From NCBI RefSeq assembly GCF_029872155.1, contig NZ_JARXLA010000008.1:64501-128500 (forward strand): a DNA stretch of 64,000 nucleotides. Reading direction: 5' to 3'. The notes beneath the pieces are model-generated. The model saw only the letters and a program-made list of their open reading frames with translations. It did not search any database and was not told the DNA's origin. Below, in pieces: positions 1 to 64,000 of the stretch; the first letter of the stretch is position 1; the number at the start of each line of letters is the position of its first letter. Made by a program: the position numbers and the translations under genes. The DNA is from Hyphomicrobium sp. D-2 (GTDB taxonomy: Bacteria > Pseudomonadota > Alphaproteobacteria > Rhizobiales > Hyphomicrobiaceae).

Positions 1-121
1 GATGTGAGAACCAGCGCCGACGCCCTGAGATATCAAGCGCGCGCCAACCAATTTCCAACTGAAGCAACAGACAAAAAAGCGAAAGGTCCCGTACGAGACG
101 AGGCCTTTGCCGAATTCAGAA

Positions 122-158
122 AGCGCGGGCAAAAATCCCCCGCCGCTTTTTGTTTTTT
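122..158 (+). terminator. Probable rho-independent terminator
   Basis: A stem with arms 122-129 and 139-147, one bulged C and a 9-base loop is followed directly by a T-rich run (147-158). It reads in the plus direction, so it would end a plus-strand transcript entering from the left of the window. One plus-strand frame is open from base 1 to a TGA near 172, but its translation resembles nothing I recognise and runs through the terminator, so I do not call a gene there. Confidence 0.5.
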
Positions 159-217
159 GCGTGGTCAGTTCTGAAGCCGTTAGATCTTCAAAACTGACCA
201 GCAAAAGCAATCATGCA

Positions 218-321
218 CTAGAGCCATTCAGCGTTTTGTTGAATCGCGGAAAGACTCTAGCCGTTTGTTTTTCGTGCTTCTTACCGGAAAACCGGTTCCC
301 ACTTTTCCGGAAGCACTCTAG
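218..321. repeat. Intergenic repeat, family A, copy 1
   Basis: This element of about 104 bp has two dyads. The first has CTAGAG (218-223) facing CTCTAG (255-260). The second is a long hairpin with GTGCTTC (274-280) facing GAAGCAC (310-316), with CCGGAAAA/TTTTCCGG inside. A second full copy lies at 11630-11735. The right edge of this copy contains the pnp stop codon. It resembles the short palindromic repeats common between genes in Hyphomicrobiales genomes. Confidence 0.75.
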
Positions 322-2528
322 CCGTTATCGCGACGCGGACGACGGTCGCGACCACCACCGCCTTCACGGTCGCGGCGCGGCGGACGCGTAGCGGACATCT
401 CCGGCTCCGGCTCTTCGCCCTCAGCGCGCGGAATTTCCTGGCCCGTGGTCTGATCGATGATCTTCATCGACAGGCGGGTCTTGCCGCGCTCATCGAAGCC
501 GAGCAGCTTCACGTAGACTTCCTGGCCTTCCTTCACCACTTCGCCGACAGTCTCCGGACGACCCTGAGACAGCTGCGAAATGTGAACCAGACCGTCCTTT
601 GCGCCGAAGAAGTTCACGAAGGCGCCGAAGTCCATGATCTTGACGACCTTGCCCTTGTAGATCGTGCCGACTTCCGGCTCCGAAGCGATCTCCTTGATGC
701 GCTTCAGTGCTGCCTCGATCGATTCACGCTTCGACGCAGCCACCTTCACCGTGCCGTCGTCTTCGATGTCGATCTTGGCGCCGGATTCAGCAACGATCTC
801 GCGGATCACAGAACCGCCCGAACCGATCACTTCACGGATCTTGTCGGTCGGGATCTTGATGGTTTCGATGCGCGGAGCATGCTCGCCCAGTTCGGTGCGG
901 GCGGTGCCCAGTGCCTTGCCCATCTCACCAAGAATGTGCATGCGGCCATCGCGCGCCTGATCGAGCGCAACACGCATGATCTCTTCGGTGATGCCGGTGA
1001 TCTTGATGTCCATCTGCAGCGCAGTGATACCGTTTTCGGTACCGGCTACCTTGAAGTCCATGTCGCCGAGGTGATCCTCATCGCCAAGGATGTCGGACAG
1101 AACCGCGAAGTCCTCGCCTTCCTTGATGAGGCCCATGGCGATGCCAGCCACCGGCGACTTCATCGGAACGCCCGCGTCCATCAGAGCCAGCGACGTGCCG
1201 CAAACCGTGGCCATCGATGACGAACCGTTAGACTCGGTGATCTCCGAAACGACGCGGATCGTGTACGGGAATGCTTCCTGCTCCGGCATGGCCGGATGGA
1301 TGGCGCGCCAGGCAAGCTTGCCGTGACCAATCTCGCGACGGCCCGGCGAACCCATGCGGCCGGTCTCACCCACCGAGTAGGGAGGGAAGTTATAGTGCAG
1401 CATGAAGCGCTCTTTGCGGGTGCCTTCAAGCGCATCGATGAACTGCTCGTCTTCGCCGGTGCCGAGGGTGGCGACAACCAGTGCCTGCGTCTCACCACGC
1501 GTGAACAGCGCCGAACCGTGCGTGCGCGGAAGAACATGCACATCCGAAACGATCGGACGCACGGTCTTCAGATCGCGGCCGTCGATGCGGCGCCCGGTCT
1601 TCACGATGTCGCCGCGCACGATCTCGCTTTCCAGCGCCTTGAACGTGTCGGACAGCAGCACCTGCTCATTCGGATCGTCGGGGATCTCGATGCCAGCCTT
1701 GACCTTGGCCTTAGCCTCAGCCTTCAGCTCGTAACGCTTCTGCTTCTCCTTGGTGGAGAACGCGGCGCGCAGATCGGCCTCGGCCAGCTCGCGCACCTTC
1801 GCAGCATACTTCTGCGAGTCCGGAAGCTTGATATCCCACGGCTCTTTCGCGGCCTTTTCGGCCAGCTTGATGATCGCCTGGATAACCGGCTGGAAGTGGT
1901 TGTGGCCGAACATCACCGCTTCAAGCATCTGCTTCTCGGAAAGCTCCTTGGCTTCCGATTCAACCATCATCACGGCGTCATGGGTGCCGGCGATGACGAG
2001 ATCCAGTGTGCTTTCAGACATCTCGTCAAGCATCGGGTTCAGAACGAACTCGTTGCCGATGAGGCCAACACGGGCGGCACCAATCGGGCCGAGGAACGGC
2101 ACACCTGACAGAGTCAGCGCAGCGGAAGCCGCGACCAGACCCAGGATGTCGGGATCGTTCTCCATGTCGTGCGAAAGCACGGTGATGACGACCTGCGTCT
2201 CGTTCTTGAAGCCCTCAACGAAGAGCGGACGGATCGGACGGTCGATGAGGCGCGAGGTCAGCGTCTCCTTCTCGGAGGGACGGCCTTCGCGCTTGAAGAA
2301 GCCGCCGGGGATCTTGCCCGCAGCGTAGGTCTTCTCCTGATAGTTCACGGTAAGGGGGAAGAAGTCGATGCCGGGCTTCGGCGACTTGGCGGCAACAACG
2401 GTCGCTAGAACGCTGGTTTCGCCATACTGAGCATACACAGCAGCGTCTGCCTGACGCGCCATCCGCCCGGTCTCAAGCGTCAGCTTGCGGCCACCCCAGT
2501 CGATTTCTACACGATGGATATCGAACAT
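318..2528 (-). CDS. pnp: Polyribonucleotide nucleotidyltransferase (PNPase)
   Basis: PNPase is a phosphorolytic 3'-5' exoribonuclease that degrades mRNA, usually as a trimer and sometimes in the RNA degradosome. The 736-residue product shows the full family layout: RNase PH domain 1 (about 10-145), a helical linker, RNase PH domain 2 (about 325-460), a KH domain (about 554-618) with the GSGG loop, an S1 domain (about 619-690), and a charged Arg/Gly tail. I chose the ATG at 2528 ([13 protein letters not shown]), preceded by a purine-rich AAAGAAAGAA site. A longer reading would add 13 atypical residues. The TAG stop lies in the edge of an intergenic repeat. The upstream neighbour is rpsO, as in most Proteobacteria. 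Confidence 0.97.
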
Positions 2529-2567
2529 GATCGTTCTTTCTTTCTCTCGTCTCGTGACGTTGCACAA

Positions 2568-2629
2568 CCGACCGGATTGACGGCTGCGCTATGCTCCGGC
2601 ATCAGGCCGGTCGGGAGGCTCATTGCCTC
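2568..2629 (-). promoter_or_regulatory. Structured 5' leader of pnp
   Basis: The 160-base leader of pnp contains a perfect 8-bp inverted repeat (CCGACCGG at 2568-2575, CCGGTCGG at 2607-2614) next to a 5-bp hairpin (GAGGC 2615-2619, GCCTC 2625-2629). In enterobacteria the pnp leader hairpin is cut by RNase III and PNPase then autoregulates. The structure here is in the right place for a similar role, which is inference. Confidence 0.4.
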
Positions 2630-2680
2630 TTCGTCATGGCTCAGAAAAGCGTAAGCGCCGATTTCTGATTAGAACTTTCA

Positions 2681-2736
2681 AACAAAAACCCCAGACCCGC
2701 TTGGCATCCGTAACGAATGCGGCGGGATCCAGGGGT
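2681..2736 (-). terminator. Rho-independent terminator after rpsO
   Basis: On the minus strand a strong GC stem (arms 2722-2735 and 2689-2700, with further pairing GCAT/ATGC in the loop) is followed by TTTTT (2684-2688). It lies between rpsO and pnp, so it should end or attenuate transcription from rpsO into pnp. Confidence 0.75.
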
Positions 2737-2788
2737 TGCGGCGGATAGCCGAATTTTTAGGGGAACACAGCTATCCGCGCGCCTGTCG

Positions 2789-3058
2789 TTAGCGGCGGAT
2801 GCCGTGCTTTTCGATGATGCTCTGGTAGCGCTGCACGTTCTTGCGCTTCACATAGTCGAGAAGCTGACGGCGCAGACCGACCATCTTGAGCAGACCGCGA
2901 CGCGAATGGTTGTCTTTCTTGTGCGTCTTGAAGTGCTCAGTGAGGTGATTGATGCGAGCCGTGAGGATCGCAATCTGCACCTCAGGCGAACCGGTATCGT
3001 TGGCCTTGATAGCGTTTTCCTGGATGAGCGCGCTCTTGCGCTCAGGAGTAATCGACAT
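2789..3058 (-). CDS. rpsO: 30S ribosomal protein S15
   Basis: This is ribosomal protein S15 (89 residues, the usual length), a primary binder of 16S rRNA in the central domain of the 30S subunit. The sequence is highly typical: [11 protein letters not shown] at the start, then [19 protein letters not shown] and a C-terminal IEKHGIRR. I chose the ATG at 3058, preceded by GAAAGGATG-type Shine-Dalgarno sequence. An in-frame upstream extension lacks family similarity. It sits between truB and pnp, the conserved order. Confidence 0.98.
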
Positions 3059-3264
3059 CGGGCATCCTTTCAGTTGGAAGTGAAAAATGAGGGCCAAACC
3101 CTCGGGCTGCGGCCACTGCCGGGATGTCGTCCAGCAGGGTCGCAATTAGGTGGGCGTCTTATACACGAGCCGGGCGCTCGGGCGAGCACAAAACCGACGC
3201 GTACGTTGCCTTACTCGTTAACCGGTGGTTGCATTCTGTCCCCACCGGATCTTCTTTCACGGCC

Positions 3265-4176
3265 TCAGCCGAAGTTGAACACGCGGGTCGGACGGAACTC
3301 GCCCTTTTCCAACTCGCCCAAGGCAAGAATGCGGCCTTTGAAGTGAGCCCAGGCGGCTCCGGTCATCACCGGCGCGTCACGCCCGCGCACCAGCACAGCC
3401 TGCCCGCGCGACAGATTTGCCGCATCGTTCTGGCTCATGCTCAGCCCCAGGATCTCGTCCAGCGCCGCCTCTACGGGTTGCAGATAGCTCATCACATCGC
3501 CCTGCTCGGCAGCTTCAGCCAGCTCAACCAGGGGGATTGCGATTTCTTCGTCGAAGCCGCCGACTCTGGTCCGGCGCAACGCCACGACATGCCCCGCACT
3601 GCCCAGCATGCGGCCCATGTCCCGAGCCAGCGCACGAACATAAGTGCCCTTGCCGCAGTCTGCTTCCAGCACGGCGGTTGCTTCATCCGCCATTGCAATC
3701 AGACGCAGGTCATCGACCACGATCGTACGCGCTTCCAGCACCACCTGCTCGCCGCTGCGCGCAAGATCGTAGGCACGGTTGCCGTTGATCTTGATAGCGG
3801 AGAACGCCGGCGGCACCTGGCTGATCTCGCCGATGAAGTCTTCAAGGATGTCTTCGATCTCGGCCGGTGTCGGCAGCACGTCAGACGTGCGGACGACCTT
3901 GCCTTCTGCGTCGTCGGTATCAGTCTCGGCGCCGAAACGTACCGAAAACCGATACGATTTTTCGCCATCGACAGCGAACGGCACGGTCTTCGTCGCTTCG
4001 CCAAGCGCGATCGGCAGAATGCCGGTTGCCAGCGGATCGAGCGTACCCGCATGCCCAGCCTTCTGCGCACCGAACAGACGGCGGACCGCGCCAACGGCCT
4101 GCGTTGACGTCATGCCGATAGGTTTGTCCAGCACCACCCAGCCATGCACCGGGTTGCCTTTTTTACGTCGCGCCAT
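3265..4176 (-). CDS. truB: tRNA pseudouridine(55) synthase TruB
   Basis: TruB converts U55 of the T loop of tRNAs to pseudouridine. The 303-residue protein opens with GWVVLDKPIGMTS and carries the catalytic motif GHAGTLDPLATG, in which Asp is the nucleophile. It also has RVGGF and a C-terminal PUA-like region (about 240-300). The length matches the family. The gene lies 8 bases downstream of rbfA, so the two are probably cotranscribed. Confidence 0.96.
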   Translation of the reverse strand: MARRKKGNPVHGWVVLDKPIGMTSTQAVGAVRRLFGAQKAGHAGTLDPLATGILPIALGEATKTVPFAVDGEKSYRFSVRFGAETDTDDAEGKVVRTSDVLPTPAEIEDILEDFIGEISQVPPAFSAIKINGNRAYDLARSGEQVVLEARTIVVDDLRLIAMADEATAVLEADCGKGTYVRALARDMGRMLGSAGHVVALRRTRVGGFDEEIAIPLVELAEAAEQGDVMSYLQPVEAALDEILGLSMSQNDAANLSRGQAVLVRGRDAPVMTGAAWAHFKGRILALGELEKGEFRPTRVFNFG

Positions 4177-4184
4177 GCGAGGGA

Positions 4185-4631
4185 TCAGTCCTTGTCTACG
4201 TCCTGTCGAACCTTCTGGCTGGCAAGCAGTGCATCAATGCGGCACGCTTCCTCGAAGGTTTCGTCGCGGCGGAAACGCAGGTCAGGGGCGAACTTCAGGT
4301 TCACCGACCGGGCAACTTCGCCGCGAATGTATTTCTTGTTCCGGTTCAACGCAGCGATGACCTCATCGGTGCCGCTGTCACCCAACGTCACGATGTAGAC
4401 GGTCGCGAGCTTGAGATCCGGCGACAAGCGCACCTGCGGCACGGTGATCACATGCCCGGCGATGACGTCGTCCTGCACTTCACTGCGCGAAAGCATCTCC
4501 GCCAGCTTGTGCCGAATGAGTTCGCCCACGCGAAGCTGACGTTGCGTTGGCGCCGCGGACGACGCCGATTTCTTGGATCTTGTCACTTGAGAGAATCCAT
4601 TGCCATGACGGGGTTGAACCGCCACTGGCAT
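4185..4631 (-). CDS. rbfA: 30S ribosome-binding factor RbfA
   Basis: RbfA is a KH-fold cold-shock factor that assists late 30S maturation near the 5' end of 16S rRNA. The family core [18 protein letters not shown] is followed by [14 protein letters not shown] and [19 protein letters not shown]. The start is uncertain. The ATG at 4631 gives 148 residues. A GTG 15 codons later (VTRSKKSAS) gives a more typical N-terminus, and a GTG upstream would add 14 residues. It lies between infB and truB as usual. Confidence 0.9.
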
Positions 4632-4761
4632 CGAACAAAATGCCTGTGCTCCCATTGTACGGGCACAGGCCACGAAGCCGGCTCGGCACCGATGACGGTT
4701 GCCAGCCTAGCCTTTCAAACTCTTCCCGCCCGCTAAAGCGGACGGGAAGAAATATCTATCG

Positions 4762-7608
4762 TCAGAGCGTGCGCTGCACCTTCTCGATGGTGAAGCATTC
4801 GATCTGATCGCCAGCGCGCATATCCTGGTAGCTGGAGAACGCCATACCGCATTCCTGACCGGCCGGCACTTCCTTCACCTCGTCCTTGAAACGACGCAGC
4901 GTCGAGAGGGTACCCTCGTGGATCACCACGTCATCGCGGATGAGACGCACCTTCGCGCCGCGCTCCACCTTACCTTCGGTGATGCGGCAACCGGCAACCT
5001 TGCCCGTCTTCGTGATGTTGAAGACTTCGAGGATCTGAGCCTTGCCCAGATAGATCTCGCGGATGGTCGGCTCCAGCAGGCCGGACATCGCCGCTTTCAC
5101 GTCATCGATCAGGTCGTAGATGATGTTGTAATAGCGGATCTCAATGCCATCACGCTCAGCGAGCGCCTTGGCCTGGGCATTGGCGCGGACGTTGAAGCCC
5201 ACGATGACAGCCTTCGAGGCACTGGCAAGCGCCACGTCGGACTCGGTGATACCACCGACGCCGGAGTGGACGATCTGCGCAGCGACTTCATCCGTTCCGA
5301 GCTTGCGCAGCGAACCGGCGATAGCTTCAACCGAGCCCTGCACGTCACCCTTTACAAGCAGCGTGAAGTCCTTGCGGCCAGCTTCCTTAAGCTGCTGCAT
5401 CATCTGCTCAAGCGTGCGGGCAGAGCCAGCCGAGCCGAGCGCATCGCGGCGCTTGCGGACACGGTAATCGGTGATCTCGCGGGCGCGGCCTTCGTTCTCG
5501 ACGACAGCGAACTGATCGCCAGCTTCCGGAGCGGAGTCGAAGCCCAGGATCTCAACCGGAACCGACGGACCGGCCGCAACCGTATTGGCGCCACGGTCAT
5601 TGATGAGCGCGCGCACACGCCCCCAAGCCGTACCGGCCACAACGATGTCGCCAACCTTCAGCGAGCCGCGCTGAACTAGCACGGTGCCCACAGGGCCACG
5701 GCCGCGTTCCAGCTTGGCTTCGACGACAATGCCTTCCGCCGAGCGATCGGGGTTGGCCTTGAGGTCGAGAATTTCCGCCTGCAGATGGATGGCCTCAAGC
5801 AGCTTGTCGAGGTTCGTGCGCTTGAGCGCCGAAACTTCAACATCCAGCGTGTCACCCGAGAGGCTTTCCACGACGATCTCGTGTTGCAGCAGCTCGGTCT
5901 TCACACGGGTCGGATCAGCCTGCGGCTTGTCGATCTTGTTGACCGCCACGATGATCGGCACACCCGCCGCCTTGGCATGGTTGATGGCTTCCACCGTTTG
6001 CGGCATCACGCCGTCATCCGCAGCTACCACCAGCACGACGATGTCGGTCACCTTCGCACCACGCGCACGCATGGCGGTGAACGCCTCGTGGCCCGGCGTA
6101 TCGATGAAGGTCACCTTCTCGCCGGACGGCGTCGTCACCTGATAGGCGCCGATGTGCTGGGTGATGCCACCTGCTTCACCGGACACGACGTTGGCCTGAC
6201 GAATAGCATCGAGCAGCGATGTCTTCCCGTGGTCGACGTGGCCCATGATGGTGACAACAGGAGCACGCGACTCCATTACACCTTCATCGTCCTTTTCGCC
6301 GATAAAGCCGGTTTCAACGTCAGCTTCCGAAACGCGACGCGGCGTATGCCCAAACTCCTGCACGATGATCTCGGCCGTATCGGCATCGATCACATCGTTG
6401 ATTTTGTGCATCGCGCCTTCTTTCATCAAATACTTGATGACGTCGACGGCACGCTCGGTCATGCGGTTGGCGAGTTCCTGAATTGTGATCACTTCCGGGA
6501 TCACAACCTCACGCACGATCTTCTCGCGCGCCTGCGAAATGCCCATCGCCTTGAGCTTTTCGCGCTCGCGCTTACGACGCAGCGAGGCGAGCGAACGCTC
6601 ACGCTGCTTCTCGTCGAAGGCGTTGTTGATCGTCAGCTTGACGCGCTCGCGCTTCTCGTCCGGCTTGACGGCAGGCGTGCGGACACCGGGCTTGCTATTG
6701 CGATTGCCGCCCTTGGCACCACGATTTTCGTCATCGTCATTCTTCTGCGGCGGCGGTGCAACGCGATTGACGCGCGGCTTCGTAACTTCCGGCTGCGATA
6801 CCTCGGCCGGCTTCGCTCGCGAATGCAGCGGCAGATCGAGCTCACGCGGACGTCCGCCCTCGCGCGGTTGCAGCGCGGGGTTATACGACGCGCGCTGACG
6901 CGGTGCCGAATGATCACGGTCACCACGATCCCCACGGTCGCCACCGCGATCCGATGCCGGACGCGGAGGACGACCACCGCCAGATCCCGCAGGCCCGCGG
7001 CCTGCGTAACCCTGCGATGTGCCAGACGAAGATGACGGCGCACCACCACGGCGATCGGGCGCACGGGCAGGTTCTGCTCTTGCAGCCGGAGCTGGGGCGG
7101 GCGCGGGAGCTGGGGCCGGTGCGGGCGCAGCAGCGGGCGCCTTCGCTTCCGGCTCTACCGGTGCGGCGGGTGGCGGCGGCGGAGCTGCGGCTGCAGCAGC
7201 GGCACGCGCGGCAGCTGCCTTGCGCTCTTCTTCGGCGCGATGCTCAGCTTCCTCACGCTCACGGTCATCGCGCTCACGGGCTGCGGCCAGGGCACGAGTC
7301 CGGGCATCGCGCTCCTCGTTCGAGAGACCACGTCCCTGTGAGGAGCGATCAGCAGCCGGAGCACTTTCAGCACGGGCCGGCCTGCGCGGCGGAGGCGTAG
7401 TCTCAGAGGCTGGTACGGGCGAAGTGCCCCCCGCCTCGGCCGGACCAGCCAGCTTACGCGTCTTGCGCTTTTCGACGACAACCGACTTGGAACGGCCGTG
7501 GCTAAAATTCTGCCGGACATGGCCGCTCTCGACCGTCCGCTGCAGGGACAGTGGCTTGCGCCCGCCTCCCTGGAGGGTCTTGTCGGAGGTGTCCTTGGTT
7601 TCTGTCAT
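4762..7608 (-). CDS. infB: Translation initiation factor IF-2
   Basis: IF-2 is the GTPase that brings initiator fMet-tRNA to the 30S subunit and promotes subunit joining. The 948 residues comprise an alphaproteobacterial N-terminus ([20 protein letters not shown]), then a long disordered Ala/Pro and Arg/Gly/Asp-rich stretch (about 50-300). An IF2_N-type region follows (about 360-420). The G domain has GHVDHGKT (G1), DTPGHEAF (G3) and NKID (G4), followed by domains II-IV. The Ala-Pro repeat (about 160-175) explains several long open frames on the opposite strand, which are compositional shadows. It follows ylxR and precedes rbfA. Confidence 0.97.
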
Positions 7609-7646
7609 GCTGTGCTCGTTCGACTCCGAAGATCCGCATCCTGCCT

Positions 7647-8288
7647 TCAGGATACGTTTAAGCCAGACCGATAGCGCCTCAAGCGCTCAGCCTGGCCAAG
7701 AAACGTTTTCGTGGCTCCGCCTTGTATGAGGCCAGCATGTACCACATTTGACCGCCCCATGGCCAAGCTCAATTGTTCGATGGTGAGCCAATCAACAATG
7801 GTTGAAGGCTTTTCCTTATCCCGTTGGATGGCCGAATACTTGCGGTCAAGCTTTCGCCGGCCTTCTGCGGTGCCATCGCTACCGTGCAAAATCGCCACGG
7901 CACGCCCACTATCCAACAGCTTCTCGACCTTTTCGGCCCCCGTGACAACCAGCCCCGCCTTATTTGCAAGGGACAACGCACTCACCAGCCGCGCCTCAAA
8001 CAGCGCGTCGATGCGCTCCGGCAGGTCTTCTGCCGCTTTCACCTGCCGCTTCAGGCCCTTGGCGAACGCGTTTGATTTGACCGCAGAACGAACTGCGTCG
8101 CGTTCGCAGGCAACCCATACCCCGCGACCGGGGAGCTTGCAGGCCACGTCGGGTACGATTTCACCCGCCGGGTCAGCAACAAAGCGGATCAGATCGTCCG
8201 GAGCAAGCTCACGGCGCGTGGCGACACAACGGCGGAGCGAACCCCGCACCTCGTCATCGTCCGCATCTTTGAGCGCCTTCGAACCCAA
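7647..8288 (-). CDS. ylxR: YlxR (DUF448) RNA-binding protein with L7Ae-like domain
   Basis: The N-terminal half (about 15-95) is a YlxR/DUF448 domain: [18 protein letters not shown] and PGRGVWV are its signature. The C-terminal half (about 100-190) resembles an L7Ae/L30e-type RNA-binding fold ([17 protein letters not shown]). This two-domain form is common in Alphaproteobacteria and always sits between nusA and infB. The function is thought to involve RNA or transcription. The start is TTG at 8288, preceded by AAAGGAG at 8-base spacing. A non-ATG start is also seen in other genes of this cluster. Confidence 0.88.
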
Positions 8289-8320
8289 TCCGCTGCTCCT
8301 TTCCCGGCCTGCATCTCAAA

Positions 8321-10015
8321 TCAGCTTTCGGCGCCGGTGGTGTCACCGGAACCATCGGCCACGGCTTCGGCTGCGTCTTCCGCGTCAGCCTCGCCCTCAG
8401 CAAATTCTTCGCCCTCAACCGGCTCATCAACGACTTCAGGCTGCAGATCCTCAGCCGAAATCCAACCAGCCAGAACGCGGGCCGACATGATCATGTCTTC
8501 CGCTTCCTTGCGGCCGACATCGAAGCTGTCGAGCACGCCCTTGTGACGCACCGGCTCGGAATCCTTGTCCTTCTTGCGCTCCGTCCATCCGATCAGATCA
8601 TCGGTTGCGCAGTCGGCCAGATCCTCAAGGGTCTTGATGCCATTCTCGCCCATCGCCACCATCATGGCGGTGGTGACACCGCTGACCTTGGCAATCTCGT
8701 CGTCGACGCCAAGCTCACGGCGGCGCGCATCACGATCAGCTTCCTGCTTCTCCAGGAACTCGCGCGCACGTGTCTGGATCTCGTTGGCCGTATGCTCGTC
8801 GAAGCCTTCGATATTAGCAATCTCTTCAAGGTCGACGTATGCGACCTCTTCAATCGACGAGAAACCTTCGGTGACGAGAAGCTGTGCGATCACCTCGTCA
8901 ACGTCGAGGGCGTCCATCAGCATGTTGGACCGCTCGGCGAATTCCTTCTGGCGGCGCTCGGACTCTTCCTGCTCGGTCAGGATGTCGATATCCCAGCCGG
9001 TCAGGTTCGAAGCCAGACGCACGTTCTGGCCGCGGCGGCCAATCGCAAGCGACAGCTGGCTCTCGGGCACAACCACTTCAATGCGGTTGGAGTCTTCGTC
9101 GAGAACAACCTTGGTCACTTCAGCCGGAGCAAGAGCGTTCACGATGAAGCTCGCCGCTTCCGGATTCCACTGGATGATATCGACCTTCTCGCCCTGCAGC
9201 TCGTTCACAACGGCCTGCACGCGGCTGCCGCGCATACCGACGCACGCACCGACGGGATCGATAGAGCTGTCCTTGGAGATAACCGCGATCTTAGCGCGGC
9301 TACCCGGATCGCGGGCGACGGACTTGATCTCCACCACGCCGTCATAGATTTCCGGCACTTCCTGCGCGAACAGCTTGGACATGAACTCAGGCCGGGCGCG
9401 CGACAGGAAGATCTGCGGGCCGCGCGGCTCGCGGCGCACGTCATAGATATAAGCGCGGATACGGTCGCCGTAGCGCACGTTCTCGCGCGGGATCATCTCA
9501 TCGCGCCGGATGATGCCTTCAGCGCGGCCAAGATCGACGATGACGTTGCCGTATTCGACACGCTTCACCGTGCCGTTGACGATCTCGCCAATGCGATCCT
9601 TGTATTCATTGAAGTGACGCTCACGCTCGGCTTCGCGCACCTTCTGCACGATCACCTGCTTGGCGTTCTGTGCAGCAACGCGGCCGAAATCCAGCGGCGG
9701 CAGCGGCTCAGCAATAAGGTCGCCGATCTGGGCGTCCCCGTTGCGGCGCTGCGCATCCTCAAGGTTGATCTCGGTGGAGTCGTTCTCAACAACCTCAACC
9801 ACTGCAAGCACGCGCGAAAGGCGGGCTTCGCCGGTCTTCGGATCGATCTCGCAACGGATATCGTTCTCAGCGCCGTAACGCGATTTGGCAGCCTTCTGGA
9901 TGGCGTCTTCCATCGCCTCGATAACGATCTTGCGATCGATCGATTTCTCGCGCGCAACCGCTTCGGCGATCTGCAGCAGCTCCAGCCTGTTTGCGCTGAC
10001 ACCAGCCATAGACAT
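8321..10015 (-). CDS. nusA: Transcription termination/antitermination factor NusA
   Basis: NusA binds RNA polymerase and nascent RNA and controls pausing, termination and antitermination. The 564 residues give an N-terminal polymerase-binding domain (about 1-130), S1 (about 135-205), KH1 and KH2 (about 210-350, with [14 protein letters not shown]), then helix-hairpin-helix repeats and a very acidic C-terminal tail. The ATG at 10015 has a strong GGAGGA site inside the end of rimP, and the gap to the rimP stop is 4 bases, so the two genes are tightly coupled. Confidence 0.97.
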
Positions 10016-10019
10016 GGTC

Positions 10020-10652
10020 TTATTCCTCCTCGGACTCCGTCACCGGCGCTTCTGCGCCATCGGAGAGTGCCTTACCTTTTTTTGCGCGGCTCAGAGCCTC
10101 GCGGATCAAATCGTCGGTCAACATCAGTCGAGCTTCGTCGATCAGGTTGACAGGAATACCGATGACAGCCTTGCCGGTGTGCTCAGCGAACTTGCCGGCA
10201 GCGCCCAGATCCACTTCGATGCGCACCTCGCCGTCCTCGAACCCTTCGAGGAAGCCACGGAAACGCTTGCGCCCGTCGATCAGCTCCTTCAGCTCGATCT
10301 TGGCCTCATGGCCGGCCCAGTCCTCGAAGTCGGAAGGGCGCACGAGTGGGCGATCAATGCCGGGCGAAGAAACTTCCAGCCGATACGCGCCATCGATCGG
10401 ATCGTGCACGTCAAGAAGCGGCGAGACCTCCTTCGAGATTGTCTCGCAGTCATCGATCGTCATCGACCCGTCCGGGCGCTCAGCCATGATCTGAACTGTA
10501 TTGCCGTCCTGCCCCGTGATGCTGACACGCACGAGCCGGAAACCCGCGCCTTCAAGCGCCGGTTCGATCAGTTCGGCGATACGCGCAGCAGACCCGCTCT
10601 CCGAAAAGAAGCGATCCGTTGCAACGGCCTTGTCACTATCGTTTGTTTTCAA
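10020..10652 (-). CDS. rimP: Ribosome maturation factor RimP
   Basis: RimP is needed for maturation of the 30S subunit. Recognisable parts are an N-terminal alpha/beta domain with MTIDDCETISKEVSPLLD and a DPIDGAYRLEVSSPGIDRPL stretch, then a C-terminal SH3-like domain. The 210-residue length is somewhat long, with a charged tail (ESEEE). The apparent start is TTG at 10652 with no clear Shine-Dalgarno sequence, so the exact N-terminus is uncertain. It is the first gene of the rimP-nusA-ylxR-infB-rbfA-truB run. Confidence 0.94.
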   Translation of the reverse strand: MKTNDSDKAVATDRFFSESGSAARIAELIEPALEGAGFRLVRVSITGQDGNTVQIMAERPDGSMTIDDCETISKEVSPLLDVHDPIDGAYRLEVSSPGIDRPLVRPSDFEDWAGHEAKIELKELIDGRKRFRGFLEGFEDGEVRIEVDLGAAGKFAEHTGKAVIGIPVNLIDEARLMLTDDLIREALSRAKKGKALSDGAEAPVTESEEE

Positions 10653-10693
10653 TGTGTTAACCGGGCAGCTTCGCTGTACCGTCAGCGCAATAC

Positions 10694-10721
10694 AAAAAGA
10701 GCGGACCCGGCGGGCCCACTC
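10694..10721 (-). terminator. Terminator or attenuator between trmB and rimP
   Basis: On the minus strand a 9-bp GC stem (10699-10708 with 10712-10721) with a short loop is followed by TTTTT (10694-10698). Two of the pairs are G-U in minus-strand RNA but would be A-C mismatches in plus-strand RNA, which fixes the direction. It lies about 45 bases before the rimP start. It could end the metK-trmB transcript, or act as an attenuator in the rimP-nusA leader. Confidence 0.6.
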
Positions 10722-10897
10722 CTGACAGTCAAGATGATCATGAGCGTGCGGATACTACGGGATCACAGGCTAGCTTGCAAGTGGGGACGAATCGTCAGCC
10801 TGCAACCCGCGCCTCACTTCTCAGGTAGCTACCCCCAGATAGTGCTTACTCTTTAATAAACAATGATTTACGCGCCAGTCGTTGCCTGACGCTCTTG

Positions 10898-11587
10898 TCA
10901 CACCCGCCGAAAACGCAGGAAATAGCGTCGGCGCCCCTCACGCACGGCTTTCGCCTCATAACGCGTCTGCGGCCAGTCATCGCCACGCACCCGCCAGTCG
11001 TCGGGAGTGTCCGCCAGCCATCGGAAGCCGGCATGGCCTCGGAACGCCATCAAGATGGTGCGCAGATAATCACCGATGTCGGTGGCGATGCGCAGCTCTG
11101 CACCGGGACGCATGGCACGAGCCAGCTCGTCCAGCAGCGCGGGATTGATCAGCCGACGCTTCACGTGCTTGCGCTTCGGCCACGGATCGGGAAACAGGAT
11201 GAACGCACGTGCGAGGCTTGCGGGCGGCAGCCATCTCAACACCGCGCGCGCGTCCTCGTCGCTGACCCGGACATTGCGCAGGCCGAGCGTATCGACAGCC
11301 GACAGAACCTTGACGACGCCTTCCTCGAACACTTCGCAGCCGATCAGGCCCACATCGGCATTCGCCTGAGCCTGCCAGATGAGATGCTCACCGCCGCCAA
11401 ATCCGATCTCAAGCCACACATCCTGAGGCGCGTGCGGGAACAGTTGCCCGATCGGTTCAGGTGCGGCATCGGCCAAAGGAAGGGCCAGTTTCGGCAGCAC
11501 TTCGTCCAGCAGATGCTGCTGACGCGCGCTGAGTGTACGGCCGCGTCGACGGCCGAACGAACGCAACTCGTGCTCCGGACGGGTCAA
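10898..11587 (-). CDS. trmB: tRNA (guanine-N7)-methyltransferase TrmB
   Basis: TrmB methylates G46 in the tRNA variable loop using S-adenosylmethionine. The 229-residue protein has the SAM-binding motif WLEIGFGGGEH and the family-specific FPDPWPKRKHVKRRL. The C-terminus (RYEAKA) is also typical. The start is TTG at 11587, preceded by CGGAG at suitable spacing. It lies downstream of metK, which makes its cofactor, with a family A repeat between the two. Confidence 0.95.
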   Translation of the reverse strand: MTRPEHELRSFGRRRGRTLSARQQHLLDEVLPKLALPLADAAPEPIGQLFPHAPQDVWLEIGFGGGEHLIWQAQANADVGLIGCEVFEEGVVKVLSAVDTLGLRNVRVSDEDARAVLRWLPPASLARAFILFPDPWPKRKHVKRRLINPALLDELARAMRPGAELRIATDIGDYLRTILMAFRGHAGFRWLADTPDDWRVRGDDWPQTRYEAKAVREGRRRYFLRFRRV

Positions 11588-11629
11588 CGTTTTGCTCCGA
11601 AGAGTGTGGGGTTAATCGGCAGCGGAAAC

Positions 11630-11735
11630 CTAGAGCCTTTCAGCGTTTCGTTGAATCGCGGAACGGCTCCAGATGTTGTTTTGTCGTGCTGCTGGTCGGA
11701 AAATCGGTTCCCGCTTTTCCGGCAGCACTCCGGGC
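11630..11735. repeat. Intergenic repeat, family A, copy 2
   Basis: This is a near copy of the element at 218-321. It begins with CTAGAGCCTTTCAGCG, shares the GTTGAATCGCGGAA core, and ends with the CGGTTCCCGCTTTTCCGG hairpin. It sits between metK and trmB, within a likely transcript, so its two hairpins would be transcribed. Confidence 0.75.
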
Positions 11736-11848
11736 GAAGTGCGCCAATCCTGTACCGCCGCGCATGCTCTTCAAACCAGAGCACTGCAAATCAATGCAAA
11801 GCAAGTAGAGACGGCGGCGGCTGACCGCCACCGTCTGCAAGCGTAAGA

Positions 11849-13057
11849 TCAGGCAACCGCCTTCTTGATCGCATCAACCAGGTCGGTCTTCTCCCAGGAG
11901 AAACCACCATCGGCTTCCGGCGCACGGCCGAAGTGACCGTAGGCAGAAGTCCGCGCATAGATAGGCTTGTTGAGATCCAGATGCGTGCGAATACCGCGCG
12001 GCGACAGATCCATCACCTCGCCAAGCACCTTTTCGAGCTGAGCCTCATCGACCTTGCCAGTGCCGTGCGTGTCGACATAGATCGACAGTGGCTTGGCAAC
12101 GCCGATCGCATACGACAGCTGAATGGTGCAGCGATCAGCAAGGCCTGCCGCAATCACGTTCTTGGCCAGATAGCGCGCTGCATAGGCCGCCGAACGGTCC
12201 ACCTTGGTGGAATCCTTACCCGAGAACGCACCGCCGCCATGGGGCGCAGCGCCGCCGTAAGTGTCGACGATGATCTTGCGCCCGGTCAGGCCGCTGTCGC
12301 CATCCGGACCACCGATGAAGAACTTGCCGGTCGGGTTGATGTGCCAGACGGTGTCCTTCGAGATCCACTCAGCCGGCAGCGCCTTGCGAACGTAAGGCTC
12401 AATAATCTCGCGGATCTGCCTGGAGGAAAGATCCTCCTTGATGTGCTGATGCGAGACCACGATCTGCGTTACGCCGACGGGCTTGCCGTTCTCGTAGCGC
12501 ACCGTAACCTGGCTCTTGGAGTCAGGCCCGAGCAGCGCTGCGTCACCTTCCTTCTTGTGACGGGCGGCCGCAAGATCACGCAGGATATTGTGCGCGTAGT
12601 AGATCGGCGCCGGCATCAGTTCCGGCGTTTCGTTGCAGGCATAACCGAACATGATGCCCTGATCGCCCGCGCCTTCTTCCTTGTTGTCGCCCGGCTGCAG
12701 CGCATCGACGCCAGCGGCAATGTCAGCTGACTGGGGATGCAGCAGAACTTCGATGTCTGCCTTGTCCCAGTGGAAGCCGTCCTGCTCATAGCCGATGTCA
12801 CGGATCGCCATGCGCGCAACGTGCGCAATCCAATCCTTGGTGACCGTCTCAGGGCCACGGGTTTCGCCAGCGATCACAACCTTGTTCGTGGTCGCGAGCG
12901 TTTCACACGCAGCGCGGATCGCCCACGGATCGATGCCTGCCTTCGGCCCTTCCCGGAAGAACAGATCAACGATCTCGTCGGAAATGCGATCACAAACCTT
13001 GTCCGGATGTCCCTCGGATACAGATCTGCTGGTGAAGAGATATGATTGGCGTGACAA
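11849..13057 (-). CDS. metK: S-adenosylmethionine synthetase
   Basis: MetK makes S-adenosylmethionine from methionine and ATP. The 402 residues contain [16 protein letters not shown] (ATP site), [33 protein letters not shown] and the P-loop-like GGGAFSGKD, all typical. The start is TTG at 13057, with GAGGGG six bases upstream. No ATG gives a better N-terminus. I looked in the 150-base leader for a SAM riboswitch and saw no pattern I could defend. Confidence 0.96.
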
Positions 13058-13209
13058 TCCGGGCCCCTCGTGTGCTTCGGCGGCGTCTACTTAAAACGCT
13101 GGGTTTGTCTCAAGCTTTTCCAGACGGGTCAAGGGACGTGGGCGGACGTGGCGCAACCATGCCCCAACCAGCAGGACACTGAACATCCAGCTAGAAGATA
13201 TTGATTTGC

Positions 13210-13674
13210 TTATTCAGCCTGAACGGTTTCGCCAGCGAATGCGCGAACCAGATCGACGATGGAGCGGCGCACGCGGGGGTCAGTGATGCGCGCAAAAGCC
13301 TTATTCAACTCAAGCCCTTCACGGCTTCCGAGAAACTCCACAGCGTAGCTTTCGGCGGGACGTTCGCCAAAGCCTGCAACCGCATCTGCACCGCCGGCAG
13401 CCAGCTCTTCATAAAAGAACTGCACCGGAACACCCAGCACCTGAGAAAGGTCAAACAGTCGGCTCGCGCCTATCCGGTTGATGCCCTTTTCGTATTTCTG
13501 GATCTGCTGGAACGTCAGGCCCAGATGCTCGCCAAGCTTCTCCTGGCTCATCCCAAGCAGCATACGGCGCAAGCGGACCCGCGCACCAACGTGGACATCT
13601 ACAGGGTTGGCACGACGCGAACCGCGCTCCTCAACCCCGAGCTCGCCCAATCCGTTTTCTCTCGACATTCCCAT
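13210..13674 (-). CDS. XRE-family helix-turn-helix regulator
   Basis: The 154-residue protein has one Cro/C1-type helix-turn-helix (about 30-90; RVRLRRMLLGMSQEKLGEHLGLTFQQIQKYEKG). A short C-terminal region has no sensor domain I recognise. Close relatives sit between lnt and metK in many rhizobia. Their role is poorly defined; a PhrR-like stress or pH regulator is one comparison. Two near-equivalent ATG starts lie at 13674 and 13668, both served by a GAAGG site. There is no evidence that it controls metK. Confidence 0.85.
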   Translation of the reverse strand: MGMSRENGLGELGVEERGSRRANPVDVHVGARVRLRRMLLGMSQEKLGEHLGLTFQQIQKYEKGINRIGASRLFDLSQVLGVPVQFFYEELAAGGADAVAGFGERPAESYAVEFLGSREGLELNKAFARITDPRVRRSIVDLVRAFAGETVQAE

Positions 13675-13812
13675 TTACCTTCAAGGCCGCATCAGATCAG
13701 CGGCCACCTGCATTGACGTGCCGAACGTCAGCGGATTCCAAAGATGCGCCGCCTACGTCCCAAGGCTTTATGACTACTGCCATCCCACGGAACAATAAGC
13801 AAATTGTCCTCA

Positions 13813-15585
13813 TCAACGTTTCGAAAATCTGAGCATAAGAGCAACGCCAAAACCGAGTGCGGCCAACAGTGCGAATATGCCGTCTCCGTATCGAGCATAG
13901 ATTGGGGATGCGGCCGCCTTCGGGACGTTACTGTCCAAAACGCCGCGCACATTCAGCCCAAGCATTGCGACAACACGCCCCTGGGGGTCGATGACTGCAG
14001 AAACCCCGTTGTTGGCCGCCCGGATGATTGGCAGCCCCTCTTCGACTGCGCGCACCCGGGTTTGATGGAAGTGTTGCCATGGCCCCGTGGTGTCACCAAA
14101 CCAACCATCGTTGGTCACGTTCACCAGCAAACCAGGCCGCGTTGCCCCTTGCACGACCTCCGAAGGAAAGATTGCCTCGTAGCAAATCAGCCCACCAACC
14201 GGCGGCAGCCCTGGAACCTGCAGCAGTGGCCTCGGCTGTTGACCAGCGGAGAACCCACCGCGCCAACGGGTCAATTGCTCAAGGCCAATACTCTCCAAAA
14301 GCCGCTGCATTGGCAAGTATTCGCCAAACGGTACCAGATGAATTTTATCATACAGCGCGTGTAAACTTCCGTGGCCGTCAAACACCATCAGGCTGTTGTA
14401 GCCCTCACGCGCCGCCGCACCATGGCGCGGCAATTCCGCTCCGCCTTCAGGACGCGCAAGCCGCAAGGCGCCCGAAAGAAGATGCAGCGTATCCGGCAAC
14501 ATGAAGCCGATAGCTTCCAGCGCCTCGGGGTGTTCCAGCGGCAGAAACGGCATCGCCGCTTCGGGCCAGATCAGATGCGTAATGCCCGCCAGATTGTCGA
14601 CGCGGCCGGTAGGCCCGGTCAGCGACAGCGAAAGCTGATCGTCGAAAATTTCGCGCTGCTTGTCCTGTCGCCACTTGTCCCGCTGAGGAACACTGGCCTG
14701 CACTATGCGCACGCGCACCCCCTCAAGCATCGCCGGGGGAGCGTCGGCCAGGCGCCATGAACCGACCGCATGCAGCACCGCAATAGGCCCAACCGCGATT
14801 GCCAAAGCTGCAAGGATCGCGCGGGCCGATATCAGATTTGCGCTGCGGCCGGCGCTTGCCGCAGTTGCCGACGGCGATGGCTCAATGGCCTTGGCGGCAT
14901 CCGCAATAAGCACCAACGGCGCGGCAAAAATCACCACAGCCAGCAGCGTCAGGCCATAGATCCCGAGCACCGACGCCGACTGCATCAACGGCACAGGCCA
15001 GGTGAGCGCATAACCAATGACGTTCCAGGGGAAGCCCGTGAGGATGTGGCCACGCAGCCATTCCGTTGCGCCCAGCGCCACCGCAAGCATCAGCACGCGG
15101 GCGATTCCACCGCCCCACAATAGGCGGGCAAAGCCGGTGGCCGCGCCCATGAACAGCGCCAGCCCAGCCGGCAGCATCACGACGGCAAACGGCAGCAGCC
15201 AGGCGAATTTTTCAGCTTCGACGAGGAATGCCTCGCCAATCCAGAACAGCCCGACCAGGAAATAACCGAACCCGAACCACCATCCGGCTGCTGCCGCCGA
15301 TCGGAACAGCCGCCACCGCGATGCGTCTGGCTGCGGCGGCTGAACGCCATCCACCGACCACACCAGGATAGGCAGCGTGATGAAAAGCACGGCCGCGACA
15401 TGGAACGGCGCCATCGCCAAGGCGGAGATAGCGCCGACAACCAGCAGCAAAGCGGCGCGACGCCAGCCGCGCAGATCGGCGACCGAGGCAGCCACCCACC
15501 CCAGCGCGCCGACAATGCGCGCCGGAAATCCGCTTGCGCGCGAACCGCGGCGGGCCTGTCCTGAAGCCGCCCCTGCCAACTTCAC
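13813..15585 (-). CDS. lnt: Apolipoprotein N-acyltransferase
   Basis: Lnt adds the third acyl chain to the N-terminal Cys of lipoproteins in the inner membrane. The 590 residues contain several transmembrane segments in the first 240, then a nitrilase-type periplasmic domain. The expected catalytic triad positions are present: Glu in WPEAAMPF, Lys in LYDKIHLVPFGEYLP, and Cys in GGLICYEAIFP. The start is GTG at 15585, overlapping the corC stop by 4 bases (GTGA), so translation of the pair is coupled. Confidence 0.95.
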   Translation of the reverse strand: MKLAGAASGQARRGSRASGFPARIVGALGWVAASVADLRGWRRAALLLVVGAISALAMAPFHVAAVLFITLPILVWSVDGVQPPQPDASRWRLFRSAAAAGWWFGFGYFLVGLFWIGEAFLVEAEKFAWLLPFAVVMLPAGLALFMGAATGFARLLWGGGIARVLMLAVALGATEWLRGHILTGFPWNVIGYALTWPVPLMQSASVLGIYGLTLLAVVIFAAPLVLIADAAKAIEPSPSATAASAGRSANLISARAILAALAIAVGPIAVLHAVGSWRLADAPPAMLEGVRVRIVQASVPQRDKWRQDKQREIFDDQLSLSLTGPTGRVDNLAGITHLIWPEAAMPFLPLEHPEALEAIGFMLPDTLHLLSGALRLARPEGGAELPRHGAAAREGYNSLMVFDGHGSLHALYDKIHLVPFGEYLPMQRLLESIGLEQLTRWRGGFSAGQQPRPLLQVPGLPPVGGLICYEAIFPSEVVQGATRPGLLVNVTNDGWFGDTTGPWQHFHQTRVRAVEEGLPIIRAANNGVSAVIDPQGRVVAMLGLNVRGVLDSNVPKAAASPIYARYGDGIFALLAALGFGVALMLRFSKR

Positions 15586-16706
15586 CCTTTATCCGCGCTA
15601 GGCTGCGGCGCCGCCAAAGCCCGCGGCTGATGGATTTTCACCTTTTTCAGACGGCGCGCGTCGGCATCCAGCACCTCGAGCTCAACGCCGCTGGGATGAC
15701 GGACATGCTCGCCCCGCACTGGAACGCGGCCAAGCAGCGAGAACATCAGGCCGCCCAGAGTGTCGATGTCCTCTTCCTCGTCCGGCGTCAGCAACTTGAT
15801 GCCAAGGTGCTTTTCCAGCTCCTTCACCGGCGTGCGCGCCGAGGCGACAAGTCCGAGCTTTGGCTCGCTGACGATGTAATCGTCCTCGTCCACATCGTGC
15901 TCGTCCTCGATCTCTCCGACGATCTGCTCGATCAGATCCTCGATGGTGACGAGGCCGTCCGTGCCGCCGTATTCGTCCACGACCAGCGCCATGTGGATGC
16001 GCGTCGCCTGCATGCGGATGAGCAGGTTGGTTGCCGGCATCGAAGGCGGCACATACAGCACCGGGCGACGGATTTTCGCTGACGTAATCGGCCGCGAGAG
16101 ATCTACGCTGCCGAAGTCGAGCATCGGCGGTTCCGCGTTGCTGTCGTCGCCGTTCTTTTTGGCCGGAGCAGGGGCCTTATCGTCGGCACTGGCGGCTTCG
16201 GCTGACAATTCCGATGCTGACGGAGCAATCGCTATCGCTGAGTTGACGGCGTCGTTGGCCGCCTCCTGCGTAAGCCAGCGGAACAGATCCTTCACGTGGA
16301 TCATGCCGCGCGGATCATCCAGCGTCTCACTGAACAGCGGGATGCGCGAGACGCCTGCCTCGCCAAACGTGCGCAGCAGTTCCGCAAGGGAATCGCTTTC
16401 TTCAAGGGCAATGATATCGGCGCGCGGCACCATGATATCGTCGACGCGCTGACCGCCGAAGCGCAGCAACCTGCGCAGCATCTCGCGTTCTTCATTGGAG
16501 AACGCCGCGGCCTCAGCTTCTGCCTCGCCCTTGAGATCGGCCTCCAGCATTTCGCGGAGGCTGGGGGAGCGCAGGCCGATGCGGGTGAGCAGCGTGTTCA
16601 GCAGGCTCTGCGTGCTGCTACTCTGCGGTTCCGTGGTCGAGCTGGAAGCGGTGGCGCTTTCAGAAACTTCCCTGGGGGAGTGGGAGTTACTCATGGCTTT
16701 TTGCAT
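15582..16706 (-). CDS. corC: CorC/HlyC-type CBS-domain protein
   Basis: This 374-residue protein has two CBS domains (about 85-150 and 215-275, with VVDEYGGTDGLVTIEDLIEQIVGEI) and a C-terminal CorC_HlyC domain (about 285-360). Relatives are linked to magnesium/cobalt efflux or membrane integrity. A low-complexity Ala/Ser-rich insert (about 155-205) separates the CBS domains and is longer than usual. The ATG at 16706 overlaps the ybeY stop (TGATG). A TTG one codon upstream is also possible. It belongs to the phoH-ybeY-corC-lnt cluster. Confidence 0.9.
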   Translation of the reverse strand: MQKAMSNSHSPREVSESATASSSTTEPQSSSTQSLLNTLLTRIGLRSPSLREMLEADLKGEAEAEAAAFSNEEREMLRRLLRFGGQRVDDIMVPRADIIALEESDSLAELLRTFGEAGVSRIPLFSETLDDPRGMIHVKDLFRWLTQEAANDAVNSAIAIAPSASELSAEAASADDKAPAPAKKNGDDSNAEPPMLDFGSVDLSRPITSAKIRRPVLYVPPSMPATNLLIRMQATRIHMALVVDEYGGTDGLVTIEDLIEQIVGEIEDEHDVDEDDYIVSEPKLGLVASARTPVKELEKHLGIKLLTPDEEEDIDTLGGLMFSLLGRVPVRGEHVRHPSGVELEVLDADARRLKKVKIHQPRALAAPQPSADKG

Positions 16707-17290
16707 CAACTCCCCTGCTCGCGGGAATCCGCCAGTTCCTCTGCCGCAGCATAGGGGTTGGCAATTCCAAGGCGCGCAAGAATTTCAACTTCCAAGCTTT
16801 CCATCGCGTCGGCTTCCTCGTCGGTTTGGTGATCATAACCCAGCAAATGCAGCAATCCGTGCACAACCAGATGCTGCATGTGATGTTCTAGCGGAATCTT
16901 TAGATCGGCCGCCTCACGCTGCAGAGTTTCAACGGCCAGGATGATGTCGCCCAGAAACGGGGCCGCATCTTCACCCTCGATAGAAGGCGGCGGCGGAGCT
17001 GGGAAAGACAGCACGTTCGTTGGCGTTGGCTTGCCGCGATAGTCTGCGTTGAGGCCTGCCACCTGCGCATCATTCGACAACGCCAGGCAGACCTCGCCGC
17101 TTTCGATGGCCATATGCTCGGCCAGCGCAGCGCCCGAGCGGGCGACTAGCGCCTCGACATCGGGCACGCAGGTCCAGTCGCCGTCTTCGTGCACGACGTC
17201 GATCTGAAGACCTATCGGAGGCTCTTCGGCCTGAGGCTCACCCGAATGGTTAACGGGCAGAGTAGTTGAACTGGAGTTTGAAGCTGGCAT
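16706..17290 (-). CDS. ybeY: Endoribonuclease YbeY
   Basis: YbeY is a zinc-dependent RNase involved in 16S rRNA 3'-end maturation and ribosome quality control. The metal motif HGLLHLLGYDH (three His) is intact, as is NVLSFP upstream of it. The 194 residues include a longer than usual, acidic N-terminus (about 1-30). It lies 10 bases after phoH and overlaps corC, the conserved operon. Confidence 0.95.
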   Translation of the reverse strand: MPASNSSSTTLPVNHSGEPQAEEPPIGLQIDVVHEDGDWTCVPDVEALVARSGAALAEHMAIESGEVCLALSNDAQVAGLNADYRGKPTPTNVLSFPAPPPPSIEGEDAAPFLGDIILAVETLQREAADLKIPLEHHMQHLVVHGLLHLLGYDHQTDEEADAMESLEVEILARLGIANPYAAAEELADSREQGS

Positions 17291-17299
17291 GGCCGGATT

Positions 17300-18334
17300 T
17301 TACTTCGGCCGATCGTAAGCTTCAACGATGCGAGCAACGAGGTCGCGGCGAACCACGTCCTTGCCGGTAAACCGCACCGCCTCGATGCCCTGGACACCGT
17401 CCAGCAGGCCGACCGCCTCCTCAAGCCCGGATTTCATGCCGGACGGCAGGTCGATCTGGCTGGGATCACCCGTCACCACCATTTTCGAGTTCTCGCCCAG
17501 ACGGGTCAAAAACATCTTCATCTGCATGCTGGTGGTGTTCTGCGCCTCATCGAGAATGACGCAGGCATTGGTCAGCGTACGGCCGCGCATGAACGCCAGC
17601 GGTGCGATCTCGATGGTGCCGCTTTCCAGATCGCGCTCCACCTTTTCGGGCGGCAGCACGTCATAAAGTGCGTCGTACAGCGGCCGCAGGTAGGGATCGA
17701 CCTTGTCGCGCATATCGCCGGGTAGAAAGCCCAGCCGCTCGCCCGCTTCAACCGCAGGACGCGACAGAATAATGCGCTCCACCATGCCCCGTTCGAGGCA
17801 ATGCGCGGCGTAGGCCACCGCGATATAGGTTTTACCGGTGCCGGCAGGACCGATACCGAACACGAGATCGGATTGGTTCAGGGCGCGCATATATTCAGTC
17901 TGGGTGGTCGTACGCGCCTTGATGACGCGCTTGCGCGTCGCAATCTGCGCCTGCCCATCGCCCGGAACCTCGGCCTCGCGCACATGGCGGATCAGGCCAT
18001 CGAAATCGCCCGGACCGATCGGCTCGCCTCTGGCGGCGCGCTTGTAGAGAGCCTCCAAAACCGAACGGGCGGTTTCGCAAGCTGCCTCCGGGCCGCTCAG
18101 CGTGACGAGATTGCCGTTGGCATGCGCCTCGATCCCGAGACGGTCCTCCAGCAGTGCCAGATGGGCATCGAATTCGCCCAACAATCGAGTGAGATGTCGG
18201 TTGTCCTCAAATGGGACCACAAGACGCTTGTTGGCGGGTGCCTGAACCTTAGGTGACCGCCCCGGTCCAGCGACCGGATTCCCGCGAAATGCTGCCAATA
18301 GGCGCTCCAGACGTCGTTCAATACGAATCGTCAC
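17300..18334 (-). CDS. phoH: PhoH-family ATPase (PhoH/YbeZ)
   Basis: The 344-residue protein has an N-terminal KH-like region (about 40-110), then the PhoH P-loop domain with Walker A GPAGTGKT and Walker B VILDEAQN. TGDPSQIDLP and SRPAVEAGE are also typical. YbeZ partners YbeY in rRNA processing in other bacteria, and the adjacency here fits. The start is GTG at 18334, with no strong Shine-Dalgarno site, so the N-terminus is not certain. Confidence 0.93.
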   Translation of the reverse strand: MTIRIERRLERLLAAFRGNPVAGPGRSPKVQAPANKRLVVPFEDNRHLTRLLGEFDAHLALLEDRLGIEAHANGNLVTLSGPEAACETARSVLEALYKRAARGEPIGPGDFDGLIRHVREAEVPGDGQAQIATRKRVIKARTTTQTEYMRALNQSDLVFGIGPAGTGKTYIAVAYAAHCLERGMVERIILSRPAVEAGERLGFLPGDMRDKVDPYLRPLYDALYDVLPPEKVERDLESGTIEIAPLAFMRGRTLTNACVILDEAQNTTSMQMKMFLTRLGENSKMVVTGDPSQIDLPSGMKSGLEEAVGLLDGVQGIEAVRFTGKDVVRRDLVARIVEAYDRPK

Positions 18335-18407
18335 ATCGTTTGATCAGGATAGCACAGGAGCCCGTACCGGACGCCAGTGCATAACAGACCCAACCGTAGC
18401 CGGAACA

Positions 18408-19841
18408 TCACTCCGGCCGTATGACACCGTTCAAACTATTGGGGCCAAATCCAGAAATTTCAACAGGTACGATTCGGCCCAGCATTTCCGCCGGCGCCTC
18501 CGCATAGACCGACTGCAAATAGGGCGAGCGGCCGATCAACTGCCCGGGGCGGCGTCCGGGGCGTTCAAACAGCACCGGCAGCGTGCGCCCGACGCATCCG
18601 GCCGCGAATGCCTGCTGCTGCTGCTCGACCAGCTTTTGCAGCCGCGCCAGCCGCTCCGCCTTCACATCCTCAGGCACCTGCTGGTCCATCTTCTCGGCCG
18701 GGGTGCCCGGACGCGGGCTGTACTTGAAGGAATAGGCCGCCGCAAAACCAATCTGCGAATAGAGATCCAGCGTCGCCTGGAATTCCGCGTCAGTCTCACC
18801 CGGAAATCCAACGATGATGTCAGTCGAAAGCGCCAGATCCGGTTGCGCGGCGCGGATGCGGGCCACCAGCGAGGAATATTCGGCCGCCGTATGCTTGCGA
18901 TTCATCGCCGCCAGAATGCGATCGGCGCCGGACTGGAACGGCAGATGCAGATACGGCATCAGCTTTGGCTCATTGCCATGCGCGGCGATCAGATCGTCGT
19001 CCATGTCACGCGGATGAGAAGTGGTGTAGCGCAGCCGCTCCAACCCCTCGATCCCGGACAGATGCCGCACCAGATCGGCCAGCGAATACGTGCGCCTGTC
19101 CGGCCCTTCGCCATGATAGCCGTTGACGTTCTGGCCCAGCAGCGTCACCTCGCGCACACCGCCTGCAACCAGCGCCCGCGCTTCCTTCTCGACCTCAACG
19201 ACGGCGCGCGAATATTCCATGCCGCGCGTGTAGGGCACGACGCAGAATGTGCAGAACTTATCGCAGCCTTCCTGCACGGTCAGAAATGCCGTCACGCCAC
19301 GCGATGGCGCGCGCTGCGGCAGATGGTTGAACTTTTCCTCTTCGGGGAACTGCGTCTCAACCAGCGCACGGTTTTCAGCCCGCGTGCGCGCAATCAGTTC
19401 GCCCAGACGGTGGTAGCTTTGCGGGCCAACCACCAGATCGACCGCCGGCGCGCGACGCACGATTTCGGCGCCTTCCGCCTGCGCAACGCATCCGACCACT
19501 GCAATGACCGTGTCGCTGCCAACCTCGGCCCGCGCATCCTTCACCTGCCGGATGCGGCCAAGATCGGAATAGACCTTCTCGGCGGCCTTCTCGCGGATGT
19601 GACAGGTATTGAGGATGACGAGATCGGCATCATCCAGCGTTTCCGTTTCCGCGTAACCCTGCGCCGAAAGCGCCTCCGTCATGCGCTCGGAATCGTAGAC
19701 GTTCATCTGGCAACCGAACGTGCGCACATAAACTTTGCGCGCATTGCCCATGGCATCAGGGTCCGCAGCGCCAGCAGGTGTCGCCGTAGCTTTCACCGCC
19801 TGCGTCGCCCCGCGCTGTGCCATAGTCGATTGGTTGCTCAT
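18408..19841 (-). CDS. miaB: tRNA-2-methylthio-N6-dimethylallyladenosine synthase MiaB
   Basis: MiaB is a radical-SAM methylthiotransferase that converts i6A37 to ms2i6A37 in tRNAs. The 477 residues show the UPF0004 domain ([16 protein letters not shown]), the radical-SAM cluster motif CDKFCTFC, and a C-terminal TRAM domain (about 405-475). The N-terminal 30 residues before [13 protein letters not shown] are Ala-rich and could be trimmed if an internal ATG is used. Confidence 0.95.
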
Positions 19842-19933
19842 CGTTCTGCGCGCTCGCCCGTCATTGCCACCGCCGCTGCGGTGTCCGGTTGTGCCTCGTT
19901 AAGGCCAGCCTGCTTCTTACAAAGCGTGGGCCT

Positions 19934-20848
19934 TCACGTCCACTTGCGACCGTCTTGCCCGGCCTGATCGGCCAATCGGCTCCGAACCGCCGATTGAGCG
20001 CTTTCCGGCGCGACCACTGCCACCGGCTCGTCTGCCGGGCGGCCACGCAGAATCCGTACCACGCCTTCCCTTACCTGGGCCTCACTGTGGCGCGCCAGCT
20101 CCTTGCGATCGGCAAAGCTTGTTAACGGCACCGGAGCGCTGACCCGAATTGTTACATCCAGCGGCCCCGCCTTCAGCAGCTCCCAGGCATGGCTGCGCAT
20201 TTCCATGTCGCCATACCAGGCGATGCGCGGGCGTCCCTCACGTCCAACAGGGATGCCGTGCAAATGCGTGTAGACCGCTGACAAAGTCTGCACGACGGCC
20301 TGCTCCGCCTGCTCCCCACCAGCATCGCCTGCGACCGCCGCATCACGTGCGGCTGGCTTGGCGGCTGCGAACAGCGAGGTCATGAACGGCAGCACACGAT
20401 TGCCATCGCTGGAGGTGCCTTCCGCAAACAACACAATGGTGTCACCCGCAGAAAGCCGCTGCGTTATCTCGCCAGCCGTCTGGCCAACCGCTGTGCGACG
20501 GGTGCGATCAACGAACACAGTTCGCTGTAGCCGCGCCAGCGACGACACAAACGGCCACGTGCTGACCTCGCGCTTGGCAACGAATGACAGCGGCGCCACC
20601 GCCGACAGCACGGGGATGTCGAGCCAGGTGGAATGATTGGCGATCAGCAGCACAGGGCGCTGCGGATCGACCTCACCCTCGATGTGCAGCCGTATGCCCA
20701 GCAGACGGCAAACCTGCCGATGATACCAATGGGGAAACGTGCGGGCGCGCTTGGAACCGCTGCGCACAAGCAGAGCCTGCACCGGCATCAACGGCAGCGT
20801 CAGCGCCAGGAAGCTCGCCAGAACGGAAGCGCCGCGGATTGCACCCAT
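19934..20848 (-). CDS. plsC: 1-acyl-glycerol-3-phosphate (or lyso-lipid) acyltransferase
   Basis: This PlsC-type acyltransferase (304 residues) has the catalytic NHSTWLD (HX4D) motif and the acceptor motif FAEGTSSDG, with one N-terminal membrane segment. It would acylate lysophosphatidic acid. In rhizobia a related enzyme, OlsA, acylates lyso-ornithine lipid. Since OlsB is encoded at 43481-44449, an OlsA role is possible but cannot be decided here. The ATG at 20848 has GGAG at good spacing; a TTG 5 codons upstream is less likely. Confidence 0.88.
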   Translation of the reverse strand: MGAIRGASVLASFLALTLPLMPVQALLVRSGSKRARTFPHWYHRQVCRLLGIRLHIEGEVDPQRPVLLIANHSTWLDIPVLSAVAPLSFVAKREVSTWPFVSSLARLQRTVFVDRTRRTAVGQTAGEITQRLSAGDTIVLFAEGTSSDGNRVLPFMTSLFAAAKPAARDAAVAGDAGGEQAEQAVVQTLSAVYTHLHGIPVGREGRPRIAWYGDMEMRSHAWELLKAGPLDVTIRVSAPVPLTSFADRKELARHSEAQVREGVVRILRGRPADEPVAVVAPESAQSAVRSRLADQAGQDGRKWT

Positions 20849-20916
20849 TGTTCGCTCCGTCAACGGCCGTCACTTACATCCGATCACGCCGGTTGCAATG
20901 ACCAATGATGATACCA

Positions 20917-21360
20917 TCAGCCCTTCTTCTCAGGCTTGATGCGCTCGCCGAAAAGCTCCAGCCGATGTCCGACCAGCTTGAAGCCCAGCTCCTCCGCAAT
21001 TTTTTCCTGCAGCGCTTCGATCGCTTCGCTGTGAAACTCAATCACGGTGCCGGTATTGATGTCGATGAGATGATCATGATGATCGCGTGAGGCTTCCTCA
21101 TAGCGTCCACGCCCGAGCCCGAAGTCGTGCCGTTCCAGAATGCCGTGCTCGGCAAACAGCTTTAACGTGCGATAAACCGTCGACAGCGAAATCCGCTGAT
21201 CCACGGCATTGGCGCGCTGATAGACTTCTTCGACGTCCGGATGATCGTGCGCCTGCGACAGCACGCGGGCAATGACACGGCGCTGCCCGGTCATGCGCAG
21301 GCCGTGCTCCACACACAGCCGCTCAAGGGCGCTTTCGATATGGCTTGAAGATTGCTCCAT
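20917..21360 (-). CDS. Fur-family regulator (Fur/Mur-like)
   Basis: This is a metal-responsive winged-helix repressor (147 residues). It has a DNA-binding domain (about 10-80, with LSTVYRTLKLF) and the metal-site region DHHDHLIDINTGTVIEF. The CxxC pair of classical Fur (LICLxCG) is replaced by LIDINTG, as I recall for rhizobial Mur, the manganese-responsive version. I chose the ATG at 21360; a TTG at 21417 would add 19 residues unlike the family. It lies next to rimI, as in rhizobia. Confidence 0.9.
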   Translation of the reverse strand: MEQSSSHIESALERLCVEHGLRMTGQRRVIARVLSQAHDHPDVEEVYQRANAVDQRISLSTVYRTLKLFAEHGILERHDFGLGRGRYEEASRDHHDHLIDINTGTVIEFHSEAIEALQEKIAEELGFKLVGHRLELFGERIKPEKKG

Positions 21361-21504
21361 AGGACGGCGCCTGCTCGCTGTCACCCGGTCACGGATGGGA
21401 ATTTTCTTCTCGAACAAGCTTATAGGAAAGTGACGCAGGACCGTCCAGCCGCACAGATCAGGCGACGGTTCCGCTGTTTGCCAAGGCCAACGCCGATGGG
21501 CTCC

Positions 21505-21990
21505 TTAGAGATCCAACGCCAGAATTGCGGCGTCGACATTCGGCTGGCCGGCACGCTCATAATAGGCCTTGCGGCCGCCAACGCACACGAAACCAAGCCC
21601 CGTATACAGCTCCAGCGCTGCCTCGTTATCGACGGCAACTTCCAGAAACAACCGCTTTGCCTCGGAGCGGCGCGCAGCTCGAGCCAACCCCTCCAACATG
21701 CGCTTGGCGATGCCCCGCCGCTGCCATTCCGGCGCGACACCGATCGAGATGATTTCCGCCTCATCCGCAGTGATGCGACCGATAACAAAACCAACGATCT
21801 GCATCGGATCGCGCAACTGAGCGATGAACGACGCTGAGGTCGGATCCTCGATCGAAGTTGCGACGCTCTCGGCATCCCAGCCCGGCGAAAACAGCTTGCC
21901 ATGCAATGCTGCTATCTCTTCCGCGCGTTCAGGACTGGCCCACAACAGGCTCAGATTTCTTGGGTCGAGCGGAGTTGCGGTCGTGGCCAT
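21505..21990 (-). CDS. rimI: Ribosomal protein alanine N-acetyltransferase RimI
   Basis: This GNAT acetyltransferase (161 residues) has the acetyl-CoA motif IGVAPEWQRRGIAKRML and LEVAVDNEAALELYTGLGF. RimI acetylates the N-terminal Ala of ribosomal protein S18. It follows tsaB, the usual pairing. The ATG at 21990 is preceded by GAGGG at about 10 bases; a TTG at 21999 overlapping tsaB is an alternative. Substrate specificity is assigned from context. Confidence 0.88.
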   Translation of the reverse strand: MATTATPLDPRNLSLLWASPERAEEIAALHGKLFSPGWDAESVATSIEDPTSASFIAQLRDPMQIVGFVIGRITADEAEIISIGVAPEWQRRGIAKRMLEGLARAARRSEAKRLFLEVAVDNEAALELYTGLGFVCVGGRKAYYERAGQPNVDAAILALDL

Positions 21991-21995
21991 GTCGG

Positions 21996-22691
21996 TCAAA
22001 CCCTCGCGATCGTCTTGCCCTCCTGCGGACGCGCATCGGGCGGCCGCAGATAGAAGGGCAGAAGTGGTGCATCCGAAGGCTCAACGCCAACGGCAATATG
22101 TGCCAGCGCCACTGCATCCGGCAGCAGATCCGGCAAAGCAGCGCGTGCATCACGCCCATGCTCGACAGCTTTCGCAGCAAGCTGCTCTGCGGCCGAACCA
22201 ACAAACACAACAGGATGGGAACCGCCCAGTTCCGCAGCGTCTGCAACAGACAGCAACTGCGGCGGCGAAGCGCTTTCTGCGCCGTGTTCGGCGTCAAAGA
22301 GTTGCGCATAAACTTCGCCGCGCCGCGCATCGACGACAACGGCCAGAGTGCGAGCGTCAATCTCGCGCCGCGCAACTTCGGCCATCACAGCCAAGCTGGA
22401 AACGCCGGTTGTGCGCGCGCCCGTAGCCAGCGCGATCGCCCGCGCGGCCGCAATGCCGATGCGGGTGCCGGTGAACGTGCCGGGGCCGGTGGTGACAGCG
22501 ATATGGCCGATCGCGTTGAAATCGATCCCGGCCTGCTGCACCGCTTCGCCGATCATCGGCACAAGACGCGCGGCATGGCCGGTCTCGAAGCGCTCCATCG
22601 CGGAGCTCAGAACACGCAAATGATCGCCCTGCCGCTCGGCAACGCAGACCGAGCAGCCATCAAAGCAGGTATCGAATGCCAACAAAATCAT
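21996..22691 (-). CDS. tsaB: tRNA threonylcarbamoyladenosine biosynthesis protein TsaB
   Basis: TsaB is the inactive-kinase-fold partner of TsaD in making t6A37 in ANN-decoding tRNAs. The 231 residues begin MILLAFDTCFDGCSV and include TTGPGTFTGTRIGIAAARA, the family signature. The ATG at 22691 was chosen over an upstream in-frame start because it matches the family N-terminus. It precedes rimI. Confidence 0.93.
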   Translation of the reverse strand: MILLAFDTCFDGCSVCVAERQGDHLRVLSSAMERFETGHAARLVPMIGEAVQQAGIDFNAIGHIAVTTGPGTFTGTRIGIAAARAIALATGARTTGVSSLAVMAEVARREIDARTLAVVVDARRGEVYAQLFDAEHGAESASPPQLLSVADAAELGGSHPVVFVGSAAEQLAAKAVEHGRDARAALPDLLPDAVALAHIAVGVEPSDAPLLPFYLRPPDARPQEGKTIARV

Positions 22692-22746
22692 ACGCCGCAC
22701 CCTATACGTTGAGCGCGACAGATTCATCATCCGATTTTGCTCTGCG

Positions 22747-23340
22747 TCAGACTATCTTGGCACAGTCATCGAACGGCAGGCGAGGCAGGCGCTGCATCAA
22801 CGCTGAAGGCTCACCATAGCCGAGGTTGCAGAGGAAATTCGCCTTGATATCGGTGCCGGCGAAATAGGCCGCATCCACGGCAGCAGGATCGAAGCCAGAC
22901 ATTGGACCGACATCCAGCCCGAGCAGGCGTGCCGCCAGAATAAAATAGCCGCCCTGCAGCGTGCCGTTACGGAAGGCGCTCTCCTCGATCTTATCGGGCG
23001 CGCCGGTGAACAGCGGCCGCATGTCCTTGTGCGGGAACAGGCGCGGCAACTGCTCGTAGAACTTGAGATCGTAACCGATGATCGCGCACACAGGTGCCTG
23101 CTGTGTCTTGACGCGATTGCCCGAGCTTAGCATCGGCAGCAGACGCTCTTTCTCAGCAGCCGATTTCACGAACACGAAACGTGCCGGCTCGCAATTCACG
23201 CTGGTCGGGCCCAGGTTCACAAGTTCGACTAGCTTATGCAGCACGCTGTCTGGCACATCTTTTTGCTGCCAGGCGTTGTGCGAACGGGCGCCGTCACCCG
23301 AAAAGAGCTGCTCCAGCGCGGCATCGTTTATCGCTTGCAT
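22747..23340 (-). CDS. Nitroreductase-family protein, RutE/HadB-like
   Basis: This 197-residue FMN-dependent nitroreductase-fold protein resembles the malonic-semialdehyde reductase (RutE/HadB) subgroup: NLGPTSVNCEPARFVFV near the start, then FRNGTLQGGYFILAARLLGLDVGPMSGFD and a C-terminal LCNLGYGEP. It probably reduces a small aldehyde or similar compound with NAD(P)H. The substrate is unknown here, since no other pyrimidine-degradation gene is nearby. The ATG has GGAG eight bases upstream. Confidence 0.85.
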   Translation of the reverse strand: MQAINDAALEQLFSGDGARSHNAWQQKDVPDSVLHKLVELVNLGPTSVNCEPARFVFVKSAAEKERLLPMLSSGNRVKTQQAPVCAIIGYDLKFYEQLPRLFPHKDMRPLFTGAPDKIEESAFRNGTLQGGYFILAARLLGLDVGPMSGFDPAAVDAAYFAGTDIKANFLCNLGYGEPSALMQRLPRLPFDDCAKIV

Positions 23341-23457
23341 TCGTTAGTCTCCTGCGTGTGCATAAAAGAATGCTCCGCCCGGGGGAGCGGAGCACGTGAT
23401 GTCGGTCGATCCATCCCATGGGACTGGCCGATGGATTGGCCCCGATGAATTAAATCG

Positions 23458-24012
23458 TCAGACCGCCTGAACTTCCTGCACTTCCGGGCAGAAATGCCGG
23501 AGCAGGTTTTCAATGCCATGGCGCAGCGTGGCGGTAGAGCTGGGGCAGCCCGCGCACGCACCGCGCATATGCAGATAGACGACACCATCGCGGAACGATG
23601 AAAACGTGATGTCACCGCCGTCCTGCGCAACCGCGGGGCGTACACGCGTTTCCAGCAGTTCCTTGATCGTGGCTACGACCGCTTCATCTTCGGGATCGTA
23701 GGCAGCAGTGCCGGTATCGTCGTTCGCCGTTTCGGCCACGACCGGAGCGCCGGACATGAAGTGCTCCATGATGGCGCCAAGGATCATCGGCTTCAGGTGC
23801 TGCCATTCCTCGTCGCCCTTGGTCACCGAAATGAAATCGGAGCCGAGAAACACGCCGCGCACGCCCTTGATGTCGAACAGGCGCGATGCAAGCGGAGACG
23901 CCAGCGCTTCACCCTTGTCAGTGAAATCGGCGGTTCCTTCAGCGAGCACGGCCTTGCCGGGAATGAACTTCAACGTCGAAGGATTAGGGGTCGCTTCGGT
24001 CTGTATGAACAT
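23458..24012 (-). CDS. nfuA: NifU-family iron-sulfur scaffold (NfuA-like)
   Basis: This 184-residue Fe-S carrier has an N-terminal Nfu_N domain (MFIQTEATPNPSTLKF, about 1-90) and a C-terminal NifU domain with the CAGC cluster-binding motif (about 105-180). It would deliver [4Fe-4S] clusters to client enzymes, possibly including MiaB encoded nearby. The ATG at 24012 fits the conserved N-terminus; an in-frame ATG 10 codons upstream does not. A possible Irr-type operator lies at 24091-24107. Confidence 0.92.
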   Translation of the reverse strand: MFIQTEATPNPSTLKFIPGKAVLAEGTADFTDKGEALASPLASRLFDIKGVRGVFLGSDFISVTKGDEEWQHLKPMILGAIMEHFMSGAPVVAETANDDTGTAAYDPEDEAVVATIKELLETRVRPAVAQDGGDITFSSFRDGVVYLHMRGACAGCPSSTATLRHGIENLLRHFCPEVQEVQAV

Positions 24013-24090
24013 GGCCTTGGCCTTTCCGCATTTTGCCTTCACCGCCCCGTTTGGTGGCCGAAAATCAGGACTGGTGAGACGAAACCTCTA

Positions 24091-24107
24091 TTTAGAATTG
24101 CTCTAAT
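24091..24107. promoter_or_regulatory. Candidate Irr (iron control element) box upstream of nfuA
   Basis: The 17 bases TTTAGAATTGCTCTAAT form an imperfect inverted repeat (TTAGA, 5 bases, TCTAA). As I recall, the Irr operator of Hyphomicrobiales is close to TTTAGAA-N3-TTCTAAA. The match is good apart from a C in place of T in the right half. It lies about 80-95 bases before the nfuA start, in the expected promoter region. Confidence 0.45.
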
Positions 24108-24133
24108 GTAGCTATTCCGCACGGAATTTCAAA

Positions 24134-24149
24134 GTGGCCCTCAAGCCAC
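24134..24149 (-). terminator. Weak hairpin after the UspA gene
   Basis: GTGGC (24134-24138) and GCCAC (24145-24149) form a short stem directly after the stop codon of the universal stress gene. The minus-strand sequence that follows (TTTGAAATT) is only weakly T-rich, so termination strength is doubtful. Confidence 0.35.
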
Positions 24150-24152
24150 CTT

Positions 24153-24659
24153 TTAATCCAGCGAGCGCACATCCTCCAGCGCGAGCGTACCGGGCACGAT
24201 TGTAATCGGGATCGGGAAGCTGCCCATGGCGCCACTTGTCGCCAGCGACGATACCAGCGGGCCAGGTCCGGCGGCTTCGGACGCTGCGCCGAGCACCAGC
24301 ACGGCGATGTCTTCGTCCTCATCGATCAGCTTGCGGATCTCATCGACCTCAGTGCCCTCGCGGATGACCTCTTCGCACGCGATGTTCTCATAGCCCGCGA
24401 TATTGAGCTTGCGCCGCATGAGCCGAAACAGCGCCTTGGCCTTCGCGGTTTCCTCCTCGACGTGTTGCTGGCGCACGTTGATCCAGTGCTGAAAATCCTG
24501 CGGAACAATGATGTACAGCATCACCAACGAGCCTTGCGAACGCTGCATGCGGTTGGCCGCGTAATACAACGCGCTATCGACTTCCGGCTTCCCGTCGATG
24601 ACGAGAAGGAACTTGCGGAAGTGATCAGCCTCAAAGGATCGGCGCTTTTGTACTGTCAT
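24153..24659 (-). CDS. Universal stress protein (UspA family)
   Basis: The 168-residue protein has the Usp fold: FLLVIDGKPEVDSALYYAANRM at the start and a C-terminal SFPIPITIVPG. The typical G-2x-G-9x-G(S/T) ATP-binding signature is not clear, so ATP binding is uncertain. It lies between trpS and nfuA, as in rhizobia. The ATG at 24659 is preferred over a GTG 11 codons upstream. Its specific role is unknown. Confidence 0.8.
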   Translation of the reverse strand: MTVQKRRSFEADHFRKFLLVIDGKPEVDSALYYAANRMQRSQGSLVMLYIIVPQDFQHWINVRQQHVEEETAKAKALFRLMRRKLNIAGYENIACEEVIREGTEVDEIRKLIDEDEDIAVLVLGAASEAAGPGPLVSSLATSGAMGSFPIPITIVPGTLALEDVRSLD

Positions 24660-24794
24660 ACCGGCATGCTGCCATGCTGCTCCGAGGCCCACAACAGCGC
24701 CATGCCGATGCGGCTACCGCAAATAGTGGGCAGCGTTTTTCCAATCGCAAGGTGAGACGCCGCAAAAAGTGGAGAAGCGTCGCGGCTTTGTCCG

Positions 24795-25853
24795 TCAGGA
24801 ACGGACAAAACCGACGATATCCTTCACCTTGTCCATGACGGGAGCCGCGATGGTGCGGGCGCGCTGCGAACCATCGGCCAGGATGCGATCGATCTCGGCC
24901 GGGTCAGCCATCAGGCGCTGAACCTCAGTGCGGATCGGCCCTAGCTTCTCAACGGCAACTTCCGTCAACGCGCGTTTAAGGCCCGTAAAGATGCTCGGCC
25001 CCTCATTCGAGGTGCTGATGAGCGTTTCGAGGCCCTTTTCCTTGGTTATCCCCGCCAGCGCCGCATAGATGCCGACCAGATTGTCGATCTCCGGACGCGC
25101 CTTCAGCTCCTCCAGACTGGAGGGCGGCGCGGGCTCCATGTCGGTCTTGGCGCGCTTGATCTTGTCGGCGATGACGTCAACGTCATCCATCAGATTGAGG
25201 CGCGACATATCCGAGGGCTCGGACTTCGACATCTTGCGCGTGCCATCGCGCAGGCTCATGACGCGCGTCGCCGGACCGGTGATGACGGGCTCGGGCTGCG
25301 GGAAAAAGATGCCGTCGTCATAACCGGCAGCGATGATCTCATCGCGGAAATCGTTGTTGAACTTCTGCGCGATGTCGCGCGCGAGTTCCAGATGCTGCTT
25401 CTGATCCTCGCCCACCGGCACGTGGGTGGCCTGATAGGCGAGAATGTCAGCGGCCATCAGATTGGGATAGGCATAGAGGCCGACGGACGCGTTCTCGCGA
25501 TCCTTGCCGGCCTTCTCCTTGAACTGCGTCATGCGGTTGAGCCAGCCGAGGCGGGCGACGCAATTGAAGATCCACGCCAGTTCGGCGTGCTGGGCCACCT
25601 GGCTCTGATTGAACACGATGCTCTTCTGCGGATCGAGGCCCGACGCAATGTAAGCCGCCGTCACCTGGCGGATCGACTGGCGCAACTCGGCCGGATCCTG
25701 CTTGACGGTGATCGCGTGCAAATCCACGACGCAATAGATGCACTCGTGCGTCTTCTGCATCTCGATCCATTGCACCATCGCACCGAGGTAGTTCCCCAAG
25801 CGCAGGCTTCCGGTCGGTTGCATGCCGGAAAACACGCGTTCTTTAAATGCCAT
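24795..25853 (-). CDS. trpS: Tryptophanyl-tRNA synthetase
   Basis: TrpRS charges tRNA-Trp. The 352 residues have the class I signature region [18 protein letters not shown] and the KMSKS loop (TRKMSKSEP), with the anticodon-binding helices after it. The ATG at 25853 follows AGGGG at good spacing; an upstream in-frame start adds 19 unusual residues. It lies directly downstream of murJ, as in rhizobia. Confidence 0.96.
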
Positions 25854-25992
25854 GAGAGCCCCTTCCGCGTTGGCGCGCGGGTTTATGGCGCGGCTGGGCC
25901 AAAGGCGCAAGGCTTTGGGCCGCGAAAGCCGCGATGTGGACTGGCAGCCGACGCCCTGCGTGTGCGCTCCCGCATCAGCAAAGGCTGCGATA

Positions 25993-27567
25993 TCAGCGCT
26001 TGATGAAGCTACGGAGCTGCCGGCGATCGAGTGCGCCGGTCAGGAAAACGGCCACTGCGTATGTGACGAGCCCCGCGCCAACGACACCAAACAGCGCCAG
26101 GAAGCGGGACCATTCGGCGGCATCCGGCCCGAAATGATGGCTGAGCGCACGGGCGACCAGCCACAGCACGACACCCATCAGAACGCTGGCCAGCACGATC
26201 CGCGGCAGCGTGCGCTTGACGCGCCGATCCAGAACAAAATCGCCGCGCCGCGCCAGTGTTGCATAGAGTAGTCCGGCATTGAGCAGCCCGCCCAGCGTGG
26301 TGGCGACGGCGATGCCGAGATGGGGCATCCAGCCGTAGGAGCGGAACAGGAAGAACAGCGCGATGGAGCCGAGCGTGTTCGCCGTCAGGCTGATCATCGC
26401 ATAGAACATCGGCGTCTTGGTGTCCTCACGCGCGAAGTATGACGGCGAGAACACCTTGATCAGCACGAAGCCGGGCAGACCAATTGCGAACACAGCGAGC
26501 AGCGCTGATGTGGCTGCGGTATCGCTGGCGAGGAACATGCCGCGCTCAAACAGCGCTGACACAATTGGCTGCGGCACCACCGCCAACGCGACAGCAGCCG
26601 GGAACGTCAGCAGCATGGAAAATTCTAACGAGCGGTTCTGCGCATCGTGCACCGCCTCGTGATTGCCCGCACGCAAATGACGCGACACATCCGGCAACAG
26701 CACCACACCGATAGCGATACCCACGATGGCGAGTGGAAGCTCATAAAGCCGATCGGCATAATAAAGCTGCGAAACGGCGCCGCCCTGCATCGAAGCGATG
26801 ATGGTGCCGATGAGAATGTTGATCTGCGTGACGCCACCGGCAATCACGCCGGGAATGCCCAGTTTGATGAGGCGCCACATGCGCGGCGTCATGCGCGGAC
26901 GGCGCAGTTTGAGCGTGAAATTGTTGCGCCTCAAACCATCGATCAGCAGCCAGAGCTGCAGCACGCCCGCAACGAAAACACCGATGGCCTGCACAATGCC
27001 GCCTGCGGGCGTGTTCTGATATCCCAACGCAAATCCGATAAAGATCGCCGCCAGCAAGGTGAGATTGAGAACGATCGAGACCGACGAGCTTTCAACGAAC
27101 TTGCCGAACGTGTTGAGCACGCCGGAGAACAGCGCCACCAACGACATGCACAACAGATAAGGAAATGCGATCTGCGTGAGCAGCACGGCCAGATCGAACT
27201 TTTCCGGCGTTGCCGCGAAGCCCGGCGCCAGGATGTACATGAGCCACGGCATCGTCAGAATGGCGACGATGGTGAGCCCGATCAGCACCGCGAACAAACC
27301 GCTCATCGCTTCTTCAGCGAAAGCGCGCGCCTCATCCTTGCCGTTGCCCTCCAGCTCCTTGGCGAACAGCGGAATGAAGGCGGAGTTGAACGCCCCCTCA
27401 CCGAACAGGCGGCGGAACAGGTTGGGAAAGCGGAACGCCACGTTGAAGGCGTCGGCCACCATGCCGGAACCGAAGGCCCATGCGAATGCGATATCGCGCA
27501 TGAAGCCAAACACGCGGCTGACCATGGTGAGGCCGCCGACGGTTGCAAAGGAGCGGTATAGTTTCAT
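25993..27567 (-). CDS. murJ: Lipid II flippase MurJ
   Basis: MurJ is the MOP-superfamily flippase that moves lipid II across the inner membrane for peptidoglycan synthesis. The 524-residue protein is hydrophobic throughout (about 14 membrane segments) and begins with the family signature [16 protein letters not shown], followed by [20 protein letters not shown]. It is upstream of trpS on the same strand and divergent from the rhomboid gene. Confidence 0.95.
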
Positions 27568-27802
27568 CGGCGCCGAGCTGTACCGTGGTTTCCATGGGCA
27601 AACAGCCAGATGGCCTATCAGGGCAACAGGCTGCTGCGCAACGCCTATTGCTATGGCGAGGCTGTTCTAAGGCCCGATGCCGCGTTCTTTAGGTCGAAAG
27701 ACGCCATGATGCCCTTGCTATCTCGCCGTTTTGCGAGCCGGACCGTTGACATACGATCCCGACACCGCACAACCTGACGGCAACCAGGGAGGAGCAGGCT
27801 GC

Positions 27803-28465
27803 ATGTTCCCGTTAGGCGATGACAATTCTGCACGGCGCACGACGCCCTATGTCACCTATGCCCTGATCGCCATCAACGTGCTGGTGTTCCTGCTTGAATT
27901 GCAAGAAGGCGACGCCTTCATTCAGCAATGGGCGTTTATCCCGGCCCGATTTTCCGCTGACCCATATGGCAACATTCCAACGCTGTTCACCGCCATGTTC
28001 ATGCACGGCGGCTGGATGCATCTGGGCGGCAACATGCTTTACCTGTGGATCTTCGGCGACAACGTCGAGGATCGATTCGGGCATCTCAAGTATCTGATTT
28101 TCTATCTGGTGGCAGGGCTGGCGGCGACGTTCGCCCAGTATCTGGTGCTGCCGGGCTCGAACATTCCGAATGTTGGCGCCTCGGGTGCGATCGCGGGCGT
28201 TCTGGGCGCCTATCTGCTGATGTTCCCGCGCGCCAGGGTAAACGTTTTGTTCGGGCGCGATGTGGTGGCGATGCCGGCCATCGTGGTGCTTGGGTTCTGG
28301 ATCGTGCTGCAGCTTTTCAGCGGCGTCGGATCGATCGCCTACACTGATGAATCTACTCAGGATATGGGCGGCGTCGCCTACATGGCGCACGTTGGCGGCT
28401 TTTTCGCCGGCTTCCTGATGGCGTTTCTGTTCCGGGGAGCCGGCGACCGGCAGATCTCTTCCTGA
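27803..28465 (+). CDS. Rhomboid-family intramembrane serine protease
   Basis: This is a 220-residue membrane protein of about six helices. It has the rhomboid signature HGGWMHLGGNMLYLWIFGDNVED, the catalytic Ser in GASGA and the catalytic His in AHVGGF. It would cleave transmembrane substrates within the inner membrane. The ATG at 27803 has GGGAGGAG upstream; an earlier in-frame start lacks a ribosome site. It interrupts the murJ-glnD order together with the next gene, a single-pass envelope protein that could be a substrate. That link is inference. Confidence 0.92.
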   Translation: MFPLGDDNSARRTTPYVTYALIAINVLVFLLELQEGDAFIQQWAFIPARFSADPYGNIPTLFTAMFMHGGWMHLGGNMLYLWIFGDNVEDRFGHLKYLIFYLVAGLAATFAQYLVLPGSNIPNVGASGAIAGVLGAYLLMFPRARVNVLFGRDVVAMPAIVVLGFWIVLQLFSGVGSIAYTDESTQDMGGVAYMAHVGGFFAGFLMAFLFRGAGDRQISS

Positions 28466-28582
28466 ACCGATGTCAGCGGTCGCTTTCAGGCTGAGCATCC
28501 TATGGGACGGCCTTGAATACAGGCCCTAAATGCCGGACACTCCGCCCCGCTGGGGCCGGGGGGCCCGTGCCGGAATGTATCC

Positions 28583-30322
28583 ATGCTTTTGAAGTTCGTT
28601 GTTCCTTTGGTGCTGGGGTTGCTGTCGCTGTTTGGCGGCGCCGTGTGGCTGCTCGATGTAAATCCGCTGCCGCAACAGGCTGAGCGCGGGGCGACGCAAA
28701 AGGAAGCGGCTGCCGAGGAAACCGCGCCGAAACCGGCAGCGGAGAATCCCGCGAGTGATCTGGAAGCCCTGAAGGAGGCGCTGGCGCCAAGCGATGCGAA
28801 GTCTCCAGGGGATGCGCCCGCATTCGATATCGCGCGCATCGATCCGGAAGGGGCCTCGGTGTTTGCTGGTACGGGAGAGCCGAACAGCCGCGTGACGATC
28901 ACGGCCGACGGGGAGGCAATCGGCACAGCAGACGTTGACGAGAACGGCGAGTGGGCGCTGACGATCGACAAGCCGATTTCCAACCCCGATGCGAAACTGG
29001 CGCTGTTCAAGGCGGCGCAAAGCGGATCGGCGCATGGAAGCGAGCGGGATCGGGTAGCGGCTCGTGCGGGCGAGCGGCAGGACGGCGGTACGGAACAACG
29101 CGACCACGGAGCTGTGGTGGCTGAAGCAGGGGATGCTTCAAACCACCCGCAAGCATCCAGGGCAGCGCGGCCACTGCCGCTTTCGCCTCCGAACATAGCC
29201 GGCAATGGCAATGCTGGGGCAGTTGCGCAGGCTACTGCGGGATCAGCGGAGCATGCGGCAGCTGCCGACGCCACTACGCCAGCCGGAAACGCGGGCGACG
29301 CTGCCGCACCCGCATCGGGCGCCGCGGCTGCCGTCAAGGCCGACCAGATGAAGAACCTGGAAGGCATGGTGGCGGAGGCCCGCGCAGAGGCTGAAGCGGA
29401 GGCGAAGGCGGCGAAGGAAGCACACGGCGAGGCTGAGACGCATGCCGGTCATGTGCATCAAGCGGAACCAGCAGATGCGGGGGCCGATGCTGCTGGCGCG
29501 CCGGGACAGCAACAGGCGTTGATGCCGAAGACGGCTGACAGCTCCGACGAAGCAGCCAAGGCACAAGCCGATGCACCGGCCGGGACGGCATCGGATAGCA
29601 ATGCGGCCAGCGACGATAGACACGCGGAAGCCGCGCACGATCATCATGCCGATGCAGGTGGCGGCGCGGCGCAATCATCGGCGCAAGCCTCTCCATCGGC
29701 GGCGGACGCTGGTGGTCAGCATGCCGACACGAAACCGACGACATCACAGCCGGATACCGTTGTGTCGAACGGCGCTGCAACGGCTATCGCGGAGCAGGTG
29801 CCTGCAGCAGCCGCTTCCGCTGCGGCATTGCCACCAGCCACCGCGCTGTCCAGCGAGCCGCCGCAGAACGCCGCGACCGCCAGCGAATTGGCGCCAGCGA
29901 CGGAAGTGGCCGCTGCTGATCTTTCGCCCACCGCAACGGCCAGAGAGGCCAGCGCCAACGTGGCGGCCACAAGCCTTTCCGTGCCGGTGCCGGTGACCTT
30001 CGTCTACAATCAGTCGACGTTGACGGCGGAGGGGCGACGCGCTGCCGGGTTGCTGTTGGAATACCTGCAGATCAAACGCTTTCCGAATGTGACGCTGACC
30101 GGCCATGCTGACGAACGGGGCTCGCACGAACTCAACATGCGACTTTCCCGCGATCGGCTGGAAGCTGTGGCCACGTTCCTGCGCGAAGGCGGTTATGAAG
30201 GGTCGCTGGAACTGGTGCCGAAGGGCAAGACGGAGCCGTATCTCGGCGTCGTGCGCGGGGACTTTGCCCAGGACGACCTATGGCAGCTTGACCGGCGCGT
30301 GGAGCTTGTCATCTCGCGCTAG
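28583..30322 (+). CDS. Large envelope protein with Ig-like and C-terminal OmpA domains
   Basis: The 579 residues start with one membrane segment (about 3-25) and an Ala/Glu/Pro-rich linker. An Ig-like repeat follows (about 80-130; DPEGASVFAGTGEPNSRVTI, then DENGEWALTI), of the kind seen in rhizobial LysM proteins. Then come about 320 residues of disordered Ala-rich sequence with many His and Asp, including AAHDHHADAGG. The C-terminus (about 460-579) is an OmpA-like peptidoglycan-binding domain with TGHADERGSHELNMRLSRDR intact. It probably tethers the inner membrane to the cell wall. The TAG stop lies in a CTAGAGC repeat edge. The exact function is unknown. Confidence 0.82.
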   Translation: MLLKFVVPLVLGLLSLFGGAVWLLDVNPLPQQAERGATQKEAAAEETAPKPAAENPASDLEALKEALAPSDAKSPGDAPAFDIARIDPEGASVFAGTGEPNSRVTITADGEAIGTADVDENGEWALTIDKPISNPDAKLALFKAAQSGSAHGSERDRVAARAGERQDGGTEQRDHGAVVAEAGDASNHPQASRAARPLPLSPPNIAGNGNAGAVAQATAGSAEHAAAADATTPAGNAGDAAAPASGAAAAVKADQMKNLEGMVAEARAEAEAEAKAAKEAHGEAETHAGHVHQAEPADAGADAAGAPGQQQALMPKTADSSDEAAKAQADAPAGTASDSNAASDDRHAEAAHDHHADAGGGAAQSSAQASPSAADAGGQHADTKPTTSQPDTVVSNGAATAIAEQVPAAAASAAALPPATALSSEPPQNAATASELAPATEVAAADLSPTATAREASANVAATSLSVPVPVTFVYNQSTLTAEGRRAAGLLLEYLQIKRFPNVTLTGHADERGSHELNMRLSRDRLEAVATFLREGGYEGSLELVPKGKTEPYLGVVRGDFAQDDLWQLDRRVELVISR

Positions 30323-30374
30323 AGCTTCTTCGTTGCAGCCAACTGCATCAGACGCACATGCGGCCACTGGCGTG

Positions 30375-30420
30375 GATCCCGACCTGCGTCGGGATGACGG
30401 TGTGAGGAGGCAGGAGCCTC
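30375..30420. repeat. Two short intergenic palindromes
   Basis: ATCCCGAC (30376-30383), a CTGC loop and GTCGGGAT (30388-30395) form a perfect 8-bp hairpin. A GAGGC/GCCTC hairpin follows at 30407-30420. The first matches a dispersed proteobacterial intergenic repeat of the GGATCCCGACCTGCGTCGGGATGAC type. They lie between convergent genes, where they may also help to end transcription. Confidence 0.55.
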
Positions 30421-30473
30421 GCATGACGGCTTGGTGGTTTCCAACAACAGTAACGCGGTGTAGTTAGAATTAC

Positions 30474-30507
30474 GCGCCCGGCTGTGCGGAGCGCAGTCGT
30501 CGAGCGC
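30474..30507. repeat. REP-like palindrome, family B, copy 1
   Basis: This is a GC-rich imperfect palindrome containing CCGGCTGTGCGGAGCGCAGTCG, closely matching the element at 63757-63795 (GGCCGGCTGCGCGGAGCGCAGTCGCC). It lies just downstream of glnD, where its transcript could form a stable 3' hairpin. Confidence 0.55.
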
Positions 30508-30516
30508 ACAAAAAAG

Positions 30517-33288
30517 CTATTTGCTGTCGCCAGCGTCACGGTCGAGCACCGCGATAAGCCGTTCGCGGATGGCATCCTGCCTCGCCTCGCGCTCGATCTT
30601 CTTGCCGGTGAGATCGGTAACGTAGAACACGTCGACGGCCTTCTCGCCGAACGTAGTTACATGCGCGGATGTGATGTCGAGCAGCAGATCCGACAGCGTG
30701 CTCGTCAGCTCATACAGCAGGCCGGGACGGTCGCGCCCCGCCACCTCGACCACCGTGTAATTATCAGATAACGCATTATTGATGATGACATCGGGTTCAA
30801 CGGTGAAGGCCAGCACCCGCCGCGGCGGCGCAGCTCGCTCGGCTAAAAGTGTGTCGAGCCACGCATCGCCGCGCAACAGCCGCTCGATGAGAGCGCCGAT
30901 GCGTTGACCACGGCGCAGTTCGTCCTCGTCGGTCTCAAATGCGCGATTGAGAACGAAGGTATCGAGCGCACGGCCATCGCGCGTGGTCATGATGTGCGCG
31001 CCAGCGATGTTCGCGCCGGTGGCGGCGCATGCACCCGCCAGTAGTGCCAGCAATCGCGGATGATTGGGCGCGACGACGGTCAACTCGGTGATGGCGGTGA
31101 ACGCATCCGTGTGCGTATCGGTGGCGACGGCCAGTCCTTCCTGCTCCGCCTTGCGCAACAGGCGCGCATGCTCGATGCGATGCTCAGCATCGGTGCGCAA
31201 CCAGTAATCGGGATAGTGCTGATCGATGTAACGATCGATCTCCTCCGGCGCCCAGTCGGTCAATTCGCGCCGCAACGCATCCTGCGCCTCGGCGACACGC
31301 TCGCTGCGCTTGATCTGTGTATGGCCGCCAGCCACGAGCGGTTCAGTCTCGTGATAGAGGGTGCGCAGGAGCTGACCCTTCCAGCCGTTCCACACCCCCG
31401 GACCGACAGCACGGATATCCGCAACGGTAAGCAGCAACAGCAGCTTCAGGCGCTCCGGGCTTTGCACCACATCGGCAAAATCGCGGATGGTTTTTGGATC
31501 CGACAGATCGCGGCTGTGCGCGATGTTGCTCATGGTGAGATGCTGCTCGATCAGCCACGCAACGGTTTCCGTTTCAGCCGCGGTGAGACCAAAGCGCGGC
31601 CCCAGCTTGCGCGCGACGCGGGCGCCGACGATGGAATGATCTTCAACGCGTCCTTTGCCGATGTCGTGCAGAAAAGCCGCAACATAAAGCGCCCGCCGAT
31701 TCTTGATTGAACTGATGATCTTGGTTGCAAGCGGAAGCTCGTCGACAGCACCACCGCGTTCGATGTCAGCGAGCATGCCGACCGTTCGCAGCAGATGCTC
31801 GTCAACCGTATAGCTGTGATACATGTTGAACTGCGTCATGCCGACAACGCGGCCGAACTCCGGCACGAAACGCCCCAGCACACCCGCTTCGTTCATGCGC
31901 CGCAGCGACATCTCCGGATTTTCATGCCCGCTCAGCAACTCAAGAAAGATGCGATTGGCTTCCGGGTCGTTGCGCAGGTTGTCGTCGATCAGCAACCTCG
32001 ATTGCCGTAGCAGGCGGATCGCATCGGGATGCAGAAATGAATTCGACAGATGCGCCGCAGAAAAAAAGCGTACGAGATTTACCGGATCGCGGCGAAATAC
32101 ATCTGAGTCCGATACATTGAGGCGATCGTTCTCAACCCTGAAATCGGTGCGCGTGCGCAACTGACGGCGCTGCTTCCAGCTCGATGGCCGGAAATAGCTG
32201 CCAATTGCCGGCGTGCCCTTGAGCTGCTGCATTTCCAGCGCCGAACACAGGATGGTGGTGAGATCGCCCACATCTTTCGCGACAAGAAAATAATGCTTCA
32301 TGAAGCGTTCGACGCCGCGCAGGCCTCCGCGATCATTGTAGCCGAGTTGTCGCGCCATCCATGGCTGCACGTCAAACGAGAGCAACTCTTCGGCGCGGCC
32401 TGAACCGAAGTGCATGAAGCAGCGCACCGTCCATAGAAAATCTTCGCACCGCCGATAGGTCGCAACTTCAGAAGGGCGAAAAATTCCAGCCGCGACGGTC
32501 ATCGCGCCGACGCCCTGGCCGTAAATGTATTTCGACAGCCAATGCAGCGTATGCAGATCGCGTAAGCCGCCTTTGCCGTCCTTGACGTTGGGCTCCACCT
32601 TGTAGCGGCTCTCGCCCGCCACGCGGTGTCGCGCATCGTGTTCGGCCATCTTCGCGTCTATGAAGGCGCGCGCCGTACCCGCAACAACCTCGGTGTGGAA
32701 GCGGTCCTCAAACTCGCCGAAAAGTTGACCGTCGCCGTAAATCAGGCGGGCGTCGAGCAAGGCAGTGCGGATGGTGATGTCGGAGCTGAGCTTGATGCAC
32801 TGGTCGATGGTGCGCGTGGCGTGCCCGACCTTGAATCCCAGATCCCACAGCGCATAGAGAATGTATTCGGCGACGCTCTCAGCCCATGCCGTTTTTTTGT
32901 AGGGCAGCAAAAACAGCAGATCGATGTCCGACCCCGGCGCCAGCAGACCGCGCCCGTAGCCGCCGGTTGCAACAATAGCCATCCGCTCCGCGTCGGAAGG
33001 ATTGGTGGCCCGGTAGATGTTGTCGACCGTGTAATCGTAGAGCAGACGGATCAGCTCATCCTGAAAGTGCGACAACCCCTCGGCGCACTGGCGGCCGCGA
33101 TGACCGACCTCAAGCTGCGCCCGTGCCAGCGCGCGGGCATCGGCAACGAGGCGCTTTAGCCGTTCGACCACCGCGTTACGCGCCTTGTCGGCGACGCCGC
33201 CGTGTTCACGCAGGATGGCGGCAAGCTCGGCGCGCATTGCCGCCGGATCGAAATAGGGCGCTGGTGTCTGTTCGTTGGCCGTATCCAT
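30517..33288 (-). CDS. glnD: Bifunctional uridylyltransferase/uridylyl-removing enzyme GlnD
   Basis: GlnD is the nitrogen sensor that adds UMP to PII proteins when glutamine is low and removes it when glutamine is high. The 923 residues have a nucleotidyltransferase domain (GYGRGLLAPGSDIDLLFLL), an HD domain for removal (AAFLHDIGKG), and two C-terminal ACT domains that sense glutamine. All motifs are intact. The start is taken as the ATG at 33288 (MDTANEQ), with AAGGG somewhat far upstream. It follows mutS on the same strand. Confidence 0.95.
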   Translation of the reverse strand: MDTANEQTPAPYFDPAAMRAELAAILREHGGVADKARNAVVERLKRLVADARALARAQLEVGHRGRQCAEGLSHFQDELIRLLYDYTVDNIYRATNPSDAERMAIVATGGYGRGLLAPGSDIDLLFLLPYKKTAWAESVAEYILYALWDLGFKVGHATRTIDQCIKLSSDITIRTALLDARLIYGDGQLFGEFEDRFHTEVVAGTARAFIDAKMAEHDARHRVAGESRYKVEPNVKDGKGGLRDLHTLHWLSKYIYGQGVGAMTVAAGIFRPSEVATYRRCEDFLWTVRCFMHFGSGRAEELLSFDVQPWMARQLGYNDRGGLRGVERFMKHYFLVAKDVGDLTTILCSALEMQQLKGTPAIGSYFRPSSWKQRRQLRTRTDFRVENDRLNVSDSDVFRRDPVNLVRFFSAAHLSNSFLHPDAIRLLRQSRLLIDDNLRNDPEANRIFLELLSGHENPEMSLRRMNEAGVLGRFVPEFGRVVGMTQFNMYHSYTVDEHLLRTVGMLADIERGGAVDELPLATKIISSIKNRRALYVAAFLHDIGKGRVEDHSIVGARVARKLGPRFGLTAAETETVAWLIEQHLTMSNIAHSRDLSDPKTIRDFADVVQSPERLKLLLLLTVADIRAVGPGVWNGWKGQLLRTLYHETEPLVAGGHTQIKRSERVAEAQDALRRELTDWAPEEIDRYIDQHYPDYWLRTDAEHRIEHARLLRKAEQEGLAVATDTHTDAFTAITELTVVAPNHPRLLALLAGACAATGANIAGAHIMTTRDGRALDTFVLNRAFETDEDELRRGQRIGALIERLLRGDAWLDTLLAERAAPPRRVLAFTVEPDVIINNALSDNYTVVEVAGRDRPGLLYELTSTLSDLLLDITSAHVTTFGEKAVDVFYVTDLTGKKIEREARQDAIRERLIAVLDRDAGDSK

Positions 33289-33375
33289 ACGTGTTTCGCC
33301 AGCGACCCTTCTCAATTGCAAGCGGCCCTACCGTGCGCCCCGCCTGTTTAACGTCTCACTTAGTTCGGAAGCACT

Positions 33376-36324
33376 CTACGAATGCTTCGTTCGTAGCGCC
33401 TTGAGCCGATAGATAGCATCCAGCGCCGCGCGTGGCGTCAACTCATCGGGCTGCATGGCATCAAGCGCCATTTCCAACGCTGTGGGACCGGCGGGCTGAG
33501 GCGGCGGCGCTGCGGGCTGGCTTGCTGCAAACAGCGGCAGGTCATCCAGACCGCCATTGCGCGCGCCCTTCCCGCGTTCCGACTTTTCCAGCAGCGCCAG
33601 AACTTCTCGCGCGCGGCCAACGACACCCTCCGGCAAGCCGGCGAGCTTGGCGACCTGAATACCATAGGAGCGGTCGGCCGCGCCTGACTTAACTTTGTGC
33701 AGAAAGACGATATCATCCTGCCATTCGCGCACGTCGATGGTGACATTGACGACGCCCGCGAGACGGCGCGCCAGATCGGTAAGCTCGTGGTAATGGGTGG
33801 CGAAAAGTGCGCGTGCGCGCAGCACATCGTGCAGATATTCCACCGTTGCCCACGCGATCGACAGGCCATCGAAGGTGGCCGTGCCGCGCCCGATCTCATC
33901 CAGAATGACTAAAGATCGATCACTTGCCTGATTGAGTATCGCCGCTGTCTCGACCATCTCGACCATGAATGTGGAGCGGCCGCGCGCCAGATCGTCCGAG
34001 GCGCCGACACGGCTGAACAGGCGGTCCAGCGCACCGATGGTGGCGGAGCGGGCGGGAACGTAAGCGCCCATTTGCGCCAGCACAGCGATGAGCGCGTTCT
34101 GGCGCAGGAAGGTTGATTTGCCCGCCATGTTGGGGCCGGTGACGAGCCAGATGTTGCCGTCGTGCTCGCTTGTGGCGGGCGCGTGCGCGACCCCCGCTGT
34201 ATCGTCTTCCGATGCTGATGCGCCAGCCGACAACACGCAGTCGTTTTCGATGAACGCTCCCGCCTTCGCAGCCCGAAGCGCCTGCTCCACCACGGGATGG
34301 CGTCCGCCGCGAATATCGAACACGCGACTATTGTCGACGACGGGGCGGACGTAATCTTCCTCACGCGCCAGTTCCGCCAGCGCCGCTGTGGCGTCCAGCT
34401 CTGCCAAGGCTGCCGCGATGCGTCCGAGGCCATCGACACTGGCCTCAATGGCGCGCGCCAGATCGGCAAATATTTCCTGCTCAAGACTGAGCGCACGCTC
34501 GCTTGCCGATGCGATGCGACCTTCGATCTCGCTAAGCTCAATGGTGGTGAAGCGGACAGCGCTGGCCATCGTCTGGCGATGGCGAAACTCGGATGAGAGC
34601 GGCTCTTCAAGCAGCGGCTTGGCGTTGCCCTGCGTGACCTCGATGAAATAACCCAGGATATTGTTGTGGCGCACCTTGAGCGATTTAACGCCGGTCTGCT
34701 CGACGTATTTCGCTTCCAGACCGGCTATGACACCGCGGCCATCTTCTTTCAGGCGGCGCACATCGTCCAGCTCGGTGCGATATCCCGGCCGCACGAAATT
34801 GCCGTCGCGTTTCAGGTGCGGTGGATCTTCGACCAGCGCGTCGGTGAGCATGGCGCTGAGATCGGGCGTCACCGCGCGCTGTTCGCTCGCGATGCGCTGC
34901 AGCTCCTCCGGCAAGCCGATGCCGGAAGTCTCGTTCTCAAGCAGATCGGCGCAGCGGGCGGCACAGGCTAGGCCATCGCGCACGGCGGCGAGATCGCGCG
35001 GCGAACCACGCCCGAAGCTGAGCCGCGACGTGGCACGGGCGATGTCGGGGGCGGCGTTGAGCGCAGCACGCAGATCGGAGCGCAGAGTTTCCTGACCGAT
35101 GAGATAGCCGACCGCATCGAGCCGCGCGTTGATGCGCGCAACATCGCGCAGCGGGCTGGCGAGACGGGCGGCAAGTTCACGCGCGCCGCTGCCGGTAACT
35201 GTGCGGTCGATGGCCGACAGCAGACTGCCCTGCCGGTCGCCCGACGCCGAACGCACCAGCTCCAGACTGGCACGGCTGGCGGCATCGATGAGCAGAATGG
35301 AATCGGAACCGGAACGCTTCGGCGGGCGCAGCGCGGGCTGCTGGCCCATCTGCGTCAGCTCGATGTATTTCAAGATGGCGCCGAGCGCGGCCAACTCAGC
35401 ACGGGTGAAGCTGCCGAAGCCGCCCAGTTCCGCCACCTTGAGATGCTTTTTGAGGCTCGCTTCACCGCCGAGGCTGTCGAAGTATGCGTTCGGAACCGGC
35501 GTTGCAGCCGCGCCGAGCCGGACGATCCAGCCGCGTACATCGGCATCGGCGAGCACTGCGTCGGATGTGATGACTTCGCCGGGGGCAAGTCGCGCAAGTT
35601 CGCCCGGCAGATCGGCAGCGGCGATCTCGCCGACCTCCATCTCACCGGTTGAGATGTCGACGGAAGCAAGCGCGTAGGAACCCGCGCTGCCGCTGCCTGC
35701 TACAGCCTGCACGGGGGGCCTGAACAGCGCCGTGAGATAGTTGCGGACCTTGGCGTCGAGCAGCGCTTCTTCCGTGATCGTGCCCGGCGTGACCAGCCGC
35801 ACGACGTCACGGCGGACGACCGACTTGGAACCGCGCTTGCGCGCCTCGGCCGGATCTTCGAGTTGCTCCGCCACGGCGACGCGATGGCCAGCGCGGATGA
35901 GACGCTGCAGATATTCGTCGGCGCGGTGCACGGGCACGCCGCACATGGGGATGTCCTGCCCCGCATGCTTGCCGCGCTTGGTGAGCACGATGCCGAGCGT
36001 CGCGGCGGCGATGGCGGCGTCCTCAAAGAACAGCTCGTAGAAATCGCCCATGCGATACCAGAGCAGGCAATCAGGATGCGCAGCCTTGATCTCCAGGAAC
36101 TGCGCCATCGAGGGCGAAGCGTCGGCAATGGCTGACGGCGTGGTGAGCGGTTGGCCGGTTGCAGCGGAGGCGGTTGCCCCAGCGGAAGCAGCATCACCGG
36201 CGGCCGCGTCGGCTACAGCGCCGATGCCAGCCTGATCGTCAGCGAAGCCGGAATTGTCGTCAGTGGCGGGGGCTGCCACGTAAGCGCCGGTTCGCTGCTT
36301 CGCCTGTGCTTCTTTACCGGCCAT
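33376..36324 (-). CDS. mutS: DNA mismatch repair protein MutS
   Basis: MutS recognises mismatches and small loops and starts methyl-directed or nick-directed repair. The 982 residues contain the mismatch-binding motif GDFYELFFEDA, Walker A GPNMAGKST, DEIGRGT and THYHEL. An Ala/Ser/Asp-rich N-terminal extension of about 72 residues precedes the usual MAQFLEIKA start. It is supported by an ATG with GGGGG upstream, but an internal ATG would give a standard protein. The TAG stop lies in GGAAGCACTCTA, the same edge sequence as family A repeats. Confidence 0.96.
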   Translation of the reverse strand: MAGKEAQAKQRTGAYVAAPATDDNSGFADDQAGIGAVADAAAGDAASAGATASAATGQPLTTPSAIADASPSMAQFLEIKAAHPDCLLWYRMGDFYELFFEDAAIAAATLGIVLTKRGKHAGQDIPMCGVPVHRADEYLQRLIRAGHRVAVAEQLEDPAEARKRGSKSVVRRDVVRLVTPGTITEEALLDAKVRNYLTALFRPPVQAVAGSGSAGSYALASVDISTGEMEVGEIAAADLPGELARLAPGEVITSDAVLADADVRGWIVRLGAAATPVPNAYFDSLGGEASLKKHLKVAELGGFGSFTRAELAALGAILKYIELTQMGQQPALRPPKRSGSDSILLIDAASRASLELVRSASGDRQGSLLSAIDRTVTGSGARELAARLASPLRDVARINARLDAVGYLIGQETLRSDLRAALNAAPDIARATSRLSFGRGSPRDLAAVRDGLACAARCADLLENETSGIGLPEELQRIASEQRAVTPDLSAMLTDALVEDPPHLKRDGNFVRPGYRTELDDVRRLKEDGRGVIAGLEAKYVEQTGVKSLKVRHNNILGYFIEVTQGNAKPLLEEPLSSEFRHRQTMASAVRFTTIELSEIEGRIASASERALSLEQEIFADLARAIEASVDGLGRIAAALAELDATAALAELAREEDYVRPVVDNSRVFDIRGGRHPVVEQALRAAKAGAFIENDCVLSAGASASEDDTAGVAHAPATSEHDGNIWLVTGPNMAGKSTFLRQNALIAVLAQMGAYVPARSATIGALDRLFSRVGASDDLARGRSTFMVEMVETAAILNQASDRSLVILDEIGRGTATFDGLSIAWATVEYLHDVLRARALFATHYHELTDLARRLAGVVNVTIDVREWQDDIVFLHKVKSGAADRSYGIQVAKLAGLPEGVVGRAREVLALLEKSERGKGARNGGLDDLPLFAASQPAAPPPQPAGPTALEMALDAMQPDELTPRAALDAIYRLKALRTKHS

Positions 36325-36522
36325 TGGCGGCCATCCCCCACATCCATCGCCTTACGTCTTTAGGCGGAGACCACGACCGCCCACATGACGGTTCGCCGTA
36401 CCTGCCCAAGCGGCCGGGCGCAATGAAATCAGGTGTTTCTTTCACATGCAAAGCGATGCGGCTTTACGCTTCGTCACAACCTGCGTGCCTAGTATAGCCA
36501 ATGGCTTGATTGTTTATGCGCA

Positions 36523-36549
36523 CCCGCACGCCTATGGTGCGGGGCTTTT
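36523..36549 (+). promoter_or_regulatory. Hairpin in the maeB leader
   Basis: CCCGCAC (36523-36529) and GTGCGGG (36537-36543) form a perfect 7-bp stem, followed after GC by TTTT (36546-36549). It is placed about 40 bases before the maeB start. It looks like a terminator or attenuator in the maeB leader, but a short random hairpin cannot be excluded. Confidence 0.4.
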
Positions 36550-36585
36550 CAACAGAATATCCCCAGAGGACGCACAGTTTCTCCA

Positions 36586-38874
<2,289 letters not shown>

Positions 38875-38906
38875 CCTGCAAACCTGTTCGGCACCAAGAC
38901 TATGAC

Positions 38907-38937
38907 ATCGGGCGATGCTTCTCAGGCTTCGCCCGAT
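38907..38937. terminator. Perfect 8-bp hairpin between maeB and the sensor kinase
   Basis: ATCGGGCG (38907-38914) and CGCCCGAT (38930-38937) are exact complements. The right arm overlaps the last codons of the minus-strand kinase gene. It has no T-run on either side, so it is a structural marker for convergent 3' ends rather than a classical terminator. Confidence 0.45.
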
Positions 38938-40301
38938 TGCGCCGCGTGATTCATCACCGGCAAGTCGATGATGAAACGCGTGCCACCATTAGCGCGCGAA
39001 CTGCACGTGATGGTGCCGCCGATACCCTCAACGATCATGCGGCAGAACGACAGCCCAAGACCTGTTCCGACGCCAATGCGCTGCGTCGTCACATAGGGCG
39101 CGAACACGCTATCGATGATTTGCGGCGGGATGCCCAGACCGGTATCTGAGACGATGATGCTGTTGCGGTTCTCGCCGCGCTTCAGAGCGATGGTGAGATT
39201 TGGTTCAGGCGCGCGCTCATCCTCGCCTTCCAACGCGCGCTCACGAATCGCGCGCAAGCCGTTCTGCATCAGATTGAACAGCACGTGCGTCATCAACAGG
39301 TCCGACCCCTTGAAGCTGAAATCTTCTTCAAGCTCCATCCGAACGATGCCACGCTCATCCGGCCGGAAGCTGTAACGCTCAACGGCGGTGAGCACGATGG
39401 ACGACATGCGCTGGAGATCACCCGCGTCTCCATCGGAATGCGCGTCACCGGCGTTGCCAAGCATGAGGTCGATGACCGAATTGGCCGATGTCACGTGCTG
39501 CTGCATCCGCCGGATCGAACCGATAATTTTCTGACGGGCCGCTGATTCCGGTAGCCGGCTCAAAAGCCACTCGCAGCCATCGGCCTCAAGACGAATACCG
39601 GCCAGCGGCGTTCTGCATTCATGCGCGACTTGATCGGCAAGCGCAGCCGCCTCATTCTCGCGCTCAGCAACCTCCGATGCCTGCATGTGACGAAGCGCAA
39701 ACGCGGCAGCGAGCACGGCGCCATAAACCGGCAGCATCTCTAGCCAAGCAGCCGGAAGCGGCGCGCCATCCGTTACGATGAGAAACACACCCATCGCCGC
39801 CAGTACGCCGATGACAACAGCGGCAATGCCATTGGGAACATCATAAAGCTGCACGGCAACGATGAGGCTGGCTATGGCCACGACCGGCCACACAGAGCTC
39901 TCGGCATTCATCAGCAGCATGAGCGTACTGAAAAACGGCAGACAATAAAGCAGCGCCGCGTAGGACACCGCCAACACATGCCGCCGCATATCAATCGGCC
40001 AATGGTTTTTCGCTGCGATCATGACGCTCAATCCCCAGCCCATTGCAAACCAGACGCCGACAGATCGCTGAGGCAGCGGCGTCAGAGACGAGTACAGGAA
40101 GTAACCGACTGGAAACGCCATCACCCCGAAGGCCGCCGCAAGACGAAGGCTTCGCTCAGTACGCAAATAGTTGCAGCCAAAGCTATGCAGCAGTGCGCGC
40201 CCAATAGAACTTGCATGGCGCTCGACAGCGACCTTCGAACGGCGCACTGCGGCTGCACCGGCCAACGGCATTAGCGACAAACGTGCTGATAATTGAAGCA
40301 T
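38922..40301 (-). CDS. Six-helix sensor histidine kinase, CqsS/LqsS-like
   Basis: The first 210 residues hold about six membrane helices with almost no periplasmic loops. The patterns FPVGYFLYSSLTP and LPFFSTLMLLMN resemble the CqsS/LqsS family that senses alpha-hydroxyketone autoinducers. The kinase core follows: H-box ADQVAHECRTPL (His present), N-box NLMQNGLRAI, G1 DTGLGIPP and G2 GTGLGLSF. There is no receiver domain, so it should signal to a separate regulator, most simply the divergent gene at 40396. No synthase gene of the CqsA/LqsA type lies in the window. The sensor-family assignment is from memory of motifs. Confidence 0.75.
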   Translation of the reverse strand: MLQLSARLSLMPLAGAAAVRRSKVAVERHASSIGRALLHSFGCNYLRTERSLRLAAAFGVMAFPVGYFLYSSLTPLPQRSVGVWFAMGWGLSVMIAAKNHWPIDMRRHVLAVSYAALLYCLPFFSTLMLLMNAESSVWPVVAIASLIVAVQLYDVPNGIAAVVIGVLAAMGVFLIVTDGAPLPAAWLEMLPVYGAVLAAAFALRHMQASEVAERENEAAALADQVAHECRTPLAGIRLEADGCEWLLSRLPESAARQKIIGSIRRMQQHVTSANSVIDLMLGNAGDAHSDGDAGDLQRMSSIVLTAVERYSFRPDERGIVRMELEEDFSFKGSDLLMTHVLFNLMQNGLRAIRERALEGEDERAPEPNLTIALKRGENRNSIIVSDTGLGIPPQIIDSVFAPYVTTQRIGVGTGLGLSFCRMIVEGIGGTITCSSRANGGTRFIIDLPVMNHAAQSGEA

Positions 40302-40395
40302 CTAAATTTTTAGCCGAGGATGTACCAGATCCGATACGAAAGCATAGTACGAACATCTTACGGAAAGTGCTTCATTCGGTCTGGACACCTGAGCC

Positions 40396-41379
40396 ATGAC
40401 GCCATTTTTTCATTCAACATCAATTCTAGCTCTCGATGACGATCCGCTGTTTTTGGAAAGCCTGGTCTTTCAGTTCTGCGATGATATTTCGTGCCAAACT
40501 TTTTCCCGGACTGACGCAGCGCTTGAGCATTTGATTAACCAGGCGGGACAACATCCCTGCTATTCGCGCATGTATGATCTCGTCGCGCTGCCATCTGCGG
40601 GCCTACGCGCAGCCATGCGCAATCCATCCGATGCATTGCTGTGTGCTGATGTTTCCGGTTTGCGATCGATCATCGACGACCCGAGTAGGCAACTGCGCAT
40701 ATCGGTGGCCATCGTTGACTACGACATGCCGGACATGGATGGACTGGAGTTCTGCCGCGCCATCCGCGATCTGCCGGTAAAGAAAATATTGCTGACCGGC
40801 AAAGCCGGGCTGGAAGTTGCCGTCGAGGCCTTCAATGACGGGCTTATCGACTGCTTTCTGCAAAAGCAGGACCAGAACGCCAGTCAAGCGCTGCGCAACG
40901 CCATTCAAAAGCTGCAACAGCTGTATTTCAGCGACGTATCGCGCCCGATTTCAAACGCGCTTGAGCTTTGCGGCAGCACATGGTTCAGCGATCCCGCAGC
41001 GCGCGATCTGATCCAGAATACGGTCGATGATCTCGACATGGCAGAATACTGCCTTTCGACAACACCGCCGGGCGTCGTCATGCGCGACGATGCCGGCAAC
41101 GAAGCATTCATGCTGATTTCAGATCGCAGCGAGATTGACGCGCAGATCGCTGCTGCCGACGCACGCGGCGCACCGGACGAACTGATCAATCAGCTATCGA
41201 GCGGCAAATCACAATCGTGGTTTCCAACGCCTGACGGGCGCTACAGCGCCGACTATTATTCACGATGGCAGGCACATACGTGGCCCGCTGACAATCTGCA
41301 TGGCGAGAATCACTGGATGCACAGCCTGATACCTGTTGGTGGCGCATGCTTTCTGGATGACATGCGCAAAATTGCGTGA
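40396..41379 (+). CDS. Response regulator with extended receiver, LqsR-like
   Basis: The 327-residue protein begins with a receiver domain: acidic pocket LALDDDP (about 11-17), phosphoacceptor Asp108 in IVDYDMPDMDG, Thr in LLTGKAG and Lys in LQKQ. Asp108 lies about 50 residues later than usual because of an insert (about 45-100). The C-terminal half (about 170-327) has no DNA-binding motif; its EYCLSTTPPGVVMRD and WFPTPDG stretches recall an uncharacterised output domain of similar regulators. As I recall, Legionella LqsR also uses Asp108. It is divergent from the kinase across 94 bases, so they likely form a pair. Confidence 0.75.
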   Translation: MTPFFHSTSILALDDDPLFLESLVFQFCDDISCQTFSRTDAALEHLINQAGQHPCYSRMYDLVALPSAGLRAAMRNPSDALLCADVSGLRSIIDDPSRQLRISVAIVDYDMPDMDGLEFCRAIRDLPVKKILLTGKAGLEVAVEAFNDGLIDCFLQKQDQNASQALRNAIQKLQQLYFSDVSRPISNALELCGSTWFSDPAARDLIQNTVDDLDMAEYCLSTTPPGVVMRDDAGNEAFMLISDRSEIDAQIAAADARGAPDELINQLSSGKSQSWFPTPDGRYSADYYSRWQAHTWPADNLHGENHWMHSLIPVGGACFLDDMRKIA

Positions 41380-41494
41380 CGCGAACAACCTGCGCCACCC
41401 GTTACCAATCGATAATATTACCTCCGCATACATCTTTCCTAACCGACGATGAAAACCCTAAACTTTGAAGGGCAATTAGCAATGTAGAGACTAT

Positions 41495-41512
41495 CTCTGA
41501 TGTACATCAGAG
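41495..41512. promoter_or_regulatory. Perfect 18-bp palindrome, possible FNR/FixK-type operator
   Basis: CTCTGATGTACATCAGAG is its own reverse complement over 18 bases. Its centre TGAT-N4-ATCA matches the core of the FNR/FixK box (TTGAT-N4-ATCAA), with one outer mismatch in each half. It lies 29 bases before the GTG start of the GGDEF-EAL gene, where it could control transcription. The regulator identity is inference. Confidence 0.55.
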
Positions 41513-41540
41513 TAGATTGTTCATTACAGGATTTTGAGCC

Positions 41541-43421
41541 GTGGCAAGCATTTCCCGCCGCAACGCCGCCGATACTGCGAAAAAACGGCCGCATACAGAC
41601 CATTCCAACGCAGAGCCCCGGCAAATCGCGAGACTTCGCGCCAGCTTTGACGCTCAGCTCGCCGAGCTGCTGAAGCGCAACAGCGAGCTTGAACGACTGA
41701 ACTCATCCATGGAAGCCGCCATCGATCATATGGGGCGCGGGCTCTCCATGTTTGACAGCGAACAACGGCTTCTTGTGTGCAACAGGGCCTATGCCGATGT
41801 TTACATGCTGCCGCCCGAGCTTACGGCACCCGGTACGCCTTTCGTCGAAATCCTGCGCTATCACCTTAAACGCACGACCGGCGCTGACACGTCTGGAAAA
41901 GGCGCTGCGGAATGGATCCAGGATCACATTGCGCGCCTGCAGATTGAAGGCCACATCGAAGAGGTGCAGCGCCTTGCTGACGGACGCGTCATCCGTGTCA
42001 GCTATCGCCCGCTTGCCGGTGGCGGCTGGGTGGATATGCAGGAGGACATCACTGCACAACGCCGCTCTGACGAAAAGATCGAATGGCTGGCGCGCCACGA
42101 CACGCTGACGGAGATTCCGAACCGGTTTCACTTTCGCGAACACCTGACGAAGCAGTTCAGAACCTATGACACCAGCAAGGGCTTCGCGCTGCTCTGGCTC
42201 GATCTTGATCACTTCAAGGATGTCAACGACCAGCTTGGCCATCTTGTCGGTGACGGGCTCCTGAAGAGCGTTGCCGACCGCCTTCGCAGCTGCCTGCGGG
42301 CTGGCGATATAGTCGGCCGGCTTGGCGGCGACGAGTTCGCAATCCTGCAATGTGGTGCGGACCGACCCGAACTGGCCGAAGCACTGGCAAGGCGCGTGCT
42401 GGACCGCATCCGGCTGCCACATGAGGTTGCCGGACACTCGCTGTTTACGGACGTCAGCATTGGCATCGCCCTTGCCCCGATGCACGGACAGACGCCAGAG
42501 CAGCTTCTCGCCAGCGCTGATCTTGCTCTCTATCAGGCGAAGTCACGCGGCCGCGGCCTGCATGCCGTATTTTGCCAGCAGACCATGGGAACACCCGCAT
42601 CCGTGCTAAGCCCGCTACGCGCAGAGCTTGAACACGCCGTCGAGCGATCCGAACTCGTGCTGCACTATCAGCCCATAGTTGATCTGCAGAAAGGCGAGGT
42701 ATCGTGTTGCGAGGCTTTGATGCGCTGGAAGCATCCCAGTCGCGGCATGATTGCCCCTGCGGATTTCATCCCGATTGCAGAAGAAACCAAGCTGATCGTG
42801 AGCATGGGTAAATGGGCACTTCAGCAGGCATGCACCGACGCGTTGGACTGGCCAGCCTCGACAAAGGTGGCTGTGAACCTTTCAGCGGTGCAGATTGAGT
42901 GCGGCGACATATATGAGATTGTCACCGATGTGCTGATGCAGACGGGCCTGCCGCCCGAGCGGCTACAGCTTGAAATTACCGAATCCGTTCTGATGCGTGA
43001 CCGGGCGCGGACGCAGGAAGTGCTGAGCAAACTGCACGATCTCGGCGTGATGATTTCGCTCGATGACTTCGGATCCTGCTTTGCAACGCTGAGCTATCTG
43101 CGCAGCTTTCCGTTCCGCAAGATCAAGCTGGACCGAAGCTTCGTGCGCGACATCCCCCAGCATCGCGACTGCGTAACCATCGTGAAATCGGTGGCCGACC
43201 TTGCCCGCGAACTGGACATGCATTCTGTGGCTGAGGGCGTGGAGACAGCCGCGTGCCTTACGACGGTGCGCAACGCCGGATACAGCGAGGCGCAGGGCTT
43301 TTACTTCAGCCCAGCGGTACGCGCCAGCGGTGTGGAGCGCGCACTGAGACTGTGCGCGCAGCGGTTTTCGGCGGCAACAGCACCAACGGATGGCCAGCAC
43401 ATCCCAAGCATTTACGCCTAG
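41541..43421 (+). CDS. PAS-GGDEF-EAL cyclic-di-GMP enzyme
   Basis: The soluble 626-residue protein has a coiled coil (about 25-60), a PAS domain (about 55-175), GGDEF (about 180-340) and EAL (about 360-605). The cyclase site GGDEF and the inhibitory RAGD site five residues before it are intact. The phosphodiesterase residues also look intact: EAL, NLSA, EITES, DDFG, KLDRS, AEGVET and QGF. Loop 6 reads DDFGSCFATL instead of the common DDFGTGYSSL. It could be bifunctional. The start is GTG at 41541. The TAG stop merges with a CTAGAGC repeat edge. Its place after the LqsR-like gene suggests signalling to c-di-GMP. Confidence 0.92.
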   Translation: MASISRRNAADTAKKRPHTDHSNAEPRQIARLRASFDAQLAELLKRNSELERLNSSMEAAIDHMGRGLSMFDSEQRLLVCNRAYADVYMLPPELTAPGTPFVEILRYHLKRTTGADTSGKGAAEWIQDHIARLQIEGHIEEVQRLADGRVIRVSYRPLAGGGWVDMQEDITAQRRSDEKIEWLARHDTLTEIPNRFHFREHLTKQFRTYDTSKGFALLWLDLDHFKDVNDQLGHLVGDGLLKSVADRLRSCLRAGDIVGRLGGDEFAILQCGADRPELAEALARRVLDRIRLPHEVAGHSLFTDVSIGIALAPMHGQTPEQLLASADLALYQAKSRGRGLHAVFCQQTMGTPASVLSPLRAELEHAVERSELVLHYQPIVDLQKGEVSCCEALMRWKHPSRGMIAPADFIPIAEETKLIVSMGKWALQQACTDALDWPASTKVAVNLSAVQIECGDIYEIVTDVLMQTGLPPERLQLEITESVLMRDRARTQEVLSKLHDLGVMISLDDFGSCFATLSYLRSFPFRKIKLDRSFVRDIPQHRDCVTIVKSVADLARELDMHSVAEGVETAACLTTVRNAGYSEAQGFYFSPAVRASGVERALRLCAQRFSAATAPTDGQHIPSIYA

Positions 43422-43470
43422 AGCGCTGCCGGAAAAACTGACTGGCTGCTTTTCCGACGGCATTCCGGGC
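43419..43470. repeat. Short variant of the family A repeat
   Basis: It starts with CCTAGAGCGCTGCCGG and contains TGCCGGAAAA facing TTTTCCGACGGCA. This matches the CTAGAG edge and the GGAAAA/TTTTCC hairpin of the longer copies, with the middle missing. It lies between convergent genes and could act as a bidirectional terminator. Confidence 0.55.
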
Positions 43471-43480
43471 AGAATGGTTG

Positions 43481-44449
43481 TCAAGCGTCGACGGACACCC
43501 TGCTCTTGACCTCGGTCGGCGCCCCGAAATGCTCGAAATAACGCGGATCGATTTTCTCAACGGGGAGAATGATCAGCACGTCGGTTGTGCCGAACTGACG
43601 GTCAACAACGGCGCCATCGCCGACGAATGCACCGAGGCGCAGATAACCCTTTACGAGCGGCGGCAACGCCTTCAGCGCGGCCTTAGCGTCGATCTGGTCG
43701 GCAGGCAGCCGGTTCATGGGAACGTGCAAATGCGGATGCGCTGCACAGCGCCATTCAGCCGGGGCCAGCGCGTTCTGATGCAGGAAGCTGAGCGCCATGG
43801 CGTGCTGGTCGGGATCGGTGCCCGGCAGACTTGCGCAACCGATCATCACATCGACCTTATGCTCGCGCACATACGTCCACAGGCCATGCCAGAGCAGTTC
43901 AACCGTGCGCTTGTTGCGATAGGGCTCCAGCACGCATGAACGGCCGAGCTCCATAAAGCGATGATGTGGCCGGGCGGCAATCAGCGGCGCGATGTCGTAT
44001 TCGCTTTGCGTGTAGAAGCCCAGCGTGCGCTCCGCCACCTCCTGACGCAGCACGCGATAGGTGCCGACGACCTTCTGCCGGCGAACACTGCCCCATGCCT
44101 CATTAGCAATCGGCAGGTTACCATCAACCACCAGCAGGTGATCGCAGACGGCATCGTAGGGATCCTGATCCCGGCGCGTCATCTCGGCCCGCTTGGTGGG
44201 GATGGCGGACATCTCTTCATAGAAAACGCTGTAGCGCAGACGCTGCGCCAGCTTGATGTCGCGCCAGCGACGCGTGAGCTTGACCTCAAGATTGCCGATC
44301 TTGCCGTAGACCTTGTCCTGCTTGCGCAGGCGGAACGGCGTAGCGCTGGCGCCGTTCAGCGTATGCAGAGCCAAAAGACCACCGGGAACCGCTTGCAGTC
44401 GGGGGCTACGTGCCAGCCGGCTGGCCATCCGCCGCGCCGTATCCTTCAT
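43481..44449 (-). CDS. olsB: L-ornithine N-alpha-acyltransferase OlsB
   Basis: OlsB transfers a 3-hydroxyacyl chain to ornithine, the first step of ornithine-lipid synthesis, which replaces phospholipids under phosphate limitation. The 322 residues show the GNAT-like family pattern: RYSVFYEEM, MTRRDQDPYDAVCDHLLV, FMELGRSCV and GCASLPGTDP. The ATG at 44449 is preceded by GGAGAG. OlsA is not adjacent; the PlsC-type gene at 19934-20848 is the only candidate here. Related proteins were once annotated as hemolysins. Confidence 0.85.
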   Translation of the reverse strand: MKDTARRMASRLARSPRLQAVPGGLLALHTLNGASATPFRLRKQDKVYGKIGNLEVKLTRRWRDIKLAQRLRYSVFYEEMSAIPTKRAEMTRRDQDPYDAVCDHLLVVDGNLPIANEAWGSVRRQKVVGTYRVLRQEVAERTLGFYTQSEYDIAPLIAARPHHRFMELGRSCVLEPYRNKRTVELLWHGLWTYVREHKVDVMIGCASLPGTDPDQHAMALSFLHQNALAPAEWRCAAHPHLHVPMNRLPADQIDAKAALKALPPLVKGYLRLGAFVGDGAVVDRQFGTTDVLIILPVEKIDPRYFEHFGAPTEVKSRVSVDA

Positions 44450-44893
44450 GCTCGGTCTCTCCGCTCAAATCACACCCCATCATAGGATGCGCGCCGCATG
44501 CCTTGAAGTGCCAAGCGCGGCTTCCCCCACACCAGTCCATTATGGATTTTTCCCAATGGCGACAGGTGGCTATCACGCTTCCATGACAGACTTTAGGCTT
44601 TCTTACGGCGCTAAGGGTCCGCTTGCCCGTGACAAAAGAGCAGCTATGACGGCCGGACCCAAAATTGCTGCGCGTTTGCCGTGACATAGCCGGGATGCAG
44701 GGCAATCGGCAAAGTCGCTGGTGAGATCGCATTCTTCAGAATGGCAGCCAGCTCAGCCGACCTATTTTTTGCACCGGTGACTCCCCTACGCGGAGCCGGC
44801 GCATTTTGGTGAGCGCTGGCGACTCTCCTTCGGAGAGCCGGCCGCCAGCGCGTGATTGTTGTCATGGATCGGCGGGCAAACGGCAGGAGCTGG
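44450..44893. other. Gene-free stretch with a REP-like pair
   Basis: I see no credible gene in these 444 bases. Open frames here lack ribosome sites and family similarity. The right part contains two family B palindromes. The left part should hold the olsB promoter, but no clear box is visible. Confidence 0.5.
44772..44851. repeat. REP-like palindromes, family B, tandem pair
   Basis: The first unit (44772-44802) has CACCGGTGACTCCCCTACGC then GGAGCCGGCGC. The second (44813-44851) has GCGCTGGCGACTCTCC then TTCGGAGAGCCGGCCGCCAGCGC, an almost perfect hairpin. Units of the same pattern occur at 63709-63745 and 63757-63795. The pair lies downstream of the hybrid kinase gene. Confidence 0.65.
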
Positions 44894-47362
44894 TTATTGA
44901 GCCCTGGCGAGGGACAACTGGCCGAACCAGCGGTCCAGCAACGCTTCCAGATCGCGGCGATCGAATGGCTTGGCCAGATAATCATCCATCCCGGCCTCGC
45001 GATAACAGGCCTGATCCTCAGCAAAGGTGTTTGCCGTCAACGCGACCACCGGCGGAGAAACAACCGGCAACGGGCAATCGGCATAAAGCGCCTTGATGGT
45101 GCGGGTGGCCTCGATGCCGTCAACCTCCGGCATGAAGACGTCCATTAGAATGAGATCGTAGGCTTTGGTTTCGCCATTTAGCGTTTCACGCACAGCAGCG
45201 ATAGCTTCGGCCCCGTTACGCGCGCAAACATAATCACAGGCGCATTTTTCAAGCACGCGGCTGGCCAGCAGCGCGTTGATCTCGTTGTCCTCAACCAGCA
45301 GCACACGCCGGGGCGAGGCCGGGCGCACTGCGCTGCCATGCTGGTCATGAGAAATGGCCAGAGGAAGTTGCGGCGTTGCGGCCTGCGCGGCGGCCACCGG
45401 ACGCAAGCCGAGATGCATCAGCATGGACGACGGGCGCACAGGCCGGACGAGGTACGCATCAAAACCAAGGGCGCGAAAATCGGCCAGGTCGGAGCGGGTA
45501 AGCACGTCGATCAGCACGGCGCCCAGAACCTTGCCCTGACGATTGAAGCCCCGGGCAGCAGCCAACAAAGTGCCGGCGGCCGATGGTCCGACACTGCCGT
45601 CGATAATGATGCGATCGAAGGGTGCGTCCGCGTGCGCTGCCGCTTCGAGCGCGGCGATGGCGCCGTCAAACTCGCACTCCGCAGCGGTAACGCCAACCTG
45701 CCCCAATGCTTCCGACAGAGCGCGCCGCTCAAGAGAACGATCGAACGCCAGCAACACGCGCGCGTCGTGGTGACGGGCAGCATCCAACGGCTGCAGCGCG
45801 TGCGCGTGCTCCACCTCCGGCGTGCGCTTGACATGCAGGCTGGCGGTGAACACCGAGCCATTGCCCGGCTCACTTCTGACGCTCACATCACCGCCCATCG
45901 CCTGGGCCAATTGCATCGAGATTGCCAGACCGAGCCCTGTTCCGCCCTTGCCGTGCCGGACTGCGGCTTCCGTTTGCTCGAACTCGGCAAATACCGCTTC
46001 AGCTTCGGATGCGGTGAGGCCGATGCCTGTATCCTGCACTTCAACGATGAGGGGGATATCGGCGCTGGTCAACGACGAACCGGGCACCGGCATGACGCGC
46101 ACACTGACGCCGCCCTTGTCGGTGAACTTCACGGCGTTGGAGAGCAGATTGAGCAATATCTGGCGCACGCGTGTTTCGTCGCCAACAATCACCTCCGGCA
46201 GAAGACCGCTTACGGACCAGGCGATCTCCAGCCCTTTTTCATGTGCCTTCGGTGCCAGCAACTCGACCGCATCCTGCACGCAATTGGACAGGTTGAACGG
46301 GGCTTCGAGCAGGACGAGCTTGCCAGCTTCGATCTTTGAGAAGTCGAGGATATCGCCAATCAGCGCCAGCAGATTCCGCGCGGAATGATCGATGGCCTTG
46401 ATGTAAGTTTCCTGCTCGGGCGTGTGCGGCGTATCGTGCAGCAGCCCCGACATGCCGATGATGCCGTTCATCGGCGTGCGGATCTCGTGGCTGACGGCAG
46501 CCAGAAACCGGCTCTTGGCGCGGCTTGCCGCTTCGGCCTGATCGCGCGCCTCCGCCAGATCCATCTCCCAGCGCCGCTGCTCAGTGACGTCGCGCCCGAC
46601 GCCCTGCACTTCATAGCCGCCATTGCCGTCGGGCGAGGTAACGACCTGCTCTTCCCATGCGATCCAGCGCGCGCCCGATGCTGTGATTGCGTGCTGCAGA
46701 TAGCGCTTGGAGCGCACGCCATCGGCAGCCAACAGCGGCGCGCTGCTGTCGTCGGCACTCACGGCGATTGCGAATGGCTGGCCTTCGACAACTTCTCCAG
46801 CGTTGGAAAACATCTCGCGGAATGCGCGATTGGCAAACGTGACGTTGCCGCTTGCATCGCGCCTGACGATGGCCTGCTCCTGCGTATCGAGCAGCGCACG
46901 GTAGCGGGCCTCGTTCTCGCTCAATTCCCAGCGCGCATCGTGCAGGCATTCAAGATCGCTGTTGATTTCGACGCTCGCAGACTGCCGCTTCTGTGCTCGC
47001 TTGTCGACAACCCAGCGCATGGCGAAGAAAATACCGCAACCGGTCAGCACGCCACCCAGGACGCCGATGACTTGCAACAGGGAGAGCGGAGTGGGCAGCA
47101 GGGCGAGCATCAGCCCGATGCATCCAAGGCCCGCAATCAACAGCGCGCAGACGGATGCGAGGGCACGGCCAGATTGCGACGGCGTGAGCGCGGTAGCTAT
47201 GTCGCGATACGGACGCCCGGACAGTACGGCGTCGGCGCCATCGACGGCCGCAGGCGATCCAGCTGCTTCGCCCACGCGGTTCTGCGCGAGCGGGTCATCT
47301 GACGCGCCAGAAGAATGCAAACCTTTGTTGCCCACGCCAACGCACCCGAACGCCCACCACAA
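44894..47362 (-). CDS. Hybrid sensor histidine kinase
   Basis: The 822 residues give two membrane helices (about 65-115), a PAS domain (about 145-265), HisKA with [17 protein letters not shown] and HATPase with [10 protein letters not shown] degenerate receiver-like stretch follows (about 540-650), lacking the usual acidic pocket. The true C-terminal receiver comes last (about 690-815, phospho-Asp in [12 protein letters not shown]). No output partner is adjacent. The start is uncertain; the frame opens with TTG at 47362, and a GTG nine codons later is possible. The signal sensed is unknown. Confidence 0.9.
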
Positions 47363-47521
47363 TCAAGCGCGAGCATCCGACGGCGCGCGTTTCAAAACGC
47401 TGAAGCAGCTTGGTTAACCGAAGGCTCTACTGTCGCAGTGAACAGGCCCGCGGAGGGCAGGGTGGCCGCTTTGGCAGGCCGACGCGCACCTAGCAGCACG
47501 CAGCACAACATTGAACGACGC

Positions 47522-47743
47522 TCAATCGCGATGCGGCTGATCGAGTTCGCGCGCATCCTCCAGCCGCATGCGCGGAATGCCATCGCGGATCGGAAACGCG
47601 AGACCTGCGGCACGGCTTATCAGTTCATGCCCAACGGCATCATATTCGAGACGGGTCTTCGTCAGCGGGCAGACCAGCAGCTCAAGCAGCTTGCGGTCAA
47701 CTTTGTGCTCCGGGATGTCAGAGCTGTCGGCGATATCTGACAT
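47522..47743 (-). CDS. Trm112-family protein (YcaR-like)
   Basis: This small 73-residue protein has the Trm112 core [17 protein letters not shown], then [14 protein letters not shown]. Eukaryotic Trm112 activates methyltransferases; bacterial YcaR-type proteins are short homologues of unclear role. Only one Cys of the usual zinc-binding set is visible, so metal binding is doubtful. It follows the LON-domain gene, a common alphaproteobacterial arrangement. Confidence 0.85.
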
Positions 47744-47819
47744 GGAACCGCACCTTATCTTCCGTCAACTGATATGATTCACTCGGAGAACAACGGCACC
47801 ATGGGCGTGAGCCGTTGCC

Positions 47820-48497
47820 TTACTGCAAGGTCGTGCCGCTGCCGCCACCGGCAAGTTCCATCTCCGCCAGAGCCACAAGCACTTCAGCGCGGCTTTTCAA
47901 ATCTGCAGCCTCAAGCAGCGCCTGCTTTTCTTCCATGCCATAGGGAGACATGACGCATAGCGCGTTGATGAGAAACTCGCTGGATGCGCGCTGAATAGCG
48001 GCCCAGTCTGCCTCCAGCTTGTTGGCGTCAAGATAAGCCCGCAGCACGCGCAGCAGATTGGGGCGATCGACATACTCCTCGCCCAGGCCTTCGGTGAGAT
48101 CGCTGGCGAAGCGATCATAACTTACGCTCATGACGCGATACGGCCGACCGGTCAGAGCTTCATCGATGATGTCGTAGCGCGTGACGCCGGTAAGCGTGAT
48201 CGACAGGCGGCCGTTGTCGACCTCCTGATAGGACGTAACGCGACCGACGCATCCAACGGAACGCAGCGGTACGATCTCGCGCGGGCTTTCCTCATCGTCA
48301 CTGCCCGGCACGGCCGGCTGGACGATGCCGATCAGGCGATCACCGGCCATCACATCTTCCAGCATCTCCAGATAGCGCGGCTCAAAGACGTTCAGCGGTA
48401 GCGTTGCGCGCGGCAACAGAATGGCACCTCGCAGCGGGAAAACAGGGATCCGGGGCGGAAGATCTGCAGGGCGCCGGTAACGATCGGTCGGTGACAC
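47820..48497 (-). CDS. LON substrate-binding domain protein
   Basis: The 225-residue protein is a stand-alone Lon N-terminal (PUA-like) domain: IPVFPLRGAILLPRATLPLNVFEPRYLEM at the start and a helical C-terminus. It lacks ATPase and protease domains. It may act in protein quality control or as an adaptor; the role is unproven. The start is GTG at 48497, with GGAAGGA about 9 bases upstream. An ATG closer to that site is out of frame. It lies downstream of the thioredoxin-TPR gene, a conserved neighbour. Confidence 0.88.
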   Translation of the reverse strand: MSPTDRYRRPADLPPRIPVFPLRGAILLPRATLPLNVFEPRYLEMLEDVMAGDRLIGIVQPAVPGSDDEESPREIVPLRSVGCVGRVTSYQEVDNGRLSITLTGVTRYDIIDEALTGRPYRVMSVSYDRFASDLTEGLGEEYVDRPNLLRVLRAYLDANKLEADWAAIQRASSEFLINALCVMSPYGMEEKQALLEAADLKSRAEVLVALAEMELAGGGSGTTLQ

Positions 48498-48546
48498 AGG
48501 TCATAATCCTTCCGCCTCCGATGAGGCTTTGCATCGACAATATCAA

Positions 48547-49458
48547 TCAGGCGAAAAGCAGCGAAGAAAGCCTCCGGCGTCCTTCGATTGCCGCAGGGTC
48601 TTTGAAACCCCAGGCCTCGAAAAATTGTACGAGCTGTTTGCGCGCGGCCTCATCGTTCCATTTACGGTCCCGACGCACAAGTTCAAGCAGATGCTCGACG
48701 GCATCAGCCTTCTTGTTCTGCGCGGCTAACCCCACCGCGAGATCGAAGCGCGCCTGATGATCAGCGGGATTGGCCTCGACACGCTGCACAAGCGCATCGA
48801 GCTCACCGGAATCGCCAGCCTTGCGAGCCAGCTCCAGCGCGGCCTTCACCTGCTGCACAGAGGGGATGGAAGCTTCGGCCTGTGGCACGAGAGCGATCAC
48901 CTGATCGGCGCGATCGATATCCCCTGTCTGCAGGTAGCAGCGCGCAAGACCGGCCAGCGCAGCGGCGTTGTCCTTATGCTGCTGCAGCACCGCCGCATAG
49001 ATTTCAGCCGCCGCCTGCACATCGCCTTCCTCAAGCGTCTGCTCGGCCGTGGCGAGAATGGTGGCGATGTCGGCTTCCTCGTCGGCGCCGAGCAGGCGCT
49101 CAACGAATGCTTTGACGGCGCTTTCCGGCTGGGCGCCCATAAACCCATCCAGCGGGCGGCCATCGCGGAACGCATAGACCGTCGGCAGGGACTGAACGCG
49201 GAGCTGACCGGCGATGCCGGGATGCTCATCAACGTTCACCTTCACCAGCCGCACCTTGCCGTTGTAGCTGCGAACCACTTTCTCAAGGATCGGGGTGAGC
49301 TGCTTGCAGGGTCCGCACCAGGACGCCCAGAAGTCGACAATGACAGGAACGCTGCGCGATGCCTCAAGCACGTCCTTGGCAAAAGTCGCCGTCGTTGAAT
49401 CTTTGATGATGTCGGCACCGCCGCCAGCTGCGGACGACGCCTTCAGATCAAATTCCAT
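48547..49458 (-). CDS. cnoX: Thioredoxin-TPR protein, CnoX/YbbN family
   Basis: The N-terminal thioredoxin domain (about 20-125) keeps the active-site WCGPC. The C-terminal half (about 130-300) is made of TPR-like repeats (AGLARCYLQTGDIDRADQVI). CnoX-type proteins act as redox-linked chaperones that hold unfolded proteins for GroEL. Escherichia coli YbbN has lost the active cysteines, but here both are present. The 303-residue form starts at the ATG at 49458, with GAGGAG upstream. Confidence 0.9.
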   Translation of the reverse strand: MEFDLKASSAAGGGADIIKDSTTATFAKDVLEASRSVPVIVDFWASWCGPCKQLTPILEKVVRSYNGKVRLVKVNVDEHPGIAGQLRVQSLPTVYAFRDGRPLDGFMGAQPESAVKAFVERLLGADEEADIATILATAEQTLEEGDVQAAAEIYAAVLQQHKDNAAALAGLARCYLQTGDIDRADQVIALVPQAEASIPSVQQVKAALELARKAGDSGELDALVQRVEANPADHQARFDLAVGLAAQNKKADAVEHLLELVRRDRKWNDEAARKQLVQFFEAWGFKDPAAIEGRRRLSSLLFA

Positions 49459-49646
49459 ACTTTGTTTCTCCTCGCGGCGCGTCAGTAAGCCTGTCACCAG
49501 TGCGCAACTCAATACAAAAACTTCACCAGCGGCTCAATTCCACACGGCGGCCAGCGCCGGAACTAAGCCCCAAATCGGCATGCACCACTTCTGTTACAAG
49601 CGGCACCGTTTCCCTCAGCTGCCCAATACTGTCCAGCCAAGCCATC

Positions 49647-50192
49647 TCACGGCGGCGGGCGATCTTCCATCCGGCTCAACGTCTCAATCGTCAACTGGTG
49701 CCCACCCGCACGCATGAAGCGCAGCAGATCCTCGCGGGCAATGCTGGTGGTGGCAGTGTTTTCCAGCGGATGACAGTTGACGGTGTCATGCGCCATCAAA
49801 GCGGCATCGATCACCACGCGGACCCTGAGCGCAACATCGTTCATCACCGCGAACGCCGTCACCGAGCCGGGCGTGACACCCAGCACTTCAAGCAGCAGCT
49901 CCGGCTTGCCAAAACTGAAGCGCCCCGCTCCGAGTTGCCGTGACAATCCCTTCAGATCGACTTTTGTCGTCGATTGGGCGACCACCAGAAACAGCGCACC
50001 TTTATCGTCCTTGAGGAACAGATTCTTGGTGTGCGCTCCGGGCAGCTCGCGCTCCAGATCGGCGCTGTCAGCCACTGTGAACAGCGGCCGATGCTCAACC
50101 GTGACGGTCTCGATGCCGAGTTCGGCCAGCCGCTCGAACAACTTCTGACGGGAAGCGGGCTGTATGGTTGTGATTGCTGCTGGATCGGTCAT
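49647..50192 (-). CDS. YbaK/ProX-type aminoacyl-tRNA deacylase
   Basis: The 181-residue protein matches the stand-alone prolyl-tRNA editing domain (ProX/PrdX). Features are HTKNLFLKDDKGALFLV with the conserved Lys, then GVTPGSVTAFAVMND and a C-terminal HPLENTATTSI. It would hydrolyse mischarged Ala-tRNA-Pro or a related product. The ATG at 50192 gives the family N-terminus; an upstream in-frame ATG adds 14 residues. Confidence 0.88.
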   Translation of the reverse strand: MTDPAAITTIQPASRQKLFERLAELGIETVTVEHRPLFTVADSADLERELPGAHTKNLFLKDDKGALFLVVAQSTTKVDLKGLSRQLGAGRFSFGKPELLLEVLGVTPGSVTAFAVMNDVALRVRVVIDAALMAHDTVNCHPLENTATTSIAREDLLRFMRAGGHQLTIETLSRMEDRPPP

Positions 50193-50449
50193 GGATTGTC
50201 GAGGCCAGGGCGAGGATCTGAAAGCGATTGGCAAAGCGATGCGGCAGTATATAGGCCCAGCATTTGCATATTAGAGGTGAAGAGAGCGCATCCGTTGCCC
50301 CGCAGATAACGCGGAGCTCGCCCTTCCACCGCCAAACCATCCTGCAAACTCAACGCTCTGGCCGATCCAGTTAGCATAGTGTTGAGCGATGTCTTGATAC
50401 GGGACTGAGCCGGCCCTAGCATCCGCCTGCCCTGAATGCAGGAAACCCG

Positions 50450-50866
50450 ATGCGCCGAAGTGCCCTTCTCTCCATCCCGATAACCGTTGCCGCCACGCTG
50501 GGCTTTGTCGCGTTCGGATCAGCTCCACTCGCGGGCACTGAGGAGCGTTGGGCGGCATTTGCACCGAACCTGGAAAATTCCGCGCAGGTCGTCTGGGGGG
50601 CAACCCAGGATGAAGCCAAGGAAAAAGCGGCGAGCGCCTGCCGTGCCTCATCCGCGACTTGCGCCGCAAAGCCAGCCAACACCAACGGGCTTGGGCATGT
50701 CTTCGCCCTCATGTGCTGCTCCGCGCCGGAACGGGGCTGCGCGGCAACCGTAGGCGAAACCCGTCAGATAGCCCTGCATGAAGTGAAGCGTTTGTTTGCC
50801 GATGCGGGCTATAGCCAGTGCCGCCTGCAAGGTTATTTCAGCGCCGCCACCGGCCAAAAGGGCTGA
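50450..50866 (+). CDS. Small secreted Cys-rich protein, possibly DUF4189-like
   Basis: The 138-residue product has an N-terminal signal peptide (about 1-28) and a mature part with six Cys, including a CC pair. The WGATQDEAKEKAASAC stretch recalls DUF4189 proteins, in which a short conserved domain carries paired Cys. The function is unknown. It is a single gene just upstream of tRNA-Gly. Confidence 0.6.
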   Translation: MRRSALLSIPITVAATLGFVAFGSAPLAGTEERWAAFAPNLENSAQVVWGATQDEAKEKAASACRASSATCAAKPANTNGLGHVFALMCCSAPERGCAATVGETRQIALHEVKRLFADAGYSQCRLQGYFSAATGQKG

Positions 50867-50993
50867 AAATGGGCCAAAATTGCGTCGGGCGATCCGGTCG
50901 CACCCGGTGTTGTTGAAGACGCTTGCAAAGCCCGCGGAGTTGCGCCATAACGCGGCCTCCGCTGCACTTCGCGGCGTTGATACCCAAATGGAA

Positions 50994-51068
50994 GCGGGCG
51001 TAGCTCAGGGGTAGAGCATTACCTTGCCAAGGTAAGGGTCGTGAGTTCGAATCTCATCGCCCGCTCCA
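50994..51068 (+). tRNA. tRNA-Gly(GCC)
   Basis: This is a 75-base cloverleaf: acceptor GCGGGCG/CGCCCGC, D stem GCTC/GAGC, anticodon stem TTACC/GGTAA with loop TTGCCAA (anticodon GCC at positions 34-36), T arm GTGAG/CTCAT with TTCGAAT, and an encoded CCA end. Confidence 0.97.
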
Positions 51069-51386
51069 ATTAACTCACTGCACAAGCTGGTTTAAATCGC
51101 GACGGGATACCCCGGCGATTGCCGGCCTGCGCGTGAGTTCTGACTGCGCCGGGCGCTCGCGGTGATTGTGAGATGTGTCGCGTCTCCGCAGCGGGCAGTG
51201 CCGAACCCTCCCACAGACTTGAGCGTACTTTTTTGCATGCTGACATGACCAGCGCGTGAGGCTTCCCACATGCAACAGCGCTACGCGCGCACCTGCATCG
51301 CGTCATCTGCTGTGCCGAGGGTGCTCTGCGCCGCTTTGGCTTTTCTTGACAAGATTCGGCGCGACATCCTAAATCCGCCAACGAAC
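51069..51386. other. Gene-free stretch between two tRNA genes
   Basis: No gene is visible in these 318 bases. It should hold the promoter of tRNA-Ala; no clear box stands out. A TTTTTT run near 51229 has no convincing stem before it. Confidence 0.45.
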
Positions 51387-51462
51387 GGGGCCGTAGCTCA
51401 GATGGGAGAGCGCTGCAATCGCACTGCAGAGGTCAGGGGTTCGATTCCCCTCGGCTCCACCA
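51387..51462 (+). tRNA. tRNA-Ala(CGC)
   Basis: This is a 76-base cloverleaf with anticodon loop ATCGCAC, giving anticodon CGC between stems CTGCA and TGCAG. The acceptor stem GGGGCCG/CGGCTCC contains the G3-U70 wobble pair that identifies alanine tRNAs. The T arm AGGGG/CCCCT carries TTCGATT, and CCA is encoded. Confidence 0.95.
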
Positions 51463-51481
51463 AATTCTTGGTATAGCTCAC

Positions 51482-51560
51482 GCGCCTGAAGGCGCTCCGC
51501 ATATGGGCGGCGCTAAGCGCCGGGTCGCCTTGCGACCTGAGCCCTGCGGGCTGATTTTTC
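51482..51560 (+). terminator. Array of four hairpins after tRNA-Ala
   Basis: Four short GC hairpins follow in a row: GCGCC-TGAA-GGCGC (51482-51495), GGCGC-TAA-GCGCC (51509-51521), GGTCGC-CTT-GCGACC (51523-51537) and AGCCC-TGC-GGGCT (51540-51552). The last is followed by GATTTTTC, a rho-independent terminator. The earlier ones may be processing structures or a mobile repeat. Confidence 0.6.
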
Positions 51561-51577
51561 GAACGCTTCTGCGCACG

Positions 51578-51853
51578 ATGGAAGGCATTCTGAATCAATG
51601 CTTTGCGAACGGCAGCGCCGGCTATCGGCGCGAAATTCTGGCCTATGTGGAACCGTGGTCGAGCCTGCAGACACGGGTCAAGACGCCAACAGTAATCTGG
51701 CCGGGCGGCCACGACAGCTGGACACCGCCGATAATGTCGGAGCGGCTGGCGACGCTGCTGCCGAATGCAGAGCGCCATCTGCTACCTGAGCTTGGCCACT
51801 ACGGCGCGCTGCAACATGCGCTGCATGCGATCTGCGCATACCAACAACGATGA
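51578..51853 (+). pseudogene. C-terminal remnant of an alpha/beta hydrolase
   Basis: The 91-residue reading matches only the end of an alpha/beta hydrolase: VIWPGGHDSWTPP holds the acid residue and LLPELGHYGAL the catalytic His. The nucleophile elbow and the rest of the fold are missing upstream, replaced by the hairpin array after tRNA-Ala. This looks like a truncated gene left at a tRNA 3' end. Confidence 0.65.
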
Positions 51854-52083
51854 TAGAGATCCCGCGAGCGCCGCAATAATCTGCCCGGCATGTGCAGGCT
51901 GGCGGCAGTGCCTGAATGGCTTCAGTGATCTGTCCCAGCCCGAGCCGACAACCCGGCGCGCCCCAAAAGTCACTTTCACACGGATTTGCAGTGCGTTACG
52001 TCGATTCCCACCCATCTTGCGGTGTACTGGCGCTGGAAAGCCGCTAAACTGCCGCTGGGGAACGTCAGGCGAGGAGGGGCAGG

Positions 52084-52485
52084 ATGGCGGGCAATATCGA
52101 TGCAGTTATCGCTGCTTTGCGCGTGGTGCTGGACGCCGCCGAGGAAAGCGAAGAGCCGTTTGTGAAGGTTGAAGCGGCCAACCGCTGGATCAAGCAACTT
52201 CCCGGCACATGGACCGGCCGCTGGCGCAAGCTGATGCTGAAAGGCGATGGCTCCGGTGATGCGCGCCGCGACGAGTTCGTGGGCCACGTGCGCGCCGTGC
52301 TCGCCTTCCTTGAATCGAACAGCAAGGAAACACCGGCCGCACGCAAATGGTGGTCTCTGCGTCGGCGAAGTGCACAGCAGCCTGCAGCCCCCGCCGCAGC
52401 ACAGGCAGCCGCTGCGGCAAAGCCCGCAAAGGCGCGACCGGTGAACCTGCTGCGCGTGCGCAAGCCGATGCCGGGCGTACATTGA
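52084..52485 (+). CDS. Small hypothetical protein with Ala-rich basic tail
   Basis: This 133-residue protein follows a strong GGCGAGGAGGGG ribosome site. The first 90 residues appear helical (VIAALRVVLDAAEESEEPFVKVEAA), then a KWWSLRRRS segment and an Ala/Pro-rich tail ending in KPMPGVH. No family is recognised and it has no signal peptide. It lies between the hydrolase remnant and the formate dehydrogenase gene. Confidence 0.65.
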   Translation: MAGNIDAVIAALRVVLDAAEESEEPFVKVEAANRWIKQLPGTWTGRWRKLMLKGDGSGDARRDEFVGHVRAVLAFLESNSKETPAARKWWSLRRRSAQQPAAPAAAQAAAAAKPAKARPVNLLRVRKPMPGVH

Positions 52486-52790
52486 GAACTGGTTCTCTTT
52501 TTGAGCCGGCGACTTCCCCTCCGGGGGCCATGGCCGCAAATAATCTGCATTCAGATTAAATCATCGCCATCGACTTCATCGTAGAATTGCCACGCTCAGC
52601 ACTTGTCTCCCGCGTGCGGCTGCATACGTCCAATGATGCGCGGGGCGGCTGCCCTTGCCTGTGATCTGGTCGGCCTTGACCCACGCATTACTGGAAGCGC
52701 TCACAGCATCCATCGGACCGCAGGCGTTGCGGCGAACACAGCCATAGCAACGAGACGCTTCCTCAGATCCGAACTCGGAGGATGGCACTC
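52486..52790. other. Gene-free promoter region of formate dehydrogenase
   Basis: No gene is visible. Near its left end (52504-52537) is a partial family B repeat (GCCGGCGACTTCCCC, TCCGGGGGCCATGGCCGC). The rest is the leader of the formate dehydrogenase gene, ending in CGGAGGATGGCACTC. Confidence 0.45.
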
Positions 52791-53996
52791 ATGGCGAAGA
52801 TACTCACCGTTCTTTATCCTGATCCCGTCGACGGGCAGCCGAAATCCTATGCCCGCGACGACATTCCGAAGCTCGATCACTATCCGGGCGGGCAGACCTT
52901 GCCGACGCCGAAGGATATCGACTTCAAGCCTGGCGAGTTGCTAGGCAGCGTTTCGGGCGAACTTGGCCTGCGCAAGTTTCTGGAAGATCAGGGGCACACG
53001 TTTATCGTGACTTCGGACAAGGACGGCCCCAATTCGGTTTTTGAAAAGGAGCTGCCCGACGCGGACATCGTGATCTCGCAACCGTTCTGGCCTGCGTATC
53101 TCACCGAGGAGCGGCTGAAGAAAGCGAAGAAGCTGAAGCTGGCGATCACCGCAGGCATCGGATCGGATCACGTTGATTTAGATGCCGCGATGAAGAACGG
53201 CGTTACCGTTGCGGAGGTGACATATTCAAACTCAATCAGCGTCGCCGAGCATGTGGTGATGATGATCCTATCGCTCGTACGCAATTATCTTCCGTCGTAT
53301 GAATGGGTGAAGAAGGGCGGCTGGAATATCGCCGACTGCGTGGAACGCTCATACGATCTGGAAGGCATGAACGTCGGCACGGTTGGTGCCGGACGCATCG
53401 GGCTGGCGGTGCTGCGCCGCCTGAAACCGTTTGACGTGAAGCTGCACTATACCGATCGACATCGGCTGCCCAAGGAGGTCGAGAAAGAACTTGGCCTGAT
53501 CTATCACAAGGACGTCGAGTCGCTGGTGAAGGTTTGCGATGTGGTGACGATCAACGCACCGCTGCATTCGGAAACCGAGCATCTGTTCGACGCCAAGATG
53601 ATCGGGAAGATGAAGCATGGCGCATACCTCATCAACACGGCACGGGCGAAAATCGTTGACCGTGACGCGGTGGTGAAGGCGCTGGAAAGCGGACAGCTCG
53701 CTGGATACGCAGGCGATGTCTGGTTCCCGCAGCCGGCACCGAAGGATCATCCGTGGCGGAAGATGCCGCATCACGGCATGACGCCCCACATCTCCGGCAC
53801 GTCGCTTTCGGCACAGGCACGTTATGCCGCCGGCACACGCGAAATCCTGGAGAACTACTTCGCTGGCAAACCGATCCGGACCGAGTATCTGATCGTCGAC
53901 AAGGGCAAACTGGCTGGAACGGGCGCGCATTCCTACAGCGGTGGCGATGCGACGAAGGGCGTTGACGAGTCGATCAAGTATCGCAAGAGCGCGTGA
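52791..53996 (+). CDS. fdh: NAD-dependent formate dehydrogenase
   Basis: This metal-free D-2-hydroxyacid-fold enzyme oxidises formate to CO2 with NAD. The 401-residue protein matches the well-known Pseudomonas/Moraxella type almost end to end: GIGSDHVD and TYSNSISVAEH, NAD fold GTVGAGRIG with Asp in YTDRHRLP, catalytic Arg in NTARAK, and catalytic His in TPHISGT. Only two Cys are present. The ATG at 52791 has GGAGG upstream; an ATG three codons earlier overlaps that site. It is a single gene with its own terminator and suggests C1 metabolism or formate detoxification. Confidence 0.95.
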   Translation: MAKILTVLYPDPVDGQPKSYARDDIPKLDHYPGGQTLPTPKDIDFKPGELLGSVSGELGLRKFLEDQGHTFIVTSDKDGPNSVFEKELPDADIVISQPFWPAYLTEERLKKAKKLKLAITAGIGSDHVDLDAAMKNGVTVAEVTYSNSISVAEHVVMMILSLVRNYLPSYEWVKKGGWNIADCVERSYDLEGMNVGTVGAGRIGLAVLRRLKPFDVKLHYTDRHRLPKEVEKELGLIYHKDVESLVKVCDVVTINAPLHSETEHLFDAKMIGKMKHGAYLINTARAKIVDRDAVVKALESGQLAGYAGDVWFPQPAPKDHPWRKMPHHGMTPHISGTSLSAQARYAAGTREILENYFAGKPIRTEYLIVDKGKLAGTGAHSYSGGDATKGVDESIKYRKSA

Positions 53997-54059
53997 TTAC
54001 CGCGAGCATGACGGCAGCACCATTGCAGTGACCTGATGCTCGGGGGCGATAAAAGAAAC

Positions 54060-54095
54060 GGGCGGTGCTGCTCCAAGAGAGTGGCCCGCCTTTTA
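54060..54095 (+). terminator. Terminator of formate dehydrogenase
   Basis: GGGCGG (54060-54065) and CCCGCC (54085-54090) form a stem with a loop of 19 bases that can pair further, followed by TTTT. Confidence 0.6.
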
Positions 54096-54128
54096 TGTTC
54101 TTCGCACCAACTTCACTGGAATCAAGCA

Positions 54129-54184
54129 CCGCGGCCGGCTCCGCGCAGCGGAGTCGCCAGCGCCTAAGCTAAAGTGCCAGCGCC
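54129..54184. repeat. REP-like palindrome, family B
   Basis: This is CGCGGCCGGCTCCGCGCAGC followed by GGAGTCGCCAGCGCC, the same pattern as other family B units but in opposite orientation to that at 44813-44851. A short GCCAGCGCCTTA duplicate follows. It runs into the 3' end of the minus-strand gene at 54185. Confidence 0.6.
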
Positions 54185-54685
54185 TTAGAAAAAGAATCGC
54201 GATGAAAGCGCGAGCGCGGCGAGCGCGAGGGCGCCAAGGAACAGCGCTTCGTTGCGGCGGGCGGCGTGCTCGACGCGGTCGATGTGCAGCTTCAGGCCGC
54301 CCAGCTCCGCCAGCTTGCGGTCCATGTCGACGAACGACTTGTAGGTGACGTTCGAATAGGCCTTGCGGTCGCCTTCCATGCGCTCGATGCGCGTTTTCAG
54401 GTCGCGGCCAGAGCGCTGCAGCTCAGAAATCTTGTAATTGCGCGAATTTTCAAGGCTCTGGTCGAAGGCGGCGAACCGGCGGCTGCGGTTTACCTCTTCG
54501 GTCATCTCGGCAATGGTCGCGCGCGCCTTCTCCAGCTCACGCTCCAGCCGGGCAACGGTGCCATTGATCCGGTCGAACTGCACGGCCGCTTCGGCGACGA
54601 AGCCCTCGTGCGCAATCCACTTTCCACTGGCCTTGCCACCCGTATGGGCAGCAGTGACCGATACAATCCGCTCGCTCTGCAACAC
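54185..54685 (-). CDS. Tail-anchored coiled-coil protein
   Basis: The 166-residue protein has a long heptad-rich coiled coil (about 35-135; LERELEKARATIAEMTEEVN) and a single membrane helix at the very C-terminus (about 147-163), ending FFF. The topology is that of a tail-anchored protein. The start is GTG at 54685, with AAGGGG seven bases upstream. It has no recognisable family; it may be a membrane scaffold. It lies between fdh and dapD. Confidence 0.7.
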   Translation of the reverse strand: MLQSERIVSVTAAHTGGKASGKWIAHEGFVAEAAVQFDRINGTVARLERELEKARATIAEMTEEVNRSRRFAAFDQSLENSRNYKISELQRSGRDLKTRIERMEGDRKAYSNVTYKSFVDMDRKLAELGGLKLHIDRVEHAARRNEALFLGALALAALALSSRFFF

Positions 54686-54861
54686 GACCCAACCCCTTGG
54701 TACGTCTCTTTTCCCGGCACCGATTGGGGTATTATCCGGCGTGAGATTTAATGGGGCGTATCCAATTGATGCAAAAAACGAAACTATTCGTTCGCATTGA
54801 CAGTATTTCCCCCTCGGGCGACAACGCGGACCGCTAACGAAATCTGAACCGAGGGCCCCCG

Positions 54862-55716
54862 ATGTCAGCCAATGTAAACACCGCCGAACTTGCCACCGCC
54901 ATCGACGCCATGTGGGAAGAGCGCGATGGGATCAGCGCCGGCACCACGGGCGTGATCCGCGACACGGTCGAGACAGCCCTCAACCTGCTGGACAAGGGCG
55001 AAGTGCGGGTGGCCGAGAAGGGCGCCGACGGCTGGACGGTCAACCAGTGGCTGAAGAAAGCCGTGCTGCTGTCGTTCCGCCTCAACGACATGGCTGCAAT
55101 CTCCGGCGCACCGGGCGGCGCGAACTGGTGGGACAAGGTGCCCTCGAAGTTTGCTGGCATGACCGATGACGATTTCCGCCGTGCAGGCTTCCGGGCCGTG
55201 CCCGGCAGCATTGTGCGCCGTTCGGCCTATATCGCGCCGACGGTTGTGCTGATGCCGTCGTTCGTGAACCTCGGCGCCTATGTTGACGCAGGCACGATGG
55301 TCGACACCTGGGCGACGGTGGGCTCGTGCGCTCAGATCGGCAAGAACTGCCACATCTCCGGCGGCGCTGGCATTGGCGGCGTGCTTGAGCCGCTGCAGGC
55401 CGGTCCGGTCATCATCGAAGACAACTGCTTCATCGGCGCGCGCGCCGAGGTGGCCGAGGGCGTGATCGTCGGCGAAGGCTCGGTGCTGTCGATGGGCGTT
55501 TATCTCGGTGCTTCGACCACCATCATCGACCGCGCGACCGGTGAGAAGTTCTTCGGCAAGGTGCCGCCGTACTCGGTGGTGGTATCGGGATCGATGGCGG
55601 GCAAGCCGCTGCCGGATGGCACGCCGGGGCCGAACCTCTATTGCGCCGTGATCGTGAAGAAGGTGGACGCCAAGACGCGTTCCAAGACCTCGATCAACGA
55701 ACTGCTGCGCGACTGA
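54862..55716 (+). CDS. dapD: Tetrahydrodipicolinate N-succinyltransferase
   Basis: DapD succinylates tetrahydrodipicolinate in the diaminopimelate/lysine pathway. The 284 residues have a left-handed beta-helix of hexapeptide repeats (about 105-235; [26 protein letters not shown]), with GGVLEP and FIGARAEV, all typical. The ATG follows GAGGG. dapE, the later desuccinylase, lies 1.7 kb downstream on the same strand. Confidence 0.97.
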
Positions 55717-55751
55717 TCCGCAGCCGCAAGCCTGCTGCACTAATCAAACTC

Positions 55752-55790
55752 AAACGCCGCGGCATCCGTTGCTGCGGCGTTTGTTGTTTT
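55752..55790 (+). terminator. Terminator of dapD
   Basis: AAACGCCGC (55752-55760) and GCGGCGTTT (55774-55782) are exact complements, followed by GTTGTTTT. The symmetric A and T ends could let it work in both directions. Confidence 0.75.
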
Positions 55791-55828
55791 GGAAGCTGAT
55801 TGAACGGCTGGCGGAGCGGATCTTTCGA

Positions 55829-56224
55829 CTACAGCTCATCCTTTGAGCGTTCGCCGTCCTGTGCCTTCAGCTCGATCTGATACTGCGCGTTGGCGCTCAG
55901 TGTGATTGTGTGGTCGTCGGGACGTGGGCGCCCCACGTTGGTCTGAATGTTGAGGCTTGCAAGCCGGCAACTCGAAGCCAGCGTCGCCATCAAAGCCGTG
56001 CACTCGCGCGCGCTCATGGCGTAGAGCGCCTTGCGCCCCTCCTCCATGGCCGTCTGCTGTTCCGCGAGGCCATCGCTTTTGAGCGGCAGGCGCAGGACAT
56101 ACTGCACCGTTATGGTCGTTGGGCGCTGCAGGAAGTTGCGGGTTTGCGCATCGGCGGGCACCGAAAGCACGGCCAGGGGCAAAAACGCAAGCAAGCGGCC
56201 ATAGGGCAGGGTCGCCACGCGCAT
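55829..56224 (-). CDS. Small secreted protein of unknown function
   Basis: The 131-residue product has a clear signal peptide (about 1-27, cut after PADAQ), then a mature domain with two Cys (REC and SSC regions) and beta-rich segments. The ATG at 56224 has GAGG upstream. It is on the opposite strand to its neighbours dapD and the 56507 gene. No family is recognised. Confidence 0.65.
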   Translation of the reverse strand: MRVATLPYGRLLAFLPLAVLSVPADAQTRNFLQRPTTITVQYVLRLPLKSDGLAEQQTAMEEGRKALYAMSARECTALMATLASSCRLASLNIQTNVGRPRPDDHTITLSANAQYQIELKAQDGERSKDEL

Positions 56225-56506
56225 CGAGAAACCTCATCAAAAAAAGCCGAAGAAAAAAACCTGAGCAATGAAACGGAGGACCACAATAACGCCGATCGCG
56301 GCCGATCTTGAAGTGCCCGACCGATTGAGCCTTAACTGAGGCAGGGACGACACCTCAGGCCCGCCGTAAACCATCGCGCCAGCCTGTCACAATCAAACCC
56401 TGCTGATGCCTTGCAGGCGACGATGTCCGGCTTCTAAAATTCGGCCACCCAGCGCGGACAGGCGCTGGCGGCATATTTTCAAAAAACACATTCCCGGGAG
56501 CGGGCT

Positions 56507-57262
56507 ATGTACCGCAGCCTTTCCAGCGACAAGATCATTGGCACCATCGAAACGCTACAGGCGCGTATCGACGATCGGTTCCCCAACTCAGGGCTGGCCA
56601 CCGTATGCGCCGAGGTGGAGCAGATCGCGCGCCAGACCTCCAAGCGGATCATCGCTGTTTCGCGGCCGATCTGGGGCCTGCGACTGACGCTGCTTGGCCT
56701 GCTGATTGCCGTTGTGCTGACGGCAGTCATGCTGGCGATCGAGGCATCGTCGCTGAAAACATCCGATGAACTGTCGGAGATGATGCAGGGCGTGGACGCG
56801 GGCGTGAACCTCGTCATCGTGCTGGGCGGCGCGGCTTATTTTCTGGCCTCGTTGGAGACGCGCTGGAAGCGGGATCGCGCGCTGAAGGCACTGCATGAGC
56901 TGCGCTCGATCATCCACGTCATCGATATGCATCAGCTTACCAAGGATCCAAGCATGCTGGGCCATATCAGCACGCGGTCGTCGCCCGATCGCCCGCTGAC
57001 GCCATTCATGCTGATGCGCTATCTCGACTATTGTTCGGAGATGCTGTCGCTGACCGCGAAATGCGCAGCGCTTTATGCTGAGAAGCTGAGCGATCCGGTG
57101 GTCGTCGATACGGTTGGCGATGTAGAGCGGCTGACATCCGACCTTTCCAACAAGATCTGGCAGAAGATTACGATTATCGAGGGCCTTGCCCAACCCCATG
57201 CCGGAACTTCAACCGGAGAGCCGGCTGCCGCCGCGCCGACCAACGCATTTGAAAACGCCTGA
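56507..57262 (+). CDS. Membrane protein with coiled-coil ends, unknown function
   Basis: The 251-residue protein has two membrane helices (about 60-82 and 100-118) separated by an acidic loop, with long helical cytoplasmic regions on both sides. The C-terminus is Ala/Pro-rich. A GGGAG site precedes the ATG. It lies between dapD and dapE. I know similar conserved hypothetical proteins in Hyphomicrobiales but no function. Confidence 0.7.
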   Translation: MYRSLSSDKIIGTIETLQARIDDRFPNSGLATVCAEVEQIARQTSKRIIAVSRPIWGLRLTLLGLLIAVVLTAVMLAIEASSLKTSDELSEMMQGVDAGVNLVIVLGGAAYFLASLETRWKRDRALKALHELRSIIHVIDMHQLTKDPSMLGHISTRSSPDRPLTPFMLMRYLDYCSEMLSLTAKCAALYAEKLSDPVVVDTVGDVERLTSDLSNKIWQKITIIEGLAQPHAGTSTGEPAAAAPTNAFENA

Positions 57263-57437
57263 AGCAGACGCCAAATGCTTCCGGGCATGGTGGATGCCCA
57301 CAGCCAAGCCGATCCGGTGTATCCATGCGGGCTTGCGGCCGGGATGTCAGGAACCGCAATAATAGCGAAACGCTTTAGTGATGGTGATTGCTCTGGCAAC
57401 GATCCGCCAGCCGCCACATGCAAGGAATGACCGACAC

Positions 57438-58604
57438 ATGACGACCCCCGCTAACCCGGTAGCATTGGCGCAGGCACTCATCCGCTGCGAAAGCGTAACC
57501 CCGGCTGAGGGCGGCGCGCTGACACTGCTGGAGGGCATCCTTTCCGCTGCGGGCTTTGAGTGCCATCGCATGACGTTTTCGGAACCGGGCTTTGCCGATG
57601 TCGAGAACCTCTATGCGCGGTTCGGAACGTCCGGTCCCAACCTGTGCTTCGCCGGCCATACGGATGTGGTGCCAGCGGGCGATGTGGACGCGTGGACTTC
57701 GCCACCGTTCGCAGCCGAAATCCGCGACGGCATTCTTTACGGGCGCGGCGCTGTCGACATGAAGGGCGAGATCGCGTGCTTCATCGCGGCGGTGCATCGC
57801 ATACTGGCGCGCGGCGACAAGATACCGGGCTCGATATCGCTGCTGATAACCGGCGATGAGGAAGGCGACAGCATCAACGGCACCGCCAAGCTGCTTGGCT
57901 GGTTGAAGGAGCGCGGCGAAATATTGCACGACTGCATCGTCGGCGAACCCTCCAGCAAGGATGTGGTGGGCGACGAGATCAAGATCGGCCGTCGCGGCTC
58001 GCTGAATTGCGAACTGATCGTAGAAGGCAAGCAGGGACACGCCGCCTATCCGCATCTGGCCGACAATCCGGTGCCGAAGATTGCGCGCATGATCGACCGG
58101 CTTTCCGCGCTGGTGCTGGACGAAGGCACGACGCACTTTGAACCATCACGCTTGAACGTCACCGTGATCTCGGTTCCGAACACCGCAACCAACGTGATCC
58201 CCGGACTCGCGCGCGCGCGCTTTAACGTGCGCTACAACGATGCGCACACGCGCCCTGACCTTGAGGCACGACTGCGCGATGTCTGCGACGCGGCGGCGCT
58301 GGAGGTAGACGCGCGCTATACTATCAAATTTTCCGGTACCGGCGATGTGTTCCTGACCCAGACCGGACCGCTGATGGAAACGGCCCAACTTGCAGTGCGT
58401 GAAATAACCGGCGCTGCCCCGCGACTGTCGACCGGTGGCGGCACATCGGACGCGCGCTTCATCAAGGATCATTGTCCGGTCATCGAACTGGGGCTGACGA
58501 ACGCCACCATCCATCAGGTGGACGAGCGCGTACCGGTTGCCGAGCTGGAAACACTGACCCGAATTTATGAGCGCTTCATCACCCTTTATTTTTCGCGCTC
58601 CTGA
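57438..58604 (+). CDS. dapE: Succinyl-diaminopimelate desuccinylase
   Basis: DapE removes succinate from N-succinyl-diaminopimelate. The 388-residue zinc peptidase-fold enzyme has FAGHTDVVPAGD (metal His, Asp), GRGAVDMKGEI, TGDEEGDSI (catalytic Glu and metal Glu) and GGGTSDARF. The ATG at 57438 (MTTPANPVALAQ) matches the family; an upstream in-frame ATG adds 20 residues. With dapD it completes two steps of the succinylase branch. Confidence 0.95.
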   Translation: MTTPANPVALAQALIRCESVTPAEGGALTLLEGILSAAGFECHRMTFSEPGFADVENLYARFGTSGPNLCFAGHTDVVPAGDVDAWTSPPFAAEIRDGILYGRGAVDMKGEIACFIAAVHRILARGDKIPGSISLLITGDEEGDSINGTAKLLGWLKERGEILHDCIVGEPSSKDVVGDEIKIGRRGSLNCELIVEGKQGHAAYPHLADNPVPKIARMIDRLSALVLDEGTTHFEPSRLNVTVISVPNTATNVIPGLARARFNVRYNDAHTRPDLEARLRDVCDAAALEVDARYTIKFSGTGDVFLTQTGPLMETAQLAVREITGAAPRLSTGGGTSDARFIKDHCPVIELGLTNATIHQVDERVPVAELETLTRIYERFITLYFSRS

Positions 58605-58698
58605 TCGAGCCCTTTACGAGGCAAGATCCCCCTACTCAGCGGCATGAATTTCGCTTAAGCTGATTTCTTTATCTTGCGTTTTTCAGGACATTAGATCC

Positions 58699-59064
58699 GT
58701 GTCCAGAATAATTTTTGATATATCCGTGCTGACACGGTGTGAAATGCCGTTGCGCCAGTTTGCTGCCAACTCGCCTGTGTTCTGTAGAAACGACGCGAGC
58801 GCGGCAATGTATATCGTGTGCAGTGGAACCGTTGAAATAACTGACGGTGCTACTCGGCAGTTTCAAATTGGTCCGGGCGAAATTTTCGGCGAGTTGGCCC
58901 TCATGGAAGAGAGTCACCGCCAGGAAAGCGCCACGGCGTGCACGGCGACTGAGGTCGCTGTTGTCGACAGGGCTATGTTCCTGAAGCTGATAGCAACCGA
59001 GCCGGAGCTAGCGTTGCAGATCATGCAGGCCATCGCGGAGCGAGTACGCGACGGCTCTGCGTAA
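58699..59064 (+). CDS. Stand-alone cyclic-nucleotide-binding-like domain
   Basis: This 121-residue protein is a single Crp-like beta-roll: YIVCSGTVEI, then FGELALMEESH in the phosphate-binding cassette. The Arg normally placed before the (S/T)A of that cassette is Glu here (RQESATA), so cyclic-nucleotide binding may be lost or altered. There is no helix-turn-helix. The start is GTG at 58699. It may act as a partner subunit; the target is unknown. Confidence 0.75.
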   Translation: MSRIIFDISVLTRCEMPLRQFAANSPVFCRNDASAAMYIVCSGTVEITDGATRQFQIGPGEIFGELALMEESHRQESATACTATEVAVVDRAMFLKLIATEPELALQIMQAIAERVRDGSA

Positions 59065-59166
59065 TTAGCAGAGCGCCCGCTTCACATCGCGACTGAGTTG
59101 CGGGCACCGAAAGCATACTGGCTGCGGCACCGGCGCGTTGCGGCATCGCACGAACTTGCTGCCGCG

Positions 59167-59790
59167 CTATTCCTTGCGCCGGTCCACCTCTTCGGCCGCG
59201 ATGGTGTAACCGGTGTCAGCAAGTCCTGTGATCGCGGGCTCGGTCGTTATCGTGCCCGTTACCCATACCGGATCAAACTGACCGGCGATTTCGAACCCTT
59301 CCTCAGCCTTCACATAGATGATCTGGTTGGCGGGCGGCGGCGGTACGTGGATGCAGGCGCCGACGAACGGCACCAGCAGAAACTCCTTGATGGTCGTCGC
59401 TTCAAAATCCAGCGGCACGACATAGCCGCCGATGCGCACGCGCTTACCATCCAGCTCCTTCACGACGCGCGGCGGCAGATTGGCGCCGGGCTGACGGCGC
59501 TTCATCGACATGAAGGCGCCCTCCTGATAGCTCGACGGCGGCAGCGGACCTTCATGTTCACCGCCTGCGGGCTGATCAGGCATTGGCGGTTGATTGGCGC
59601 CCTGCGCGTTCATCTCGGCCTGCGGCGTAGCGCCGGAAAAGAACGTCTTGGGCTTGCGCTGCGCAGGGTCGATCGGCGGCATCAACTGCGACCATTTAAG
59701 ATCAACCGGCGCATCCGCACGCACACCCGGCGCAAAAACAACCGGCAGTGCCAGGAATGCCAGCACAGCTGCAGCTAAATGATGCTTCAT
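59167..59790 (-). CDS. DUF3299 periplasmic protein
   Basis: The 207-residue protein has a signal peptide (about 1-25), a Pro/Gln-rich linker, and a DUF3299 domain (about 110-200) with GKRVRIGGYVVPLDFEAT and FVGACIHVPPPPANQ. Proteins of this family are often encoded with DUF2796 (ZrgA-like) proteins and ABC transporters, as here. It is intact, unlike the upstream genes. A link to zinc or metal handling is likely but unproven. Confidence 0.82.
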   Translation of the reverse strand: MKHHLAAAVLAFLALPVVFAPGVRADAPVDLKWSQLMPPIDPAQRKPKTFFSGATPQAEMNAQGANQPPMPDQPAGGEHEGPLPPSSYQEGAFMSMKRRQPGANLPPRVVKELDGKRVRIGGYVVPLDFEATTIKEFLLVPFVGACIHVPPPPANQIIYVKAEEGFEIAGQFDPVWVTGTITTEPAITGLADTGYTIAAEEVDRRKE

Positions 59791-59803
59791 CTCTCACACT
59801 CCA

Positions 59804-61049
59804 TCACGTGCGCACCGTCATGCCATCGGCAAGTGACATGCGATAGGCGCGCAACGCCGGCAACAGTCCGGCGAGAAAGCCCGCAACGACAATGCCGCCA
59901 AGCATCAGCCACTCGCGTGCAGTGGGGGGATCAATGGCCAGCGTGATGCCATATGTTGCATCCACCCATGGCCGCAGCACCAACAGCACGCCATAGAGCA
60001 TCGCGACGCCGAGCGCGACTCCCGCCAGCGTCAGCAAGCCAGCTTCCGTTGCCGGCAGGCCGAGCACGGTTGTCGGCCGGGCACCGACCGAACGCAGAAT
60101 CGCCATTTCGCGTCGCCGTTCGTTGAGCGTCGTCAGGATCATCGTCACCATGCCGAGCAACGCGGTGGCAACCACCATCATCGATACGACCGCGAGCGCA
60201 GTTTCAGCTGTGCCGACGAGGCTCCACAATTCCTGCAGCGCCGCTCCGGGCATGATGGCCGATAGTGGCTCCTGCCGATACTCGTTGATGGCGCGCTGAA
60301 GCTGGAAGGTTGCCAGCTTCGACTTGAGGCCGACAAGCGCTGCAGTGATCGACTTCGGCGTCAGATCCATCTGCCGCACTTCATCGGCGGTGATGTTTTC
60401 GCCCGGCATCGGCATGCCGCTTTGCCAATCGACGTGGATCGCCTCAATGCCTTCGAGGCCGACGTGCACCGTGCGATCAACCGGCGTTCCGGTTTTTTCG
60501 AGAATGCCGACGACGCGGAACGGCTTGTCTTCGTGCTCAATGAATGACACCGAGCCGAGCCCGTGCGCGACAACGATCGGATCACCGACCTTGGTAGCCC
60601 AGGCGTCTCCTGCAACATCCGCGCCGATAACAGCATCGAACAGATCAGCGAACGGCTTGCCTTCGGCGAACGTCCGGCCCGACCACGACGGTACTTGTAG
60701 CGCTCGAAATATTCAGGGCGTGGTGCCGACACGCGGAAACCGTGATAGGCTGTCACCCAGACGACAGCGGCACCGACCACGCAACCTCCGGCCGTTTGGT
60801 GATATCCGCTGATAGCTTTCCAGGTGACATTGTTGGTGGCGTTGCCGATGCGGAAAATGCGAATCAGCAGCAAGCGGCGTATTGCCGCTACGCGCGCCGA
60901 CGATGAGATCGGTACCGGATATGGTGTTGGCGAAGCTTTTGGCGTGCACTGCTGCGCACCTTTTCGACGCCGAGCAGCAACATCACCGAGAACGCGATGG
61001 CAAGCACGGTAAGAAACGCGGTGAGCGCGCGATTGCTGAGCGACTGCAT
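59804..61049 (-). pseudogene. ABC transporter permease (FtsX/MacB-like), frameshifted
   Basis: The N-terminal helix (MQSLSNRALTAFLTVLAIAF), then FANTISGTDLIVGARSG, IGNATNNVTW, EYFERYKYR and an intact C-terminal half (DRTVHVGLEAIEAIHVDW-like region, FtsX helices, MSLADGMTVRT) are all present but in different reading frames. Shifts occur near 60938 (one extra A on the coding strand), near 60872 (one extra T) and near 60690. The 1246-base span is not a multiple of three. Removing the extra bases restores a normal permease of about 415 residues, so this is either recent decay or sequencing error. Confidence 0.8.
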
Positions 61050-61067
61050 CGCAAGGCGCGGGAACGA

Positions 61068-61819
61068 TCAGACGGGGAGTCGCTCGCGCTCAGCTGCACT
61101 CCCCGCTGGCGCACGACAAATTTCGTCGAGGACGCACAACCGGCTTCGGTGAAGCGCGTGCCGAAAAAGCTCTTCCTCGTGGCTCACCATGATGACAGCA
61201 GAGCCGGCCTTATCCGCTTCGGGCAAAGAGCAGATCGAGGAAATGCAAGCTGGCGATTGCGATCAAGCGCGGAGGTCGGCTCGTCGGCGACGATGATCTC
61301 CGGTGCGCCGATCAACGCCTCGAGCCGCCGCAGCAGCACGCTGCTGCTGACCGACGCTGAGCGCGCGCGGTGGAGTGATTGGCGGAACTCGATGTGCATC
61401 GAGGCCGAGGACTACATCCAGCAGGCGACGCGCTTCAGCTTCCACCGTGCCGCCCTGCGATGCACGCCGCGTCCGCACGGATGTAGAAGCTGAGCGGCAG
61501 CATCACGTGCTGTCGAGCACGCCACGAGCCATAGGGCAGCAGGTTGAACATCATCCGGCGAGTGATGCCGAAATGCTCGACGCGGAAGCGGTCGCGCGCG
61601 CTGTGCGACAGCTTTGCGAGGTCGGTGCCCATCACTTCTAGCGTGGCCCGATGACGGCGCACCGACGATGCCGCACAGCAGACTGAGGAAATGTGGATTT
61701 GCCGGCGCCGGACGAAGCCCGACCGACGCTTTGCAGCAGCGTGCCGGCAGGTGCGAAGCTGTCAATCAATGCAGACCGAAGCCGCGCGCACCGGGCCAAC
61801 GGAACTTCACGTCCCGCAT
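61068..61819 (-). pseudogene. ABC transporter ATPase, frameshifted
   Basis: Walker A (SSGAGKST), LLCGIVG, MGTDLAKLSHSARDRFRVEHFG, MFNLLPYG, the signature LSVGQQQR, Walker B IIVADEPTSALD and a final MVSHEEELFRH are all recognisable but spread over several frames. One extra base is evident near 61690 and another near 61645. It would drive the adjacent permease. The end point is uncertain because of the shifts; 61068 is the first stop after the switch His region. Confidence 0.75.
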
Positions 61820-61836
61820 GCGAACCACAGCGCTGG

Positions 61837-62594
61837 CTATCGGCGGCCCGCCTGTCCTTCCGGACTGGCAATCGTAGCGGCCGACATTACATCAGCCCGC
61901 CCAGGATCGATGCTCGGCTTGTCGCGCGTAGCCTCGAACGTGCTTTGACTTTTTTCGCTGATGGCGTTGACGCCGAGCGATTGCGCGCCGGCAAAGCTGT
62001 TTGAAGTAATCGAACGCGAGCGACGTCAGCGCGGCAGGCGTGGTGCATTCAAGCGTGTACTTGGCGTGAAATTCGGTGTGGCCGCTGTCGTGCGCGTGGT
62101 CATGCTTGTGGTCTGCATGGTCGTGGTCATCGTGCTTATGATCGGCGTGATCGTGTTTGCCGTGATCGTGACCGTCGTCGTGCTTGTGATCAGCGCCAGC
62201 GTGATCATCGTCCCTTGCACCATGCAGGTGCACGTCGGTTTCAGCGACCGAACAACCGGCAGCGGCGGGCAGAGCGGAACAGCTCCAGCGGCTTCGCGAG
62301 CGTAGCCTTGGCCTTCTCCACTGCAGCCTTCTGCGCATCGCTGGTCGGTGCGCTTTCGAAGCCGACGATATCCATGCCCGGCGCTTTCAGCTCCAGTGCC
62401 ACGCGACTGCCCTCGATGGCGATGTTGAACGTGCCGCGGCCGTGCACGTGCGCTCCGAGTTCGCGGTGTTCGTGGCTGCTGTGGTCGTGGCCGTCGTGCT
62501 TGTGATCCTTGTCGTGATCGTGGGCAGTAGCACGGTTACCGCGGAACGCTGCCACAGCAATGATCGCAATCGAGGAACGAAGAGACGTGCGCAT
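61837..62594 (-). pseudogene. ZrgA-like (DUF2796) His-rich zinc-binding protein, frameshifted
   Basis: The protein starts with a signal-like helix and a His/Asp-rich segment. It continues with ELGAHVHGRGTFNIAIEG and LELKAPGMDIVGFE, then a second long His/Asp-rich run and a FHAKYTLEC domain, the DUF2796/ZrgA pattern. One extra base near 62276 and another near 61994 break the frame; correcting them gives a protein of about 250 residues ending at 61837. The ATG at 62594 has GAGG upstream. It heads the ABC operon and would bind zinc in the periplasm. Confidence 0.75.
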
Positions 62595-62711
62595 GTTGTT
62601 TTCCTCACTTAGGCCCGCGCGGCTTCAGCCAGCGACATGGGCGGAATTCGGGTTGCAGGGAATGATAGCAGCGGCATGCAACGACTGTTGCGCGCATGCG
62701 GAGCAACGGAG

Positions 62712-63107
62712 CTATGCCGACGGCGGTCCGCGCGCATCGAAATCAGCCGTATTGTGGATGACGGCAAGCGGCGTGGAAAGCGGCGCGGCGGCTATGACAA
62801 CGCGATCGGCACGCGGTTGCAACACGCTGAGTGCGGGGACCATGCCGCCACTGGCGGTGGCCGTGGTCCAGCACAGCGAACAGTCATGCTGCTCGTCACG
62901 CGCCGGAACGTCGTTACAGCTCTTGTGCTGCACGATGGCGCGGCACGCCAACGCCTGCGGCTTACGATGCCCGCTAGCATGTTCCGCCGCCGAATGATGG
63001 ATGTGCCCGGCGGCGTGCTGCTGCGCGTGAACAAGGGCATGGCTCTGCCCCAACACGAGCGCGGCCTGCGCCGCCGCGACAAGCGCGAGCAGGAGAACCG
63101 GACGCAT
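62712..63107 (-). CDS. His/Cys-rich secreted protein, DUF2946-like
   Basis: The 131-residue reading from the ATG at 63107 starts with a signal peptide (MRPVLLLALVAAAQAALVL). It then has many His (HALVHAQQHAAGHIHHSAAEH) and a Cys pair in DCSLC, and ends in FDARGPPSA, like the C-terminus of DUF2946 proteins. A longer frame to 63299 lacks a ribosome site. It lies just upstream of the ZrgA-like gene and may take part in the same metal response. Confidence 0.6.
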   Translation of the reverse strand: MRPVLLLALVAAAQAALVLGQSHALVHAQQHAAGHIHHSAAEHASGHRKPQALACRAIVQHKSCNDVPARDEQHDCSLCWTTATASGGMVPALSVLQPRADRVVIAAAPLSTPLAVIHNTADFDARGPPSA

Positions 63108-63344
63108 GAATTTGCGGAAAACGGCGCATGGAGTCTCCAGAAGGCGACAACAATACGCGTACAAATGCGGCGGCGGGAAGGTGCAGGATTGCCCCAAAGA
63201 ACCTGCTCCGCGCCGCAAGCCTGCGACCGGATGAACGCCAAAAAGGCCTAACAGAACCTTACCGCGCTGGAGCACTGACCGGATTGTGAACACGGGCACG
63301 CGGTCTAAGGCAACGCACGGCAGGCCGGGCCTGCACGGGAGCGG

Positions 63345-63650
63345 TTAGTCGGTTGCTTCGGGCGTGATGGGCGCGGGCGGCTTGCCGGTGCCGCCGTGCA
63401 GGAACGTCATGGTGACATAGGCGCCGATCCACGACCCGACAGCGGCGAAGACCACATAGACCCAGTTGTTGGTGTAGCTGATGACGGCGAACGAGGAGAG
63501 TGTGTACCAGAGCGCGCTCCAGTTGGCGGCGGCCACCCGTTTGCGCGCGATGACCGATGACGTGAACATAACATAGACGGCGTCGGTCGCCGCAGTCGCG
63601 ACCACGACACCCAACGCCAGCCACGGATCGATACCCGCCAGGAGTTCCAT
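63345..63650 (-). CDS. Small membrane protein, three helices
   Basis: The 101-residue protein is mostly hydrophobic, with three likely membrane helices (about 8-30, 42-62 and 66-84) and a Pro-rich cytoplasmic tail. I know similar short proteins in Alphaproteobacteria but no function. Confidence 0.65.
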   Translation of the reverse strand: MELLAGIDPWLALGVVVATAATDAVYVMFTSSVIARKRVAAANWSALWYTLSSFAVISYTNNWVYVVFAAVGSWIGAYVTMTFLHGGTGKPPAPITPEATD

Positions 63651-63708
63651 CGCATCAGCATAACTGACGGCGTTTAACGAACGGATGATGGGACGAGTTT
63701 TCTTTTTT

Positions 63709-63795
63709 CACCGGCGAATCCCCTCTGGGGAGCCGGCCGCCGGTGATGGTCCTTTCGCGCTGGCGGCCGGCTGCGCGGAGCGCAGTCGCCAGCGC
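63709..63795. repeat. REP-like palindromes, family B, two units
   Basis: The first unit is 63709-63745 (CACCGGCGAATCCCCTCTGG, then GGAGCCGGCCGCCGGTG). The second is 63757-63795 (GCGCTGGCGGCCGGCTGCGC, then GGAGCGCAGTCGCCAGCGC). Both are nearly perfect palindromes. They lie between dcd and the small membrane gene. Confidence 0.65.
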
Positions 63796-63824
63796 AAATT
63801 AAAATGCGCACCGCTGGTGCGGGT

Positions 63825-64000
63825 TTAGCGGAAGTGCTTCGACAGCTTCAGGCCCTGCGCCTGATAATGCGAGGCGAGGTCGCTGCCGTAGAGCCGTTCG
63901 GGCGTTTCGGTGAGCTGTTCGTAGATCAGGCGGCCGATGGTCTGCCCATGCTCCAGAATGAACGGCACCTTGTGCGAGCGCACTTCGAGCACCGCGCGCG
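63825..64000 (-). CDS. dcd: dCTP deaminase, C-terminal part
   Basis: The last 57 codons are visible, including EVRSHKVPFILEHGQTIGRL and the typical end LYGSDLASHYQAQGLKLSK followed by HFR. This matches the C-terminus of the long alphaproteobacterial dCTP deaminase, which makes dUTP for dTMP synthesis. The gene continues beyond the window edge. Confidence 0.88.
   Translation of the reverse strand, partial: RAVLEVRSHKVPFILEHGQTIGRLIYEQLTETPERLYGSDLASHYQAQGLKLSKHFR

Follow-up and report, generated by a model that had tools for sequence, protein, structure and literature searches.

The closest described relatives of the locus considered here are the CqsA/CqsS system of Vibrio, the Lqs system of Legionella, and the LqsR-family regulator PhcX of Ralstonia. 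In Legionella the genes are arranged in the order lqsA-lqsR-hdeD-lqsS, and the phosphoacceptor of LqsR is Asp108 according to PMC5289986. In PMC10653808 LqsR-family regulators are counted in 310 genomes, of which 16 belong to Alphaproteobacteria, and lqs clusters are placed in the Alpha-, Beta- and Gammaproteobacteria. The same text describes PhcX as a regulator that has outlived lqsA, which makes it a precedent for the present case; in the R. solanacearum complex, however, no Lqs kinases are left either, and its regulator stands beside phc genes, whereas the pair described below stays in place.

The window, that is, the whole 64,000-nucleotide stretch of Hyphomicrobium sp. D-2 DNA that was analysed, contains a kinase and a regulator of this type, transcribed divergently with 94 bp between them. 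Both open reading frames were found at the coordinates given here, and the locus consists of the following features:

36586-38874, plus strand: malic enzyme/phosphate acetyltransferase gene (maeB), the left flank, conserved across six genomes
38875-38921, no strand: 47-bp junction, where four congeners have a block of PHB depolymerase, GST and cqsA (3.7-3.9 kb)
38922-40301, minus strand: non-hybrid membrane histidine kinase of the CqsS/LqsS family, 459 aa
39672-40169, minus strand: membrane domain of the kinase (residues 45-210), in which seven positions invariant in the family are altered
40302-40395, no strand: predicted shared intergenic promoter/operator region, containing a 49-bp core at 40322-40370
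40396-41379, plus strand: LqsR-family response regulator, 327 aa, with phosphoacceptor Asp108 and a C-terminal LqsR-type output domain
41541-43421, plus strand: PAS-GGDEF-EAL protein, the right flank, conserved across six genomes

With Vibrio the locus shares a membrane domain homologous to that of CqsS and the same catalytic motifs, but it has no synthase and no attached receiver, the CqsS membrane invariants are altered, and an LqsR gene is adjacent. With Legionella it shares a regulator resembling LqsR over nearly its whole length, including Asp108, and a kinase of the same kind (the sequence comparison was made for LqsR), but no LqsA is present and the kinase and regulator genes diverge.

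In the kinase a membrane domain (approximately residues 45-210) is followed by a catalytic core (residues 211-459) with His227. In Pfam the HATPase_c domain was found above the cut-off and HisKA slightly below it, and the N-terminal half gave no match; the best 25 of 83 NCBIfam matches all start at residue 198 or later, and the 42 matching PDB sequences cover the kinase half only, leaving the membrane half with no relative by sequence among solved structures. Profile search of the membrane domain alone bore out the assignment to the CqsS/LqsS family made in the original prediction: it matched an HMM built from 75 relatives outside Hyphomicrobium, Vibrio CqsS among them, with E 6.4e-24, and one built from two Vibrio CqsS alone with E 3.2e-9. 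The AlphaFold2 model (36 aligned sequences, mean pLDDT 82.5, pTM 0.59) has a helical N-terminal half, with helices at residues 15-73, 79-96, 103-131, 137-152, 155-176, and 184-248. They are taken to form six membrane helices joined by short loops, the first lying in the membrane with residues 50-73 and the last with residues 184-205, which agrees with the predicted six helices and near lack of periplasmic loops and, together with the HMM matches, with a six-helix membrane domain homologous to CqsS. The catalytic motifs are intact, with all 15 core invariants retained. The stretch FPVGYFLYSSLTP, proposed as a CqsS/LqsS-like motif, is where the family consensus P..YY..W....PQ.YE is lost and not resembled.

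The regulator was found to be of LqsR type, as had been supposed from its unusual late phosphoacceptor. By phmmer against PDB, Legionella LqsR (6sy9) matched residues 2-310 with E 3.5e-30 (next chain E 3.4e-6), and the predicted fold (mean pLDDT 80.7) likewise had 6sy9 as top PDB match (E 3.6e-20, next 3.1e-6), a nearly full-length similarity comprising both receiver and output domain. The phosphoacceptor looks “late” because the Pfam receiver match covers residues 98-159 only; Asp108 is numbered as its counterpart in LqsR and, together with the acidic pair near the N-terminus (D14, D15), is invariant in 73/73 other sequences. Two of 22 regulator invariants differ, one of them in the window only.

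The absence of a synthase, previously claimed for the window, was extended to the whole genome by running NF005526, the NCBIfam model of the alpha-hydroxyketone-type autoinducer synthase (cut-off 428 bits), against 18 genomes. No CqsA/LqsA homologue exceeded this cut-off in the window genome, where the best match had 172.5 bits, so the PLP-dependent synthase of a complete CqsA/LqsA system was not found there; H. sulfonivorans S1 gave background only (best 172.7 bits). The three window-genome matches are HemA (5-aminolevulinate synthase, with 659 bits to TIGR01821 against a cut-off of 339) and a pair of BioF/Kbl-like enzymes, which are below the cut-offs of the BioF/Kbl models; these three are the identified ones among the 17 PF00155 matches of the genome. 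The cut-off was exceeded in four of the 18 genomes, namely the congeners NDB2Meth4, G002, and the MAGs SB8 and BWSM_147, always directly beside the kinase, and the NDB2Meth4 enzyme (458.8 bits) matches V. cholerae CqsA (PDB 3hqt) with E 5.2e-79. A genome from another family of the order (G023) reached 403 bits against the required 428 with a gene located between its LqsR and kinase genes. Among 289 sampled Alphaproteobacteria a synthase above the cut-off was present in six, and the window genome is not one of them.

The window genome is taken to represent a Hyphomicrobium species close to, but other than, H. sulfonivorans S1 (91% identity), and the synthase-less state is common to both. With one genome taken per species, eight genomes of the genus were considered, including S1, SB8, BWSM_147, NDB2Meth4, G002, G004, and G007. 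All four synthase-bearing congeners have, one after the other, malic enzyme (+), PHB depolymerase (-), GST (+), cqsA (+), kinase (-), lqsR (+), and GGDEF/EAL (+), the gene families of the block being named on NDB2Meth4 only. These loci have the same place, divergent pair, and promoter core as the window and differ by the presence of cqsA, PHB depolymerase, and GST. Both flanks are syntenic between the congeners and the window and S1, and the gap between malic enzyme and kinase is 47 bp in the window and 41 bp in S1. Neither the block's depolymerase nor its GST was found in the window genome or S1, which have paralogues only (49% and 44%), of a kind that both congeners checked (G002 and NDB2Meth4) possess additionally; therefore a three-gene block is absent and not cqsA alone. 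Two further genomes of the genus (G004 and G007) have neither the kinase nor the regulator gene, and their best GGDEF/EAL match is at 48-49%.

The phylogenetic trees are all quick, unrooted, and long-branched. In the LqsR tree the six Hyphomicrobium sequences group together (SH-aLRT 98), with the window pair (window and S1) and the congeners as sisters, next to the cqsA-bearing Aerophototrophica (80) and within a wider group (95) of the cqsA-bearing Magnetovibrio and G023 and also G011, which is without CqsA over the cut-off. In the CqsA tree the Hyphomicrobium enzymes are placed with the same Alphaproteobacteria (99). The kinase tree also unites the six Hyphomicrobium members (98), its deeper forks being weak, and the stem branch of the window pair is long (1.05 changes per column). 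Joint inheritance of the module followed by loss of the block in the common ancestor of the window species and S1 is the simplest account. An independent acquisition of cqsA in the congeners was set low, since the LqsR and CqsA trees fit joint inheritance among Alphaproteobacteria, and is formally possible because the trees are unrooted.

A scan of genome contigs for LqsR loci gave 397 pattern matches, of which 178 were confirmed, and in the best 80 of these 178 CqsA was found in 73, a kinase of more than 300 bits in 76, and both in 72. CqsA was called by an in-house HMM at more than 250 bits (background enzymes reach up to 205); the locus HMMs were trained with Hyphomicrobium members, whose scores therefore follow by construction. 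One of the 73 CqsA loci (L154) has cqsA split over two frames. The seven loci without CqsA among these 80 are S1, three whose contigs stop shortly past lqsR (L122, L126, and L172), and three with no kinase above 300 bits (L118, L183, and L186).

The kinase alignment included 81 sequences, namely the window, S1, and 79 others (76 with adjacent cqsA and the three contig-end loci L122, L126, and L172), and omitted loci whose best kinase had 330 bits or less (L118, L127, and L129). Thirteen membrane columns are invariant in 79/79 relatives, Vibrio CqsS included: P64, W70, P75, Q76, E79, R84, P122, F125, N132, W138, S141, G165, and F195. Seven of them are altered in the window (W70Y, Q76L, E79R, R84W, F125S, S141V, and F195A), together with Y78Q in a column conserved in 77/79, and six are kept, P122, N132, W138, and G165 among them. 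In S1 the same seven positions are altered, residues 79 and 125 being K and T, respectively, and P64A is found in addition. The kinases of the four synthase-bearing congeners keep 13/13. The three contig-end loci also keep the membrane signature; already being among the 79 references, they give no independent test.

When each of 76 groups was left out in turn, the window pair was the extreme case (7/13 membrane and 0/15 core invariants altered), followed by Cupriavidus EM10, which has a synthase (2/15 and 2/17), and Vibrio (1/14 and 1/16); the other 73 groups altered no membrane invariant, with G023 altering 2/17 in the core. Fisher's test of membrane versus core gave p 0.0014, a value that is descriptive only, the columns and rows being non-independent. 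In relative-rate counts, where 11 outgroups were combined with two of the four congeners (22 comparisons), the membrane domain had more window-side changes in 22/22 comparisons (12 with p < 0.05) and the core in 19/22 (7 with p < 0.05). The regulator receiver had no acceleration in the window lineage, and the output domain had slightly more window-side changes in 7/8 comparisons by plain count. By these counts the change is concentrated in the putative sensing part with some general loosening besides, and because of the mild core excess and the slight output-domain excess a part of it may be this general loosening.

Ng et al. 2010 reportedly assigned the specificity of V. cholerae CqsS to residues W104, S107, F160, and F162, with W104, S107, and F162 said to touch the ligand. 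The four residues are taken here to correspond to W138, S141V, Y193, and F195A (V. campbellii numbering minus 5). In the kinase model residues 70-84, 125, 138-141, and 195 are located at helices 1/2, 3, 4, and 6, respectively; the side of the membrane with the altered residues would be periplasmic, and the altered residues may be those that read the ligand. PMC3285556 indicates that F175 of V. harveyi CqsS sets tail-length preference and describes C170/F175 as a specificity position; F175 of V. campbellii aligns with L203 of the window, a column outside the 13.

Despite these changes the pair has been preserved. Between the window and S1 (dS ~0.44) the kinase has a dN/dS of 0.111, with 0.159 in the membrane domain and 0.060 in the core, and the regulator one of 0.092, with 0.064 in the receiver and 0.136 in the output domain, compared with 0.033 for malic enzyme and 0.047 for GGDEF/EAL in the flanks; judging from these ratios, kinase and regulator are under purifying selection. 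In the intergenic 49-bp core 39/49 columns are invariant in six Hyphomicrobium genomes, although the proteins of the window share only ~50% identity with those of the congeners. As a regulon marker, a 29-bp motif of this core was rejected, as with 3 mismatches allowed each of the six genomes has a single copy, at the kinase/regulator locus only. Promoter- and terminator-like sites at the locus numbered 1 and 4 versus 1.9 and 2.8 in shuffles, and a search for RNA families there gave none above gathering scores.

According to these data the locus is read, with a probability of about 0.62, as the receiving half of a CqsA/LqsA-type module, whose synthase was lost in an ancestor shared with S1 and whose input has since changed. 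In this scenario the ancestor of the window species and H. sulfonivorans S1 would have lost the depolymerase-GST-cqsA block, and the kinase would still autophosphorylate at His227 and exchange phosphate with Asp108 of the regulator. The LqsR-type output domain would then act with the neighbouring GGDEF-EAL protein, possibly its c-di-GMP output partner, or with other targets. The input would no longer be a self-made hydroxyketone recognised in the CqsS manner; the kinase may be retuned to another cue, perhaps lipophilic or membrane-borne, or have become ligand-independent. A changed input is considered likelier than unchanged ligand recognition because 7/13 membrane invariants are altered. The stronger version, in which loss of the synthase freed a CqsS-type receptor to evolve a new ligand and so produced a retuned orphan quorum receptor, is tentative and is held at somewhat less than even odds; if it is true, W70, Q76, Y78, E79, R84, F125, S141, and F195 may mark hydroxyketone receptors, and synthase-less alphaproteobacterial LqsS/LqsR pairs may be a family of sensors for other cues.

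The original prediction proposed that the organism listens to an alpha-hydroxyketone or another signal made elsewhere. The seven altered invariants weaken the hydroxyketone part; the signal may be another one. An eavesdropping kinase that senses alpha-hydroxyketone of other species with somewhat altered specificity would be consistent with maintenance of the pair (dN/dS ~0.1), with the 6/13 membrane invariants kept, and with possible sources of signal, since the complete module occurs in congeners and in Betaproteobacteria such as Variovorax sp. JS1663, and H. sulfonivorans WDL6 is described in a consortium with Variovorax and Comamonas. It is nevertheless unlikely, as more than half of the family-invariant membrane residues (7/13) are altered, and the 13 do not include C170/F175, documented as the switch for chain length in Vibrio CqsS. 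Slightly less probable is a ligand-independent kinase, whose sensing disappeared with the synthase and which would serve as a constitutive switch or one controlled by expression level from the conserved promoter; loss of membrane invariants beside a kept catalytic core and promoter core is what it would leave, but a membrane dN/dS of 0.159, well below 1, suggests selection beyond the bare presence of an anchor.

Decay of the whole pair into a quorum-sensing relic could account for the missing synthase and the long stem branch that the window and S1 share among the kinases, yet the frames are intact in two species at dS ~0.44 with dN/dS ~0.1 and 15/15 core invariants, and because of purifying selection and the conserved promoter core this reading is highly improbable. 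A synthase encoded elsewhere in the genome or belonging to another family has the least chance of all: the assembly is in 9 contigs, where a small gap might hide a gene, and the CqsA profile misses other enzyme families, but completeness is 99.99%, and the profile gives background only in the window genome and S1, with the window matches identified as HemA and BioF/Kbl-like enzymes, on which ground this candidate was set aside.

The locus amounts to a natural experiment, in which some members of one genus have the signal synthase at this place and others do not. Change in the membrane domain is greatest in the lineage that has no synthase, and this singles out residues by which the signal may be read; a receptor without synthase need not mean eavesdropping. 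In the literature on Hyphomicrobium, CqsA, and quorum sensing the matches obtained concerned only Vibrio methanethiol and adenylate cyclases, and a limited literature search found no case of synthase deletion coupled to receptor change.

Synthase-less pairs elsewhere appear to fit the changed-input idea only in part, as judged from residue patterns. In eight LqsR-adjacent kinases, taken from six distant genomes of Alphaproteobacteria where no CqsA passes the cut-off, the signature is partly missing: S141 and F125 are each absent from 7/8, R84 is kept in 7/8, and F195 in 2/8. Five of the eight were placed in the kinase tree and form one clade, so these are not independent cases. Two L118 reading frames failed to align as members and were left out of the counts. 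Two to seven LqsR matches occur in some small genomes of Alphaproteobacteria that yield nothing above the CqsA cut-off. In a Polaromonas plasmid pair most of the signature is kept, with T at position 141.

The divergent CqsS/LqsS-family kinase and LqsR-family regulator genes of the window are accompanied by the following features:

40322-40370: putative promoter/operator core of 49 bp, highly conserved, between the kinase and regulator genes
43484-44449, minus strand: Acetyltransf_5 (GNAT) protein, adjoining the kinase/regulator locus

The GNAT neighbour is kept in all six Hyphomicrobium genomes having the kinase/regulator pair.

Among the six CqsA-bearing genomes of the 289-genome alphaproteobacterial sample, LqsR matches were of receiver range only in two, and in the other four no LqsR was found among the matches listed. 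Two alphaproteobacterial genomes, G310 (locus L213, contig G310:C86) and G030, carry two CqsA matches each; in G310 both lie within 5 kb, and one of them is perhaps a fusion, since it falls inside an open frame of 1207 aa. The small alphaproteobacterial genomes (1.3-2.6 Mb) G279 (L072, L075), G114 (L074, L077), and G243 (L073, L076) contain seven, five, and two LqsR-like matches, respectively, the weakest of which are partly receiver-only, and a profile search of these genomes gave no CqsA over the cut-off (NF005526, 428 bits).

Plasmid-borne loci were also observed. In Tistrella mobilis, a CqsA homologue with 46% identity (L109:7752-9149) is encoded on pTM3, a conjugative megaplasmid; in the 8-kb flanks of this gene neither the kinase nor the LqsR query found a blastp match (E 1e-3). 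Polaromonas sp. JS666 has an LqsS/LqsR-like pair (L111:3995-6356) on a conjugative plasmid, near the BREX defence genes brxC, DUF1788, and DUF1819.

In Methylophilales LSUCC0135 the cqsA gene (L154:9033-10002), adjoined by a full kinase and LqsR, is divided between two overlapping frames, which possibly reflects either synthase decay or a sequencing error.
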